Below are positions 1-64,000 of a DNA stretch of 64,000 nt, in pieces. The notes under the pieces were generated by a model that did no database searches, was not told the DNA's origin, and worked only from the letters and a program-made list of their open reading frames with translations. The DNA lies in contig NZ_CP028426.1 in the NCBI RefSeq assembly GCF_003010915.2, forward strand, positions 3,162,001-3,226,000, read 5' to 3'. Position numbers and translations under genes: made by a program. The DNA is from Gulosibacter molinativorax (GTDB taxonomy: Bacteria > Actinomycetota > Actinomycetes > Actinomycetales > Microbacteriaceae). Position 1 is the first letter of the stretch, and each line of letters starts with the position of its first letter.

Positions 1-1505
1 TCGAGCGCTCGAACGCGGGTACCTGCTACAACCACCGCGCGATCGTCAAGGCTGGCGACCGCGTTGAGGTTGGCGAAGTCCTCGCGGACGGCCCCTCGAC
101 CGAAAACGGTGAGCTCGCACTCGGTAAGAACCTCCTCGTGGCGTTCATGCCGTGGGAGGGCCACAACTTCGAGGACGCGATCATCATCAGCCAGAACCTG
201 GTGCGTGACGACGTCCTGTCCTCGATCCACATCGAGGAATACGAGGTGGATGCGCGTGACACGAAGCTCGGTAAGGAAGAGATCACTTCTGACCTGCCGA
301 ACGTCGGTCAGGAAATGCTGAAGGACCTCGACGAGCGCGGCATCATCCGCATCGGCGCCGAGGTTCAGCCCGGCGACATCCTCGTGGGTAAGGTCACCCC
401 GAAGGGTGAGACCGAGCTCAGCGCGGAAGAGCGCCTGCTGCGCGCGATCTTCAACGAGAAGAGCCGCGAAGTTCGCGACACCTCACTGAAGGTTCCCCAC
501 GGCCAGGCCGGTACCGTCATCTCGGTGAAGGTGTTCGACGTCGAGAACGGTGACGACGAGCTCGGCTCGGGCGTCAACCAGCGCGTCGTCGTCTACATCG
601 CGCAGAAGCGCAAGATCACCGAGGGTGACAAGATGGCCGGCCGCCACGGCAACAAGGGTGTCATCGCGAAGATCCTCCCTGAGGAAGACATGCCGTTCCT
701 CGCGGACGGTACCCCGGTCGACATCATCCTGAACCCGCTCGGTATTCCGAAGCGAATGAACCTCGGTCAGGTGCTCGAGACGCACCTCGGCTGGGTGGCA
801 ATGCAGGGTTGGGATATTGAGGGTAACCCCGACTGGGCACACGAGCTTCCCGAGGATGCTTACCACGTCGAGCCCGGCACCAAGGTTGCGACCCCGGTGT
901 TCGATGGCGCGACGCAGGAAGAACTCCACGGCCTGCTCGCCTCGACCCGTCCGAACCGCGATGGCGAGCGCCTCGTGAAGGAAGACGGCAAGACCCAGCT
1001 GTTCGACGGCCGCTCCGGCGAGCCGTACCCGGACCCGATCTCGGTCGGCTACATGTACATGCTGAAGCTCCACCACCTCGTCGACGACAAGATTCACGCT
1101 CGTTCGACCGGTCCGTACTCGATGATCACCCAGCAGCCGCTCGGTGGTAAGGCACAGTTCGGCGGTCAGCGCTTCGGTGAGATGGAAGTGTGGGCCCTCG
1201 AGGCCTACGGCGCCGCGTACACGCTGCAGGAGCTGCTCACGATCAAGTCCGACGACATCGTCGGTCGTGTGAAGGCGTACGAGTCCATCGTCAAGGGCGA
1301 GAACATCCAGAAGGCCGGTATCCCCGAGTCGTTCCGAGTCCTCGTTCGCGAAATGCGTTCGCTCTGCCTGAACGTCGAGGTCCTCTCGGCAGACGGCGGC
1401 GTGCTCAGCCTTGAAGAGAACGACGACGACGCATACCGCGCCGCCGAAGAACTCGGTATCAACATCTCCAGTCGCTTCGAATCGTCCTCGGTTGACGAGA
1501 TCTAA
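1..1505 (+). CDS. rpoB: RNA polymerase beta subunit, C-terminal part (5' end outside window)
   Basis: Catalytic-core subunit of RNA polymerase, cut by the left window edge. The frame runs from base 3, giving the last 500 residues. Visible signatures are [16 protein letters not shown] (bases 138-185; most homologues have GYNFEDAI here), the [13 protein letters not shown] segment around bases 627-665 that lies near the active centre, and [16 protein letters not shown] around 1158-1205. It ends in an acidic Ser-rich tail with TAA at 1503-1505. The rifampicin-resistance region lies upstream and is not in the window. rpoC follows after 59 bases, the usual rpoBC operon. Confidence 0.98.
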
Positions 1506-1564
1506 CCGACAACCCGACAACGAAGCACAAGCGAACTAGCTCTGTATCTAGGGAGAAATCAGAA

Positions 1565-5455
<3,891 letters not shown>

Positions 5456-5460
5456 TTGCC

Positions 5461-5610
5461 TTTCGATACGCGGCTGTGCCGCTACTCAAGGATCCAGATC
5501 GTTGAGTAGCGCGGAGCGCGCATCGAAATCCACACGATCATTGAGTAGCGCGGAGCGCGTATCGAGATGACCTGACGGAAGTTTCGATACGCCGCTTCGC
5601 GGCTACTCAG
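5461..5610. repeat. Cluster of four intergenic hairpin repeats
   Basis: Four copies of a short palindromic element lie at about 5461-5490, 5502-5527, 5541-5566 and 5582-5610, two in each orientation. The outer arms are TTCGATACGC and GCTACTCA (or their reverse complements). The inner arms differ between copies but stay complementary, for example GCGGC/GCCGC in the first. The same element recurs at 12.2, 47.6, 48.6 and 51.1 kb, always between genes. Confidence 0.85.
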
Positions 5611-5621
5611 CGACCGGAAAC

Positions 5622-5665
5622 GCTGGCCGGGGGACTGCAAAACGCAGTCTCCCGGCCAGCTTTCT
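5622..5665 (+). terminator. Terminator hairpin after rpoC
   Basis: Stem GCTGGCCGGGGGACTGC pairs with GCAGTCTCCCGGCCAGC (17 bp with one G-T wobble) around loop AAAAC, followed by TTTCTGTTT. It would end the rpoBC transcript just before the next gene. Confidence 0.85.
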
Positions 5666-5723
5666 GTTTCCCGGAAAATGCCCCCGCACCGCGTGGATGC
5701 GCAGAAATGAGCGGCATTCCTCT

Positions 5724-5729
5724 TACAGT
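5724..5729 (+). promoter_or_regulatory. -10 element of a probable leaderless promoter
   Basis: TACAGT ends six bases before the ATG at 5736, the spacing expected when transcription starts at the initiation codon. No Shine-Dalgarno-like sequence lies before that ATG. No convincing -35 box was seen. Confidence 0.45.
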
Positions 5730-5735
5730 GGCCCC

Positions 5736-7049
5736 ATGAACGATCAGCAGCGCTCGACTCCGCAGCCTTTCGACGACGGCCCGCGTTCGGCCATTGACCC
5801 GCACTTGTTGCCGGCAAACGGTCGTCCGCCGCGGGTCTACCAGGCTGCGTCGGACGACACGATTGACGCCGACGAGTTCATCGAGCAGGACCAGGACCTC
5901 GCCACCTCGTCCGAGGATGCGGCGGCCGAAAGCCAGGCCGCTGACGGACCCGATCGGGCCGACGCGCACGAAGAGAGCGACGCATCCGTGAACCAGAAGA
6001 CTTCCGAACTGAACGACGTAACGGCAGCCGCCTCTTCGGAGACGGGCGCCGAGCGCAGCCGACTCGACGAGGCCGTCGAGCGCTCGCGGACCATTCCCTA
6101 CGCGGCGGCTGCGGGTCAGAAGGCGGCCACGAGCGACTCGGACACCGATTCGACGAGCTACGACGCGAACCGCACCGACGCAGCGGGCGCCGACACGGCC
6201 CGCGCTGACACCGCCGACGCCGACACCGTCCAGGCCGACACCGTCCAGTGGGACACCAAGGCCCAGGATGCGCACGCCACCGATGGCGAGCCCCGCACGA
6301 ACGCCTATAGCGGCGAGGAGACCGAGGTGCTCGACGCATCCGACGCCGAGACGCAAGCCGACTCATCCGACCGCTGGAAGTCGCAGGAGGAAGCGCAACT
6401 CGAGGAGGAGCGTCGCCGCGACGACGAAGCCTTCGAGTCAGCGATGCTTGGCACGACCTCGACCGAGGGCCTCATCATGCCGCCGCAGAAGCGCGGCAAC
6501 CGTGTGTTTGCGCTTGTCATGGCCGTCGTGACGACGATCGTGTTCGCGATCGTCTACGCGCTCGTGTTCGCCGCGGCGCGCTTCATCTTCACACCAGAGG
6601 CGAACATCCTGGGCGACGCGTATGCGTTCGCCGCCACCCCGGCGTTCTACGTGCCGGTCGCGTTCTTCGGCGTCATCATGATCATCTGGTCGGTGCTCTC
6701 GAATCGCGCCGGCTGGTGGTCCTACGTGCTCGTCAGCTTCCTGCTCGCAATCGTCGCGTTCATAGGCCACTACGTCGGTATCGCCAGCCAGGACGTCATC
6801 AGCGCTGGCGCGGCTTGGTCGACCGACGCATTGCTCCAGGTGATCCGGATGCCGGAACACCTCCCAGGCGCACTCATCGCGTTCATCACCGCGCGCGAGA
6901 CGGCGAACTGGATCGGCGGCCTGATCGCTGCCCGCGGCCGCCGCCTCACGCGCCTGAACAAGGGCGAGCAGGTTGAATACGACGCTCGCGTCGCCGAGGA
7001 ACGCGAGCTGAGCGCCGTGACCAATTCCGAGCCGATCGTCGTGAAGTAG
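5736..7049 (+). CDS. Acidic, disordered-N-terminus membrane protein of unknown function
   Basis: I do not recognise a named family. With the start at 5736 (MNDQQRSTPQPF; an in-frame ATG at 5697 would add 13 residues) the protein has 437 residues. The first 245 or so are Asp/Glu/Ala/Thr-rich and look disordered, with degenerate repeats of the type ADTA-DADT-VQADT near residues 150-175. The C-terminal part has about four hydrophobic segments, starting with NRVFALVMAVVTTIVFAIVY and including a Trp-rich NRAGWWSYVLV stretch, then a basic cytoplasmic tail. The start at 5736 is preferred because of the leaderless-type -10 box before it. The next gene begins 2 bases after the stop, so the two are probably co-transcribed. 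Confidence 0.7.
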   Translation: MNDQQRSTPQPFDDGPRSAIDPHLLPANGRPPRVYQAASDDTIDADEFIEQDQDLATSSEDAAAESQAADGPDRADAHEESDASVNQKTSELNDVTAAASSETGAERSRLDEAVERSRTIPYAAAAGQKAATSDSDTDSTSYDANRTDAAGADTARADTADADTVQADTVQWDTKAQDAHATDGEPRTNAYSGEETEVLDASDAETQADSSDRWKSQEEAQLEEERRRDDEAFESAMLGTTSTEGLIMPPQKRGNRVFALVMAVVTTIVFAIVYALVFAAARFIFTPEANILGDAYAFAATPAFYVPVAFFGVIMIIWSVLSNRAGWWSYVLVSFLLAIVAFIGHYVGIASQDVISAGAAWSTDALLQVIRMPEHLPGALIAFITARETANWIGGLIAARGRRLTRLNKGEQVEYDARVAEERELSAVTNSEPIVVK

Positions 7050-7051
7050 CC

Positions 7052-7504
7052 ATGACCACCGGACCGCAACTGCGCGCATCCTTCGACCTCCCGAGCACCT
7101 GGGAGACCTTCGACTGGGAAGGGACAATCGGCGGAGCGAGGCATAAGGTGTCGACGCAGGGCTTCACACCGAACATCCTGGTCACGCTCGACAAATGGCC
7201 CGACCGTGTCACCGGCGACATGGCGATCGAGATCGTGTCGAAGCAGCTCAAGTCAGCAGGCGCGCGGGTGCTCACCACGAGCGACCTCGGGGGAGAGCCG
7301 CAGCAGGTTGAGCTGCAGAGCGAGGCGCAAGACCAAAGCGGCGCGCTCGTGCGCACCCGCTATCGACTACAATTGCTCGAGGTTGCGTCCGACACACTCG
7401 TCGTCACGTCGATTGCCACCTACCTTAAGGTGCAGGAACATGCGATCGCGGAAGATCTGGATCGCATCCTCGATTCGCTCACCCTGAGTACACACGCGAC
7501 CTAA
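7052..7504 (+). CDS. Small hypothetical protein, possibly LpqN/DUF1795-like
   Basis: A 150-residue soluble protein without signal peptide or membrane segment. It opens with ASFDLPSTWETFDWEG and has alternating strand-like segments (HKVSTQGFTPNILVTLD, RTRYRLQLLEV, DTLVVTSIATYLKVQE) followed by a helix (HAIAEDLDRILDSL). That pattern of a 'short peptide, Trp, beta sheet, C-terminal helix' resembles the LpqN/DUF1795 fold found in actinobacteria, but this is an impression, not an alignment. It starts two bases after the stop of the upstream membrane protein, suggesting translational coupling and a shared role. Confidence 0.6.
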   Translation: MTTGPQLRASFDLPSTWETFDWEGTIGGARHKVSTQGFTPNILVTLDKWPDRVTGDMAIEIVSKQLKSAGARVLTTSDLGGEPQQVELQSEAQDQSGALVRTRYRLQLLEVASDTLVVTSIATYLKVQEHAIAEDLDRILDSLTLSTHAT

Positions 7505-7548
7505 GGCCTCCGCCACACCGCACAACGGCTACTCCAGCATCCTGGAGC

Positions 7549-7577
7549 TTGACCGTATTTTGCTCTATGGGTAAGCT
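7549..7577 (+). promoter_or_regulatory. Probable promoter of the str operon
   Basis: TTGACC (7549-7554), a 17-base spacer, then TAAGCT (7572-7577). This is a close match to the sigma-70-type layout and lies about 215 bases before rpsL, leaving a long 5' leader. Confidence 0.6.
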
Positions 7578-7693
7578 GGATCGGTACATCATTTATCGGC
7601 GTGCCTGAAACGCGCGCGGTCATCGCTTTCGTGCGAGTCTGCGTGAGCCGGAGCTACGGGGAGAATTCCGAAGCCGCGGGCGTTACCGAATCT

Positions 7694-7719
7694 AGGATCC
7701 GCATCAGAATGTGGATCCT
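7694..7719 (+). promoter_or_regulatory. Hairpin in the rpsL leader
   Basis: AGGATCCGCAT pairs with ATGTGGATCCT (11 bp, one G-T wobble) around the 4-base loop CAGA. It lies in the roughly 215-base untranslated leader of rpsL and has no T-run after it, so it looks like a leader structure rather than a terminator. A regulatory role (for example ribosomal-protein feedback) is only an inference. Confidence 0.5.
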
Positions 7720-7798
7720 GAGTTCTGAGTGAAGGTACCTGCCGTAGCTGCGAAAGCAGCACTGCGAAACGCAACAACTACTCAAGGAGATCAAACAA

Positions 7799-8170
7799 GT
7801 GCCAACGATTCAGCAGTTGGTCCGCAAGGGCCGCAAGCCCAAGGTGTCGGGCTCCAAGTCGCCCGCCCTTAAGGCAAACCCGCAGCAGCGCGGTGTCTGC
7901 ACCCGTGTCTACACCACCACCCCTAAGAAGCCGAACTCGGCTCTGCGCAAGGTTGCTCGCGTGAAGCTGTCGAACGGCACCGAGGTCACCGCATACATCC
8001 CGGGTGAGGGCCACAACCTCCAGGAGCACTCGATGGTGCTCGTTCGCGGCGGTCGTGTGAAGGACCTCCCGGGTGTTCGCTACCACATCGTGCGTGGCGC
8101 ACTCGACACCCAGGCTGTCAAGGACCGTAAGCAGGCCCGTAGCCACTACGGCGCGAAGAAGGAGAAGTAA
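7799..8170 (+). CDS. rpsL: 30S ribosomal protein S12 (uS12)
   Basis: A 123-residue S12, start GTG at 7799 behind AAGGAG about 8 bases upstream. It carries the decoding-centre loops [13 protein letters not shown] (Lys43 and Lys44) and [14 protein letters not shown] (Lys88 region). The residues commonly altered in streptomycin resistance are wild type. It is the first gene of rpsL-rpsG-fusA-tuf and overlaps rpsG by one base (TAATG). Confidence 0.99.
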
Positions 8171-8640
8171 TGCCTCGTAAGGGCCCAGCACCCAAGCGCC
8201 CGATCGTGACCGACCCGGTCTACGGTTCGCCGGTCGTTACCCAGCTCATCAACAAGGTTCTTGTCGACGGCAAGAAGTCGCAGGCTGAGCGCATCGTTTA
8301 CGGTGCACTCGAGGCTGTCGCCGCGAAGAACGGCGAAGACGCAGTCGCTACCCTCAAGAAGGCGCTCGACAACGTTCGCCCGACGCTCGAGGTTCGCTCG
8401 CGTCGTGTTGGTGGTTCGACCTACCAGGTTCCCGTTGAGGTGAAGCCGGTTCGCGCGAACACTCTCGCTCTTCGCTGGCTGACCTCGTACGCGCAGGCTC
8501 GCCGCGAGAAGACGATGACCGAGCGTCTCACCAACGAGATCCTCGACGCATCGAACGGTCTCGGCGCAGCTGTTAAGCGTCGCGAAGACATGCACAAGAT
8601 GGCCGAGTCCAACAAGGCCTTCGCACACTACCGCTGGTAG
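8170..8640 (+). CDS. rpsG: 30S ribosomal protein S7 (uS7)
   Basis: A 156-residue S7 that nucleates assembly of the 16S rRNA 3' domain. Typical segments are [20 protein letters not shown] near residues 17-37, [14 protein letters not shown] near 78-91 and ending AFAHYRW. The ATG shares one base with the rpsL stop, so translation is probably coupled. A large imperfect hairpin follows before fusA. Confidence 0.99.
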
Positions 8641-8642
8641 TA

Positions 8643-8696
8643 AACGAACCGGTCAACACGATGTTGTATTAATGCGTGTTGGCCGGTCGGTTCGTT
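8643..8696 (+). promoter_or_regulatory. Imperfect inverted repeat between rpsG and fusA
   Basis: AACGAACC ... GGTTCGTT form the outer stem (8643-8650 with 8689-8696) and TCAACAC ... GTGTTGG an inner stem (8653-8659 with 8676-8682), with a small asymmetric bulge between them and a 16-base loop. There is no T-run after it, so it may be a processing or attenuation element that lowers or tunes fusA relative to rpsG. Function is inferred. Confidence 0.5.
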
Positions 8697-8742
8697 ACAT
8701 CGATCGCATCCCTCAATCAGATCTACGTACGGGAGATAATCC

Positions 8743-10857
<2,115 letters not shown>

Positions 10858-10987
10858 GCTCAAGCTCAATCACCCGGAGATTCACCATTGAATCGCCAGG
10901 TAACATATTCATCTGCCCAAATTTCCAAGACTTGCTTCACGCTCGCGCGTGGGGTGAATCCAAGAAACTGTCCTGAGGAGGACCATA

Positions 10988-12178
10988 GTGGCCAAGGCCA
11001 AGTTCGAGCGGACCAAGCCGCACGTAAACATCGGAACGATCGGTCACGTTGACCACGGTAAGACGACGCTGTCCGCAGCGATCTCGAAGGTACTTGCTGA
11101 CAAGTACCCTTCGGACACCAACGTCCAGCGTGACTTCGCGACCATCGACTCGGCTCCGGAAGAGCGCCAGCGTGGTATCACGATCAACATCTCGCACATC
11201 GAGTACGAGACCCCGAAGCGTCACTACGCACACGTTGACGCTCCTGGTCACGCCGACTACGTGAAGAACATGATCACCGGTGCTGCTCAGATGGACGGCG
11301 CGATCCTCGTGGTTGCTGCTACCGACGGCCCGATGGCGCAGACCCGTGAGCACGTTCTGCTCGCGAAGCAGGTTGGTGTTCCTTACCTCCTTGCAGCGCT
11401 CAACAAGTCGGACATGGTTGACGACGAAGAGATCCTTGAGCTCGTTGAGCTCGAGGTCCAGGAGCTCCTCGCTTCGCAGGGCTTCGACGAGGATGCACCG
11501 ATCATCCGCGTCTCGGCACTCAAGGCTCTCGAGGGCGAAGAGAAGTGGGTTAACTCCATTCTCGAGCTCATGCAGGCTGTTGACGACAACATCCCCGACC
11601 CGGTTCGTGACCGTGACCAGCCGTTCCTCATGCCGATTGAGGACGTCTTCACCATCACCGGTCGTGGCACCGTTGTGACGGGTCGCGCCGAGCGCGGTAC
11701 CCTCGCGATCAACTCGGACGTCGAGATCGTCGGTATCCGCCCGACCCAGAAGACGACCGTTACCGGTATTGAGATGTTCCACAAGCAGCTCGACGAGGCA
11801 TGGGCCGGCGAGAACTGTGGTCTCCTCCTCCGTGGTCTCAAGCGTGAAGACGTTGAGCGTGGCCAGGTTGTTGTTGCGCCGGGTACCACCACCCCGCACA
11901 CCAACTTCGAGGGCACCGCGTACATCCTCTCGAAGGAAGAGGGTGGCCGCCACAACCCGTTCTACACGAACTACCGCCCGCAGTTCTACTTCCGTACCAC
12001 GGACGTGACCGGCGTTATCACCCTGCCTGAGGGCAAGGAAATGGTTATGCCTGGTGACACCGTTGACATGTCGGTCGAGCTCATCCAGCCGATCGCTATG
12101 GAAGAGGGCCTCGGCTTCGCTATCCGTGAGGGTGGCCGCACCGTTGGTGCTGGTACCGTCACCAAGATCGTCAAGTAG
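10988..12178 (+). CDS. tuf: Translation elongation factor Tu
   Basis: GTPase delivering aminoacyl-tRNA to the ribosome; 396 residues. GTG start with a strong GAGGAGG about 7 bases upstream. GHVDHGKTT is at residues 19-27, DAPGHADY near 84-91 and NKSDM near 139-143. The C-terminal barrel ends with [11 protein letters not shown]. The 130-base gap from fusA holds no ORF; a separate tuf promoter there is possible, but I saw no convincing -35/-10 pair. Confidence 0.99.
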
Positions 12179-12192
12179 TTCTTGAAGATTTA

Positions 12193-12232
12193 GGGCCCGT
12201 CGGGACTTTGGTCGCAGCGGGCCCTTCTTCAT
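12193..12232 (+). terminator. Terminator after tuf
   Basis: GGGCCCG (12193-12199) pairs with CGGGCCC (12218-12224), with weaker pairing inside, followed by TTCTTC. It closes the str operon. Confidence 0.75.
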
Positions 12233-12243
12233 GTCTAGATCCG

Positions 12244-12271
12244 TGAGTAGCGGCGAAGCCGCGTATCGAAA
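12244..12271. repeat. Single intergenic hairpin repeat
   Basis: TGAGTAGCGG ... CCGCGTATCGAAA with inner arms GCGGC and GCCGC around a 3-base loop. It is the same family as the cluster at 5461-5610. It lies directly behind the tuf terminator. Confidence 0.8.
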
Positions 12272-12326
12272 GGATCGAAGCGCCCCGCTCGTCCCAGATT
12301 CGTCGTCGCAACGCCTAGCCGGTTAT

Positions 12327-12354
12327 TTGATTACCGGGCATGAGTTCATAAATT
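12327..12354 (+). promoter_or_regulatory. Possible promoter of the von Willebrand A protein gene
   Basis: TTGATT, a 16-base spacer, then TAAATT in a locally AT-rich stretch (12327-12354), about 105 bases before the ATG. Only a weak consensus match, so treat as a candidate. Confidence 0.35.
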
Positions 12355-12459
12355 ATCCATATCGAGTCAAACCTGCATATAGCCTGGCAATTGGGTAACA
12401 GGGGGACAACAGGTTCCTCGCTTCGTCCGACCCGAAACTAGTAGAAGGATCTCTCGAAG

Positions 12460-13794
12460 ATGACTCGATTTTCTCGACTGAGGCGTAGGGCTCTCTCGGT
12501 CCTCGGCCTCGGCGCGCTTGCCTCAACAACGCTCATCGGTACGGCGGCTGCCGCGAATGCGACACCGGCCCCTGCAATTCAGTTGGCAGACGACGACACC
12601 TGCATCTCCACGGCACTCGACGTGGTGTTTCTCGTGGATGCGACAGGTTCTATGGGTGGCTATATCAACGCGATGAAGAACATCGCAATCGACGCTTCAG
12701 GCACGATCACCACGGCCGGCGGGAACGTCGCCCTTGTTGATTACCTCGATGAAGGCGATCCCTACATCGCACAGACGCTCACCGACTTCACGGATGACCC
12801 CGCTGCTTTTCAGACGGCAGCGGAATCCCTGAGCCTCGGATACGGTGGCGACACCCCGGAGGCCGTGCTCTACGGTCTCAACCACTCGCTCAATGAGCTC
12901 AGCTGGACACCCGGATCTGCACGCGCGATCATCCTGATGACTGACGCTGGCTACCATGACCCGGACGTGGGGGATCCGTCGCTTACTACCAGTGGCCTGG
13001 TATCGTCAATGCAGGCCGCGAACGTCCAGCTCTTCCCGATCTTGGCGGACTCATGGATCGAGGCGGACTATGCTGACCTCGTCGCGGGAGCCGGTGGGTC
13101 GATCACGACCGTCGATGGGTCCGACGCCACGATCGAGGAAGTCATTAGCTCGGTAGTCGACGAGGTTGTGTCGCGCCCGTGGGTTGAGTTCGACGAACCG
13201 GCCTACTCGACGCCCGCAGGTGCAGACCTTACTCTCCAGACCCTGTCCGGCGCCGCTTGTTTGCCGCTCAATGTTGCTGAATGGCAATGGGATTTCCTAG
13301 ATGGTGAGCCCACCATTACCGGCGAACTCGGCGACGCAGCTGTTGTGCGCTATGCCGAGCCGGGGACGTATACGGCCAGTGTTACTTTGACCACTGTCGA
13401 TGGTCAGACCGCGACGAAGACAGTTGAAATCGAGGTTACGGAAGCAACAGTCGTGCCGCCAACGACGACACCGCCGACCACCACGGAACCTACGACTACC
13501 ACCGAACCTACGACCACGACGCCGCCCACTTCGACAGAACCGACGACTCCGCCAACTACGGAGGAACCGACGGCAACCGCGGAGCCGACTGAGACCGTCG
13601 TTCCTACGTCCAGCTCCGAGCCGACGGACACCGCCAAGCCAGTGATGAAGCCTTCGGCTGACGGCAAGGATGATGGTGGCGGACTTGCCTCGACCGGTGC
13701 GGACAACCTCTTGCCGATGCTGTTGGTCGGGCTGGCGGGAACCCTGGCCGGCGCACTGCTGCTGATCTTCCGCAAGGTCCGCGCGAACAGCTAA
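12460..13794 (+). CDS. Secreted, wall-anchored von Willebrand A / PKD protein
   Basis: 444 residues. Signal peptide at residues 1-34 (basic RLRRR, hydrophobic core, AAANA). The von Willebrand A domain begins with VFLVDATGSMG, where D60-A-T-G-S64 is a MIDAS metal site with Thr in place of the usual first Ser. A later MTDAGYH supplies the further metal-binding Asp. A PKD/Ig-like domain with Trp-x-Trp-x-F (EWQWDF) follows at about residues 265-330. Then comes a Thr/Pro-rich stalk (about 330-395) and a C-terminal sorting signal LASTG at 409, hydrophobic helix and basic RKVRANS tail. The layout is that of a surface adhesion or matrix-binding protein held by sortase. The ATG is preceded by GAAGGA. 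Confidence 0.85.
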   Translation: MTRFSRLRRRALSVLGLGALASTTLIGTAAAANATPAPAIQLADDDTCISTALDVVFLVDATGSMGGYINAMKNIAIDASGTITTAGGNVALVDYLDEGDPYIAQTLTDFTDDPAAFQTAAESLSLGYGGDTPEAVLYGLNHSLNELSWTPGSARAIILMTDAGYHDPDVGDPSLTTSGLVSSMQAANVQLFPILADSWIEADYADLVAGAGGSITTVDGSDATIEEVISSVVDEVVSRPWVEFDEPAYSTPAGADLTLQTLSGAACLPLNVAEWQWDFLDGEPTITGELGDAAVVRYAEPGTYTASVTLTTVDGQTATKTVEIEVTEATVVPPTTTPPTTTEPTTTTEPTTTTPPTSTEPTTPPTTEEPTATAEPTETVVPTSSSEPTDTAKPVMKPSADGKDDGGGLASTGADNLLPMLLVGLAGTLAGALLLIFRKVRANS

Positions 13795-13827
13795 CGACTC
13801 AGGGAGCAGGCACCTAAGCTTGTTGCG

Positions 13828-13860
13828 ATTGGGCCGGGCAGATTAACTGCCTGGCCCAAT
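13828..13860. terminator. Bidirectional terminator between convergent genes
   Basis: ATTGGGCCGGGCAG pairs with CTGCCTGGCCCAAT (14 bp, one wobble) around ATTAA. It lies between the stop of the von Willebrand A gene on plus and the stop of the signal peptidase gene on minus, so it can serve both. Confidence 0.8.
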
Positions 13861-13888
13861 TGTCGTTCCCACGCATTGGGCGCGTGTA

Positions 13889-14647
13889 TCAGTTCACAAC
13901 TCGAGTATTCGGAAACGCCACCGCGAACACGTTCCCGATGATCGCATCCTCAGGAACCGTCCTCACGCATCCATCGACAGCCTCACCCCAGCAGTGACTC
14001 AGCGAATCACTCGAGTTAGGCCGGTTGTCGCCAGCGACGACGTACTCGCCCTCGGGCACGACGAACTCGAAGCAGGGCTCGGCCTTATCGCTCGAGCAGT
14101 TTGCTGGCGCGGTACCGGGTTCAAAATTGATTCCGGTGGATGAGTTAGGGGCTCGCTCTCCGTCGACGAGGAGGGAACCGTCCTGTGCGATCTGCACAAC
14201 CTGTCCGGGCGTCGCGACGATGCGCTTCAGGTTCGTCACCGAGAGCGGCGGCCCGATGCCCGTCACTTCGCCGAATAGTCGCACGGCGTACTCGAACGGC
14301 GAATCGATCTCAAACGGTTTCGGTTCGTTCCAGTCTTCGGGCACCGTGTAGGTCACGACGTCACCTGGTTGCGGCGACGCGAACAGGTAGCTGAGACGGT
14401 TCACCAGGATGCGCTCGGTCGGATGCAGCGTGTCGAGCATCGAGGTCGAGTGCACCTCGTTGAGCTTGACGACGAAGCCCTGGATGAGCGAGACGAGGAT
14501 GAGCGCGGTTAATAAGGGCGTCAAGGGGTTGCGAAACAATCGACGGATGAATGATGGTCGACGCGGCGTGGACGAGCCACCTGGTTCGGGCGGGGCGGAG
14601 GCTTCTTCCTGCGACGCTTGTTCTGAGTGGGTCGCCACGCGGGTCAC
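13889..14647 (-). CDS. lepB: Type I signal peptidase
   Basis: Membrane serine-lysine protease that removes signal peptides; 252 residues. A single N-terminal membrane helix spans about residues 42-60. Box B is STSMLDT with catalytic Ser69, box D is KRIVATPGQ with catalytic Lys141, and box E is GDNRPNSSDS at 206-215. The first 40 residues are a charged cytoplasmic tail. The GTG start overlaps the stop of the upstream HprK-like gene (GTGA), so the two are one transcription unit. It may be the genome's general peptidase or one dedicated to the neighbouring exported proteins. Confidence 0.92.
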   Translation of the reverse strand: MTRVATHSEQASQEEASAPPEPGGSSTPRRPSFIRRLFRNPLTPLLTALILVSLIQGFVVKLNEVHSTSMLDTLHPTERILVNRLSYLFASPQPGDVVTYTVPEDWNEPKPFEIDSPFEYAVRLFGEVTGIGPPLSVTNLKRIVATPGQVVQIAQDGSLLVDGERAPNSSTGINFEPGTAPANCSSDKAEPCFEFVVPEGEYVVAGDNRPNSSDSLSHCWGEAVDGCVRTVPEDAIIGNVFAVAFPNTRVVN

Positions 14648-15744
14648 TCGTCCTTACGAACCAGTAGGTTTGCTTCGAGTAGTGCATCGACCGCTGCCGC
14701 AACTGTCTCCACCAGATTCACGCCCGGCGGGGGCACTCCTAGACTCTCAAGTAGACGTTCGGTAATCTCGACCAGGCTCGTGTCATTCGCCTCCATCCAG
14801 AGGTTTGGCCCGATCCCGTCGAGAACGTGTAGCTTACCCTCGGTAAGGATCACGAGTCGTTCGTCTATAAGCAAGGCATCGATGAACGGCCTGCGACCAA
14901 AGTTTCCAACTTGCGTCGGCGCGTGAGATTCCATGGCGACCTCAGTGATCACAGGGTGTCGAACGGGCGGCGCCTCCAGCAGCACTGTGACGAGGCCCAT
15001 CAGATCATCCGCATCGCTGTACACGAAGCGCTTTACCCCGCCGGTGGCAGCAACGACGTCTGTGAGGGCGAGAAGCGGGTGAGGGAGCTGAGCGAGGGAA
15101 CTCGTTTGTTCCGCGAGCTCACCGAGAGCTTCGAGCAAATCAACAGTGTCGACGCGGGGTTCAATTGGTTCGATTCGCCGGTCGAGGAGGACGAGCGAAG
15201 CTAATCGCAGCGGCTCCGTCGCGACTCGCATTCCCAAGTCCATTGGTGACGATAGCTTCTTAATACCCGGACGCCGACCGATCGAGAGCGGCTTCGCGAA
15301 CGGAATGACGCTTAGGTCGGTTCGGAAAGACACGGTCTCGTCGGTGACGTAACCCATGGACTGCCCCAATGCCAGAGCGGCAGTTGTCTTTCCTCGGCCG
15401 GATGGGCCGACAAGGGCGACGACGCGCCCATCAGTCGTCGCAAGTCCGGATGCGTGGAACATGAAGGCTGCCCCGACAAGTTCACGGATGCCAGCAAGCG
15501 TCAGTCGTGAGGCGAGTAGATCTGGAGCATGTTCTGCGTCACGCGCGACGATAAGTGTTGAGCCGGGTGCGTCTGTATTCGAGAGTTGGGCAATAGTGAG
15601 GTGAAACGTTTCAACTGCCGCGTCGGAAGCGGGGGATTGCAGATGACGCCATTGATCGACGATGGTTGCTTGCAGCCCTGCGTCGAGTGAATTATCGAGG
15701 CTGACGATGAAGGGCTGCCCGAGCACGCAAACTCTAAACTTCAC
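14644..15744 (-). CDS. HprK-like P-loop ATPase with PqqD-like C-terminal domain
   Basis: With the GTG at 15744 (GGAGG 6-8 bases upstream; the frame stays open to 15906 but without a better site) the protein has 366 residues and starts MKFRVCVLG. After a 95-residue N-terminal domain comes FHASG, then Walker A GPSGRGKTT at residues 113-121 and YVTDE at 132-136. This order (His-Ala-Ser-Gly, P-loop, acidic DE) matches HPr kinase-related proteins that phosphorylate peptides. The last 80 residues (RRPFIDALLIDERLVILT ... LLEANLLV) look like a PqqD-type peptide-binding wing. In lasso-peptide and other peptide-tailoring loci such kinases act beside PqqD and nucleotidyltransferase proteins, both of which lie nearby here. 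Substrate unknown. Confidence 0.7.
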   Translation of the reverse strand: MKFRVCVLGQPFIVSLDNSLDAGLQATIVDQWRHLQSPASDAAVETFHLTIAQLSNTDAPGSTLIVARDAEHAPDLLASRLTLAGIRELVGAAFMFHASGLATTDGRVVALVGPSGRGKTTAALALGQSMGYVTDETVSFRTDLSVIPFAKPLSIGRRPGIKKLSSPMDLGMRVATEPLRLASLVLLDRRIEPIEPRVDTVDLLEALGELAEQTSSLAQLPHPLLALTDVVAATGGVKRFVYSDADDLMGLVTVLLEAPPVRHPVITEVAMESHAPTQVGNFGRRPFIDALLIDERLVILTEGKLHVLDGIGPNLWMEANDTSLVEITERLLESLGVPPPGVNLVETVAAAVDALLEANLLVRKDE

Positions 15745-15959
15745 GTCGAATCCTCCGAAGTTTCCGCTTGGAACAGCAGGGTTGGGGAGTACGGCGAACA
15801 CAATTCCCGCTTTTCGACAGCTTAGTCGCATCCATCCGTTCGTTTTGATGCACCGAACTGGACTTCCGGTTGTCCACTCCGATAGTCTTTTGTCTGCACG
15901 CGTCATGAGGCGCGCTCACAAATACCCGACGATCTTGTGAAAAGAGGCTGGGAGACCAC

Positions 15960-16496
15960 ATGACGACCAACGATGACTTTAACACGCCTGAGTCCAAGGG
16001 CGTCAGTCGCCGTACCTTGATGAAGGGTGCAGCATGGGCCGTTCCCGTAATCGCGGTAGCATCAGCTTCGCCGGCGTTCGCAGCTTCGCCCGATAGCCCG
16101 GTGGATCCGTCAGCTGTACCTGGGACTTTCTGTCAGCACTCGAACGCGAAGCAATATCACGGCGTGTTTCGTTTCAACAACACCGTCGGTGTGCCCGTCA
16201 CAGTAACACTCGGCACTTGGGTCGTCCCTGGCGATAATACTCAGACCCTCAACGCCCGCTTTAGTGTCAATGGATCGTTGGAAGCTGAGCGTGACATTCC
16301 TGCGGGCACGCACGATTTCTATATCGACGGCACCGGTGCCAGTGACAATGCAAACGGAGTTTCCACCGTTTATTACGATTGGAGCTACGTAAAGGACGGC
16401 GTCACCTATTCGGGATCCAGCACCATTTCCGCTCCTGCAAGTGGAGTGAACTGCAACTCGACGCCGCCGCAGCCAACTGGTCCTGCTCCGCACTAA
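15960..16496 (+). CDS. Tat-exported small protein of unknown function
   Basis: 178 residues, ATG behind GGGAG. A clear twin-arginine signal (VSRRTLMKGAAW, Arg17-Arg18) is followed by a hydrophobic stretch and a likely cut after SPAFA (residue 41). The mature part of about 137 residues is rich in Thr, Ser, Asn, Val and Gly and looks like a beta-sandwich. Only two Cys remain, Cys58 and Cys165 near the two ends, well placed for a disulfide. The tail is Pro-rich (TPPQPTGPAPH). It is divergent from the HprK-like gene and precedes a thioredoxin-domain membrane protein, which may act on its disulfide (inference). Confidence 0.75.
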   Translation: MTTNDDFNTPESKGVSRRTLMKGAAWAVPVIAVASASPAFAASPDSPVDPSAVPGTFCQHSNAKQYHGVFRFNNTVGVPVTVTLGTWVVPGDNTQTLNARFSVNGSLEAERDIPAGTHDFYIDGTGASDNANGVSTVYYDWSYVKDGVTYSGSSTISAPASGVNCNSTPPQPTGPAPH

Positions 16497-16541
16497 CGTT
16501 GGGTCGTAAGTAGGAACCGCGTTATCTGCGACATGACGCCT

Positions 16542-16588
16542 CCTCAGGCCGGGCGCGGTAGGGACACCCTGCTGAACCCGGCCTGAGG
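16542..16588 (+). terminator. Terminator after the Tat-exported protein gene
   Basis: CCTCAGGCCGGG pairs with CCCGGCCTGAGG (12 bp) around a 23-base loop, followed by ATTTAG. A partial-stop role is possible because the next gene is in the same direction. Confidence 0.7.
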
Positions 16589-16656
16589 ATTTAGTCAGTG
16601 GTTTCGATTTTTCTTTACTCACTGCAGCATCTCAACCGCACTGGGAGCACCAGGTT

Positions 16657-17694
16657 ATGGCCACGATTCTATTGACGTTTCCGCTGATTCTTGCGGTTGC
16701 TTTCATTTGGAGTGGCGTTGGGAAACTTCGGTGCCCAGATCAATTGCAAACCTGGCGCGACCTGGGCGTACCGGACAGACTGCGCCGTGCCTGGCTACTC
16801 CGGCTACATCCGTGGGCTGAGATCGCAATCGCGTTAGGCCTCACTCTGCTCGGGGGAGTCCCTGGCGCAATCGCCGCAATGGCAGCAGTGGCGCTTATGG
16901 GATTCTATACGCTGCTAATCATCCGTGTACTACGATCAAGCGGCCCTACAGCCTGTTCGTGTTTCGGGGAACCTGCTGTTGTAACCAGACGCACGCTCAT
17001 CCGGAATATATGGCTGTCCGGGCTGTCCATTGTTAGTGTTTTTGCGATTGGGGCGACCCCCGTGCTCGGCGGCCCACTCGTCGCCATCGTCTCATCAGGT
17101 CAGGGCGGCTGGCTGATCCCTCTCATGGTCGTTGCGATCAGCACATACCTAATCGTCCGCCCCGAAGAAGTAGAGCCCGCCGACGATGTCGTTATGGGTT
17201 TGTCTTCAACATCGTCAGGGAGTTCGTTGATGGATGCTCAAGAACCGGAATTAGAGTATGTCCGAACACGCACTCCGGCAGTCCCACTGACTAAAGCCGA
17301 TGGGACAGTGATTAACTTACGCAGCCTTGCAGCTGAAAAACCGGTGCTTCTCCTGGCGGTCTCGGAAGGATGTGGAGCGTGTTTGTCCATCATCCGAAGC
17401 GTAAAAGATTACCGGGCACTTCTTCCGGAAGTCGACATACGTCTACTAATACGAGCGCTGCCAGAACATTCTACGCTCACGGATGTCGTTGCGCCGCAGA
17501 CATTGCATGACCCACATGGGTATGTCAGTGGTTCAATTTCGGACTGGCCGACACCGGCTGCCGTGCTGTTGGGGATGGACGGACTTCTCGCAGGCGGTCC
17601 AGAAATTGGCAACATCGCGATCCCTGCGTTCATTAGTGACATCTATGAAAACCTTCACGGTGTCCGCCCACCGACAGCCACACCAACTCGTTGA
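16657..17694 (+). CDS. MauE/DoxX-type membrane protein fused to a thioredoxin-like domain
   Basis: 345 residues. Residues 1-165 hold four to five membrane helices with the MauE pattern: an early GVGKL segment, HPWAEIAIALGL, and a Cys pair in the loop (Cys100, Cys102 of ACSCFGEP). From residue 200 a thioredoxin-like domain follows with active-site Cys239-Gly-Ala-Cys242. A cis-Pro-like TPAAVLL segment also appears. MauE proteins are linked to disulfide formation in exported proteins, so a membrane-tethered thiol-redox role is likely. Base composition is lower in GC than in the ribosomal genes. The nucleotidyltransferase gene follows closely. Confidence 0.75.
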   Translation: MATILLTFPLILAVAFIWSGVGKLRCPDQLQTWRDLGVPDRLRRAWLLRLHPWAEIAIALGLTLLGGVPGAIAAMAAVALMGFYTLLIIRVLRSSGPTACSCFGEPAVVTRRTLIRNIWLSGLSIVSVFAIGATPVLGGPLVAIVSSGQGGWLIPLMVVAISTYLIVRPEEVEPADDVVMGLSSTSSGSSLMDAQEPELEYVRTRTPAVPLTKADGTVINLRSLAAEKPVLLLAVSEGCGACLSIIRSVKDYRALLPEVDIRLLIRALPEHSTLTDVVAPQTLHDPHGYVSGSISDWPTPAAVLLGMDGLLAGGPEIGNIAIPAFISDIYENLHGVRPPTATPTR

Positions 17695-17701
17695 ACGACT
17701 C

Positions 17702-18622
17702 ATGTCCGGTCCGGAGTCCAAAGCGCTTAGTATCACCAATGAGGAATCGGTTCCGTTGGCGACGGCACTCGCGCAATGGGTCGCCGAAAATGCTCACATT
17801 CGGCTCTTGATTCTTAAGGGTCCCCTGGCGCACGAGTCGGGACTTCGCGCTAGAAAAACCTCGACTGATGTTGACGTATTGGTCCTGCCGAGTGACGTTG
17901 ACAGACTTATCTCTGCGCTCGCCGAACATGGATGGTCGCCTCGACCATGGCCTCAATTCCCGACCCTCCTCCCGCCACATTCGCGGGCGCTGCTTCACCC
18001 TCAGTGGGGGATCGACATCGATGTGCACTTCAATTGGCCGGGATTTCTCGCTCCGGCATCCAATGTGTTCGACAGGCTTTGGGAACGACGACGGGAGATG
18101 ACTCTCGCGGGGACTCCGGTTCAGACGACCGGGCGTGCTGATACCGCACTCATCCTCGCACTCCATTTGCTGCGTGAAGCACCCCAGAAGTGGAACAGAG
18201 GCCGAACGATCCCCGCCTACGATGACCTGATTAAGCGAGTGGTGGCGGACGATGGCTTGTCGGCGGATATCCGTGCGGCGGCGGCCGACACTGGCTCGGA
18301 ACAGACGGCCCGGCCATTCCTAGAAGCAGTGGGATTCGAGATCCCGGAGACCGAGCCAGACGACGCGCTTCGCGCCTGGCGGTTGCACGGTGCATCCGCA
18401 CATCCAGTTTCGGGATGGTTGAACGCGTTTGCAGACGCTTCGATCCGTGAACGTCCAAGTCTTGTTTGGCGTGCCGTGTTCCCATCCGCCGCCGATCTTC
18501 GGGCTATAGACCCGGCCGGCGGGGACGGTGCTCGCGGTACGTTTTATCGCTGGTGGCGCCGACTAAAGCGGGGGATTCGCACGGCCCCGGCCGCGATTCG
18601 TACGCTACGCAAAGAGAAGTGA
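17702..18622 (+). CDS. Nucleotidyltransferase of the NTP_transf_5 type
   Basis: 306 residues from the ATG at 17702, seven bases after the previous stop. An upstream in-frame ATG at 17645 would overlap it and cannot be excluded. The N-terminal segment LLILKGPLAHE, then RKTSTDVDVLV with the Asp-x-Asp metal pair at residues 56 and 58, is the polymerase-beta-like nucleotidyltransferase core of this family. It is followed by the HFNWPGF region. Members occur in capsule loci and with HprK-like kinases in peptide-tailoring loci. Here it is followed 4 bases later by a PqqD gene. Reaction and acceptor are unknown. Confidence 0.7.
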   Translation: MSGPESKALSITNEESVPLATALAQWVAENAHIRLLILKGPLAHESGLRARKTSTDVDVLVLPSDVDRLISALAEHGWSPRPWPQFPTLLPPHSRALLHPQWGIDIDVHFNWPGFLAPASNVFDRLWERRREMTLAGTPVQTTGRADTALILALHLLREAPQKWNRGRTIPAYDDLIKRVVADDGLSADIRAAAADTGSEQTARPFLEAVGFEIPETEPDDALRAWRLHGASAHPVSGWLNAFADASIRERPSLVWRAVFPSAADLRAIDPAGGDGARGTFYRWWRRLKRGIRTAPAAIRTLRKEK

Positions 18623-18626
18623 CCGT

Positions 18627-18950
18627 TTGACTCTCGGCTATCCTATTGCAGTGGACAACAGGGTGGATTACGGCACACGTTGGTCCAGAGCGGATCACGT
18701 CGCGTTCGTGGATCGTGAAACCTATGTCGCACTCCTGCCTCTTGCCATTACGCCAGCAGGTGCGCCACGAATGCTAGAGGGCTCCGCAGCAGTGATCTGG
18801 CGAACGCTCGGAGCGACTCCTCGGACTGAAGAAGACATCATCGCGGAGGTAGCAAAAGCGTTCGCACAATCTCCTTTGGCACTCGGCAGCGACGTGCGAG
18901 CATTCTTGCGGGATCTTGACGCGCAGGGTCTTGCGAAAAGGACAAACTGA
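18627..18950 (+). CDS. PqqD-family peptide-binding protein
   Basis: 107 residues from TTG at 18627, which has AGAGAAG upstream. A GTG at 18651 (MDNRVDYG) is an alternative. The segments MLEGSAAVIWRTLG, EDIIAEVAKAF and VRAFLRDLDAQGL have the winged-helix pattern of PqqD domains, which bind leader peptides for modifying enzymes. The neighbours (nucleotidyltransferase upstream, HprK-like/PqqD protein at 14.6-15.7 kb) suggest a peptide or protein substrate. The glycosyltransferase gene starts one base after its stop. Confidence 0.75.
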   Translation: MTLGYPIAVDNRVDYGTRWSRADHVAFVDRETYVALLPLAITPAGAPRMLEGSAAVIWRTLGATPRTEEDIIAEVAKAFAQSPLALGSDVRAFLRDLDAQGLAKRTN

Positions 18951-18951
18951 A

Positions 18952-19992
18952 ATGTCAATTAGCTCCAAGATTACTATCGCAGCTAACAACGGCAGCATCG
19001 GCGGCGGCGAGGTCATGCTCTTGAACATCGCCGAATCTCTGCGAGACCTCGACGTTCCGGTTTCCGTTGTTGCCCCTGGCGGGAACGGTGAAGTTCAGGA
19101 ACTCGGGGACGAAGCTGGTCGACGCGGCTTCGATGTTGTTACTCTACCCGCAGAATCGCGATTTGAGTGGATGCGTCAGTTGCGATCGTGGGACGCTCGC
19201 GAGCGTCGTGGATTGCTCTGGTGCAATGGTCTGGTTCCGGCAGTCGCAACGATTGGACATGCCGACCGAATCGTGCATTTTCATCAACGGCCTGCCGGGA
19301 CAGCTCAGAACCTACTCGCCAAGCTGGCACGATTCCGTGCGCGACGCGTACTTGTGTCATCAAAGAACATGCTTGAAGCGCTCCCGGGCGCCACGGTGCT
19401 CGAAAACTGGTGCGACGACGTGACCGTGCAGCCTCGTCAGATGTCCACCCCCGTTATCGTCGGCTTCCTCGGACGGCCCTCGACCGACAAGGGTGTTGAA
19501 GTGCTTGTTAAGGCGATGCTGGAGCTCGATGTCCGTCACCCGGGGCGATACCTATTAGCGCTCGGGGGCACACCGAAGTTTGTAGACAATCGTGCGGTCG
19601 ACTCGGTCGAACGAGCCCTGCAAAAGGCCGATCACGTGGTCGATAGGCTCGGTTGGGTCAGCCGTGACGAGTTCTTTAGCGGTGTTGACGTGCTCGCAGT
19701 ACCTTCTCTCGCGGCAGAGTCATTTGGACTAGTCGCCGCCGAGGCGATGGCTGCGAAGGTTCCCCTCGTCGTGAGCGACGCTGGCGCACTTCCCGAAGTG
19801 GTCGGGGGCCACGGAACCGTCGTTCCGAAGGGTCGGCCGGGGGCACTTGCGGATGCAATAGAGCGGTTGGCGGAGGACCAGCCTGTGAGGGACTCCGCAG
19901 CGACGTCGTTGCGCCAAAGGTGGGAATCGTATTACTCGCCTGATGCCGGACGAATACGTGTCGCGAGACTTCTCGAGGAACTTGTGCCCTAG
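18952..19992 (+). CDS. Glycosyltransferase family 4 protein
   Basis: 346 residues, GT-B fold. The ATG at 18952 is chosen because AAGGA lies about 10 bases before it and it follows the PqqD stop by one base. An N-terminal Gly-rich GGGEVMLLN loop is followed by VHFHQRP and the C-terminal nucleotide-sugar domain: IVGFLGRPSTDKGVEVL near residue 170 and ESFGLVAAEAMAAKVPLV with the family's E-x7-E pair near 260. No membrane segment. It would add a sugar to the growing lipid-linked chain on the inner face of the membrane. Donor and linkage are unknown. Confidence 0.82.
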   Translation: MSISSKITIAANNGSIGGGEVMLLNIAESLRDLDVPVSVVAPGGNGEVQELGDEAGRRGFDVVTLPAESRFEWMRQLRSWDARERRGLLWCNGLVPAVATIGHADRIVHFHQRPAGTAQNLLAKLARFRARRVLVSSKNMLEALPGATVLENWCDDVTVQPRQMSTPVIVGFLGRPSTDKGVEVLVKAMLELDVRHPGRYLLALGGTPKFVDNRAVDSVERALQKADHVVDRLGWVSRDEFFSGVDVLAVPSLAAESFGLVAAEAMAAKVPLVVSDAGALPEVVGGHGTVVPKGRPGALADAIERLAEDQPVRDSAATSLRQRWESYYSPDAGRIRVARLLEELVP

Positions 19993-19995
19993 TCG

Positions 19996-21186
19996 TCACA
20001 TAGGAACTATCGCGGTCGGATGGAGGCGTTGATTCGGCCGAAACAGATCTTGCTCAATGATGAGCGCGAGTCCGATGCCTAACAGGATGAGTCCAATCGG
20101 GGCAAAGAAGACTTCACCGAGTCTGGTCGCGGCCAATAAGAGGAACAGAGTCGCGCCACCGACGACTGCAGTGGCGAAAGACGGTGGGTTCCGGTTCGCA
20201 AGGCCGAAACCGACAACCACATAGAGCCCAACCACAGCGGCCAAGGCGACGATCCCTCCCTCAGCGAGAAGTGCCTCATAGGAATTATGAAAGAACCAGT
20301 CACGATCTTCGACCTCGACAACTGCCTGACCAAGACCGCCGCCATACCATGGTGTCTCGGCGACCTTCGCGGCTGACGCTGCGTCGATTCGGTCTCGCAG
20401 TGCATCCGAACCAGCGCGAGACTCCTCGTACTGACCAACATCCGATAGGTTCGCATCCGCCCAGAAGAAGGCGGCCGTGAGGCCACCGCCGATCAGAAGT
20501 TTGTAGATCACTCCTGACCAGCGGGAAAACGAAATCCAAACGATGGCCATGGCATATGCGGCCATCGAGGTTCTCGAGTCAGTCAAGACCAAGGCTCCCG
20601 CCCCCGCGCCGAGAATCAGCACACGGATCCATATCCGTTTGGTCGTGAGCGCACATAGGAGCCCAGCCATACCGTAAATGAGTCCAGCGGCATTCTTGTC
20701 GGCGAGGTACCCGGTTAGGACTCCGCCATATGTATCAGGCGCGATCCCGGTATAAAAGAGGGCCAAATTTATCACCAGGGCCACGCAGATGCCCTTGATG
20801 GCCGACGCGATGTCGATGCGACCGCTGGCCAAGAAACCTGCGACCGTAAACAGAACGGCTATGTTGCCGAGGCGTCGGATGAAATCGACATCATTCACGA
20901 GAGACACGATTGTGAGGTAAGCAATCAGCACCACCACAATGCCTGGAAACCACCGTGCTCGCTCAAACGACCTGATTGGTCGGCGGAACGTTGCGATGAA
21001 CAGCAGAACAATTAGCGCCACCTGCGCGAAAGGCACTCCCGCAGGGATGAACGGCACCTCAACGCGCACGACGATGCACCCCATCAGGACGGCGTCGATG
21101 ATCCGCGCAGAATGCCCGCGGGGGAAAATCAGCGAGCCTGAAACCGGCCTGGTCTCGGAGGTGTGCAAAGCTGTAGTTCCACTCAC
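19996..21186 (-). CDS. O-antigen polymerase/ligase-like membrane protein
   Basis: 396 residues with about ten to twelve hydrophobic segments. The conserved loop near residues 315-330 includes FFHNSYEALLAEGG, the His-Asn-x-Tyr pattern of Wzy/WaaL-type proteins, preceded by TPWYGGGLG. GTG start at 21186. It is the only minus-strand gene inside this stretch and is divergent from the Wzc-like kinase. Likely role is joining of oligosaccharide repeat units outside the membrane. Whether it is polymerase or ligase cannot be told from sequence. Confidence 0.75.
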   Translation of the reverse strand: MSGTTALHTSETRPVSGSLIFPRGHSARIIDAVLMGCIVVRVEVPFIPAGVPFAQVALIVLLFIATFRRPIRSFERARWFPGIVVVLIAYLTIVSLVNDVDFIRRLGNIAVLFTVAGFLASGRIDIASAIKGICVALVINLALFYTGIAPDTYGGVLTGYLADKNAAGLIYGMAGLLCALTTKRIWIRVLILGAGAGALVLTDSRTSMAAYAMAIVWISFSRWSGVIYKLLIGGGLTAAFFWADANLSDVGQYEESRAGSDALRDRIDAASAAKVAETPWYGGGLGQAVVEVEDRDWFFHNSYEALLAEGGIVALAAVVGLYVVVGFGLANRNPPSFATAVVGGATLFLLLAATRLGEVFFAPIGLILLGIGLALIIEQDLFRPNQRLHPTAIVPM

Positions 21187-21223
21187 CTATCCATTGTTGC
21201 AGCACATCGAAGCGTTGCGACAG

Positions 21224-21253
21224 TTCAGCAGAGCGGTAGTCGCTGGTTATACT
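21224..21253 (+). promoter_or_regulatory. Candidate promoter of the polysaccharide operon
   Basis: TTCAGC, an 18-base spacer, then TATACT (21248-21253). The -10 box is good and the -35 box weak. It lies about 60 bases before the Wzc-like gene, the first of a long overlapping run of genes. Confidence 0.4.
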
Positions 21254-21311
21254 CGAAGTTGGTCTATCTAAGTGGTCGCGTCCGGCCCCATGCATCGAGG
21301 GAGTGGCCGAA

Positions 21312-22766
21312 TTGACAGTCGCCGATTTCGTTCTGCTATTGCGCAGGCACTGGAAATTTCTGTTGACCATTGTGCTTCTCGGGGGCATCGCCGGGGTCGG
21401 ATACTCGGCGCTGCAAACACCCGTGTACACAGCGACATCGTCAGGGTTCATTGAGACCTCCAGCGAAACAGGCATCGTCGCGCAGGACGAACCTGAACGC
21501 ATCGAGGCCTACCTCACGCTAATCACAAGTAATGCTGTGGCAGAGAAAATCGCGTCGAATCCCGACCTCAATGTCCCTGCGGAAGATGTACGGGGAAGCA
21601 TCAGCGCGAGCCTGGTTGGAACGAGCGCGCTGATATCTGTGACCGCGAATTCCGATTCTCCGCAGGGAGCAGAAGCGCTCGCCAACGGTGCTCTGGTAGC
21701 ACTTGGTGAAGTCATTGATGAGATTGAAAAGGGATCTGCGAGCGGAACCTCGAGTGTCCTCAGCGTGACCCCATTCGAAAACGCCGTCGCGCCCAGCACC
21801 CCTTCGTCACCCAACTGGGGGCAGAACATCCTAATCGGTCTTGGCGCCGGACTCGTGCTCGGTCTGGCCCTGATGATGCTGCGACAGCTGCTTGACATCA
21901 AGGTGCGTAGCGCGGAGGACGTTACGGAGGCCATGGATGGGGCCGGGCTGCTTGCGCGAATCCCGAAGATGGCGAAGGCCAAGAACTCGAAGGGTCTCCC
22001 GAAACTCGACACCCTCGGCGCCGAGTCGTTCCGGCACCTTCGCACAAGTCTGCGTTTCTCAAGTGTCGACGAAGAATTACGTAGCGTCGTTGTCACCAGC
22101 TCGAACCAGGGCGAGGGGAAAACCACAGTTGCAGTGTCTCTCGCGCGAATGATGGCCGAGTCAGGCGTTCGGACACTCATCATCGACGCCGATCTGCGTC
22201 GACCAGCCGTTGCCCGATCGCTTGGTATCGATGGGTCGGTCGGGTTGAGCAGCGTACTGAGCGGTCAGGTCGCCTTGAACGATGCACTTCGTGCGACAAA
22301 ACAAGACAACCTATTCGTTTTGCCGGCGGGCCCTATTCCACCGAATCCGTCGGAGATCATTGGGTCCGCGAGCATGCGAGACCTGGTTGATTCACTCAGC
22401 AAAGAGGTGTTCGTGATTGTTGATGCGCCACCCGTCCTCCCCGTTACGGACGCTGCAATCGTGAGTGGCATCGTCGACGGCGTCGTATTCGTGGTGAAGG
22501 CAGGCAGCACGGCGAAACCAGAGCTGCGCCAAGCCCGTCTGCTGCTGAACCGCGCGCAGGCTCGTCTGCTCGGGGTCGTGCTCAACGGCGTCACCAAGAC
22601 CGACGGAGATGGCGGCTACTACTACAGCAAGAAAAACCGCGGTTACTACATGAACGCGGAACAAGCATCCGTTGGCGAGCCAGAAGTAAAGAGGACGCGC
22701 ACGAGTGAGACCGCGAGCCGGCCGAAGCAGGCCGCCGAGACGCGCAGCGGCCGTCGGGGTAAGTGA
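21312..22766 (+). CDS. Wzz/Wzc-type polysaccharide co-polymerase and tyrosine kinase
   Basis: 484 residues with start TTG at 21312, which has GGGAG at proper distance. A GTG at 21303 has no free ribosome site. N-terminal Wzz part with helix at about residues 17-33 and second helix at 173-190. The cytoplasmic kinase has Walker A NQGEGKTT (265-272), Walker A' LIIDADLRRP and Walker B VFVIVDAPPV. A Tyr cluster (GGYYYSKKNRGYYM) near the C-terminus is the usual autophosphorylation site. It is one fused polypeptide, unlike the split CpsC/CpsD of Firmicutes. It would control chain length and export, opposed by the phosphatase encoded next. Confidence 0.9.
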   Translation: MTVADFVLLLRRHWKFLLTIVLLGGIAGVGYSALQTPVYTATSSGFIETSSETGIVAQDEPERIEAYLTLITSNAVAEKIASNPDLNVPAEDVRGSISASLVGTSALISVTANSDSPQGAEALANGALVALGEVIDEIEKGSASGTSSVLSVTPFENAVAPSTPSSPNWGQNILIGLGAGLVLGLALMMLRQLLDIKVRSAEDVTEAMDGAGLLARIPKMAKAKNSKGLPKLDTLGAESFRHLRTSLRFSSVDEELRSVVVTSSNQGEGKTTVAVSLARMMAESGVRTLIIDADLRRPAVARSLGIDGSVGLSSVLSGQVALNDALRATKQDNLFVLPAGPIPPNPSEIIGSASMRDLVDSLSKEVFVIVDAPPVLPVTDAAIVSGIVDGVVFVVKAGSTAKPELRQARLLLNRAQARLLGVVLNGVTKTDGDGGYYYSKKNRGYYMNAEQASVGEPEVKRTRTSETASRPKQAAETRSGRRGK

Positions 22767-23299
22767 GCACGGAAGTGCCTCGCCGCGTTCTATTCGTGTG
22801 TCACGCGAACATTGTGCGCTCCGCTGCGGCGGAGCTACTTTCGAAGGCGCGAAATGACCTTTCGGGTGAATGGTCATTTGAGAGCGCGGGAGTGCAAGCG
22901 CTCGTCGGGCACCATGTGGACACGGACATGGCTGCCGCCCTCGCGGCGTATGGCATCGACGCCAGCGCGAAGCCGGGTGCTCGGCAACTGTCGGGGCAGA
23001 TGATCGAATCCGCTGACCTCATCCTGACGTTCGAGCGGTGGCACCGAAAGTGGGTTATCCAGCAAGACCCGTCGGCGGCTCGCCGTACCCTCACGATTCG
23101 ACGCGCGGAACGGCTCTTGGCAGGGAGACCACGACGCGTTGAGGTGTTGAGCCTTTTTGCGAACGACGATGCTGCGTATACATCAGCTGATGACTTCGCT
23201 GACCCCGTGGGGATGGGCCGTGCTGCCGCGGCCGACGCCGCGGCAGAGATCGCGCGGCTCCTCAACGGGATTCTTCCCGCAATTGGGGCAACGAGATGA
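22763..23299 (+). CDS. Low-molecular-weight protein tyrosine phosphatase (Wzb-like)
   Basis: 178 residues, GTG overlapping the kinase stop (GTGA). The active-site loop is Cys13-HANIV-Arg19-Ser, a C-x5-R-S loop, and DFADPVGM near residue 148 supplies the general acid Asp-Pro. The loop departs from the common C-x-G-N-x-C-R-S form, having His-Ala in place of x-Gly and Val for the second Cys. Its place right behind the tyrosine kinase gene indicates that it resets the kinase and so controls polymer assembly. Confidence 0.85.
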   Translation: MSTEVPRRVLFVCHANIVRSAAAELLSKARNDLSGEWSFESAGVQALVGHHVDTDMAAALAAYGIDASAKPGARQLSGQMIESADLILTFERWHRKWVIQQDPSAARRTLTIRRAERLLAGRPRRVEVLSLFANDDAAYTSADDFADPVGMGRAAAADAAAEIARLLNGILPAIGATR

Positions 23300-24258
23300 G
23301 CGTGCCTTCGGCGGGAGACGTGTCGGTCGTCATCCCGCACTACGGTGATCCGGCCCACGCGCAGAGACTTGTGTCCCAGCTCCGTTCTCAGCGAGACGGC
23401 GTAGAACTCGAGATCATTGTTTTGGACGATTGCTCTCCGGTGCCGTTCCCGCCGTCCGACGATGCGATCGTGCACCGCCGGGACACCAACGGAGGGTTCG
23501 GCGCCGCAGTAAACTCTGCGGCGCAGCTCGCAACGCGAACGCAGCTGCTGATTTTGAACAGCGATCTGGACGTCCCGGAGGACTTCGTTCAGGATCTCTT
23601 GACGGCGGCAGCACCCTGGCAACCTGCGGTGTCGGCACCGGCGCTCGTCGGTGACGACGGCGAACTGCAGTGGTCCGGCCGACACTTCCCCCGCACGCAC
23701 CACTATGTGACGGAGTGGCTGCGGCCCCTCGCGCGGTGGCGCCACCGACGTTCGCTGCACGAGGCGGTCGGGCACGATAGTCGCTGCGTTTCGGGAGCGA
23801 CGGTAGCCACGGACTGGCTGGTCGGCGCGGTGTTGTTGTTGCCGACCGAGCTATTCCGTGACGAAGGAGGCTTCGACGAACGCTTCCACATGTATTGCGA
23901 AGAGACCGACCTGCAGCGTCGCCTGCGAGATAGGGGCATACCGTCCATCTATCTGGGCGAACTGCAGGTGAAACACGCGGGTGGTGCATCCACCGATTCG
24001 AGCCGCCGACTTGGGTGGCTGTTTAGCTCACGGTTCTTCTATGCCCGAAAGTGGGGGACTGGCGCAGGCCGGCTACACGCGGGTCTCGTCGCAGCCACGG
24101 TCGTCAACGCGATCTTTGCGGCGTTACGCGGACCCGGCGGCGGCAGCGCGCGCGAGGTGTGGCGCCGCGAGATTGAAATCGTGAATTCGGCGGCGAAGGA
24201 AGGCAAGCGAAAAGCCGCGCAGATGGATACCACGGCGATGGAATCGGTGCATCGATGA
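23296..24258 (+). CDS. Glycosyltransferase family 2 (rhamnosyltransferase-like)
   Basis: 320 residues, ATG overlapping the phosphatase stop (ATGA). GT-A fold: VSVVIPHYGD near residue 9, a DDCSP loop near 44, NGGFGAAVN, and metal-binding LILNSDLDVP near 96 (Asp-x-Asp). CEETDLQRRLRDRG near 200 is the acceptor-side ED motif shared with rhamnosyltransferases. A C-terminal amphipathic part could associate with the membrane. Donor sugar not determinable from sequence. Confidence 0.85.
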   Translation: MSVPSAGDVSVVIPHYGDPAHAQRLVSQLRSQRDGVELEIIVLDDCSPVPFPPSDDAIVHRRDTNGGFGAAVNSAAQLATRTQLLILNSDLDVPEDFVQDLLTAAAPWQPAVSAPALVGDDGELQWSGRHFPRTHHYVTEWLRPLARWRHRRSLHEAVGHDSRCVSGATVATDWLVGAVLLLPTELFRDEGGFDERFHMYCEETDLQRRLRDRGIPSIYLGELQVKHAGGASTDSSRRLGWLFSSRFFYARKWGTGAGRLHAGLVAATVVNAIFAALRGPGGGSAREVWRREIEIVNSAAKEGKRKAAQMDTTAMESVHR

Positions 24259-25250
24259 CTGCCAAACGGGTCCTGCTCGTGAGCCCTGCCTTCCACGGGT
24301 ACTGGGCAGCCATCCAAGCCGCCCTCGAACGCCTGGGCCATGACGTCGTGACGCACCGCTACGACGACGCGCCCTCACCGATCGCGCGGTACCGGAACGC
24401 CCTTGCGCAACGTGGGCTCGGCACCCGGCAACGCAACCGCGTTGACGTAACCGAGCGCACCATCGGCCTGCTCCGCGAGACGAATCCCCAGGCCGTGCTC
24501 GTGATTAAAGGTGACGACCTCGAGCCGTCGTGGTGGGATGCGGTGGCTGAGCGCAAGATTCCCGTCGTGCTGTGGCTCTATGACGAGCTCGAGCGGATGG
24601 ACTATTCCGTCGAGCGCTTGCGCGCGATTGGTGCGGTATCGAGCTATAGCCCGAATGACGTGAGCCGGATGCGAGCTGCCGGAATCGACGCCGAGCTCCT
24701 CCCAGACGCGTATGACGCGCTCACGAAATTCGTGCCGAAGCATTCGCACGCCGTCAACTTCGTCGGCGCGAGGTATCCCGAGCGAGAACGGATCGTCCGC
24801 TTGCTCGAAGCGAACGGTGTCCGCGTCGACACATATGGCCGCGAATGGTCGAGGCATCCGTGGGACGTGTTGCGGACCGGCCAGTTCAAGCCGGGTGGTG
24901 GCACCGCTTACCGTGACATTCCAAGGGCGGAGTACTACGGCGTCATGGCCGGATCGCTTGCGACACTGAACGTGCATGGCGACGGCCACGACGGTCTCTC
25001 GATGCGCACCTTCGAAGCCCCGGGTGTCGGCGGGTTGCAGTTGATCGATCGCCCGTCGGTCGCGGACTACTACGAGCCGGGGGCCGAATCCCTCGTCTAC
25101 ACGAGCGATGAGGAACTCGTTGAACTTGTCCAGCGGGCGCAGCGCGACGCGAAGTGGGCCGAGGGCATCCGCGCCGCTGGGCAGCGACGCACACTGATCG
25201 AGCACACGTTCGTGCACCGGATGCAGGAGGTCGAGCGACGATGGGGCTGA
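24255..25250 (+). CDS. CgeB-like glycosyltransferase
   Basis: 331 residues, ATG overlapping the previous stop. N-terminal RVLLVSPAFHGYW and PVVLWLYDELERMD resemble the CgeB/DUF3880 N-domain. The C-terminal half carries LNVHGDGHDGLSMRTFE and GVGGLQLIDRPS, the characteristic donor-binding part of CgeB-type GT-B enzymes. Such proteins glycosylate surface polymers or proteins. It overlaps the following gene by 10 bases. Confidence 0.75.
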   Translation: MTAKRVLLVSPAFHGYWAAIQAALERLGHDVVTHRYDDAPSPIARYRNALAQRGLGTRQRNRVDVTERTIGLLRETNPQAVLVIKGDDLEPSWWDAVAERKIPVVLWLYDELERMDYSVERLRAIGAVSSYSPNDVSRMRAAGIDAELLPDAYDALTKFVPKHSHAVNFVGARYPERERIVRLLEANGVRVDTYGREWSRHPWDVLRTGQFKPGGGTAYRDIPRAEYYGVMAGSLATLNVHGDGHDGLSMRTFEAPGVGGLQLIDRPSVADYYEPGAESLVYTSDEELVELVQRAQRDAKWAEGIRAAGQRRTLIEHTFVHRMQEVERRWG

Positions 25251-26311
25251 ACCATCCCGAAGACCTCGACGCTTGGCGTCGCTGGCAGCGCAGCCAGAAC
25301 CGGTTGCGAGCGCTGCGGGCTGCGTTTCGCAAGCCGGCACCGGCCGACCTCGTGCTGCTGCGCGAGAGCGATAAACCGACCGCCCTGTTCGCCCTTGACG
25401 CGACGACGCCGAGCGCGCTCGCGGCAGTGCTTGAGCCGGCGTCCCATCTCCCCGCCAGCTCGTACGCCATTCTCGTGCCAAGGTCTGTCGCGATCGAGAT
25501 ATTGCAGCGACAGCACCTGCCAGTCACTGACCGTGCGACGGACGGTGAGGAATGGACCATGCAGGCCGTTGAAGAAACCGCTGGGGCGCCCGATGCCCTC
25601 GCAGAGGTGCGAGTCGTTGTCTCGGCGGGGCATTTCCTAGCGGCCGGCGCCGTGGCCCAGCGCTGGGCAACCACGCTCGGCGCGCCATACTGCGTCGTGC
25701 AGCACGGACTCCTCACACCCTTCGCGCCACCGCTTCCGCGTGAGGCGTGGCTGTTCGCATTCAGCGAGGCCGACGGCGAATTTTGGCGCTCCGGCCGGAC
25801 CGACATCCACGTCGAGTCGGTCGGTAGCCAGATGCTCTGGAACGCCGCGTCCGCACCGACTCCGACCGAGGTGGTGGCGGATGCGCGCCCCGTGTTTCTT
25901 GGCCAGCTTCACGGCGCCGAGCTACCGAGGCGCGTCTCCGCTCGGACTGCAGCCACGTTCTGTCGCGAAACAGGAGCAACCTACCGCCCGCATCCGGCTG
26001 AGGTGGATCGCCTCTCCCGTTGGCAGCACCAACGCTGGCGGCGGCAAGGCATCGACGTGGAAGATACCGGCAAACCTCTCGTCTCGGGCCGACCGATTGT
26101 TGCTATTTTTTCGACGGGAATTCTCGAAGCTGCAGCCGCCGGAATGCCTGCCTGGGTCACCTGCGCGAACCCGCCCGAGTGGGTCGAGGAGTTCTGGCAC
26201 CGCTATGGCCTCTCACAGTGGGGGAATGACCCGACACCGCCGCCCGTGCAGCCGGAAGTCTCACCGAGCCAGCAGATCGCCAATCGCCTGCAAGAAATGG
26301 GAGTGAAATGA
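25241..26311 (+). CDS. Possible GT-B transferase for a nonulosonic acid (capsule biosynthesis)
   Basis: 356 residues. Start ATG at 25241 with AGGAGG about 11 bases upstream, overlapping the CgeB-like gene by 10 bases. It is not a classical GT2 or GT4 protein. It shows YCVVQHGLLTPFAP, FLGQLHGAELP, and TYRPHPAEVDRL near residues 247-258, followed by AIFSTGILEAAAAG. A His-Pro motif followed by a Ser/Thr-Gly-x-x-E stretch is typical of bacterial sialyltransferase and polysialyltransferase-type GT-B enzymes. The CMP-sugar synthetase gene follows with a 4-base overlap. The assignment is inference from motif and context. Confidence 0.5.
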   Translation: MGLNHPEDLDAWRRWQRSQNRLRALRAAFRKPAPADLVLLRESDKPTALFALDATTPSALAAVLEPASHLPASSYAILVPRSVAIEILQRQHLPVTDRATDGEEWTMQAVEETAGAPDALAEVRVVVSAGHFLAAGAVAQRWATTLGAPYCVVQHGLLTPFAPPLPREAWLFAFSEADGEFWRSGRTDIHVESVGSQMLWNAASAPTPTEVVADARPVFLGQLHGAELPRRVSARTAATFCRETGATYRPHPAEVDRLSRWQHQRWRRQGIDVEDTGKPLVSGRPIVAIFSTGILEAAAAGMPAWVTCANPPEWVEEFWHRYGLSQWGNDPTPPPVQPEVSPSQQIANRLQEMGVK

Positions 26312-27021
26312 CCCCGCGCATCCTCTGTGTCATCCCCGTCCGTGGCGGGTCGAAAGGCGTGCCGCGGAAGAACGAGCGACTGGTCGCGGGGAAGCCCCTC
26401 GTCGTGTGGACGATCGAGCAGGCGCTCGCGGCAGACTACGACCTCGATGTCCTGGTCTCGACCGACGACGAACAGCTTGCCGCGATCGCGCGCGAGGCCG
26501 GGGCAGATGTGCCGTTCCTGCGCCCCGCGGAACTCGCGCAGGATGCGACGCAGACCGAGCCCGTCATTCAGCACGCCATCGAGTACCGCACGACTACCGG
26601 TTTGCGCCCAGACGCAGTGATGCTGTTGCAGGCAACCTCTCCCGTGCGCTTTGAGCGCACAATTGACCGAGCTGTGGAACAATTCATTAGTGCAGACATT
26701 GATAGTCTGGTCGGTGTGGTGCCGCAGACTCCGTTCTTCTGGCATCCGCCCGCTTCGGCGGGATTGAGCGCGACTGCCGAGTACAACCCGGCGGCGCGCC
26801 CACTGCGCCAAGACCTTCAGCCCCAGGACTATTTCTATAAGGAGACCGGTTCGCTGTACCTCACACGAACCGAGATTTACGAGCGTGAGCGAAACCGCAT
26901 TGGCGGGAAAGTCGGCCTTTTCGTGATGGACGAAGCCGAAGGCATTGATATCGACACGTTCGTGGATTTGAGAATCGCGGAGCAAGTCCTCGCTGACCTG
27001 CAAGGCACACCGAATGGATAA
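26308..27021 (+). CDS. neuA: CMP-nonulosonic acid (acylneuraminate) cytidylyltransferase
   Basis: Activates a sialic-acid-like sugar with CTP; 237 residues, the normal catalytic-domain length. The N-terminal CTP loop is IPVRGGSKGVPRKN at residues 9-22. LLQATSPVR near 105-113, RQDLQPQDYFYKETGSLY near 172-189 and the metal-binding DEAEGIDIDT near 210-219 follow. ATG overlaps the previous stop. It lies 3 bases before the NeuB fusion gene. The exact sugar (neuraminic, legionaminic or pseudaminic type) cannot be told. Confidence 0.85.
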   Translation: MTPRILCVIPVRGGSKGVPRKNERLVAGKPLVVWTIEQALAADYDLDVLVSTDDEQLAAIAREAGADVPFLRPAELAQDATQTEPVIQHAIEYRTTTGLRPDAVMLLQATSPVRFERTIDRAVEQFISADIDSLVGVVPQTPFFWHPPASAGLSATAEYNPAARPLRQDLQPQDYFYKETGSLYLTRTEIYERERNRIGGKVGLFVMDEAEGIDIDTFVDLRIAEQVLADLQGTPNG

Positions 27022-27024
27022 TGC

Positions 27025-29268
27025 ATGATCATCGACCGTCAGCTCGCGCCGTATATCGTGTTCGCGGAGGACCCAGTCCTCTCTGCGCTGAGCAAGATCA
27101 ACGCGAACCGGCAGCGCATCGTCTTCTGTGTGGATGCGCACGGCATTCTGCGGGGCTCGTTCTCTGACGGCGACTTCCGACGCTGGATCGTCGAAAACCC
27201 GACCGGGTCGCTCGACACGTCCGTCGGCGAGATCAGCAACACCCAGACGCAGACCGCGCCCGCTACGGCTCGACCCGCCGAGATTCTGCCGCTCTTTCGC
27301 GAGGGCGTGAGCCACATCCCGCTCGTGGATGAACGTGGTCACCTCATGGCCGTCGCGATCGACGCGAGTGACACGCTTCGCATCGGTTCGCACGAAATTG
27401 GGCCCGGGCATCCTACGTTCGTGATCGCCGAGGTTGGCAACAACCACAACGGCTCGATTGACCTCGCGAAGCGGCTCGTCGACCTCGCGGTCGACGCAGG
27501 CGCGGATGCGGTCAAGTTTCAGTTGCGGGACATGGACTCGCTCTACCGGCAGTCAGGCGGTGCGACTGCCGGGGAGGACCTCGGGGCGCAGTACACGCTC
27601 GATCTGCTGCGGAAGTTCTCGCTGCCCGCGGAGTCGCTCTTCGAGGTGTTCGACCATGCGAAGGACGCGGGTATCGACGTCATGTGCACGCCGTGGGATT
27701 CCGCGAGCGTGCAGGCGCTGGTCGACTACGGCATCCCGGGCCTGAAGATTGCCTCCGCCGACCTCACGAATCACGAGCTGCTCGACGACGCGGCCTCGCG
27801 CGGATTGCCGATGCTGTTGAGCACCGGTATGTCTCGCGAGTCGGAGATCATCGAGACCGTGGAACTGCTGCGTCGCCGCGGTGCGGGCTACGCGTTGCTG
27901 CACTGCCAGTCGACCTATCCGGCGCCGTACAAGGACCTCAACCTCGCCTACATGGATCGGCTCGCCGAGCTTGGCGAATGCGTCGTCGGATACTCGGGCC
28001 ACGAGCGCGGCTGGCACGTGCCGGTCGCGGCCGTCGCCCGCGGCGCATCCATCATCGAAAAGCACTTCACCGTCGACCGCGGGATGGAAGGCAACGACCA
28101 CACGGTGTCGCTGCTGCCCGAGGAGTTCAAGGCGATGGTTTCGGAGATCCGCGACATCGAGTCGTCGATCGGCACGAACCAGGAACGCGTGGTCTCCACC
28201 GGTGAGGCGATGAACCGCATCAACCTCGCGAAGTCACTCGTGGCCGCGCGGCCGGTCGCGGCTGGTGACGAGCTCGTGGCCGAGGACGTACAGGTGCGAA
28301 GCCCGGGGCGCGGACTGCAGCCCAACAAGCTGCCGCTCCTGCTCGGTCGCACGATCCGGCGCGACATGGTCGAGGGTGACTTCTTCTTCGAAGGCGACCT
28401 TCGGAATGCATCGCCGACGGGCCGCGACTTCACGTTCCGCCGGCCGTGGGGCCTCCCGGTTCGCTACCACGATCACGCGGAGCTACTTGCGCAGTCGAAC
28501 CCTGACTTTCTTGAGTTCCACTTCTCGTACAAAGACCTCGACGTCGACATGGACGAGTTCTTCGCCGAGCCGCTCGATATCGGTTTCACGACGCACCTGC
28601 CCGACCTCTTCGCGGGTGACTTTCTCGTCGACCTCGCCTCGGCAGACGACGAGATCTGGGTGCGCTCGATTCGGGAAGTGCAGCGGACGATTCAGGTGAC
28701 GCGCGACCTGCGCCGCTGGTTCCCAAATGAGACCGAGCCGATCATGGTTGTGACGATGGGCGGGTTTACGAACGACCGGCACATCCCCGCATCCGAGCGA
28801 AGAGCAAAGTATGACCGAATTGCCGAAGCACTAAAGCGTCTCGACACGGACGGCGTGCGGATCGCGGCGCAGACACTGCCGCCGTTCCCTTGGCTCATGG
28901 GCGGGCAGCAGTTCCACAACCTCTTCCTTGACCCGCGCGACACCGCGGAGTTCGCGGAACGGACCGGCACCGCGCTGTGCTTCGACGTCTCGCACACGAA
29001 GCTCGCGTCGACGTTCCTCGGCGTGCCGTTTTCGGAGGCCCTCGAGCTGCTCGCGCCCCACACGATTCACTGGCACATCGTGGATGCGACTGGCGTCGAC
29101 GGCGAGGGCGTGCAGGTTGGCGAGGGCGACATTGACTGGCCGCCATTCGGCGCGGCGATCGATCGGCTTTCACCAGGAACGCCGTTTATCCCGGAAATTT
29201 GGCAGGGTCACATCAACCACGGCGAGGGCTTCTGGACGGCGCTTGACCGGCTGGAGCAGTGGCTTTGA
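27025..29268 (+). CDS. neuB: Multi-domain nonulosonate synthase: CBS pair + NeuB + SAF + TIM barrel
   Basis: 747 residues, about twice the usual NeuB. Residues 8-115 form a CBS pair (HGILRGSFSDGDFRRW). Residues 128-375 are the NeuB barrel that condenses phosphoenolpyruvate with an N-acyl sugar: TFVIAEVGNNHNGS, DAVKFQ, KIASADLTN, LLSTGMS, GYSGHE and EKHFTVDR. Residues 402-458 are the SAF antifreeze-like lid (AKSLVAARPVAAGD). Residues 475-747 resemble a xylose-isomerase-type TIM barrel (CFDVSHTKL, HWHIVDATG, EIWQGHINHGEGF), which may act on a sugar phosphate or sugar intermediate. No NeuC epimerase gene is in the window. The CBS pair hints at nucleotide control. Domain calls are by eye. Confidence 0.82.
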   Translation: MIIDRQLAPYIVFAEDPVLSALSKINANRQRIVFCVDAHGILRGSFSDGDFRRWIVENPTGSLDTSVGEISNTQTQTAPATARPAEILPLFREGVSHIPLVDERGHLMAVAIDASDTLRIGSHEIGPGHPTFVIAEVGNNHNGSIDLAKRLVDLAVDAGADAVKFQLRDMDSLYRQSGGATAGEDLGAQYTLDLLRKFSLPAESLFEVFDHAKDAGIDVMCTPWDSASVQALVDYGIPGLKIASADLTNHELLDDAASRGLPMLLSTGMSRESEIIETVELLRRRGAGYALLHCQSTYPAPYKDLNLAYMDRLAELGECVVGYSGHERGWHVPVAAVARGASIIEKHFTVDRGMEGNDHTVSLLPEEFKAMVSEIRDIESSIGTNQERVVSTGEAMNRINLAKSLVAARPVAAGDELVAEDVQVRSPGRGLQPNKLPLLLGRTIRRDMVEGDFFFEGDLRNASPTGRDFTFRRPWGLPVRYHDHAELLAQSNPDFLEFHFSYKDLDVDMDEFFAEPLDIGFTTHLPDLFAGDFLVDLASADDEIWVRSIREVQRTIQVTRDLRRWFPNETEPIMVVTMGGFTNDRHIPASERRAKYDRIAEALKRLDTDGVRIAAQTLPPFPWLMGGQQFHNLFLDPRDTAEFAERTGTALCFDVSHTKLASTFLGVPFSEALELLAPHTIHWHIVDATGVDGEGVQVGEGDIDWPPFGAAIDRLSPGTPFIPEIWQGHINHGEGFWTALDRLEQWL

Positions 29269-30317
29269 ATGTAACTCCAACCGCGCTGTGGCTCGTGCCT
29301 GTCCCAGACATCGGGGGAGTGGCGCGGCATGTGCTTGACGCGACCCGGCTCGGGATCCCTGGCTGGCGCATCGTCGTGATGTGCCCGGAAGGGGCGCTCG
29401 CAGAGGCATTGCGCGCCCAGGGCTCGGCCGTGCAAGCTGCGGCGTTCGGCCCGGATGCGGGCGTTGTTGCGTCAGTCCGGTCGCTCATCGCGGCAGTGAA
29501 TGCACTCCGGCCAAAAATTGTGCACTCTCACCTTGCATACGCCGATATCATCGCGGCATTCACGTGGCTCCCGGACGGCGTCCGGCGCGTCTCGACGGAA
29601 CACGGCATCGCTGGGAACGACTCGGTTTACCACGAGTCGGAGGCCAAGGCCCGGGTGATGGCTGCAGCGCACACGCTGCGACAGCGTCGCTTCGCAGCGC
29701 GAATCGCGGTGTCGGAAGCAACGGCGCAGGCAATGCGCGAGAAATGGGCCGTGCAGCGGCAGATCATTGTGATTCCGAATGGTGTGGATGCTCCTGAGCT
29801 CGAGCGTGTCGCGGGCGATCCGAGTGCACCGCGCATCCTCTCGTTGTCCCGACTCGCGCCCGAGAAACGACTCGACAAGTTGATCGAGGCCTTTGCTTTG
29901 TTGCGGCAAGGTCTGCCGGGCGCGACGCTGACAATCGCCGGCAGCGGTCCGCTCGAGGGCGAGCTGCGCGAGCAGATTTCCCAGCTCGGCTTGGCGGATG
30001 CGGTGAGCCTGCCCGGATTCGTTGACGCCGAGTCGGCGATGGCTGAAGCGGATGCCATCGTGCAACTTTCCGTGTGGGAGAACGCCTCCTACACACTCCT
30101 GGATGCCGTCGCACGCGGGATCCCGGTGGTCGCCGCGCGGGTCGGTGGGAATCCGGAGATCGTGTCTGAGGCTTCGCTTGTTGATGCCGACAACGTGGTC
30201 GAGGTTGCAGGGCGGATTCGCGCGGCGCTTGGCCGCAAAGAACTCACGAGTCGACCGATTTCAGTCGCGCAGATGACTCGCCGGATCGGCAATGTTTACG
30301 ATCGGGTTGCAGCATGA
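29265..30317 (+). CDS. Glycosyltransferase family 4 protein
   Basis: 350 residues if read from the TTG at 29265, which overlaps the NeuB stop (TTGA) and has GGAG 8 bases before it. A GTG at 29259 is possible but too near that site. N-domain WLVPVPDIGGVARH and HSHLAYADI; C-domain RILSLSRLAPEKRLDKLIEA, TLTIAGSGPLEGEL and ENASYTLLDAVARGIPVV. The common E-x7-E motif is altered here: Glu at the first position and Asp (LLDAV) at the second. Cytoplasmic. Probably adds one residue of the repeat unit. Confidence 0.82.
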   Translation: MNVTPTALWLVPVPDIGGVARHVLDATRLGIPGWRIVVMCPEGALAEALRAQGSAVQAAAFGPDAGVVASVRSLIAAVNALRPKIVHSHLAYADIIAAFTWLPDGVRRVSTEHGIAGNDSVYHESEAKARVMAAAHTLRQRRFAARIAVSEATAQAMREKWAVQRQIIVIPNGVDAPELERVAGDPSAPRILSLSRLAPEKRLDKLIEAFALLRQGLPGATLTIAGSGPLEGELREQISQLGLADAVSLPGFVDAESAMAEADAIVQLSVWENASYTLLDAVARGIPVVAARVGGNPEIVSEASLVDADNVVEVAGRIRAALGRKELTSRPISVAQMTRRIGNVYDRVAA

Positions 30318-31255
30318 CCGATTCGCCAAAGGCAAGTATTGTCGTACCCTCGCGCGGTGGCGCGGAACGATTGCCGCACCTGTTCGAGGCGCTTCGCTCG
30401 CAGACCGAGTCGAGTTGGGAAGCCATCGTCGTCATTGATGGAGACATCGACAACTCGGCATTGGTGGTCGAGGAAGCTGCCGCGGATCTACCGGTGCGGT
30501 CTATCGTATTTCCGGAAAACCGTGGCCGTTCGGCTGCGCTAAATGCAGGGTTTGCATCAGCTCGCGGTGACATCTTGATTCGGTGCGATGACGACCTTCG
30601 ACCCTCGCCCGACTATGTTGCGGCACATGTGGAGCGTCACATCGGAGGCGAGTTCGGGGTGGTCGGGCTTTACCGAAATACATATCCGCCAACGCCGTAC
30701 GCGCGCGCGTACGGGTTCGATCGCGACGAGCGGTTTCGCAAAGATGCGTATGCCGCTTCGGAAGAGCAATGGTGGCGGTTCTGGGCGGGAAATGTTTCGG
30801 TCACCCGAACAGGTTGGCAACGCGTTGGCGAATACGACAGATCCTTTCGCGCATATGGTTGGGAGGATGTCGATTGGGGTTATCGCGCCAAACAGGCAGG
30901 CCTGGATGTCGTACTCGCACCCGAACTTGAAACACCGCACCACATTGCAGCAACCACGACCGCGATAAGGGTGATTCGGGCGTTTCATTCGGGGGCAGCT
31001 CGTCGAAAATTCGAAGCTAAGCACGGCGTCGGTGCGCTCCCACCAGCGGACGGAGGCACAGGTATTTGGGGTGCACTGGTGAGGAATACGGCGCGATTGC
31101 GCAACTTGACCGGCCTTACTAGGTCAGCGCGAACTATTGACCGATTCGCCGATAAGCTTCCTCAATATATCGCCGAGAAAGCAATTTCTCTGCTCGTTGA
31201 ATCGGCTTCATTATCGGGATATCGACGCCCAGATAACGTGCGAAATGATGTCTGA
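30314..31255 (+). CDS. Glycosyltransferase family 2 protein
   Basis: 313 residues, ATG overlapping the previous stop. GT-A core: ASIVVPSRGGAERLPHLFEA near residues 7-24, NRGRSAALNAGF near 68-79, and IRCDDDLRPSPDY with the metal-binding Asp triplet near 88-100. WAGNVSVTR and YGWEDVDWGYRAK near 175-190 form the acceptor and base region. Codon use becomes more AT-rich from this gene rightwards. The next gene's start overlaps its end. Confidence 0.85.
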   Translation: MTDSPKASIVVPSRGGAERLPHLFEALRSQTESSWEAIVVIDGDIDNSALVVEEAAADLPVRSIVFPENRGRSAALNAGFASARGDILIRCDDDLRPSPDYVAAHVERHIGGEFGVVGLYRNTYPPTPYARAYGFDRDERFRKDAYAASEEQWWRFWAGNVSVTRTGWQRVGEYDRSFRAYGWEDVDWGYRAKQAGLDVVLAPELETPHHIAATTTAIRVIRAFHSGAARRKFEAKHGVGALPPADGGTGIWGALVRNTARLRNLTGLTRSARTIDRFADKLPQYIAEKAISLLVESASLSGYRRPDNVRNDV

Positions 31256-34200
31256 ACATAAATTATCGACGGGGATATCGCCCGGCCTCGCAGAGCCTTC
31301 AACGCGTGATCTTGGCACACTCGCGGTCGTCATGTTGGGTGGTATCGCGACCGATGGCTTCGATGTTGAGCTTACGGAGAAATCCCGTCTTGGTCTCGCG
31401 GCATACGCGTCTTACTGGCCGGGAAAGGTCGTGGCGATAGGTGCGCTTCGCCGACCTGACCCCTCTGGAAACATCGGCTCGAAGACATTTCGTGCAGCTG
31501 ACCTCGAGTTTGAAGTGATTGGTTCCGGTGATGTTCAAAGGGACCTGCAAAATATTCGGCCTGCAGTTGTACTTGCACCTCATCACCTGAGTTCGATATC
31601 GCTCATGGATCTAGGCGCACCGGTCGTGTTGGTGAGCGAAGTCAGCGCGGTTGATGGGGCTCAACCTGCTCTTCAGAGCTCCAGGTCAGCAGCGAAACGG
31701 GCCCGCATCATCCTCGGTGCGCAGAAACGAGAACTTGTGTTGCGGCGTCTTGCGAAACAGGCCGATGGGCTGCAATGCAACGGCTGGACGGCGTGGCACG
31801 CTTATTCGGCGTTGAACCATAGGTCTATACGGTTTTATGACACACGTGTATCTGGGCAGGAGCTTATTACGGGCAAGCAGCTCGGTGAGAAATTCGATAA
31901 TGACAGGCCCCTGAGGTTGGCCTTTTCGGGGCGATTCATTCCAATCAAAGGCCCCGAGTTCGCCACGCGGTTGCACCGTGAGCTTAATCGCCGTGGAGTG
32001 GGTCATTCATTCACCTTGGTCGGTCAGGGGCCGATGCTTGATGAACTTCAACACACGGAGAATGGCCGTATCCGTTTCCTTTCTCCGATGGACTTCCGTT
32101 CTGAGTGGCAGCCATGGGCACGAAACGATGTTGACATCATGGTCCTGCCGCACGTGCAAGGCGATCCCTCAGGTACTTATCTGGAATCCGCAGCTATGGG
32201 CGCCCCGATTCTTGGTTTCGAAAACAAGGCATTGGTGCCGCTAATCGAGGAATCGGGGCTTGGTTGGGCGGTACCGCAACGGGATGTGTCTGCGATGGCG
32301 GACGTCATCGAGCGGCTCGCCGTAGACAGGGGCGAAATCCACCGTGCAGCCGAGGCCGGTCGGGAATTCATGGCACAGCACACGTTTGAGGCTGAATTTC
32401 GTCGGCGAGTGCAGCATCTAGTGAGCATCGCCGAATCAGCGAAATCTGTGACCACTAAGTGCGACAGTTCTACCCCCGGGAAGGGGCAGCCTGAGATGGT
32501 CATCATTTCCCCGATACTACCGAGCACCAACCCGGACAACGCCGGCGAATGGTATCTGAAGGATTTGCTCACGGCACTGGACGGCCAGAATCTGGCGTTC
32601 ATTGTCCCTGATACGCCAGGGAATAGACGCGCGGCGGCAGCGCCGGATGTGCCGAATCATCACCTCGTGAACCTTCGTCCGGGATTGGAGCCACGGGGTG
32701 TCTTCCGCGCAATTCGGGACCAGCGCGATCGCACGTTTGTGGTTCATACTTATCGCGGATTTGAACGTGGAATCGTTCAGGACTTGGAAGCAAGGGAATT
32801 GATCGAGCGCGCCAACAGAGTGGATCTGCAGTGGGAGCAGCAAGCACCGCTCGTTCGGATGGTCCGACGCCTCAATCCTCGCGCAGATGTCATCGTCACA
32901 TTGCATGATGTGATGAGCCAGGGGCTAAAACGGCGCGTGAGCACGGCCACGGGATGGAAAGATCGCATTCGAGGCGCGCTCGCTTTCGCGAACGCGGCCA
33001 TTGTGGAGCACCGATTAGCCTCAGACGACTCGACGACAGTCGTGTTCAGCGAAAAGGACCGGAAGTTGCTTCCCGATGGCGCAAATGCGGTTGTAATCCA
33101 TCCAGCAATTGCACGGCGGTCTAAGTTGACGAAGCGCGTCGACGCCGCGACTACCGCACCTAATGCGTTGTTCATTGGTCCGCTCCATCGTCCAGAGAAC
33201 CTTGAGGGCGTCCTCTGGCTCACTCGCGACGTCTGGCCTCTCGTCCGAAACGCGATTCCCAACGCCACGCTGACAGTGGCGGGAAGTGTCCCGGAAGAAT
33301 ATCGACCGATGCTGCCAGCACTGGGCGGTGTAACCTATGCAGGTTTCGTCGAAGACCTCGATGCCCTTTATGCCGCAACCGACATCGCGGTGGCGCCGCT
33401 CTTACAAGGGGCAGGGGTGAAATTCAAAGTCGTCGAGGCAATCGCTCGCGGAGTTCCCGTCGCGCTGACTTCAATCGCGGCAGAGGGGATCGGTGACAAC
33501 ACCTATCAACCGCAGATATACGACGACGCTCCGGGATTTGCTTCGCGGATCATTCAGGTGCTGAGCGATCCAGCTTCCGCCCGCGACGACGCAGTTAGTG
33601 GGGCTCATTGGGCGAGCAGCCGCTACGGTACGATTCAGTTCGCGAACAGCCTTCGGTCTGTGTACGGCGCAAACAGTCTGCGCGACGTCAGTCGCGAACG
33701 CTCAGCGGCAGATCGCCGAATACCAAGAATCGCCATGGTTACACCTTGGCGCTTCGACGATCCACGTGCTTGGTCAGGAATGATTGCCCACATGCAGCGC
33801 GTCATGGGTGAGCGCGTCGAGCTCGTACCTATTTCGACCGAACCCGTGTCGACCGCGATCATTGATCGAGTAGCTACGCGCGTAATTGGCGCAATTTCGA
33901 ACCGCAAGTACCTTTGGGACTTCGGTCTGGCCACCGCTCTCCGAAGGGGTCGCTCATTGAAGCGGCGACTCCGGAACGAAGAAATCGACGCTGTTCTCGC
34001 AGTTGTTGCGTCGACGGACATCGCCTTCCTAGGCAAAATCGGAGCCCCCATCATTCAAGTCACGGATGCGACGTTAATCGCCATGCGCGACTTCTATGCG
34101 ATGTTCAGCAATGTGCATCCCGTGTCTTCGATCCAGGCTGACGCTGTTTCGGCGCGAGCCACCAGAACGACAGAAGGGTTCGTGGCGTCGTCGGCATGGG

Positions 34201-34835
34201 CTAAGAACTCGCTGGTACTGGACTACGGCGTTAGATCTGAGCACGTGGTTGTCGCACCGACGGGGCCCGCCATCTTGCCTCCTGAACCTCTAGAACGACC
34301 TGCTCCTGTAAGCGGACCCCTACGACTACTACTGGTTTCGACCGAATGGGAACGGAAGGGCGGCACCATCGCATTAAAAGCCGTCGAGGAGGCTCGGAGC
34401 AGAGGGCTCGAGGCGGGGCTCGTGATTGTTGGCGACGCTCCGGCCTCTCTACCGGCTTGGGCGGAACCGATGGGGCGTCTCTCGCGCGAGGCGCTCAGCG
34501 CGGAGTATGTTAAGGCCGATATCTTGATCGAGCTGGCAACTGCTAATGCGGCTGGCGTGACTCTCACGGATGCAGCTGCCCACGGACTCCCCGCCATCGC
34601 GGCGGACGTAGGGGGCGTTGCCAGCATTGTCAAACACGACCTCACGGGTCTCCTCGTCAAATCCGGCGAATCGATCGTTGCGGATGCGGCGACTGCGATC
34701 TTCCGGATGAGTGACCCGGGCCTCCGCGCTAAGTACAGCTCCAGCGCTATTGAGTGGTCTCGAACTGAGCTCAATTGGGAAGTCTGGGCGGACCGGACCC
34801 TTGATCTTTGTCTGCGCGCGGGAGGCTTGAAATAG
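31248..34835 (+). CDS. Giant protein with three GT-B glycosyltransferase domains
   Basis: 1195 residues from the second of two adjacent ATGs (31245 and 31248) that overlap the previous stop. Three GT4-like units are joined. Unit 1 (about 1-400) has LRLAFSGRFIPIKGPEFA and GTYLESAAMGAPILG. Unit 2 (about 417-815) starts MVIISPILPSTNPDNAGEWY and has ALFIGPLHRPENLEGVLWL and KFKVVEAIARGVPVAL. Unit 3 (about 829-1195) starts IAMVTPWRFDDPRAWSGM and has LRLLLVSTEWERKGG and GVTLTDAAAHGLPAIAADVGG. No membrane segment. Such multi-GT proteins can build several bonds of a repeat in sequence. Unit 2's first 180 residues resemble the start of the protein encoded at 37941. Confidence 0.8.
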   Translation: MSEHKLSTGISPGLAEPSTRDLGTLAVVMLGGIATDGFDVELTEKSRLGLAAYASYWPGKVVAIGALRRPDPSGNIGSKTFRAADLEFEVIGSGDVQRDLQNIRPAVVLAPHHLSSISLMDLGAPVVLVSEVSAVDGAQPALQSSRSAAKRARIILGAQKRELVLRRLAKQADGLQCNGWTAWHAYSALNHRSIRFYDTRVSGQELITGKQLGEKFDNDRPLRLAFSGRFIPIKGPEFATRLHRELNRRGVGHSFTLVGQGPMLDELQHTENGRIRFLSPMDFRSEWQPWARNDVDIMVLPHVQGDPSGTYLESAAMGAPILGFENKALVPLIEESGLGWAVPQRDVSAMADVIERLAVDRGEIHRAAEAGREFMAQHTFEAEFRRRVQHLVSIAESAKSVTTKCDSSTPGKGQPEMVIISPILPSTNPDNAGEWYLKDLLTALDGQNLAFIVPDTPGNRRAAAAPDVPNHHLVNLRPGLEPRGVFRAIRDQRDRTFVVHTYRGFERGIVQDLEARELIERANRVDLQWEQQAPLVRMVRRLNPRADVIVTLHDVMSQGLKRRVSTATGWKDRIRGALAFANAAIVEHRLASDDSTTVVFSEKDRKLLPDGANAVVIHPAIARRSKLTKRVDAATTAPNALFIGPLHRPENLEGVLWLTRDVWPLVRNAIPNATLTVAGSVPEEYRPMLPALGGVTYAGFVEDLDALYAATDIAVAPLLQGAGVKFKVVEAIARGVPVALTSIAAEGIGDNTYQPQIYDDAPGFASRIIQVLSDPASARDDAVSGAHWASSRYGTIQFANSLRSVYGANSLRDVSRERSAADRRIPRIAMVTPWRFDDPRAWSGMIAHMQRVMGERVELVPISTEPVSTAIIDRVATRVIGAISNRKYLWDFGLATALRRGRSLKRRLRNEEIDAVLAVVASTDIAFLGKIGAPIIQVTDATLIAMRDFYAMFSNVHPVSSIQADAVSARATRTTEGFVASSAWAKNSLVLDYGVRSEHVVVAPTGPAILPPEPLERPAPVSGPLRLLLVSTEWERKGGTIALKAVEEARSRGLEAGLVIVGDAPASLPAWAEPMGRLSREALSAEYVKADILIELATANAAGVTLTDAAAHGLPAIAADVGGVASIVKHDLTGLLVKSGESIVADAATAIFRMSDPGLRAKYSSSAIEWSRTELNWEVWADRTLDLCLRAGGLK

Positions 34836-35645
34836 TGAACTTGCGTGACATGCTTCATGACCTCAACACCGTAATGCGGTTGCAGTCAGGGAAACAATGG
34901 CCCTGGATGACTGCGGCCGTTGTCGGATCAATTGGGTTGGCAGCATTAGACACACTTGGTGTCGCCATGATGCTGCCCCTCATGCAATTACTAACTATGG
35001 GAGCGCAATCACCGTGGTTCCCAACAATCGCCTCGGTATTTCGCAGTGAAGAGCTGCCAACCCTCATCGTGTTAGTCGCGCTGCTTGTGGCGGGTACGTT
35101 CGTCCTCAAGAGCCTGGCAACTATTCTGTTTCGCTGGTGGCTGGTCGGGCGACAGAACCGCATGACAGCCGTTGGCGCAGCCGAACTTCTTCGAAAGTAT
35201 GTGTTGTCTCCGTACGCAGCACATCGTCAGCGTGAAATAGCCGATATGTATCGGCACCTTGGTGCGTCGACGAACGCCGCGTTTGGTTCGGTGCTCGGTG
35301 GCTTGATCTCGCTGCTCACTAACTTCGCCACAATCATGGCGATCATCGTGGTTCTGTTCGTCACCGCTCCCTTAGCCACGCTCGCAGCAGTGGTGGTATT
35401 TGCAAGTGTGACTCTTGGACTGCAACTCATATTGAAGAAGAAGCACCTCTCGCTGGGGCACGCACAGAGCGAAGCCGAGGTTTCGGGATGGCGTTCCGTG
35501 ACACCGGTCCTGGCTGGGTTCAGGGACGTTCGGCTCACCGGCAGCGGTCACCGATTTGTTGAAAGTTACCGAGAGTCAAAGCTGGTCCAGGCCGGGGTGG
35601 TTTGGGCTGCTGCGTAGATTTCGGACAGCGTTTTGATGGATTTTC

Positions 35646-36536
35646 TTACGCTGCTAGTGCCAGCTGTCGGTAACTGTAATGGACATCGTTGGGGTACTGG
35701 TAACCCAACGCGGAGTGGCGACGGCGACTGTTGTAGAACCCCTCGATGTAGTTGATCACATCACGTCGCGCCTGCTGTTTCGTCGCGTACACGGTGCGGT
35801 ACACGCGCTCGTTCTTCAACGCCGAAAAGAACGATTCCGCCATGGCGTTGTCCCAACACACGCCAGTTCGTCCCATCGAAGACCGCATCCCCAGCCGGGC
35901 CACCAGCGCCCGATAGTCCGCGGAGGTATAAACACTTCCGCGGTCCGAATGAAAAATCGCGCCTGGCTCAATCTGGGTGGTCGCTACCGCATTCCGGAGC
36001 GCGTCCTCGACCAACTCGGTACGCATGTGATCAGCGATCGACCAGCCCACAACTTTCTTCGAATAGCAGTCAATCACGGTCGCCAAATAGATGAACCCCT
36101 GCCACGAGGGAATGTAAGTAATATCGCCCACGAATTTGCGGCCAGGCCGGTCAGCGGTGAACGCCCGCTGCACGAGGTCTGGCATGCCCTCGGCGGCCTC
36201 TCGATCCGCCAGCGTCGTCGTTCGGAACGGGCGCGGTTGACAGGCCACCAGGCCCTCGTCACGCATGATCTGTCGCACCAGCTCTGGCGAGCACTCCGTC
36301 CCCTCCGCGGTCAGATCAGCGTGAATCCGCCGGTACCCGTAGGTCTGGTCCGATGCGTCGAAGAAGTACCGGATCCGGGAGGTCAGCGCCGCCCTGCGGG
36401 TCGCGGTCGCCGATAACGGGCGGCCGCGCCAGTGATAGAACCCGGAACGAGAAACTGCCAGCCACACGCACATCCGCGCGATCGATGGCGCGCCTGGCTC
36501 GCGGGCATAGGAGTCAATAAACTCATACTTCGCCAC
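35646..36536 (-). CDS. IS3-family transposase, OrfB (DDE integrase domain)
   Basis: 296 residues as a separate frame, GTG overlapping the OrfA stop by one base. The HTH_21-like segment RYFFDASDQTYGYRRIHADL comes first, then the retroviral-type integrase core. Catalytic acids are Asp in KFVGDITYIPSW, Asp in IFHSDRGSVYTS and Glu in NAMAESFFSALKNE. It is intact. The usual active enzyme is an OrfAB fusion made by -1 frameshifting. Confidence 0.95.
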   Translation of the reverse strand: MAKYEFIDSYAREPGAPSIARMCVWLAVSRSGFYHWRGRPLSATATRRAALTSRIRYFFDASDQTYGYRRIHADLTAEGTECSPELVRQIMRDEGLVACQPRPFRTTTLADREAAEGMPDLVQRAFTADRPGRKFVGDITYIPSWQGFIYLATVIDCYSKKVVGWSIADHMRTELVEDALRNAVATTQIEPGAIFHSDRGSVYTSADYRALVARLGMRSSMGRTGVCWDNAMAESFFSALKNERVYRTVYATKQQARRDVINYIEGFYNSRRRHSALGYQYPNDVHYSYRQLALAA

Positions 36537-36832
36537 TATCGTGGCTCCCTCGCGAAGTACGCTGCTGCTTTTTTTAGGAACGCGGCCTCGGTGCGCAGTT
36601 CCCGGTTCTCGCGTTCGAGTTCTCGTAACCGGGCTCGTTCATCGAGAGTCAAATCGCCCTCCGGTTCTCCGGTGGCGTGCTCGGCCCGGTACTTCTTGAG
36701 CCAGCCGCGGAGGGTTTCGGCGCCGACACCGTATTCCTCGGCTACCGTCTTGACGGCCTTCGAGGTGGTGATCACCTCGCGGCATAACTCGTCCTTGAAT
36801 TCCTGACTGAATCGTCGTCGTGTTGCAGACAT
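36536..36832 (-). CDS. IS3-family transposase, OrfA (helix-turn-helix)
   Basis: 98 residues, ATG with AGGAA about 8 bases upstream. N-terminal helix-turn-helix (RRRFSQEFKDELCREVI ... YGVGAETLRGWLKKYR) binds the element ends. A leucine-zipper-like coil (ERARLRELERENRELRTEA) follows. The segment FLKKAAAYF contains the A7 slippery run at 36569-36575. Confidence 0.95.
   Translation of the reverse strand: MSATRRRFSQEFKDELCREVITTSKAVKTVAEEYGVGAETLRGWLKKYRAEHATGEPEGDLTLDERARLRELERENRELRTEAAFLKKAAAYFAREPR
36569..36575 (-). other. Probable -1 programmed frameshift site (A7 run) of the IS element
   Basis: On the minus strand CTA AAA AAA GCA in orfA. Slipping back one base after the second AAA gives AGC AGC AGC GTA CTT ..., which reads without stop into the orfB frame (SSSVLREGATIVAKYEF). 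This is the standard way IS3 elements make the OrfAB transposase. Confidence 0.75.
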
Positions 36833-37940
36833 TCTGCGGATTCCTCATTTCAGTGTTCCCCCGAAATGCTACGGGGCTCACTGTCCGAAATCTCCACAGC
36901 ACTCCAGTTCGATCGTCGACTTTTTACTCGGAGTTGCCCCGCCACCTGTTGGAAATCGTCTTCATCTTGACCATCGCCGCGCTCACTTTCGTCTTGTTCG
37001 CCACCTCGTCGGCAGAAGCCGCATTATCTACTTTGGGCGTGTTTGCAGCCGCTTCGGTTCGGTTACTACCAATGCTCAACGGGCTGTCTGGGACGATGAC
37101 CATGATTCGTATCGGGCAGCCGGGATTGCATTTATTGGCAGAGGAGGTCGAGCGATTGGACAGCGTCGAGGAATACCAAGAGACTCCTCGAACGAGTGAG
37201 CGCTACCGTGGCGATATTGAAATTGACAACGTGGTCTTCCAATTCGAAGACGCGAGCGAGCCAGTCGTCAACGGCGTCTCGATGGATATCCGCGACGGTG
37301 AAATGGTCGCGCTCGTTGGGTCGAGCGGAGCGGGGAAGAGTACCGTTCTTGACCTTTTGATCGGACTCTTCGAACCCACGCGAGGGGAAATTAGATGTGG
37401 TGGTCGGAGGATCGACGACGACCCGGCGGCGTGGAACTTGTCTCTCGCGATCGTTCCACAAGACGTATTTCTGATCGATGATTCGATTCGACGAAACATT
37501 GCGTTCGGGGACCGTGAAAGCGAAATAAACGACGAACGAATGCAGGTTGCTATCGAGGCTGCACAGTTGGGCCAATTAATTAGTGAGCTTGAAGACGGGC
37601 TTGACACTCGCGTCGGCGAACGAGGTGTGCGACTTTCGGGTGGCCAACGCCAGCGACTCGGAATCGCCCGAGCGCTTTACCGAGAACCATCTGTGCTCAT
37701 CCTCGACGAAGCTACCTCGGCCCTCGACAACGCTACGGAGGCTCTCATCGCTGAGACGATTGAGACGCTGAAGGGCAAGCTCACCATCATTGTCGTCGCG
37801 CATCGCCTATCCACGGTGAAGAACGCTGATCGCATTTACTTCATGAAAGATGGGAAGGTTGAATCCGAAGGGACGTTTGGCGATTTGACCACGACCAATT
37901 CGGACTTCGCTAAGCTCGTCGAATTGGGAAAGTTACCTGA

Positions 37941-39650
37941 ATGAACAACGTCGAATCGGGGTCAAGCCCGCGACCCGAGGTCGTCATCATTGCGCCTGTA
38001 ATACCCGATGAGAACACGCAGGGATTAGCGGGACGATACCTGCTCGACCTCGTGGCGGCACTGGACAGTTTCAATCCGTTGATCTTTTCTCCGGACACCA
38101 TGAGGAATCGAAGGACTGCGGCACGCGGTGCGCCAAGGCACCGGCTCGTCGAGCTGAACGCGAAACCTGGAACGAGGCGACAAGTTCGACCGTTAACATC
38201 GCCCCTTCCTGCGCACCGAGGATTCGCCCGAGCGTTGCTTGAAGACCCTGAAATCGTGGCGATTATGGATAACGCGCGAGTCATCGAACTATATGGGTTG
38301 GAATCCACACCTTTGGCGATGTCACTTCGTAAGCGCTTCCCCTCCGCACGGATTACTGTGACTCTTCCCGACGTGGCGACCGATCGCTCCACGACACCGC
38401 CCGGGGTAGCGTCACGGAAATTCGCCCGCGCGGAACGCCGCGCCAGCGGTGTCGCAGACACTGTCATTACATTCAGCCCGGAAGCTCGTTCGCGATTGGC
38501 CGAGGTGAACAACGCGACCGTAATATTTCCACCGTTTATGGCGCGCAGTGCAGCTTCGTTCGATCCGAGTGCAGCTCACCAGCGGGCTGAGAATCACTAC
38601 CCGGTACCCGCCGACGAGCGCTTCGACGATGTGGATTCGTGGATCCGTCATCGGTTTGGGTGGAAGCAGTTCAAGCGGAGGGTCCACGCCGTCTATGGTC
38701 CTGACGTTAGCTGTGATGCTGGCGAAAGTCCTACGCATCGCGAACCAACGTTTGCGTTGAGCGTTGTAATTCCGGTGTACAACGGAGAACACGGCCTGAG
38801 CGATCAGCTCGATTCATTGGCAATGCAGCCAGAAGCCGACGAGCTGGATGTCGTGATTGCGGACAATGGATCGACGGATCGATCAGCAACTGTCGCGCAG
38901 GCATATGCAAACGCGTTCGGTGCATTCCGGGTCGTTGACGCATCCGCTGCCCGGGGCCCCTCGCACGCACGCAACATCGGTGCGTTAATGGCTAGAGGCC
39001 GCGACATTTTGTTCGTCGACGCCGATGACGAGTTGCGGATGGGGTATGTAAGTGCCATGAGGAGTGCGCTTGAGCGGCACGTTCTCGTGGGTTCCGTACC
39101 GCTGTTGAGCATGCCGGGTGAGGCTCCACCTCCGATCCCAAAGGAGCCCAAATCACTCCGTCCTGGCCCCTTCTGGTTTCCCGAATACGCATTGGGAGGC
39201 GCGCTCGGCGTGCGACGCGAAACTATGCTGGAGGCTGGTGGCTTTGACGAATCATTTCGAGGTCATGAAGAGGTCGATTTTTGTGGACGCATACAGCAGC
39301 TTGGATACGAAATGGTGGGCGTCCCAACTGCGGTGTATGACTATCGGCAACGTTCAACGTTGCGAGACGCTTTTCGGCAATATCAGCATTATGGTCATAC
39401 GTCGATTCAACTTTGGGTAAAGCACCACGAAGAGATCGAGCTCCAAAGCATTAGCTTGCGCTCGACGGTGCGACCGATGGTTCGGGCGGCACTTCGAACA
39501 ATATCTTCTACGGACCGTATTTCGCTCGAGCAGAATATTCGAGGTGTAGGCTGGATGCTCGGCACGGTTGGGGGGCACTTGCGTTATCGTGTGTTTGGGA
39601 GCATTCCTAATTCCAAACTGATCAATAATTTCAAATCTGTAGACGAGTAA
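37941..39650 (+). CDS. Two-part protein: GT-B-like N-domain fused to a family 2 glycosyltransferase
   Basis: 569 residues, ATG overlapping the ABC exporter stop (ATGA). Residues 13-190 (VVIIAPVIPDENTQGLAGRY ... NRRTAARGAPRHRLVEL) are like the beginning of unit 2 in the 1195-residue protein at 31.2 kb. A 60-residue linker with WIRHRFGWKQFKRRVHAVYG follows. The GT-A domain starts at about residue 271: LSVVIPVYNGEHGL, VIADNGSTDRS, GPSHARNIG, ILFVDADDELRMG (metal site) and FRGHEEVDFCGRIQQ. The first part lacks the C-terminal donor domain of a full GT-B enzyme, so it may be non-catalytic. Codon use is more AT-rich than in the ribosomal genes. Confidence 0.8.
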   Translation: MNNVESGSSPRPEVVIIAPVIPDENTQGLAGRYLLDLVAALDSFNPLIFSPDTMRNRRTAARGAPRHRLVELNAKPGTRRQVRPLTSPLPAHRGFARALLEDPEIVAIMDNARVIELYGLESTPLAMSLRKRFPSARITVTLPDVATDRSTTPPGVASRKFARAERRASGVADTVITFSPEARSRLAEVNNATVIFPPFMARSAASFDPSAAHQRAENHYPVPADERFDDVDSWIRHRFGWKQFKRRVHAVYGPDVSCDAGESPTHREPTFALSVVIPVYNGEHGLSDQLDSLAMQPEADELDVVIADNGSTDRSATVAQAYANAFGAFRVVDASAARGPSHARNIGALMARGRDILFVDADDELRMGYVSAMRSALERHVLVGSVPLLSMPGEAPPPIPKEPKSLRPGPFWFPEYALGGALGVRRETMLEAGGFDESFRGHEEVDFCGRIQQLGYEMVGVPTAVYDYRQRSTLRDAFRQYQHYGHTSIQLWVKHHEEIELQSISLRSTVRPMVRAALRTISSTDRISLEQNIRGVGWMLGTVGGHLRYRVFGSIPNSKLINNFKSVDE

Positions 39651-39688
39651 GTGCGCTTCTCTGCCAGAGTGAACGAAAGGTCAATGTT

Positions 39689-40765
39689 GTGAAAATGCCA
39701 ACAGTTCAGGGTCTTTACAATATTACCAGTGGAGTCGGGTTTACCAGTTCGGAACTGAATTCATTACCTGGGCCGTATCGAGTGGATAAGTTAGCGAAGT
39801 CTGGGGTCCGACTTCAGCCGGTGCCCCCATTGCAGTTGAAGTCCCTCAAGAAGATCCGTGATGTCGTCGAGCATCGATCGGGGATGTCCATCGACGTTCC
39901 GCTCCGCGCGCTCGTGCGCTCTCCTGCCGCCGACGCGCTTTTATGTGTCCTTGAACAACACGCCGTCCTCCCGGCGAAGCTCCGCAAGAGGCGACTGCCT
40001 CCATACAGGAGGATGAGGCTTGCCACGATTTCTTGTTGGTGGGCCGAGGAAATTCAAGCAGGATCCACCGCGCGGATCCAAGAAATTCGGTCAATCGCGA
40101 AGGAGTTAGATCGAATCTATGTATTCAGTCAAAACCAAGTTGACATTTTTGCGGAAATCGGGATTCAGAGCGACCGGGTCTTACCGGTCGATTTCGGCGT
40201 CGATCACGACTTCTTCACCCCCGCGCCCACTTCCACGAGGCGTTTCCAAGTGCTCTCAGTTGGTATCGACAGGGGGCGTGATTATCAATCACTAGTTGAT
40301 GCAGCAAGGTTGTTACCAGCGGTTGAATTCCAAATCTTCACCCAGGCGGGGCGTTTTTCGCCAGATGATCTTCCCCGCAACGTGACCGTAAATTCACCTG
40401 TCTCACTCGAGGAACATCGGGAGAATCTTCGATCTGCGAAACTTGTCGTGATTCCCACGCACGATCTTGCCTATCCAACGGGGCAAAGCGTTTTACTCGA
40501 AGCCTCCGCCTGTGCCAGGCCAGTGCTTATTACAGATACTGAGCCGATGCGTGAATACGTAATTGATGGTGAAACCGGTCTATTTATGCCACTTCATGAC
40601 GCAGAAGGGGTGGCGTCATCGATTTCATCCGCATTGGCGGACGAAGTGCGTCTCAATCGGATCGGAAAGGCTGCGCGAAGAAGTGTTGAGTCGAAGTTTA
40701 ATTTCGATAGCATGTGGGAAACTATCGCCGATGACTTGCGTGGCCTGACCACATCAAAGTTGTAA
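39689..40765 (+). CDS. Glycosyltransferase family 4 protein
   Basis: 358 residues, GTG at 39689 with GAAAGG 8 bases before it. The N-domain is short and divergent (QGLYNITSGVGFTSSELNSL). The C-domain has FQVLSVGIDRGRDYQSLVDA, an HREN segment, and YPTGQSVLLEASACARPVL with the family Glu near 270 and MREYVIDGETGLFM. GC content is visibly lower than in the flanking genes. It is the last plus-strand gene of the sugar run; a hairpin follows its stop. Confidence 0.78.
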   Translation: MKMPTVQGLYNITSGVGFTSSELNSLPGPYRVDKLAKSGVRLQPVPPLQLKSLKKIRDVVEHRSGMSIDVPLRALVRSPAADALLCVLEQHAVLPAKLRKRRLPPYRRMRLATISCWWAEEIQAGSTARIQEIRSIAKELDRIYVFSQNQVDIFAEIGIQSDRVLPVDFGVDHDFFTPAPTSTRRFQVLSVGIDRGRDYQSLVDAARLLPAVEFQIFTQAGRFSPDDLPRNVTVNSPVSLEEHRENLRSAKLVVIPTHDLAYPTGQSVLLEASACARPVLITDTEPMREYVIDGETGLFMPLHDAEGVASSISSALADEVRLNRIGKAARRSVESKFNFDSMWETIADDLRGLTTSKL

Positions 40766-40767
40766 TA

Positions 40768-40804
40768 GTTCTACGATTCTGTCATTGAAGTCGAATCGTA
40801 GAAC
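40768..40804. terminator. Hairpin after the last plus-strand sugar gene
   Basis: GTTCTACGATT pairs perfectly with AATCGTAGAAC (11 bp) around a 15-base loop. No long T-run on either side. It lies where transcripts from both directions meet. The rest of the gap to the minus-strand gene at 40950 shows nothing else recognisable. Confidence 0.55.
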
Positions 40805-40949
40805 GCGCACATTTGGTTATTTGCCGTTGGTCTTTAGTTTAGTCAAAATTGTGAAGAAACCAGCTGAGGGGTTTGGTTGCTCTCGGGCTCTTGAGAATAT
40901 GAAACTAGCGCGTGACTGCGACAGATGCCGCATCGTGTCGGCATCCTCT

Positions 40950-41975
40950 TTAGCTTCGCGCGTCAGAAGTAGGCGGGCTGAGCGTCGTGTCGGAGGTTGA
41001 TTTCCAGTCTCTCTTTCGCCGACTCGCACTCCGTATAGACGGGAGTTCAAACAACAGCTTGAAACGGTCATAGAAGATCGCCACAACGATAGGGACGCCG
41101 AACCCGGCAATGAGGACTAACGCGTAGAACAATGCCGCCGAGGTTTCCGCAAGGCCACCCGCGAAGAGTGTGAGAACGATCATGACCGGCGCATGGACGC
41201 AGTAGAGAACGATTGACCGGCGGCCCGCGAACTCCAGCCACGGCATCCGTGGGAGTCGAGGCATGATCCACAACGCGACGATCAGGCCGGGCAGGCTTAC
41301 GAGAAGGGTCCACGGCGCGTCATGGTTGACGGCCACATGTCCCAACATGCTGCCTACTCCTAGGACTATTGCAGCCAGCCCAGATGCGGCCGGGAGCCAA
41401 GGTCCTCGGGACTGAATCCATGGCAAGTAGCGATAAACGGTGGCGCCGATGAAAAAGAAGGCGCCGAAGAAGAGGATGCGTCGATAGAAATTGGTCGACG
41501 GATCGACGATCACGAGGACGGCCATCATAGCGATCGGGATGATCCAAGGTGGAACCCAACGCACCGCCGGGCCAATCAAATAGCAGGCCATGAGTACGGT
41601 GAGGAACCAGAGGTGGCTCGGCCCGCCCCGCCAGAATTCGATGGTCAAGAGGCTCTCTGGCGAGAGCGTTACTAACGCGATGATTACACCCCACACAAGG
41701 TAGGGCCATACGACCTTGCGGACCTAGCCCCCGTAATAGGTGGGTAGGGGCTTACGAACGGACGGGATTAGTAGCAGCCCCGACAGGAGCAGTAGCATCG
41801 GCATGCGGTAGGGCGCCAGGAACCCCGTGGAATAGTCGAGGAACTCCGCCACGTTGATGTCGGCGTAGGTGCGCGGGATGCCGTTGGAGTGCTGCAGTAT
41901 GACGAGGAGTACGGCGATGCCGCGCAGAGCGTCCATGCCGTGTGAACGCGATGTGTTGGTTTGAGTGGTAGTCAC
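40950..41975 (-). pseudogene. Acyltransferase family 3 membrane protein, split by an in-frame amber codon
   Basis: Read from GTG at 41975 (AAAGGG upstream) the frame gives MTTTQTNTSRSHGMDALRGI, the usual start of acyltransferase-3 proteins (RGIAVLLVILQH), then RMPMLLLLSGLLL and LPTYYGG. A TAG at 41726-41724 interrupts it. The same frame continues with VRKVVWPYLVWGVIIALVTL and about eight further helices (SHLWFLTVLMACYL, CVHAPVMIVL) to 40950. The join matches the normal family sequence, so a single base change (for example AAG or CAG to TAG) broke a gene of about 340 codons. It could also be a sequencing error. The intact enzyme would O-acetylate sugar residues. Confidence 0.85.
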
Positions 41976-42033
41976 CGCTACACCCTTTCCGTCTCTAATG
42001 CAGGACTTGATGGCTGAGATTTTCTGGAAGAGA

Positions 42034-42513
42034 TCAGGGCTCACGAACCTTTCGTCTTCCGCGGGCTCGCGCCAGAGCGACAACCGCCGCTCCTAAGACC
42101 GCCCCCAACGTGTTCGCAACCACATCCCGGAGTGAGAACTCCCGCGGCAAGAACACGAGCTGCACGACTTCAATGCCTCCAGAAACAACGAGCGCCAGCA
42201 GCGGCCAAACCCACCAGGGCACGCGGCGCCAGAGCAGCGACGCTAACGCGACCGGCACAGCAAACAGCAGGACGTTCAGCCCGAACTCGTACCACCCGAG
42301 CGTCACGACACCGGGCATGCCGAGGCTCTTCCCCGCGTAGTACAGCCAGACGATTAGTCGGTTGAGCATCCAGCCGATCGGGAGAAACACGATGGCGAGG
42401 ACGCCCGCGACGCAGAGCCCGAACGCGACCCACAGGATCGTTCGCGACGCCCCGCGACGACGCGGCTCACGGCCGGAGCCGTCGTCTACACCTTGATCGA
42501 CGGTTCCACCCAT
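42034..42513 (-). CDS. VanZ-like membrane protein
   Basis: 159 residues from ATG at 42513, overlapping the end of the upstream glycosyltransferase by 28 bases; the longer open frame to 42615 is a shadow of that gene. Four hydrophobic segments, with the VanZ-type signature near the C-terminus (GGIEVVQLVFLPREFSLRDV, then ANTLGAVLGA). VanZ-family proteins are small membrane proteins of uncertain role, some lowering teicoplanin sensitivity and others sitting in cell-wall polymer loci. Confidence 0.75.
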   Translation of the reverse strand: MGGTVDQGVDDGSGREPRRRGASRTILWVAFGLCVAGVLAIVFLPIGWMLNRLIVWLYYAGKSLGMPGVVTLGWYEFGLNVLLFAVPVALASLLWRRVPWWVWPLLALVVSGGIEVVQLVFLPREFSLRDVVANTLGAVLGAAVVALARARGRRKVREP

Positions 42514-43601
42514 GCGCGCACCTTCGCCGCGAAGTGCTCGTTGTCGAACTCGAGCGCGCGAGCCTTCGTCGCATCCCGGCGCACTTGCGCCGCGATCTCG
42601 ACCGCTGCGGTCCAACTCAGCGCATCCTGTGGGTCGATCAGCGCGCCGGTCTCGCCGTCAACGACCGACTCGGCGGCGCCGCCCACGCGGTTCGCGATCA
42701 CGGCGCATCCTGCGGCCATCGCCTCGACCGGCATGATGCCGAAGTCCTCGACGGGCGGGAACACGAAGGCCAGCGCACGCTGGTACAGCGCCCGAAGCAT
42801 CTCGTTCGTGACGCGACCGAGGAAGAAGACCTTGGTACGCGCATCCGCCGCCTGCGCGCGAAGCCGCTGCTCCTCGGGGCCGCTGCCTGTGAGCACCACT
42901 GGCAGGCCGAGCGTCTCGCCCATCTCGATTACCTTCGCGTGGCCCTTGTACGGCACCATGCGCGAGCCCGCGAGCAGGAACTCGTCGCGGGGAAGCGACT
43001 CGAGCACCGCGTGCTCTTGTTCGGTGAGCTGCTCGGCCCAGTCCTCGACTTCGGCGATCTGTGCCGAGTCAACCGGGGGATGGATCACCACGGCATCCTG
43101 ATCCCAGGCGCGGCGGATGCGGTCGCGAATGAACATACTATTCGCGGCGAAGGAGCCGGTGCGGCCGGCGGCCATCCGGTCGAGCGCACGCAGCGGGGGC
43201 GCCGCCGACTTCACGAGCGCGCTATCGCCGCGCTGGTCGTGCTCAGGCGCCCAGAGGTACCGCGCGGGGGAGTGCACGTAGTTGAACCGGGGAACGTCGG
43301 GGAAGGCTGCGCTCAGGTGGTGCGCGAACACGTACGAACTCGTGACGACCCAATCGGGCTGCAGGTGTCGCAGCTCGAATCGCCAGGTGGGGGACATCAG
43401 CGGCAGCGCAATCGCCTTGTGCCCGCGCAGGGGGCTGCGGCTCAGCCACGACTCGCGAACCGGAAGCACAGAGTGCCAGCGAGGATCGTCGTTCCACAGG
43501 CACGCGAGCTCGGCGGGTGGGAGCACGTCGATGAGGGCCGAAAGCACCTTCTCGGCACCGCCGTAGGGCTCAACCCAGTCCTGGGCGATTAGTCCCGCCA
43601 T
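42486..43601 (-). CDS. Glycosyltransferase family 4 protein (mannosyltransferase-like)
   Basis: 371 residues, ATG at 43601. N-domain AQDWVEPYGGAEKVLSAL, FNYVHSPARYLWAPEHDQ and a DRMAAGR basic segment. C-domain FLLAGSRMVPYKGHAKVIEM, VVLTGSGPEEQRL, FLGRVTNEML and FPPVEDFGIMPVEAMAAGCAVIA with the E-x7-E pair. This N-terminal pattern (VHSPARYLW) is found in second-step transferases that act after a WbaP-type priming enzyme, encoded here 22 bases upstream. High GC, unlike the genes just to its left. Confidence 0.87.
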   Translation of the reverse strand: MAGLIAQDWVEPYGGAEKVLSALIDVLPPAELACLWNDDPRWHSVLPVRESWLSRSPLRGHKAIALPLMSPTWRFELRHLQPDWVVTSSYVFAHHLSAAFPDVPRFNYVHSPARYLWAPEHDQRGDSALVKSAAPPLRALDRMAAGRTGSFAANSMFIRDRIRRAWDQDAVVIHPPVDSAQIAEVEDWAEQLTEQEHAVLESLPRDEFLLAGSRMVPYKGHAKVIEMGETLGLPVVLTGSGPEEQRLRAQAADARTKVFFLGRVTNEMLRALYQRALAFVFPPVEDFGIMPVEAMAAGCAVIANRVGGAAESVVDGETGALIDPQDALSWTAAVEIAAQVRRDATKARALEFDNEHFAAKVRAWVEPSIKV

Positions 43602-43623
43602 TGAGTCTCCTTCGGTGTCGGCA

Positions 43624-45093
43624 TCAGTACGCGCCCTTCGGCGAAATCATGGTCCGCACCGTGCGCAGCACGATCAGCAGGTCTTCGATCAGCGACCAGT
43701 TCTCGACGTAATAGAGGTCGAGGCGGATGCTGTCCTCCCACGAGAGATCGCTACGGCCACTGACCTGCCACAGGCCGGTGATGCCCGGCTTCACGAGTAG
43801 CCGGCGATGCACCCAGGCCTCGTAGTTCTCGACCTCGCTCTGCAGCGGCGGCCGCGGGCCAACGATCGACATGTCGCCACGCAGGACGTTGTAGAACTGC
43901 GGCAGCTCGTCGAGGCTGAACTTGCGCAGCACCTTCCCGACGCGGGTGATGCGGGGGTCTGACTTGTGTTTGAAGAGGTGCCCGTTGCGCGTCTCGTCGT
44001 TCATGAGCTCGTCGCGCCGCAACTCCGCATCCGCCGTCATCGAGCGGAACTTGTACATCGTGAAGGGCTTGCCGCCGATGCCCACTCGCTCTTGCTTGAA
44101 GATGACGGGGCCGGGGCTATCGAGGCGGATGAGCGTCGTGATGACGAGTGCGAGCGGGCTAATCAGGATGAGGGCCAGGGCCGAGCCGACGATGTCAAAG
44201 ACGCGCTTCGTGTAGTACTTGCCGCCCTCGAACTCGGGCACCTCGAGGTGCACGAGCGGCATTCCCGAGACCGGGCGGGAGTGGATGCGCGCCCCGGCGA
44301 TTCCCGTCAGGCCGATCGACGCGATGATGTCGACATCGCGGTTCTCGAGCTGCCAACCGATTTCGCGGAGATGTTCGGGAGTCAGCGCATCCGCGCTCGT
44401 GAGGATGAGCGTGTCGATGTGGTAGGCATCCACCACGTGCATCAGGCCCTCGTAGCCCGAGAGCACGGGGACGCCCGGCGCCAGCTCCTGGTTCGTGCCG
44501 TGCTCGGTGACGGCGCCGACGACGTCGAAGCCTGCGTACGAGGTGCGGGCGATTTCTTCGGCCACAGTAGCGCTCTTCGCTCGATCGCCAACGATCAGCG
44601 TCCGGTAAATGTGGTGGTGACGCTCGCGCTGGTGGTGCAGGTACTTCCTCCAGAGCCATCGGCCCAAGAGTAGGAGGAACAGACCGAGGGGGAGCGCGAT
44701 GAGGACGTAGCCGCGGCCGACCTGCGAGCGCAGCGCGAACGCGATGATCGCCAAGAGCCCGAACACCCCGAACGTCGCCGAGATGACGTTGCGATACTCG
44801 GTTGCGCCGATGCCGACTACCTTCGGCGAGCGGCTCCCCGACATCGCAAGCGTGATGAGCCAAGCGGCGATGAGCGCCACGGAGATCGCGGTGTAGCTGA
44901 CTTCGAAGCCTTTGTTATCAGCGACCGCCGGGTTGACCTCGAGCGAAGACCGGTCAACGCCGAAACGAAGCAATTGCGCGACAATTACGGCGAATACAAC
45001 GATAATGGTGTCCGTGATTGCAAGCCGGCGTTCGTAGCGCTTTTCCCACAGCTTGGCCGATTCCGTGATTGCTTTCGGCGCCATTACTACCAT
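43624..45093 (-). CDS. Undecaprenyl-phosphate sugar-1-phosphate transferase (priming enzyme)
   Basis: 489 residues, the full WbaP/CpsE architecture. N-terminal membrane helices at about 25-42, 68-85, 108-125 and 130-150 precede a CoA-binding-like middle domain (TLIVGDRAKSATVAEEI). A single helix follows (VFDIVGSALALILISPLALV, about 300-325), then the catalytic domain: KQERVGIGGKPFTMYKFRSM, SLDELPQFYNVLRGDMS, VGPRPPL, KPGITGLWQVSGR and LDLYYVENWSL. It moves a sugar-1-phosphate from UDP-sugar to the lipid carrier and so starts repeat-unit synthesis. ATG at 45093 or 45084; neither has a clear ribosome site. Confidence 0.92.
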   Translation of the reverse strand: MVVMAPKAITESAKLWEKRYERRLAITDTIIVVFAVIVAQLLRFGVDRSSLEVNPAVADNKGFEVSYTAISVALIAAWLITLAMSGSRSPKVVGIGATEYRNVISATFGVFGLLAIIAFALRSQVGRGYVLIALPLGLFLLLLGRWLWRKYLHHQRERHHHIYRTLIVGDRAKSATVAEEIARTSYAGFDVVGAVTEHGTNQELAPGVPVLSGYEGLMHVVDAYHIDTLILTSADALTPEHLREIGWQLENRDVDIIASIGLTGIAGARIHSRPVSGMPLVHLEVPEFEGGKYYTKRVFDIVGSALALILISPLALVITTLIRLDSPGPVIFKQERVGIGGKPFTMYKFRSMTADAELRRDELMNDETRNGHLFKHKSDPRITRVGKVLRKFSLDELPQFYNVLRGDMSIVGPRPPLQSEVENYEAWVHRRLLVKPGITGLWQVSGRSDLSWEDSIRLDLYYVENWSLIEDLLIVLRTVRTMISPKGAY

Positions 45094-45453
45094 GATGGAA
45101 GGGGATTGGCGGTTCTGGGGTGGCCGTTTTTGGGGCCCAAGAATGAAGGACTGACCCTGCGCGACTGATTCAACCGAAAACGCATGCTTCCCTCAACTAT
45201 CGAGCGTTGACGTGTGTCAAAGCTTGATTTTGCAATCGAACTGACTCAGTATCCCACAATATCGGCGGAAATACAGGGTTGGAGCATGGTCAACTATTAA
45301 TCTGTCGGCTATTTGCGACGATTCGAGTGAGTTGTGACTGGGCGCAGAACTGGTTCAAGCCAACGGTCAGGCTTGCGCTGCAAACTGTGCAGGTCGGCCT
45401 GGGTCGACGTTCCTAACCAACCGCAGAATGAATCGAAACGAGAAGGAATACCG
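45094..45453. other. Divergent intergenic region with a small palindrome
   Basis: 360 bases between the priming transferase (minus) and the MT0933-like gene (plus). It contains a perfect small palindrome TTGAC-GTGT-GTCAA at 45207-45220, a possible operator, and a weak plus-strand promoter match TTGATT-N17-CAGTAT at 45224-45252. It is AT-richer than its surroundings. No ORF, RNA gene or repeat of the hairpin family was seen. Confidence 0.4.
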
Positions 45454-45657
45454 ATGGTAGATTTCGGCAAGATCGGCGAGCAGCTCGGTGACGCAGCGAA
45501 GAACGTCGACCCGCAGCAGGCGGAACAGGCAATCAACCAGGTCGCCGAAGGTGCGAAGAACGCGACCGGCGGCAAATATGACGAGCAGATCGACGGTGCA
45601 GCCGACAAGCTCGGCGAGATGTTCAACCAGGGTGACCAGGACGCGAACGCGAAGTAG
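45454..45657 (+). CDS. MT0933-like antitoxin-family small protein
   Basis: 67 residues, ATG behind GAAGGA. Helical and acidic (GKIGEQLGDAAKNVDPQQAE ... EQIDGAADKLGEMF), ending NQGDQDANAK, the pattern of the MT0933 antitoxin family of actinobacteria (Rv0909 of Mycobacterium tuberculosis is the namesake). In that species a toxin gene lies next to it, but no partner is present here: a perfect terminator follows directly. A general stress or DNA-binding role is equally possible. Confidence 0.75.
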   Translation: MVDFGKIGEQLGDAAKNVDPQQAEQAINQVAEGAKNATGGKYDEQIDGAADKLGEMFNQGDQDANAK

Positions 45658-45681
45658 CGCGAATCTCTAGTTGAGAACCCC

Positions 45682-45729
45682 GAAGCGGGCGGGGCGACGC
45701 AGTGGCGTCGCCCCGCCCGCTTCCTTTTG
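45682..45729 (+). terminator. Strong intrinsic terminator
   Basis: A 19-bp perfect stem (GAAGCGGGCGGGGCGACGC with its complement) around loop AGTG, followed by CTTTTGTT. It isolates the MT0933-like gene from the next. Confidence 0.95.
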
Positions 45730-45865
45730 TTGCTCGAGTTGTCCCACCACGGCGTGATCTCTGCGCGGAACCGTACAACCGGGGTATGGGGAGTTGGCCG
45801 TTTGGTGTTCTCGGATTGCTAGCCTCTGGCCATTGCGCGCCGGAACCTGAGTGAGATGAGAAGCC

Positions 45866-47575
45866 ATGACCTACGACCCGAACAACCCACAGCATCCTGA
45901 ACAGCAGGGCGGTTCGGCGTACGGGGGTGGGTCCTACGGGAGCTACTCGGGCGACGGGTCGGGAGAGCAAGGGCAGGCGGGGCGGCCGGGTCAACCCGGC
46001 CAGCAGCAGGGTTATGGCCAGCAGCCCGGTTATGGCCAGCAACAGGGTTTCGGCCAGCAGCAGGGCGGACAGGCGCCGAACGCGGCCCAGGGAAACTACG
46101 GGCAGCCGGGTCAGGCGAATCAGTCAGGTCAGTACGGTCGGCCGGGTTATGGCCAAACCACGAACTACGGCCAGGGCGGTACCTACAATCATGGCGGTAC
46201 CTACGCTCAGGGTGGCACGTACGGCCAAGCCGGCGCCTACGGGCAGGCCAACCAGCCAAGACAACCTCGTCCGCCGCGCGCCACGAAGAATCGCAACAAG
46301 TGGTGGATCATCGGCATCGCGGGCGTCGTCGTCATCGCGCTCGGGATCTGGGGCGGAATCTCGTTCCTCGGCAACCTCGGCGGCGCGCGCAACCCCGAGG
46401 CCGCGGTAGACAACTATGTCGGCTCGATCGCATCCTTCAATATCGTCGATACGGCGATCGGCACGGCACCGAGCGAGCGCGAGATCTTCCAGGATGCGCT
46501 GCTCAAGCTGCAGGATGCGGGCCTCGGCGAGGCGGGCAGCGACAGCGACACGGGCATCCCGCCGATCTCGGATTCGCTCAAGGGCGTCTCATCCGCGGTC
46601 AACGTTGACCAGGGCGACTTTGTCTACGAGACCGAGGCCATCACCGAAGGCGTCGAAGTCGTCACGATCACCGAGGGCACACTGACTTTCGACGGCGATG
46701 AGGAAGCGTTCAAGACCTCGCTCGTGGACCTCGCGCGGGGCCTGCAGTACGAGGCGCAGATCGCGGGCGGCGCCTCGGAAAGCGAGGCGCTCGACGCTGC
46801 GATGCTAATCACGGACGACCAGCTCGACATCGAATTCCCGTACGAGTACGACCTCGCGCAGGGGAGCGAGGATCTCCAGCAGCTGCCCGACGGCCTGGGC
46901 ATCGTCACCGTGCACGAGAGTGGAAGCTGGTACGTCAGCCAGGTCATGACGGCCGTCAACCTCGCTGCGACCGGCATGACGTCGAGCATGCTCGGTGCTA
47001 GCGGCTGGGCCGTCGGCGACACGGTGTTGGATGCGCAACCCGCCGCGAGTCCCGAGGAAGCGGGGATGCAGTTCGCGACCGGTATCGCGGATGCGTTCTC
47101 GCTGTCGGGTGGCGGGAGCAGCTCGGGTGTTGAACCGGGAATCGGTGTGCTCAGCGAGGCGGAGCGCACGCTCGTATCGCTCTATGTGCTGCCTGCGCTG
47201 CAGGAACTCTCGCAGGATACCGACGACGACTTCTCGGCGGGCTTCAGCCTCGGCGGGCAGTTTGAACAGATCGAGAGCGGCGGCGTCACGATGGTGCTGC
47301 CCTCGGCCCTTACGGTGACCTACCAGGGTGAGACGCTGGAGATCGACGGGTACTGCGCATCCGCACCCGGAATGAGCCCGGCGTGCCTCACCGACTGGGC
47401 GCCCTTCTCGGAGCTTGGCTGGGACCAGCTTGGCCTCGTCGTGGTGCGGGAGGAAGGCGGCTGGCTCGTGAGCCCGTACCAGACGGTCAAGGTCTTCCTC
47501 GACTCGGCAACCGATCGCTACCTCGAACTGCGCGAAGAGGGCAACCTCGACGTGCTCTTTGGCGACGATATCTAG
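45866..47575 (+). CDS. Single-pass membrane protein with Gly/Gln/Tyr-rich N-terminus, unknown function
   Basis: 569 residues. The first 140 are low-complexity: repeats of the type GYGQQ and GTYGQ, rich in Gly, Gln, Tyr and Pro and without hydrophobic stretch. A basic patch (RPPRATKNRNK) and one membrane helix (WWIIGIAGVVVIALGIWGG, about 146-164) follow, so the repeat part is inside and the rest outside. The outer 400 residues look like a mixed alpha/beta domain. It has two Cys (YCASAPGMSPACLTDW) that could bond. The domain order is common in actinobacterial envelope proteins of unknown role. No homology is claimed. Confidence 0.75.
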   Translation: MTYDPNNPQHPEQQGGSAYGGGSYGSYSGDGSGEQGQAGRPGQPGQQQGYGQQPGYGQQQGFGQQQGGQAPNAAQGNYGQPGQANQSGQYGRPGYGQTTNYGQGGTYNHGGTYAQGGTYGQAGAYGQANQPRQPRPPRATKNRNKWWIIGIAGVVVIALGIWGGISFLGNLGGARNPEAAVDNYVGSIASFNIVDTAIGTAPSEREIFQDALLKLQDAGLGEAGSDSDTGIPPISDSLKGVSSAVNVDQGDFVYETEAITEGVEVVTITEGTLTFDGDEEAFKTSLVDLARGLQYEAQIAGGASESEALDAAMLITDDQLDIEFPYEYDLAQGSEDLQQLPDGLGIVTVHESGSWYVSQVMTAVNLAATGMTSSMLGASGWAVGDTVLDAQPAASPEEAGMQFATGIADAFSLSGGGSSSGVEPGIGVLSEAERTLVSLYVLPALQELSQDTDDDFSAGFSLGGQFEQIESGGVTMVLPSALTVTYQGETLEIDGYCASAPGMSPACLTDWAPFSELGWDQLGLVVVREEGGWLVSPYQTVKVFLDSATDRYLELREEGNLDVLFGDDI

Positions 47576-47607
47576 CTGCTAGAGCGGGCCGTAGGCCGCT
47601 TCGATGT

Positions 47608-47742
47608 TTGAGTAGCGCCGCAGGCGCGTATCGAAAACCACCGGGACTTCGATACGGCCTGCGGCCTACTCGGCCAACGGAGGGTACGGCCTCCGGCGCT
47701 ACTCGAACATCGAAACGTGCCTCCGGCGCTACTCGAACATCG
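47608..47742. repeat. Hairpin-repeat cluster plus two direct half-copies
   Basis: Full copies at about 47608-47636 (inner arms CGCC/GGCG) and 47647-47673 (GGCC/GGCC). After them are two identical 24-base segments beginning GCCTCCGGCG and ending CGAACATCG at 47689-47712 and 47719-47742, which look like half-elements. They lie between convergent gene ends. Confidence 0.8.
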
Positions 47743-47753
47743 TGGTGAAGGCG

Positions 47754-48524
47754 CTAGTTCAGCGCAGGGGTGTCCTCGGGGATGACGCCACTGCCGTAGA
47801 GATCCGTCGCGAGGTCTCGGTAGGCGCGCAGCGCAACGCGTTGGGTGGTCGGGCCGTAAGAGATGCGGGCGACGCCGAGGGATTCGTACTCGGCGGCCGA
47901 GAGTGCGCCGGGCAGGCCGATCACGCTGAGCTTGCCCGGGCCGAGCCCGGCGACGAGCGTCTCAGTGGCGGCTCGGTCGAGGACTCCGGGGACAAACACG
48001 AGCGAGGCACCCGCATCCAGGAATGCCTTGCCGCGCTCGATCGCATCCTTGAGGCTCTCATCCAGCGGCCGATCGCCGCCGCGCACGATCGCATCGGTGC
48101 GGGCGTTGAGCTGGAAGTCGACGCCCTCGGCCTCGCCCGCCGCGACGATGGCGCGCACGTTTGCGACCGCCTCGTCGAAGGGCACGAGGCGGTCCTCAAC
48201 ATTGGCGCCGACGACGCCGACGCCAATCGCGCGACGGACCGTCTCGCCGGGGTCGCCGAAGCCGGCATCGAGGTCGGCGGTCACCGGGAGCTCGGTCGCG
48301 TTCACGATGCGCTCGACCGCGGCGAGCGCGAGGTCGAGAGGAATCTCACCGTCGGCGTAGCCGTGGGATGCGGCGATCGAGTGCCCGGCGGTCGCGATCG
48401 CCTTGGTCTCGGGGAGGTCTGCGACGACCTTGGTGGTGATCGCATCCCACACGTTCACCACGCGCAGGATCGTGTCGGCTTCGTGAAGTTGCTTGAGGAC
48501 GAGGGCCTTGTCTTGAATGCTCAT
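47754..48524 (-). CDS. Isocitrate lyase / PEP mutase superfamily protein
   Basis: 256 residues from ATG at 48524 (MSIQDKALVLKQLHEAD; the open frame to 48593 is longer but lacks support). TIM-barrel enzyme with VVNVWDAITTKVV, ATAGHSIAASHGYADGE, metal-binding TADLDAGFGDP, NVEDR and NARTDA. The catalytic Cys motif KKCGH of isocitrate lyase is absent, so it belongs to the oxaloacetate hydrolase / PEP mutase-like branch that makes or breaks C-C or C-P bonds of 2-oxo acids. Substrate not predictable. TACGGT seven bases before the ATG could be a leaderless -10 box. Confidence 0.85.
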   Translation of the reverse strand: MSIQDKALVLKQLHEADTILRVVNVWDAITTKVVADLPETKAIATAGHSIAASHGYADGEIPLDLALAAVERIVNATELPVTADLDAGFGDPGETVRRAIGVGVVGANVEDRLVPFDEAVANVRAIVAAGEAEGVDFQLNARTDAIVRGGDRPLDESLKDAIERGKAFLDAGASLVFVPGVLDRAATETLVAGLGPGKLSVIGLPGALSAAEYESLGVARISYGPTTQRVALRAYRDLATDLYGSGVIPEDTPALN

Positions 48525-48577
48525 GGTGCCGACCGTAGATACCGCGCATTCAAATTGGCTCCGAAGGGTGTGGCAGT

Positions 48578-48607
48578 TTTCGATACGCGCCATAAGGCGC
48601 TACTCAA
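48578..48607. repeat. Single intergenic hairpin repeat
   Basis: TTTCGATACG ... GCTACTCA with inner arms GCGCC and GGCGC around loop ATAA. It is the same family as at 5.5 kb, between the divergently placed ends of the mutase-like gene start and the TPR gene stop. Confidence 0.8.
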
Positions 48608-48619
48608 ACATCGTGGGGA

Positions 48620-49723
48620 TTAACTGCCGTAGCGGGGGAGCATCCAGCCCGCCGTGCCGTGAATCCACCACATTCCTATCGCGAGTGGCAGCGGCAACAT
48701 CACCGCGAAAAACGAGAGTGGGCCGAGGGCAAGCGCGGCGAGATAACACAGCGCGATGAGCCCGGCGCCCACGATCAAGACCCAGCTGACGAATGACTTC
48801 CGGGCGAATGTCCAAAGCGCGTGGCGCACGGTTATTTCGCGGGCTGGCCGCAACTGCCAATACAAAATGAGTGCCATGCCGGCGAGGCCGGCCAGTCCAC
48901 CAAATCGGATTGACCAGTGCAAAAGCGGCGGCACCTCGGTATCCCAGGAAGAAGAGCCACTGGTGCCTGACTCCAGCAGTACTGAAGGGATCGCGATCGC
49001 GATTATGCCCACCAGGAACGACAACACCAGCAGGAGCATCACGATGCGGAATCCGACGGTGTAGAGGGCGATGCTCGCAAACGTCGTCGGTTCGCGGTCA
49101 GTGGGGGATGCGCGCAGCACGGCGAGCGCGGTCGACAGCCCTTGCGCGTGGCGACCGGCGAGCGCCTGCACCTTGAGATATCCCTGCTGCAGGCTGATAT
49201 TGGTGGGGTCGTGGGAGAGCGCTGCGGCCGCCGTCTCGAGACCTTGCTTGCGTTGGTGGAAGGCGGCTTGGTGGTAGGCGAGGATCATCATCGCCTGCGC
49301 CCAATCGTCGGCATTCGCCGCAAGCTGCACGGCGGCGTGCGCCTCGCCGAGTGCCTCCTGCTTGCGGTCGGCGTCGGACAGCGTGGCGGCCAACCCCGCC
49401 CGGTAGGTCCACTCGTTGGGGTTCAGCCGCACGGCCGTCGCCGCGGCCCCGATCGCATCCTGCTTACGGCCAGGGATGCTTCGCAATGCGGTGCCGATCG
49501 TGTGCCATGCTGTCGGGGCTACTTCGGGATCGGATGTGGCAATGCCCGCGTGCCGCTCGGCCTCGGGGAAGTGCTCGAGGCCGAGCTCAGCGAGGGCAAC
49601 GGCGAGGTGGCGACGCGCCGAGGTGGGGTCGCGCGCGAGCCCCGCGCGGGCAATATCGAGGGCACGGTCGTGCCTACCCGCATTGAGATACCCCTGGATC
49701 TGCTGCAGCGCTTGGATGTTCAC
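48620..49723 (-). CDS. TPR-repeat membrane protein
   Basis: 367 residues from GTG at 49723, one base after the stop of the AAA ATPase gene. Residues 1-205 are helical repeats of the tetratricopeptide type (ALDIARAGLARDPTSARRHL, AIGAAATAVRLNPNEW, EALGEAHAAVQLAANADDW). Four membrane helices follow (IVMLLLVLSFLVGIIAIAIP, HWSIRFGGLAGLAGMALILY, SWVLIVGAGLIALCYLAALA, SFFAVMLPLPLAIGMWW). It is probably a membrane scaffold for the ATPase encoded just upstream. No named family is claimed. Confidence 0.8.
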   Translation of the reverse strand: MNIQALQQIQGYLNAGRHDRALDIARAGLARDPTSARRHLAVALAELGLEHFPEAERHAGIATSDPEVAPTAWHTIGTALRSIPGRKQDAIGAAATAVRLNPNEWTYRAGLAATLSDADRKQEALGEAHAAVQLAANADDWAQAMMILAYHQAAFHQRKQGLETAAAALSHDPTNISLQQGYLKVQALAGRHAQGLSTALAVLRASPTDREPTTFASIALYTVGFRIVMLLLVLSFLVGIIAIAIPSVLLESGTSGSSSWDTEVPPLLHWSIRFGGLAGLAGMALILYWQLRPAREITVRHALWTFARKSFVSWVLIVGAGLIALCYLAALALGPLSFFAVMLPLPLAIGMWWIHGTAGWMLPRYGS

Positions 49724-49724
49724 G

Positions 49725-51080
49725 CTAAATCCGGTGCTGTCGCAGGTACGCCCGCAGCTGCCCGAACGTGCCGTCATCGACGCCGTACTCGAGCACCGGC
49801 TTGATCTGCTCGAACCAGGCACGCGTGGACGGCGTGATGGCGCCCACGGCCCGCACCAGGTCGTGCGTGCCGATCATCCGCGGCTGGCCGTCGCGCATCG
49901 CCTGCGCGAACGCGTTCTGTACCGCGGTGTCGACGACATAGCTGAGGTCGGCGCCCGAGAACTCGCTGGTGCGGCGGACGAGTTCGGGAATGTCGATCTG
50001 GGCCGCGGGCTTGTCGCGCAGGCTGCCGGCAATGATGCTCCCGCGCGCGACCTCATCCGGCGGCAGCACGAGCACCGTGCGGTCGAAACGACCGGGGCGG
50101 CGCAGCGCCGGGTCGATATCCCACGGCCGGTTCGTCGCCGCGAGCACGTAGATGCCGTCGTTCGAGTCCTGCACGCCATCGAGCTCGACGAGTAGCTGAC
50201 TCGCCATCATGCGCAGGGACTGAGAGGACGCGTTCCCCGAGGTGCGGCGCCCACCGATCGCGTCGAACTCGTCAAAAAAGACCACGCAGGGACGCTGCTC
50301 ACGAGCCTGTTGGAACACCGCGTGGATCGCCTTCTCGGTCTCGCCCCAGTACGGGCCCATGATGTCGGCCAGAGTCACGTGCAAGAAATTCGCGCCCAGC
50401 TCGCCCGCGATTGCCCGCGCAATAAACGTCTTGCCGCATCCCGGCGGGCCGTACATGAGGAGGCTGCCGCGCGCGACCTGGCCGTACATCCGCGCGAGCT
50501 CGGGATTGCGCATCGGACCGAGGAACGCGGCCTCGAGGTGCTGCTTGACCTCGTGCATCCCCGCGACATCGGTGAGCCGCACCCGCGGGCGCTCCACCTC
50601 GAACATCGGCTGCGCATCCTGTTCGAAACCCGAGGCGGAGACGTTAATAGGGAACTGGTCGCCGCCTGTTGGCTGCTGGGGTGGATGCGCGGGCTGGCCT
50701 GGCTGGGCCGGATGCGCGGGCTGGGCTGGATGCGAGGGCTGGGTTGGATGCGAGGGCTGGCCTGGCTGCAGGGGCGGCTGGAAGTGTGCGGTCTGCTGCG
50801 ACGCGGGGTCGGCATCCACGCCCTGCTGCCAGGCGCTGCCGCTCGTTCCACCCGTCTTCTCGGCGCGCAGCCGCGCGGCCGCCGCACGAGCACGAAGCAC
50901 GGCAACGGTCTGGGGGTTCGCGCCGTGCTGCGCGAGCGCGTCGATCTCCGGCACCACTGCGTCGAGGTCGTGCTCGAGCAGAAGCTCCACGAGATCGGCA
51001 CGCAAGCCGACGTTCGAGGGGTCGGCGGCGACCGCATCCCGTATTATCTGTACGAACTCGTTCTGCGAAGATTCACCCAC
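49725..51080 (-). CDS. AAA+ ATPase (FtsH/Cdc48-type module) with Pro/His-rich linker
   Basis: 451 residues, GTG at 51080. N-terminal helical region (1-75) looks TPR-like. Residues 108-137 repeat His-Pro-x-Gln-Pro. The AAA+ domain spans about 165-400: VAGMHEVKQHL, Walker A GPPGCGKT (211-218), pore-loop candidate GPYWGE, Walker B FFDEFD (268-273), sensor-1 Asn317 (AATNRP) and arginine finger LRRPGRFDR (326-334). No protease or nuclease domain. It is translationally linked to the TPR membrane protein gene, so a membrane-associated unfoldase or remodelling machine is likely. Confidence 0.85.
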   Translation of the reverse strand: MGESSQNEFVQIIRDAVAADPSNVGLRADLVELLLEHDLDAVVPEIDALAQHGANPQTVAVLRARAAAARLRAEKTGGTSGSAWQQGVDADPASQQTAHFQPPLQPGQPSHPTQPSHPAQPAHPAQPGQPAHPPQQPTGGDQFPINVSASGFEQDAQPMFEVERPRVRLTDVAGMHEVKQHLEAAFLGPMRNPELARMYGQVARGSLLMYGPPGCGKTFIARAIAGELGANFLHVTLADIMGPYWGETEKAIHAVFQQAREQRPCVVFFDEFDAIGGRRTSGNASSQSLRMMASQLLVELDGVQDSNDGIYVLAATNRPWDIDPALRRPGRFDRTVLVLPPDEVARGSIIAGSLRDKPAAQIDIPELVRRTSEFSGADLSYVVDTAVQNAFAQAMRDGQPRMIGTHDLVRAVGAITPSTRAWFEQIKPVLEYGVDDGTFGQLRAYLRQHRI

Positions 51081-51106
51081 AGTAGGGGAGTGTAGGCGTT
51101 CGAACG

Positions 51107-51214
51107 TTGAGTAGGCGCGAAGCGCCGTATCGAAACGTTCGGCACCATTTCGATACGCGCTTCGCGCTACTCAAGGTCCGTGAGGCCCTTCGATACGCGC
51201 TTCGCGCTACTCAG
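51107..51214. repeat. Three intergenic hairpin repeats
   Basis: Copies at about 51107-51135 (inner arms GGCGC/GCGCC), 51148-51175 and 51189-51214 (both GCGC-TTC-GCGC). The two last are in the same orientation, the first inverted. They separate the AAA ATPase gene from the S10 operon leader. Confidence 0.85.
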
Positions 51215-51594
51215 GGACCGAAACCCGAAGCGAAGTACTCAGGAAACTTCTGAAAAATCCGACACGCCCGGGTTGCATGAACTTGAAGTGTCCATCTACA
51301 CTTGCATAGTTCAACATTTCGGGCGTGCCATAGGCAGGCGCCCGAATCACTGTCGCGATTGTGACATGCCCACCGCATCTGCGGGGTAGGCATTTCCTCC
51401 GGCAGCAGAGCACGGCTCCGGTATCACCGGGCAAGGCCCACGGGCCTCACCCACTGATGCCGTACATCTGCCCGAGCGTACGCGCTTACGGGCCGGTGAA
51501 CTTGACAGAAAAACAGTGGTGCACGCGAACTGCAAGCGCAGTCCAGCAATGCATGTGAGGCCAATTAATAGCCCCAACTAATGAGGAGTAGGAC
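51215..51594 (+). promoter_or_regulatory. Promoter and leader region of the S10 operon
   Basis: 380 bases without ORF. A candidate promoter is TTGAAG (51283-51288), 16-base spacer, CATAGT (51305-51310), which would leave a leader of about 280 bases. TTGACA at about 51503 has no matching -10. The leader contains an imperfect palindrome TCACTGTCGCGATTGTGA near 51344-51361 and several GC-rich inverted repeats around 51410-51450. Feedback control of such leaders by ribosomal protein L4 is known in other bacteria; here it is inference. GAGGAG precedes rpsJ. Confidence 0.45.
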
Positions 51595-51903
51595 ATGGCG
51601 GGACAAAAAATCCGCATCCGACTGAAGTCGTATGACCACGAGGTCATCGACAACTCCGCGCGCAAGATTGTAGACACCGTAACGCGCGCTGGTGCATCCG
51701 TCATCGGGCCAGTCCCGCTGCCGACGGAGAAGAACGTGGTAACGGTTATCCGTTCGCCCCACAAGTACAAGGACAGCCGCGAGCAGTTTGAGAAGCGCAC
51801 CCACAAGCGTCTGATCGACATCGTCGACCCCACGCCGAAGGCTGTCGACTCGCTTATGCGCCTCGACCTGCCGGCCGACGTCAACATCGAGATCAAGCTC
51901 TAG
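51595..51903 (+). CDS. rpsJ: 30S ribosomal protein S10 (uS10)
   Basis: 102 residues, the standard length. It begins [20 protein letters not shown] and has [20 protein letters not shown] near residues 39-58. First gene of the S10 operon, ATG behind GAGGAG. It also serves as the NusE transcription factor in antitermination. Confidence 0.99.
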
Positions 51904-51911
51904 AGGAATTC

Positions 51912-52565
51912 ATGCCTACCGCTACTAAGACCTACAAGGGGCTGCTCGGCACCAAGCTTGGTATGACCCAGCAGTGGGACTCCGAGAACCGGATGATCCC
52001 CGTCACCGTCATCCAGGTGAGCCCGAACGTAGTAACCCAGATTCTCAACACCGAGAAGAACGGCTACGAGGCCATCCAGATCGCCGCTGGCGCGATCGAC
52101 CCGCGCAAGGTGAACAAGCCTGCCGCCGGTCACTTCGCCGCCGCAGGTGTGACCCCGCGTCGCCACCTCACCGAGATCCGTACCGCTGACGCAGCGGACT
52201 ACGAGCTCGGCCAGGAACTCACCGTCGAAATCTTCGAAGCCGGCCAGAAGGTCGACGTCGTTGGTACCTCGAAGGGTAAGGGTTTCGCTGGAACCATGAA
52301 GCGCCACAACTTCAAGGGTGTTGGCGCATCGCACGGTGCCCACAAGAACCACCGCAAGCCCGGTTCGATCGGTGCTTCGGCAACCCCCAGCCGTGTCTTC
52401 AAGGGCACGCGCATGTCCGGCCGCATGGGAAGCGACCGCGTCACCGTCCAGAACCTTCTGGTTCACGGCGTCGACGTCGAGCGCAACCTGCTCCTGGTCA
52501 AGGGTGCCGTCCCCGGTGCCAAGGGCCGCCTCGTATTCGTCCGTAACGCAGTGAAGGGGGCCTAG
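51912..52565 (+). CDS. rplC: 50S ribosomal protein L3 (uL3)
   Basis: 217 residues. [13 protein letters not shown] at the N-terminus binds 23S rRNA early in assembly. The long loop [20 protein letters not shown] reaches to the peptidyl-transferase centre. It starts 8 bases after rpsJ with GAGGAA before the ATG. Confidence 0.99.
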
Positions 52566-52569
52566 CCAC

Positions 52570-53220
52570 ATGGCTGCCAACACCATTGACGTCCTCGACG
52601 CAACCGGCAAGAAGTCGGGCACCGTTGAGCTTCCCGAGTCGATCTTCGGCCTCGAAGCAAACGTAGCCCTCATCCACCAGGTTGTTGTCGCGCAGCAGGC
52701 CGCTGCTCGCCAGGGCACCCACAAGACCAAGAACCGCGGCGAGCGCTCGGGCGCCGGCCGCAAGCCGTTCAAGCAGAAGGGCACGGGTAACGCCCGTCAG
52801 GGTTCGATCCGTATGCCGCAGCACCGCGGCGGTGGTATCGTCCACGGCCCGACCCCGCGCAGCTACGCACAGCGCACCCCCAAGAAGATGATTGCCGCAG
52901 CTCTGCTGCAGTCGCTCTCGGACCGCGCTCGCAACGGCCAGATCCACGTCTTCACCGAGCTCGTCTCGGGCGACGTCCCCTCGACCCGCGCCGCAATCAA
53001 CGCATTCCGCACCGCAGCACAGGGCACCAAGGTCCTCGTGGTTGTTGACCAGGATGACCAGATCACCCGCAAGTCGGTCCGCAACATCGAGTACGCCCAC
53101 GTGCTCTCGGCAAGCCAGCTCAACGCGTACGACGTGTTGAACGCTGACGACGTCGTGTTCCTCAAGGATGCGTTCGACGGCTTCGTTGAATCCAAGACCA
53201 ACAAGGAGCAGCAGGCATGA
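52570..53220 (+). CDS. rplD: 50S ribosomal protein L4 (uL4)
   Basis: 216 residues. The exit-tunnel loop [20 protein letters not shown] and RAGSIR-like [17 protein letters not shown] (about residues 55-90) are present. The rest is a globular domain. In other bacteria L4 represses the S10 operon. Overlaps rplW by 4 bases (ATGA). Confidence 0.98.
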
Positions 53221-53516
53221 GCGACATCAACAAGGACCCGCGCGATGTCATCATCCGCCCGGTGATTTCCGAGAAGAGCTACGCCCTCATTGACCAGGGT
53301 CAGTACACCTTCGAGGTAGCCCCGGAAGCAAACAAGGTTGAGGTCAAGTTCGCTATCGAGCAGATCTTCAGCGTTGACGTTGACCGCGTAAACATCATGA
53401 ACCGACAGGGCAAGACGCGTCGTACCCGCTTCGGTACTGGCAAGCGCAAGAACACCAAGCGCGCCATCGTCACCCTGAAGTCCGGCACTATCGACATCTT
53501 CTCGAACGTCGGCTAA
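53217..53516 (+). CDS. rplW: 50S ribosomal protein L23 (uL23)
   Basis: 99 residues. [20 protein letters not shown] near the N-terminus and [16 protein letters not shown] in the loop are family marks. It sits at the tunnel exit where trigger factor and SRP dock. ATG overlaps the rplD stop. Confidence 0.98.
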
Positions 53517-53536
53517 CCGGAGGACTGAGATAAATA

Positions 53537-54376
53537 ATGGCGATTCGCAAATTTAAGCCCACGACCCCCGGTCGCCGTGCTGGTTCGGTTTCGGAGTTCA
53601 CCGAGATCACCCGCACCACCCCGGAGAAGTCGCTGCTCAAGCCGCTTCCGAAGACCGGTGGCCGCAACAATCAGGGACGCATCACCACCCGCCACATCGG
53701 TGGTGGCCACAAGCGTCAGTACCGTGTAATCGACTTCCGCCGTAACGACAAGGACGGCGTGAACGCGAAGGTTGCACACATCGAGTACGACCCCAACCGC
53801 ACCGCACGCATCGCACTGCTCCACTTCGTGGACGGCACCAAGCGTTACATCCTGGCGCCGAACAAGATCAAGCAGGGCGACATCATCGAGTCGGGTCCCG
53901 AGGCTGACATCAAGCCCGGTAACAACCTGCCGCTGCGCAACATCCCGACCGGTACCGTCGTGCACGCTGTCGAGCTCCGCCCCGGCGGTGGCGCAAAGAT
54001 GGCACGTTCGGCTGGCGCCTCGGTTCGTCTCGTTGCTAAGGACGGCCCCTACGCGCAGCTCCGTCTGCCCTCGGGTGAAGTTCGCAACGTCGACGCACGC
54101 TGCCGCGCCACCATTGGTGAGGTCGGCAACGCCGAGCAGGCGAACATCGACCTCGGTAAGGCCGGCCGTAAGCGCTGGCTGGGCGTTCGCCCGACCGTCC
54201 GTGGTGTTGTCATGAACCCGATCGACCACCCGCACGGTGGTGGTGAAGGTCGCACTTCCGGTGGTCGTCACCCTGTCAGCCCTTGGGGCCAGAAGGAAGG
54301 CCGCACTCGCAAGCCGAACCTCGAGTCTGACAAGTACATCGTCCGCCGCCGCCCGACTGGCAAGAAGCGCAAGTAG
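53537..54376 (+). CDS. rplB: 50S ribosomal protein L2 (uL2)
   Basis: 279 residues. Marks are [27 protein letters not shown]-equivalent [15 protein letters not shown] and the conserved [14 protein letters not shown] loop with the His needed for peptidyl transfer, followed by PVSPWGQ. Starts 20 bases after rplW. Confidence 0.99.
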
Positions 54377-54391
54377 TAGGAGTTCAAGAAG

Positions 54392-54673
54392 ATGCCTCGC
54401 AGTCTTAAGAAGGGCCCCTTCGTTGACGAGCACCTGCTACAGAAGGTGCTCAAGCAGAACGAAGCCGGTTCGAACAACGTCATCAAGACCTGGTCACGCC
54501 GCTCGATGATCGTGCCCGACATGCTCGGTCACACCATCGCGGTCCACGACGGTCGCAAGCACATCCCGGTATTCGTTACCGAGTCGATGATTGGCCACAA
54601 GCTCGGCGAATTTGCGCCGACCCGCACCTTCCGCGGTCACGAGAAGGACGACAAGAAGGGTCGCCGCCGCTAA
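54392..54673 (+). CDS. rpsS: 30S ribosomal protein S19 (uS19)
   Basis: 93 residues: [39 protein letters not shown], then [19 protein letters not shown]. Normal length. It forms a complex with S13 at the head of the 30S subunit. Ribosome site AGGAG before the ATG. Confidence 0.99.
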
Positions 54674-54697
54674 CGCGGTGGCACGAAGGAGGAAATT

Positions 54698-55075
54698 ATG
54701 GTGGAGTCGATCGCCCGCGCGCGACACATCCGCGTTACCCCTCAGAAGGCTCGCCGCGTCGTCGACCTGATTCGCGGTAAGCAGGCGCTTGAAGCGCTAG
54801 CCATTCTGAAGTTCGCACCCCAGGGTGCCTCGGAGCCTGTTTACAAGGCTGTTGCCTCGGCAATCGCAAACGCGCGTGTCAAGGCTGACAACAGCAACGA
54901 GTACCTCGACGAGCGCGACCTGTACGTCAGCACCGTGTTCGTTGACGAAGGAGCGACGCTGAAGCGTTTCCGTCCACGCGCCCAGGGCCGTGCAGGACGC
55001 ATCAACAAGCGCACCAGCCACATCACCGTAGTCGTGTCGACCCCCGCGGTTGACACCGTTGAGCAGGAGGCGTAA
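54698..55075 (+). CDS. rplV: 50S ribosomal protein L22 (uL22)
   Basis: 125 residues: [20 protein letters not shown] at the N-terminus. The beta-hairpin that lines the exit tunnel follows: [20 protein letters not shown], then [16 protein letters not shown]. No macrolide-resistance insertion is visible. GAAGGAGG precedes the ATG. One-base overlap with rpsC (TAATG). Confidence 0.99.
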
Positions 55076-55824
55076 TGGGCCAGAAAATCAATCCGTACGG
55101 CTTCCGCCTCGGCATCACGACCGACCACCGGTCGCGCTGGTACGCAGACTCGACCAAGCCGGGTCAGCGCTACGCGGACTACGTGAAGGAAGACGTCCAG
55201 ATCCGCAACTACCTGACCGAGTCGCTTGACCGCGCAGGTATCGCGTACATCGAAATCGAGCGCACTCGCGACCGCGTCCGCGTTGACATTCACACCGCCC
55301 GTCCGGGCATCGTGATCGGTCGCCGCGGTGCTGAAGCAGAACGCATCCGCGCCGAGCTCGAGAAGCTCACCGGCAAGCAGATCCAGCTGAACATCCTCGA
55401 GGTGAAGAACCCCGACCAGGAAGCACAGCTCGTCGCTCAGGGCATCGCTGAGCAGCTCGCCGCACGTGTGGCATTCCGCCGCGCGATGCGTAAGGGCCTC
55501 CAGGGTGCACAGCGCGCCGGCGCCAAGGGTATTCGTATCCAGGTGTCGGGCCGTCTCGGCGGTGCTGAAATGAGCCGTTCGGAGTTCTACCGCGAGGGCC
55601 GTGTGCCCCTGCACACCCTCCGCGCCAACATCGACTACGGCTTCTACGAGGCCAAGACCACGTACGGTCGTATCGGTGTCAAGGTGTGGATCTACAAGGG
55701 TGACCTGACCAACAAGGAGCTTGCTCGCGAGCAGGCCAATCAGAAGTCGTCGCGCGATCACCGCGGCGATCGTCCGCGCCGCAACCGTCGTAACGAGCAG
55801 GTTGCCGCGGGAGCGGAGGGCTAA
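55075..55824 (+). CDS. rpsC: 30S ribosomal protein S3 (uS3)
   Basis: 249 residues. [20 protein letters not shown] at the N-terminus, KH domain with [11 protein letters not shown] near residues 82-92, and [20 protein letters not shown] in the C-domain. A charged tail ([20 protein letters not shown]) makes it longer than the E. coli protein, as is usual in actinobacteria. Confidence 0.99.
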
Positions 55825-55826
55825 GA

Positions 55827-56243
55827 ATGCTGATTCCACGTCGAGTAAAGCACCGCAAGCAGCACCACCCGGGTCGCTCGGGTCAGGCTACCGGTGGCAC
55901 CAAGGTTACGTTCGGTGAGTTCGGTATCCAGGCACTGACCCCGGCTTACCTGACCAACCGTCAGATCGAAGCCGCACGTATCGCGATGACCCGTCACATC
56001 AAGCGTGGCGGAAAGGTCTGGATCAACGTGTTCCCGGACCGTCCGATCACCAAGAAGCCTGCCGAAGTCCGAATGGGTTCCGGTAAGGGTTCGCCCGAGT
56101 GGTGGGTTGCCAACATCAAGCCGGGCCGCGTCCTCTTCGAGGTCGGTGGCGTTGACGAAGAACTGGCTCGTGAGGCACTTACCCGTGCAATTCACAAGCT
56201 GCCGCTCAAGGCACGCATCATTACCCGTGAGGAAGGCGAGTAA
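55827..56243 (+). CDS. rplP: 50S ribosomal protein L16 (uL16)
   Basis: 138 residues: [60 protein letters not shown] and GRVLFEVGG. It binds near the A-site finger and helps place tRNA. Starts two bases after rpsC with GGAGGG upstream. Confidence 0.99.
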
Positions 56244-56245
56244 AC

Positions 56246-56548
56246 ATGGCGATTGGATCGAAAGAGCTCGCCATTAACGAGCTCGACACCATGGAGAACG
56301 GCCGTCTTGCAGACGAGCTGAAGAAGGCCAAGGAAGAGCTGTTCAACCTGCGCTTCCAGGCCGCAACCGGTCAGGCTGAAGAGCGCGGTCGCATCCGCGC
56401 CGTCAAGCGCGACATCGCTCGCATCTACACGGTGCTCCGTGAGCGCGAGCTCGGCATCCGTGCGACTCCGACGCCCGCTGAAAAGCCGGCGAAGAAGACC
56501 CGTGCGAAGAAGTCTGAGGCCGCCGCTACTACTGAGGAGACCAACTAA
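56246..56548 (+). CDS. rpmC: 50S ribosomal protein L29 (uL29) with basic/acidic tail
   Basis: 100 residues; the conserved helical pair is at about 5-75 ([33 protein letters not shown]). A tail [20 protein letters not shown] then extends it beyond the typical 65-75 residues. Located at the tunnel exit. One-base overlap with rpsQ (TAATG). Confidence 0.97.
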
Positions 56549-56853
56549 TGGCTGAGACCAACACCAACTCGGCTGCAGCCGAGGTCAGCGGCGAGACGCT
56601 CCAGCGCAACTACCGCAAGACCCGCCGTGGCTACGTCACCAGCGACAAGATGGAAAAGACCATCACCGTCCTGGTTGAGGACCGCGTGAAGCACCCCCTT
56701 TATGGCAAGGTGATCCGCCGCTCCACCAAGATCAAGGTGCACGACGAGAACAACATCGCCGGCATCGGCGACCTCGTTCGCATCGCCGAGACCCGTCCCC
56801 TGAGCGCCACCAAGCGCTGGCGCCTGGTCGAGATCCTCGAAAAGGCGAAGTAG
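56548..56853 (+). CDS. rpsQ: 30S ribosomal protein S17 (uS17)
   Basis: 101 residues: [39 protein letters not shown] and [19 protein letters not shown]. The first 16 residues ([16 protein letters not shown]) are an added polar leader. Early 16S assembly protein. Confidence 0.98.
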
Positions 56854-56894
56854 GCCTCGGCCTGCTCGCTGAATACAGCCAAGGAGACTGACAC

Positions 56895-57263
56895 ATGCTT
56901 CAGCAAGAATCCCGACTCCGGGTCGCCGATAACTCCGGCGCCAAGGAGCTCCTCACTATCCGTGTGCTCGGAGGATCAGGCCGTCGTTACGCCGGCCTCG
57001 GTGACACCATCGTCGCAACCGTCAAGGATGCAATCCCCGGCGGCAACGTGAAGAAGGGCGACGTCGTCAAGGCGGTCGTCGTTCGCACGAAGAAGCCGAC
57101 GCGTCGCGTTGACGGTTCGTACATCAAGTTCGACGAGAACGCAGCCGTCATCCTCAAGGCAGACGGCGAACCCCGCGGTACCCGCATCTTCGGCCCAGTG
57201 GGCCGCGAGCTGCGCGACAAGCGGTTCATGAAGATCATTTCGCTCGCTCCGGAGGTGCTCTAA
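56895..57263 (+). CDS. rplN: 50S ribosomal protein L14 (uL14)
   Basis: 122 residues, standard length: [20 protein letters not shown] and [27 protein letters not shown] precedes the ATG. It contacts L19 and the 16S rRNA in bridge B8. Confidence 0.99.
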
Positions 57264-57265
57264 CC

Positions 57266-57673
57266 ATGGCGAAGATTCGCAAGGACGACCTCGTCGAGGT
57301 CATCTCCGGTGGCGACAAGGGCAAGCAGGGCAAGGTCCTCGAAGTCCTCGTTGCTCAGCAGCGCGTGATCGTTGAAGGCGTCAACTACGTGACCAAGCAC
57401 GTACGCGAAGGCCAGACGCAGCGTGGGACGAAGACCGGCGGTCGCGAGACCGTTGAGGCTCCGATCCACGTGTCCAACGTCGCACTCGTCGACCCTGAGA
57501 CCGGCCGCGGTACCCGCACCGGTGTCAAGGAAGAGGAAGTCGAGAAGGACGGCGTCACCAAGACCGTTCGTACCCGTGTCTTCAAGACCACTCGCCGCGC
57601 CGCAAAGCCGGCCGAGAAGAAGACCACCAAGAAGGCAGCCACGAAGAAGGCTGCAGCAAAGGACAGCGAGTAG
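57266..57673 (+). CDS. rplX: 50S ribosomal protein L24 (uL24) with Lys/Ala-rich tail
   Basis: 135 residues against the usual 100-110. KOW motif at the N-terminus (DDLVEVISGGDKGKQGKVLE) and GVNYVTKHVREGQTQRGTKT. The tail after residue 110 is basic repeats (AEKKTTKKAATKKAAAKDSE). Assembly initiator for 23S rRNA. Two-base gap after rplN. Confidence 0.98.
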   Translation: MAKIRKDDLVEVISGGDKGKQGKVLEVLVAQQRVIVEGVNYVTKHVREGQTQRGTKTGGRETVEAPIHVSNVALVDPETGRGTRTGVKEEEVEKDGVTKTVRTRVFKTTRRAAKPAEKKTTKKAATKKAAAKDSE

Positions 57674-57676
57674 CGC

Positions 57677-58261
57677 ATGACTGAAAATGCCACGGGAGCT
57701 GGCAAAATCCAGCCCCGACTCAAGGTGAAGTACCGCGAGGAACTTAAGGCGAAGCTCCAGGAGGAGCTCGGCGTCAAGAACGTACACCAGGTTCCGACTC
57801 TCGAGAAGATCGTGGTCAACATGGGTGTCGGTCGTGCCGCTCAGGATGGCAAGTTGATCGATGGTGCGGTCTCGGACCTCACACTCATCACCGGCCAGAA
57901 GCCCAAGGTCACCCGCGCACGCAAGTCGATCGCGCAGTTCAAGCTCCGTGAGGGTCAGCCCATCGGTGCTCACGTCACGCTGCGTGGCGACCGCATGTGG
58001 GAGTTCCTCGACCGGCTCCTGTCGCTCGCTCTGCCCCGTATCCGCGACTTCCGCGGTCTCTCGGACAAGCAGTTCGACGGCAAGGGCAACTACACCTTCG
58101 GTCTCACCGAACAGGTGATGTTCCACGAAATCGATCCCGACAAGATCGACCGCCCGCGCGGTATGGACATCACGGTTGTCACGACTGCACAGGACGACGA
58201 ATCCGGTCGCGCGCTTCTGACGGCGCTCGGATTCCCGTACCACGCAGGGCTATCGAAGTAG
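57677..58261 (+). CDS. rplE: 50S ribosomal protein L5 (uL5)
   Basis: 194 residues: [40 protein letters not shown], then GRGNYTFG-equivalent [19 protein letters not shown]. It binds 5S rRNA. In many bacteria an S14 gene follows; here a hairpin takes its place. Confidence 0.99.
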
Positions 58262-58275
58262 TAAGATAGCTCTTT

Positions 58276-58301
58276 GGCCCGCCCACATCCGTGGGCGGGC
58301 C
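58276..58301 (+). terminator. Perfect hairpin between rplE and rpsH
   Basis: GGCCCGCCCAC pairs with GTGGGCGGGCC (11 bp, no mismatch) around ATCC, preceded by CTTT and followed by TTACACC. No strong T-run. It may reduce or process the spc transcript at the place where rpsN/rpsZ is usually found. Confidence 0.65.
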
Positions 58302-58365
58302 TTACACCTAAGGTCGGCGCCCCGTGTACGGGACGTCGAAACCAGGCGAAAGGAAATATCGCGTC

Positions 58366-58764
58366 ATGACTATGACCGACCCCGTCGCAGATATGCTTAC
58401 GCGTCTGCGCAACGCGAGCAAAGCGCACCACGACTCCGTGTCGCTGCCTAGCTCGAAGCTCAAGAAGAGCATTGCCGACATCCTCAAGCGTGAGGGTTAC
58501 ATCTCGGACTGGAGCGCAGATGCCGCTCGCGTTGGAGAGACTCTGAACATCTCGCTCAAGTTTGGTGGAGACCGCCGCCCCGCACTCTCGGGCATCAAGC
58601 GTGTCTCGAAGCCGGGCCTGCGCGTCTACGCGAAGTCGACGGAGCTCCCCACCGTTCTTGGTGGCCTCGGCATCGCGATCCTGTCCACTTCCTCCGGCAT
58701 CCTCACGGACCGCGAGGCAGACGCGAAGGGCGTAGGTGGGGAAGTCCTCGCCTACGTATGGTGA
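58366..58764 (+). CDS. rpsH: 30S ribosomal protein S8 (uS8)
   Basis: 132 residues from ATG at 58366 with AAAGGA about 11 bases upstream; an in-frame ATG at 58372 would also fit. [20 protein letters not shown] at the N-terminus and [20 protein letters not shown] near the end. Binds the central 16S domain and in other bacteria represses this operon. Confidence 0.98.
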
Positions 58765-58770
58765 TACAGA

Positions 58771-59307
58771 ATGTCGCGTATTGGTCGACTCCCCATTCAG
58801 ATTCCTAGCGGCGTCGAGGTAAAGATCGACGGCGCTGAGGTTGCAGTGAAGGGCCCGAAGGGTGAGCTCGCACTCACCGTCGCATCGCCCATCGAGGCTT
58901 CGGTTGAAGAGGGCCAGGTGCTCGTCACCCGCCCGAACGACGAGCGCGAATCGCGTGCACTGCACGGCCTGACCCGCACCCTCATCTTCAATAACATCGT
59001 CGGCGTCACCGAGGGCTACAAGAAGTCCCTCGAGGTCGTCGGTACCGGTTACCGTGTTCAGGCCAAGGGTTCGTCGCTCGAGTTCGCACTCGGCTTCTCG
59101 CACCCGGTCAGCTTCGACGCTCCTGACGGCATCACGTTTGCCGTTGAGGGCCAGAACAAGATCACGGTCAGCGGTATCAGCAAGCAGCAGGTTGGCGAAG
59201 TTGCTGCCAACATCCGCAAGATTAAGCCGCCGGAACCCTACAAGGGCAAGGGCATCCGTTACGAAGGCGAACAGGTACGCCGCAAGGCCGGAAAGGCTGG
59301 TAAGTAA
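58771..59307 (+). CDS. rplF: 50S ribosomal protein L6 (uL6)
   Basis: 178 residues: [40 protein letters not shown] and [20 protein letters not shown]. The ATG is six bases after the rpsH stop without a clear ribosome site, so coupling to rpsH is likely. Binds near the factor-binding region. Confidence 0.99.
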
Positions 59308-59309
59308 GC

Positions 59310-59669
59310 ATGTCTCACACGAGCAAGCAAGCAGCCCGTGGCCGTCGCCACGCACGGTTGCGCAAGAAGATCACCGGAAACGCGCAGCGCCCGCGTCTGG
59401 TTGTTACCCGTTCGGCGCGTCACGTATTCGTTCAGCTCATCGACGACGCACAGGGCCACACCGTGGCATCGGCTTCCACCATGGAAGCGGACCTGCGCCA
59501 GTTCGAGGGCGACAAGACCGCCAAGGCACGCCGCGTAGGCGAGCTGCTCGGCGAGCGCGCCAAGCAGGCCGGCGTTGAAGCAGCAGTCTTCGACCGCGGC
59601 GGAAACAAGTACGCCGGTCGCGTTGCGGCCATCGCTGATGGAGCACGAGAGGCAGGGCTGAGCCTGTGA
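59310..59669 (+). CDS. rplR: 50S ribosomal protein L18 (uL18)
   Basis: 119 residues: [40 protein letters not shown] and [20 protein letters not shown]. 5S rRNA-binding. Four-base overlap with rpsE (GTGA). Confidence 0.99.
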
Positions 59670-60391
59670 GCGAGAACATCGAAAACAACGTCCCCGACAA
59701 CATCGCCGACAAGCCGGTCGAGACCGCAGCGTCGAGCGAGTCGAACACCCGCGAGGGTGACGACCGTCGCCAGCGCCGCGGTGGTAACCGTGACCGCCAG
59801 CAGGGTGGCCGTGGTGGCCGCGGTGGCCGCGACAACGCAGCAGAGAAGAACGAGTTCCTCGAGCGCGTCGTCACGATCAACCGTGTCTCCAAGGTCGTCA
59901 AGGGTGGTCGTCGCTTCAGCTTCACCGCACTCGTCGTCGTCGGCGATGGCAAGGGCCTCGTCGGTGTTGGTTACGGCAAGGCGCGCGAGGTTCCACTCGC
60001 GATTGCTAAGGGTGTCGAGGAAGCAAAGAAGAACTTCTTCCGCGTTCCCCGCGTCCTGAACACCATCCCGCACCCCGTCCAGGGTGAGTCGGCAGCAGGC
60101 GTCGTTCTGCTTCGCCCGGCTGCACAGGGTACCGGTGTTATCGCCGGTGGTCCGGTCCGCGCCGTACTCGAGTGCGCCGGTATCCACGACGTGCTGAGCA
60201 AGTCGCTCGGTTCCTCGAACACCATCAACATCGTTCACGCGACTGTGACTGCACTCAAGATGCTCGAAGAGCCCGCTGCAGTTGCCGCTCGTCGTGGTCT
60301 CGACGTCGAGCACGTCGTTCCGGAGCGCATCCTGCGCGACCAGGCGCGTGCCCGCGAAGAGGCTGCCAAGGCTGCAAAGGTTGGTAACTAA
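59666..60391 (+). CDS. rpsE: 30S ribosomal protein S5 (uS5) with RG-rich N-terminal extension
   Basis: 241 residues. The core begins near residue 65: [40 protein letters not shown] and [16 protein letters not shown] [20 protein letters not shown]. The first 60 residues are acidic then Arg/Gly-rich ([20 protein letters not shown]), longer than in E. coli. GTG start inside the rplR stop. Confidence 0.98.
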
Positions 60392-60579
60392 TGGCTACTT
60401 CGCTCAAGGTAACGCAGATTAAGTCGGTTATCAGCGAGAAGCAGAACCAGCGCAACACGCTCCGTTCGCTCGGTCTCAAGCGCATCGGCCAGTCGGTCGT
60501 TCGCGAGGACTCGCAGCAGGTCCGGGGTTACATCCGCGCGGTTGCTCACCTCGTCAAGGTTGAGGAGATCAACGAATAA
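60391..60579 (+). CDS. rpmD: 50S ribosomal protein L30 (uL30)
   Basis: 62 residues: [40 protein letters not shown] and ends [21 protein letters not shown]. One-base overlaps (TAATG) on both sides, with rpsE and with rplO. Confidence 0.98.
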
Positions 60580-61049
60580 TGACTAACAACGAGAACGCCA
60601 CCGAGCAGGAAGAGCGTGCGCTGAAGCTGCACGACCTCCGCCCCGCTCCCGGCGCAAAGAAGTCGCGTACCCGCAAGGGCCGCGGTGAAGCATCCAAGGG
60701 TAAGACCGCTGGTCGCGGTACCAAGGGCTCGAAGGCACGTACCACTGTGCCGATCGGGTTCGAGGGTGGCCAGATGCCGCAGCACATGCGTACCCCGAAG
60801 CTGCGCGGGTTTAAGAACCCGTTCCGCAAGGAGTACCAGGTCGTGAACCTGTACACGCTCGCTGAGCTTTACCCGGAGGGCGGCGACGTCACGGTTGAAG
60901 ACTTGGTGAACAAGGGCGCCGTTCGCAAGAACGAACTCGTCAAGGTGCTCGGCACCGGCGAGATTGCGGTTAAGCTGAACATTGCGGTTGACAAGGTCTC
61001 GAGCTCGGCAGAGCAGAAGATTGTCGCTGCAGGCGGCTCCGTAAAGTAA
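60579..61049 (+). CDS. rplO: 50S ribosomal protein L15 (uL15)
   Basis: 156 residues: [40 protein letters not shown], then [14 protein letters not shown]. Late 50S assembly protein. Last gene before the terminator hairpin that precedes secY. Confidence 0.99.
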
Positions 61050-61055
61050 ATTCCC

Positions 61056-61093
61056 AAATGCGGGGTCGGCTGCGTCCGGCCCCGCATTTGTTA
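61056..61093 (+). terminator. Hairpin between rplO and secY
   Basis: AAATGCGGGG pairs with CCCCGCATTT (10 bp) around a GC-rich inner loop, followed by GTTACG. The T-run is short, so it may be a partial terminator giving secY lower expression than the ribosomal genes. Confidence 0.7.
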
Positions 61094-61122
61094 CGTCACC
61101 AACACGAAAGCAGGCTGCAAGC

Positions 61123-62484
61123 GTGTTCAGCGCCATCTCCCGGGTGTTCAAGACCCCCGACCTCCGTCGGAAGATTTTGTTCACCCTCGCCATGATTGCC
61201 GTGTACCGCCTTGGTACCGCAATTCCAGCCCCCTTCGTGAACTACACGAATGTCCAGCAGTGTGTGGCCGGCGGCAACGCCGACGGCACCGCAAGCCTCT
61301 TCAACATGCTCAACATGTTCTCGGGCGGTGCGCTCACGCAGCTGTCAATTTTTGCGCTCGGCATCATGCCGTACATCACCGCGTCGATCATCATCCAGCT
61401 TCTGCGCGTCGTGATCCCACACTTCGAGTCCCTCCACAAGGAGGGCCAATCTGGCCAGGCGACGCTGACGCAGTACACGCGTTACCTCACCATCGGCCTC
61501 GCCGTTCTGCAGTCGACGACGCTGCTGACCGTGGCCCGCACCGGTGCCCTCTACGGCGCAACCGGTAGCCCCGCCTGCCAGAACGTCCTCAACTTCGTCA
61601 CCGAGTCGAGTGGTGCCGACATCACCACCAACGTCGTGCGGATGCTCACCATGGTCGCCGCGCTGACCGCGGGAACCGCCGTCATCATGTGGTTCGGTGA
61701 GCTCATCACCGAGCGCGGCATTGGTAACGGAATGTCGCTGCTCATCTTCGTGTCGATCGCGGCGAGCTTTCCCGCTGGCATGTGGTCACTCGTCTCGGGC
61801 GCGGGTGGCGTCTTCACCTTCGTGATCATCCTGATCATCGCCTTTGCCGTGCTGGTAGCCGTGATCTTCGTCGAGCAGTCGCAGCGGCGCATCCCCGTGC
61901 AATACGCGCGGCGCATGATTGGCAAGCGCACCTACGGTGGCCAGTCGACGTACATCCCGATCAAGGTGAACCAGGCCGGCGTCATCCCCGTGATCTTCGC
62001 ATCCTCGCTGCTGATGATCCCGTCGCTGATCGCCCAGTTCAACCAGCCAGCGCCGGGGGAGGCTCCCGCCGAGTGGGTCGTCTGGATTCAGAACAACTTC
62101 ATGACCGGCGACAGCCCGCTCTACATGCTGGTCTACTTCCTGCTCACGATCGGGTTTGCGTACTTCTACGTGTACATCGCGTTCAACCCCGACGAGGTGG
62201 CCGAAAACATGCGCAAGCAGGGGGGCTTCATCCCCGGCATCCGCGCAGGCCAGCCCACCGCGGACTACCTCAGCTATGTGCTGAACCGAATCACGTTCCC
62301 GGGTTCGATCTACCTCGGCATCATTGCTCTGCTGCCGCTGATCGCGCTCGCGACGGTTGGCGCCAACCAGAACTTCCCGTTCGGTGGCGCGTCTATCCTC
62401 ATCCTCGTTGGCGTCGGTCTCGAGACCGTCAAGCAGATCGACGCTCAGCTCCAGCAACGCAACTATGAAGGACTGCTTCGATGA
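61123..62484 (+). CDS. secY: Protein translocase subunit SecY
   Basis: 453 residues, GTG at 61123. Ten membrane helices. Family marks: [20 protein letters not shown] in helix 1, [20 protein letters not shown] in the plug/helix-2 region, [31 protein letters not shown], the cytoplasmic [11 protein letters not shown] loop, [19 protein letters not shown] and [20 protein letters not shown]. It forms the protein-conducting channel with SecE and SecG. Four-base overlap with adk (ATGA). Confidence 0.99.
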
Positions 62485-63080
62485 CGAACACTGCCCCCAT
62501 CCGTCTGCTGATCGTCGGTGCCCCGGGCGCCGGTAAGGGTACGCAGGCCACCGGCCTCGCGGAGGCCTATGGCGTTCCGGCCATCTCGACCGGCGACATC
62601 TTCCGCGCCAACATCAAGAACGGCACCGAGCTCGGCAAGCGCGTGCAGGAAATCACTGCGCAGGGCCAGCTCGTTCCTGACTCGCTCACGAACGACCTCA
62701 TCTCGGACCGCCTGTCGCAGGCCGACGTTGAGCCGGGCTTCCTGCTTGACGGCTACCCCCGGACCGTGGGCCAGGTTGAGTTCCTGACGTCGCTTCTTGG
62801 TGATGACGCTGCCATCGACGCTGTCGTGCAGCTCGTGACCGACACGGATGCCGTGGTCGAGCGACTGCTGAAGCGCGCGCAGGAGCAGGGTCGCGTCGAC
62901 GACACCGAAGAGATCATCCGCCACCGCCAGGAGGTGTACCAGGCGGAGACCGCTCCGGTGATTGACGTGTACGCCGCGCGCGGCGTCGTTGTCGAGGTGG
63001 ATGGAATGGGTTCCGTTGACGAGGTTGCCTCGCGCATCCTCGAGGCACTTGCCGTGAAGGGGCTTGAGCCGCGTCGTTAG
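62481..63080 (+). CDS. adk: Adenylate kinase
   Basis: Converts ATP and AMP to two ADP; 199 residues. P-loop GAPGAGKGT at residues 13-21, AMP site [10 protein letters not shown] near 35-44, [13 protein letters not shown] near 91-103. It has the short LID form ([16 protein letters not shown]) without the zinc-type insert, usual for actinobacteria. map and infA often follow in this operon, but here a terminator and repeats follow. Confidence 0.97.
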
Positions 63081-63112
63081 TTTCTTCGTGTCGGTTATTG
63101 GACATTTGGCTG

Positions 63113-63146
63113 ACGCCCTCCCGCTTGATTGCGTGAGGGCGTTTTG
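63113..63146 (+). terminator. Terminator after adk
   Basis: ACGCCCTC pairs with GAGGGCGT (8 bp) around a 14-base loop, followed by TTTGCTTG. It ends the secY-adk unit. Confidence 0.75.
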
Positions 63147-63268
63147 CTTGGTTGCGGGATGCCGTCTTGCTGAGTCGGCGTAGAACTTGCGCGCCGTGTG
63201 CGACTTGCTGAGTCGCGCCCGAGATTGGTCGAGATGCGGGATTATGGCGACGCATAAGCCCGGTACGT

Positions 63269-63390
63269 GACCAATCCTCGAGCGGCTGGCCCGATGCATG
63301 ACCAGTCCTCGAGCGGTCGGCCCGGTGTGTGACCAGTCCTCGAGCGGCTTGCCCGGTGTGTGACCAGTCCTCGAGCGGCTTGCCCGGTGC
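63269..63390. repeat. 31-bp tandem repeat, about four copies
   Basis: Units start at 63269, 63300, 63331 and 63362 (spacing exactly 31). Each begins GACCAGTCCTCGAGCGG (GACCAATCC in the first) and ends GCCCGGTGTGT or a variant. Each contains the palindrome CTCGAG. Copies 3 and 4 are identical over their length and the first is the most divergent, so the array grew recently. No coding frame is kept and no spacers are present. Confidence 0.9.
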
Positions 63391-63413
63391 CTTTCACGAT
63401 TCTCGTCTTGCGT

Positions 63414-63472
63414 GCCGACCCTGGGTGAAGTTTCGCTGCGCCTTTACGTTTGTTCGCCGAGCCAGGGTCGGG
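63414..63472. repeat. Inverted repeat with 37-base spacer
   Basis: GCCGACCCTGG (63414-63424) is matched by CCAGGGTCGGG (63462-63472) over ten bases. The spacer has no ORF. It may be a remnant element end or a structured RNA. The sequence from here to 63558 shows nothing else recognisable. Confidence 0.4.
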
Positions 63473-63558
63473 CGGGTTCGGGTTACCGTGCTCGTCGAAC
63501 GTCCTGCAAGAGCGTCAATTCTCAGGTCATTGATGTGGAGTCACGAAGCGGCGCACAA

Positions 63559-63599
63559 ATAGGCCCTCAGGACTGAGCATTCACTTCCTGAGGGCCTAT
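63559..63599. terminator. Bidirectional terminator-like hairpin
   Basis: ATAGGCCCTCAGGA pairs perfectly with TCCTGAGGGCCTAT (14 bp) around a 13-base loop. It lies between the adk side and the minus-strand gene entering from the right. Confidence 0.75.
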
Positions 63600-63642
63600 G
63601 CGTGTTCAATTTTGCGCGGACTCACGCGACTTAGCGACAACC

Positions 63643-63927
63643 ACGTCGCAAGCTCGTCACTGGATGCTCGTGGCGCGGCCGGAACTACATCCAGCGACAG
63701 GTTTGCGGTGGGGTGCTCGCAAGTCCGTCACGGGATGCTCGTGGCGCGGCCGGAACTACATCCAGCGACAGGTTTGCGGTGGGGTGCTCGCAAGTCCGTC
63801 ACGGGATGCTCGTGGCGCGGCCGGAACCGCATCGAGCGACGGGTTTGCGGTTGGGGTGTTCGCAAGCTCGTCACTGGATGCGCTCTGTGACGCGGGGTTT
63901 ACGGTGAGTGACGGGTTTGCGGGAGGG
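63643..63927. repeat. 71-bp tandem repeat, three full copies plus partial ones
   Basis: Units counted from GGATGCTCGTGG start at 63662, 63733 and 63804, with a decayed fourth from 63876. Each includes GCGGCCGGAAC, a CATCCAGCGACAGG segment and TCGCAAGTCCGTCACGG. The first two are almost identical. A period of 71 is not a multiple of three, so the frames that stay open through it are not a repeat protein. A partial unit lies at 63643-63661. Confidence 0.85.
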
Positions 63928-63940
63928 GCAATGCCGAGCC

Positions 63941-64000
63941 CTACGCGAAGGCGTTCTCGCCGGTGAGGTGCTGGCCGAGGATGAGGGTGTGGACCTCGTC
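63941..64000 (-). CDS. Acyl-CoA dehydrogenase-like protein, last 19 codons (cut by window end)
   Basis: On the minus strand the frame from 64000 reads DEVHTLILGQHLTGENAFA and stops with TAG at 63943-63941. His-Thr-Leu-Ile-Leu-Gly followed by x-x-x-Thr-Gly-x-x-Ala-Phe is the usual C-terminus of glutaryl-CoA-type acyl-CoA dehydrogenases. Only this tail is visible, so the subfamily is open. Confidence 0.65.
   Translation of the reverse strand, partial: DEVHTLILGQHLTGENAFA

Follow-up and report, generated by a model that had tools for sequence, protein, structure and literature searches.

Among described arrangements that resemble the locus analyzed here, the lipobox is an export signal whose +1 residue is conserved, and the HPr-rel-A systems sit in polysaccharide/exosortase loci. 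In the PEP-CTERM/EpsH system, as outlined in PMC1569441, one short signal is carried by many diverse proteins and its presence is matched by that of a machine encoded in an exopolysaccharide locus. In the tailoring of a phospho-lasso peptide, PsmK is described as phosphorylating a Ser, to which PsmN, annotated as a nucleotidyltransferase, adds hexoses (PMC9266682). DUF2063/DUF2282 combine an RRE-type domain with Sec-exported precursors, for which PMC12710340 reports that no specific recognition motif was seen; the same source gives W/Y/LxxP/L/I as the motif of RREs of the PqqD, FusE, McjB and StsC groups.

The locus lies in a 64,000-nucleotide stretch of the Gulosibacter molinativorax genome (the “window”). 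The original prediction for it was a protein-tailoring locus made up of an HprK-like ATPase, a Tat protein, a MauE-thioredoxin, a nucleotidyltransferase and a PqqD protein next to a signal peptidase. All five genes and the signal peptidase were found (Table 1), and the reading as a protein-tailoring locus, the domain identities and the co-occurrence of the set stood; one thing that the prediction missed is that the locus opens a polysaccharide gene cluster. The commonest neighbor of the kinase gene is a BY-kinase (Wzc), encoded within 10 kb in 67 of 78 named loci (L149, a 79th, was dropped for having no kinase ORF above threshold). Within the same distance, signal peptidase I family members are found in 39 loci and relatives of low-molecular-weight tyrosine phosphatases in 35, and a WbaP-like sugar-phosphate transferase is near the kinase in 22.

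Table 1. Positions of the locus and of associated polysaccharide genes in the window.
Feature	Position	Strand	Basis or remark
Signal peptidase I	13889..14647	-	PF10502 E=1.2e-26; TIGR02227 E=8.4e-28
HprK/PEPCK-fold kinase fused to C-terminal PqqD (RRE) domain	14644..15744	-	likely GTG start 15744
PqqD-like segment of kinase, about residues 293-360	14665..14868	-	HMM 1.5e-14 (iterated, maybe partly circular); HHalign 95.1%
Tat-exported candidate client: AAW-type signal and all-beta mature domain, two Cys	15960..16496	+	
AAW-Tat signal of window Tat protein	15996..16091	+	profile A2, E=3.8e-16
WxxP motif W26-P29, proposed leader motif for PqqD domains	16035..16046	+	
MauE membrane domain and thioredoxin-like CGAC domain	16657..17694	+	PF07291 E=2.1e-19
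NTP_transf_5 nucleotidyltransferase	17648..18622	+	PF14907 E=2.3e-12
Stand-alone PqqD (RRE), directly 3' of nucleotidyltransferase	18627..18950	+	PF05402 E=1.7e-9
Wzc/Wzz-type polysaccharide co-polymerase tyrosine kinase	21303..22766	+	TIGR01007 E=3.1e-54
Low-molecular-weight tyrosine phosphatase	22763..23299	+	named by eye
Polyprenyl-phosphate sugar-phosphate transferase (WbaP-like), polysaccharide cluster	43624..45084	-	PF02397 E=6.9e-71

The conserved unit is the Tat signal peptide rather than the Tat protein of the window. We collected 183 distinct proteins with this signal, designated AAW (consensus RR-KGAAWxxPVIA-P-AxA|S). Their mature parts form 93 families, of which 62 are singletons, and measure 84-511 aa (median 149); a single genome can hold up to at least 26 copies. 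The twin arginine, the hydrophobic core and AxA are all present in the AAW signals (alignment A2 and profile); the Pfam Tat model PF10518 gave 10.6 bits on the window Tat protein against a cut-off of 22.7. To seed the signal profile, Tat proteins of kinase loci were picked by a pattern in which RR (or KR), W and P were obligatory. Those letters are therefore partly imposed, including the W and P of the WxxP motif, which is present in 182 of the 183 proteins and fits the published recognition sequence of PqqD-class RREs. The second Pro (71 of 71) and the Ser (68 of 71) were not demanded by the seed pattern. Of 178 AAW signals, 157 have this Ser at the point of cleavage (A.A|S or A.A|AS), versus 14 of 148 sequences of a rough control; it is missing from the other 21, and five of the 183 signals were left out because their cleavage site could not be assigned.

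An unsystematic look at the mature parts of the clients revealed no further conserved residue. Simple tests found neither LPXTG nor membrane anchors: a TM-like window (mean hydropathy 1.9 over 19 residues) occurs in four of the 183 clients, always internally, and hydropathy indicated no C-terminal TM helix like that of PEP-CTERM proteins in any of them. The window Tat protein carries the sole AAW signal of its genome at E ≤ 0.01 and is, as had been proposed, the likely client. As predicted, it has exactly two Cys (C58 and C165), both in the mature part, and its structural model has a mean pLDDT of 69.7 (66-93 across residues 41-160 in 10-residue blocks). As a rough rule, clients can be sought as RR, about six residues, then AW-x2-P-x8-P-x3-A|S.

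Pairing of the AAW signal with the kinase is well supported, and the gene set is not a product of chance. In genomes that are not phylogenetically independent, and in two sets that have some genomes in common, the signal, the kinase and both were found in 34, 30 and 29 of 298 Microbacteriaceae genomes (Fisher 5e-34; by genus 17, 15 and 15 of 85, 8e-15) and in 74, 70 and 64 of 347 genomes of the order set (1e-51; by genus 26, 25 and 23 of 105, 8e-18). Co-occurrence in other genomes, on which the original prediction hinged, is clear from these counts. Discordant genomes number five with the signal only and one with the kinase only in the family set, and 10 and six, respectively, in the order set. 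Note that 5-6 candidates per genome were scored for the kinase and 22-26 for the signal, and misses are therefore possible. G298 gave a kinase match of 2.2e-26 in a separate search and is not listed in the survey that counted 30 of 298. That separate search placed 109 of 299 at E ≤ 1e-3, and the choice of loci was restricted to E ≤ 6.6e-20 because weaker matches resembled P-loop noise.

The two genes are also physically linked. In 32 of 59 genomes the kinase has an AAW gene no more than 5 kb away, where 0.5 would be expected (the 59 are the order-level double positives with an AAW position; five of the 64 were left out). For 35 of 108 distinct kinases the distance is at most 500 bp. Five to seven AAW genes are clustered behind the kinase in L214-L217, and the examined stretch around 41 of 118 kinase ORFs is devoid of them. 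When Tat-like ORFs were gathered blind to the motif, WxxP was present in 46 of 76 within 600 bp of the kinase, 40 of 82 at 600-3000 bp and 47 of 173 beyond 3 kb. Co-occurrence and linkage of the gene set recur across many genera. Both could arise if polysaccharide clusters containing the two genes had spread between lineages, the signal being merely lineage-specific; strong clustering in certain genera and the frequent presence of kinase and client genes in one locus agree with such hitch-hiking. We regard it as improbable, however, since unlinked AAW copies occur on many protein families, the second Pro and the Ser are conserved beyond the seed pattern, and presence and absence are concordant within genera. 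In genus g1, the window genome alone of seven is positive, for both signal and kinase; in g85, six genomes are positive for both and at least eight negative for both.

Sequence and fold comparisons identify the ATPase as a kinase of the PEPCK/HprK fold with a fused PqqD domain, a peptide-binding RRE, and not as a plain HPr kinase. The ORF was first called as 14644-15906 (minus strand); because homologues begin at about codon 55, the start given in Table 1 (366 aa) is the likely one. H97, GPSGRGKTT (113-121) and D135/E136 are invariant among 34 aligned kinase-family sequences, and fold searches assigned the window kinase to the PEPCK/HprK-type P-loop kinases. The succession of H, P-loop and acidic pair, which is HprK-like, together with a fold group described as also holding HPr kinase (PMC1079889), could indicate a plain HPr kinase/phosphatase controlling carbon metabolism. 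We reject this as extremely unlikely. HPr_kinase_C had no match at E ≤ 1 in a Pfam scan of the window kinase and is not among the best 25 of 41 Pfam families for the 34 family members. Moreover, the kinase has a PqqD domain fused or adjacent, is linked to Tat proteins and polysaccharide genes, and is distributed sporadically (30 of 298). HPr kinase chains are absent from the 50 matches listed in either fold search, though they may occur lower down; none is among the best 60 of 256 matches of a PDB sequence search, which are mainly ABC and other P-loop ATPases aligned over the P-loop. PF27840 is annotated on several kinase homologues and was absent when some of these were rescanned with Pfam.

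For the predicted C-terminal PqqD domain, Pfam gave no match at E ≤ 1 in the window protein and matched 6 of the 34 family members (best E 0.0012). HHalign of the C-terminal segment against stand-alone PqqDs bore the prediction out with a probability of 95.1% and E=3.4e-8, versus 0.1% for the rest of the kinase (N-terminal) as a control. Kinase and PqqD are separate adjoining genes in the eight loci that were inspected from two further families (L214-L221; six mapped domain by domain, two by ORF layout).

Profile searches likewise agreed with the prediction of an NTP_transf_5-type nucleotidyltransferase (PF14907, 47.5 bits; cut-off 31.2) and of a second, stand-alone PqqD (PF05402, 38.3 bits; cut-off 23.4), the latter being the only PF05402 match at E ≤ 0.001 in its genome. 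PsmN presumably belongs to the same NTP_transf_5 family. Members were found at E ≤ 1e-4 in 35 of 40 positive genomes (five had no match) versus 4 of 40 negative genomes, and above the curated cut-off in 32 versus 4, where 12 of the positives came from other families and all negatives were Microbacteriaceae.

Because an HprK-like kinase and an annotated nucleotidyltransferase tailor a phospho-lasso peptide according to PMC9266682, the locus could represent a RiPP or lasso-type pathway, with a small unannotated peptide as substrate and the Tat protein incidental. This is very improbable and was rejected: a genome-wide search for the lasso B2 protease family (Transglut_core3, PF13471) gave no match at E ≤ 0.001, and the recurring partner is a Tat protein of the length given above. 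The lasso relation drawn in the original prediction is thus reduced to a functional analogy, and the lack of lasso maturation it noted holds for B2.

Of the predicted fusion of MauE to a CGAC thioredoxin, the MauE part was confirmed by PF07291; the putative thioredoxin-like part with its CGAC motif had no thioredoxin-family match at E ≤ 1 in Pfam, and a PDB sequence search with the protein returned no match. CxxC is present in 41 of 42 MauE family rows (not dereplicated), the exception being a 159-aa ORF with the MauE domain alone. By crude hydropathy, the thioredoxin part would face the positively charged side, which may be the cytoplasm. MauE-thioredoxin had been counted as part of the set. 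It is an accessory for Cys-bearing clients, linked to them but not required, and is near the kinase in only 20 of the 78 named loci; its role is probably disulfide chemistry. Two or more Cys are present in 24 of 26 clients encoded no farther than 1.3 kb from MauE, versus 61 of 157 clients elsewhere. The kinase accompanies MauE in 13 of 14 genomes; the remaining one, G234, has the MauE domain alone. A search of 25 genomes from 26 loci (L124 was left out) found MauE in L081 and L108 only, both picked since their stretch already showed it. It was absent, as expected, from 15 genomes with Cys-free clients and, against expectation, from eight Agromyces genomes with clients of 2-8 Cys, one an incomplete-looking MAG. 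The latter weakens the idea that MauE-thioredoxin is a general oxidant of all clients.

From these sequence relationships, the reading that we consider fairly probable is that the Tat signal doubles as a leader, handed by the PqqD domains to the kinase and then to the nucleotidyltransferase, in a many-to-one pairing of signals with one machine. Clients would share the common Tat export signal with its near-invariant WxxP in the hydrophobic core, and while they are still cytoplasmic the PqqD (RRE) domains would bind this signal in the manner of a RiPP leader. The HprK/PEPCK-fold kinase would be served by the PqqD that is fused to it or lies in the adjoining gene, and the NTP_transf_5 enzyme by the second PqqD, encoded next to it. 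The kinase would phosphorylate a Ser, the best candidate being the conserved Ser of the cleavage site, and the nucleotidyltransferase would extend the Ser phosphate with a sugar or nucleotide. Tat would then export the client, signal peptidase would cut it, and it would come to lie in or on the exopolysaccharide, with MauE-thioredoxin handling the disulfides of Cys-bearing clients.

A more tentative proposal is a serine-based, lipobox-like anchoring. Kinase and nucleotidyltransferase would load the cleavage-site Ser with a phosphate-linked sugar before export; removal of the signal peptide would leave an N-terminal phosphoglycan, which would tie the mature N-terminus covalently to the exopolysaccharide of the same locus. 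Such a route would explain clients without LPXTG or membrane anchors and the use of one route by a single genome for two dozen or more proteins. Alternatively, AAW could be a sorting signal read by the Tat machinery or by a signal peptidase I of its own, while the kinase, the nucleotidyltransferase and the PqqDs have the polysaccharide or its enzymes as their targets and are kept together with the signal since the clients are polysaccharide matrix proteins. The frequency of Wzc near the kinase would suit this, as would the fact that the conserved Ser and AxA fall where signal peptidase cuts. Signal peptidase I can be cited both ways, being near the kinase in half of the named loci but only half; AAW genes often directly adjoin the kinase, however, and the signal has the published motif of peptide-binding RREs of the PqqD group. 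We therefore consider a pure sorting signal rather unlikely and retain the leader reading.

If true, the leader reading would describe a new system of protein sorting or modification, in which an export signal doubles as the leader for peptide-tailoring enzymes and one tag marks exported proteins that are otherwise unrelated, up to two dozen or more per genome; it would link RiPP-type recognition to polysaccharide biology. A substrate class is thereby proposed for the HprK-like/PqqD/NTP_transf_5 enzymes of polysaccharide loci, for which no client is described among the matches listed in CC-licensed literature; the AAW signal-kinase pairing is apparently undescribed among them as well.

Like the HPr-rel-A systems of NCBIfam (TIGR04352 HprK_rel_A and TIGR04353 PqqD_rel_X), the window system pairs an HprK-related kinase with PqqD. 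It falls outside that group, which takes both models above cut-off: window proteins scored 14.0 bits with HprK_rel_A and 15.7 with HprK_rel_B (cut-off 200 each) and 19.7 with PqqD_rel_X (cut-off 35). Phospho-lasso tailoring by PadeK/ThcoK or by PsmK with PsmN is alike in its HprK-like kinase and annotated nucleotidyltransferase; there Ser is described as the acceptor (PMC9266682, PMC8498205), whereas here it is only a candidate. The window-type clients differ in being Tat-exported proteins rather than lasso peptides, with many clients per genome and an export signal as the leader. DUF2063/DUF2282 share the pairing of an RRE-type domain with precursors bearing an export signal, but their precursors form one family and showed no specific motif, while AAW clients carry WxxP inside a Tat signal. 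Compared with the lipobox, AAW has Ser in place of Cys, the Tat route, and cytoplasmic enzymes instead of a lipid transferase. PEP-CTERM/EpsH is alike in placing one short signal on diverse proteins and a machine in an exopolysaccharide locus; its signal is C-terminal, whereas AAW is an N-terminal Tat signal, and in contrast to EpsH the window-type system has a kinase, a nucleotidyltransferase and an RRE, and its hosts are actinobacteria.

The five-gene locus of the original prediction is real, and the observation is larger than was reported there. Pfam or profile comparison backed the genes, and the Tat signal and thioredoxin part were assigned from motifs. The ATPase (the "kinase") probably starts at GTG 15744 (366 aa), because its homologues begin there. 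A model of the window Tat protein, made with five-sequence input, has an all-beta domain at modest confidence (pLDDT 69.7).

Tat proteins of kinase loci have a signal peptide in common despite varied mature parts (the AAW signal, consensus xxGxSRRTVxKGAAWSVPVIAxAVAxPAAAASx). A search profile was built from 28 of these signals; its single match in the window's genome (3.5 Mb; window G000:C1:3162001-3226000) was the window Tat protein. In profile searches, with P values that take genomes as unrelated, the signal was found in 34, the kinase in 30 and both in 29 of 298 Microbacteriaceae genomes (Fisher, 5e-34), or by genus (n = 85) in 17, 15 and 15 (8e-15); the corresponding values for the order set were 74, 70 and 64 of 347 genomes (1e-51) and 26, 25 and 23 of 105 genera (8e-18). 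Within genus g1 (seven genomes) the window genome alone was positive, for signal and kinase alike, and in genus g85 six genomes had both while eight, among the negatives listed, had neither. Discordant genomes in the family set were G085, G147, G165, G199 and G248 (signal only) and G214 (kinase only). In G214, a Tat protein that overlaps the stretch with the kinase (L064) carries MxxP, not WxxP. The order set held 10 signal-only and 6 kinase-only genomes.

The genes are also linked. Positions were listed for 59 order genomes; 32 of these have an AAW gene no more than 5 kb from the kinase (25 no more than 2 kb), against 0.5 genomes expected at 5 kb if placement is assumed uniform. For 108 distinct kinases, an AAW gene was found within 500 bp in 35, within 2 kb in 48 and anywhere in the stretch in 69; at four loci of family f10 (L214-L217), 5-7 AAW genes come after the kinase. 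Comparative genomics establishes, with very little doubt in our view, that signal and kinase are paired.

Proteins bearing the signal ("clients") are numerous, with copies in one Microbacteriaceae genome reaching at least 26, as many as were scored per genome. Single-linkage BLASTP (E<=1e-5) grouped the 183 distinct AAW proteins from fetched loci into 93 mature families, of which 62 were singletons. Ten were scanned against Pfam: the sole clear match was to a thioester adhesin domain (E=1.5e-17) in one protein, another gave scores for WYL_2 (1.8e-8) and DUF2850 (6.2e-5) with no single stretch passing, and the remainder had no match or sub-threshold matches only. Simple tests of all 183 revealed no C-terminal membrane or LPXTG-type anchor.

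Coordinates of features in the window
Feature	Position	Strand	Remarks
rpoB/rpoC-rpsL-rpsG-fusA-tuf block	ends 12178		named by eye
Secreted vWA + PKD protein, LASTG and membrane tail	12460-13794		directly adjoins signal peptidase gene
Kinase (HprK/PEPCK-fold ATPase, C-terminal PqqD)	14644-15744	-	
Tat protein	15960-16496	+	
MauE-thioredoxin	16657-17694	+	
NTP_transf_5	17648-18622	+	
PqqD	18627-18950	+	
Mostly polysaccharide genes	18955-45084		
747-aa ORF	26308-29268		matches CBS (weak), NeuB, SAF, AP_endonuc_2; CTP_transf_3 gene alongside
1232-aa ORF	31137-34835		similar to GT4 glycosyltransferase
rpsJ ribosomal operon	starts 51595		named by eye

The five genes (kinase, Tat protein, MauE-thioredoxin, NTP_transf_5, PqqD) begin a polysaccharide cluster, in which Pfam and profile scans identified Wzc (a BY-kinase), glycosyltransferases, NeuB, a CTP transferase, an ABC transporter and a WbaP-like transferase; a Wzy_C-like protein scored slightly under cut-off. 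The 747-aa ORF and its neighboring CTP_transf_3 gene suggest that this actinobacterial polysaccharide contains a nonulosonic acid, and the 1232-aa ORF is possibly several glycosyltransferases fused. In actinobacteria tuf and the rpsJ operon usually adjoin. Here (genes named by eye) they are ∼39 kb apart, and the stretch between them (12200-51500) carries mostly polysaccharide genes to ∼45.1 kb and other genes after that.

Of 79 named kinase loci fetched, 78 had a kinase ORF above threshold, from Microbacterium, Agromyces, Herbiconiux, Pseudoclavibacter, Leucobacter, Arthrobacter, Pseudarthrobacter, Brevibacterium and Tessaracoccus, among others. Within ∼10 kb of the kinase (less at contig ends), these 78 loci contained Wzc in 67, NTP_transf_5 in 56, signal peptidase I in 39, a separate PqqD in 35, LMW phosphatase in 35, WbaP-like in 22 and MauE-thioredoxin in 20. 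At L165 (genome G244) the order is kinase, MauE-thioredoxin, two-Cys Tat protein, AraC-like gene (by eye), signal peptidase and Wzc; stretch L043 overlaps this locus and shows LMW phosphatase, PqqD and NTP_transf_5 adjoining Wzc. One kinase locus (L128) comes from a contig labelled Stenotrophomonas maltophilia, where kinase and AAW-Tat protein look actinobacterial; this contig is probably contamination.

Of the 298 genomes, 14 matched MauE-thioredoxin. The kinase is also present in 13 of these, and the remaining one (G234) has just the MauE domain. Two or more Cys were present in 24/26 Tat clients lying <=1.3 kb from MauE and in 61/157 elsewhere. In one client family all 24 rows (without dereplication) agree in having two, and no more than two, Cys in the mature part, at -116/-118 and -4. 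Two relatives from the window Tat protein's own family, P0122 and P0123, carry one more pair of Cys, and the window protein has Cys at neither position. The pattern fits disulfides; the link to MauE is only partial, since eight Agromyces genomes have Cys-bearing clients without such a MauE. Note also that L149 has two MauE-thioredoxin genes in one locus, with 0, 0 and 2 Cys in nearby AAW-Tat proteins.

WxxP was present in 182/183 AAW signals. Because the seed pattern demanded W and P, WxxP was recounted motif-blind in Tat-like ORFs: 46/76 at <600 bp from the kinase, 40/82 at 600-3000 bp and 47/173 at >3 kb (near versus far, P=7e-7). The 30 near ORFs lacking WxxP were, by eye, mostly spurious or non-Tat. 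Outside the demands of the seed pattern, a second Pro (71/71) and a Ser (68/71) were conserved. According to PMC12710340, a W/Y/LxxP/L/I sequence is the binding target of RREs in the PqqD, FusE, McjB and StsC groups. The best reading, which we consider rather probable, is an RRE-leader mechanism in which PqqD would read the Tat signal. Kinase and nucleotidyltransferase each appear to bring their own PqqD reader, since the nucleotidyltransferase is adjoined by its own PqqD in the window and L214-L219.

After cleavage the mature protein keeps a conserved residue, the Ser of the cleavage site (157/178 parsed AAW signals versus 14/148 signal peptides in a rough control set), and for that reason this Ser is a candidate acceptor of modification. 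The NTP_transf_5 family, to which PsmN of the pseudomycoidin system presumably belongs, was matched at E<=1e-4 in 35/40 kinase/signal-positive genomes versus 4/40 negative ones (over cut-off, 32/40 versus 4/40); three of the four negative-genome matches are stronger and near full-length, and probably represent another subfamily. In pseudomycoidin, according to PMC9266682 and PMC8498205, a Ser is phosphorylated by PsmK, and PsmN, annotated as a nucleotidyltransferase, puts one or two hexoses on the phosphorylated Ser.
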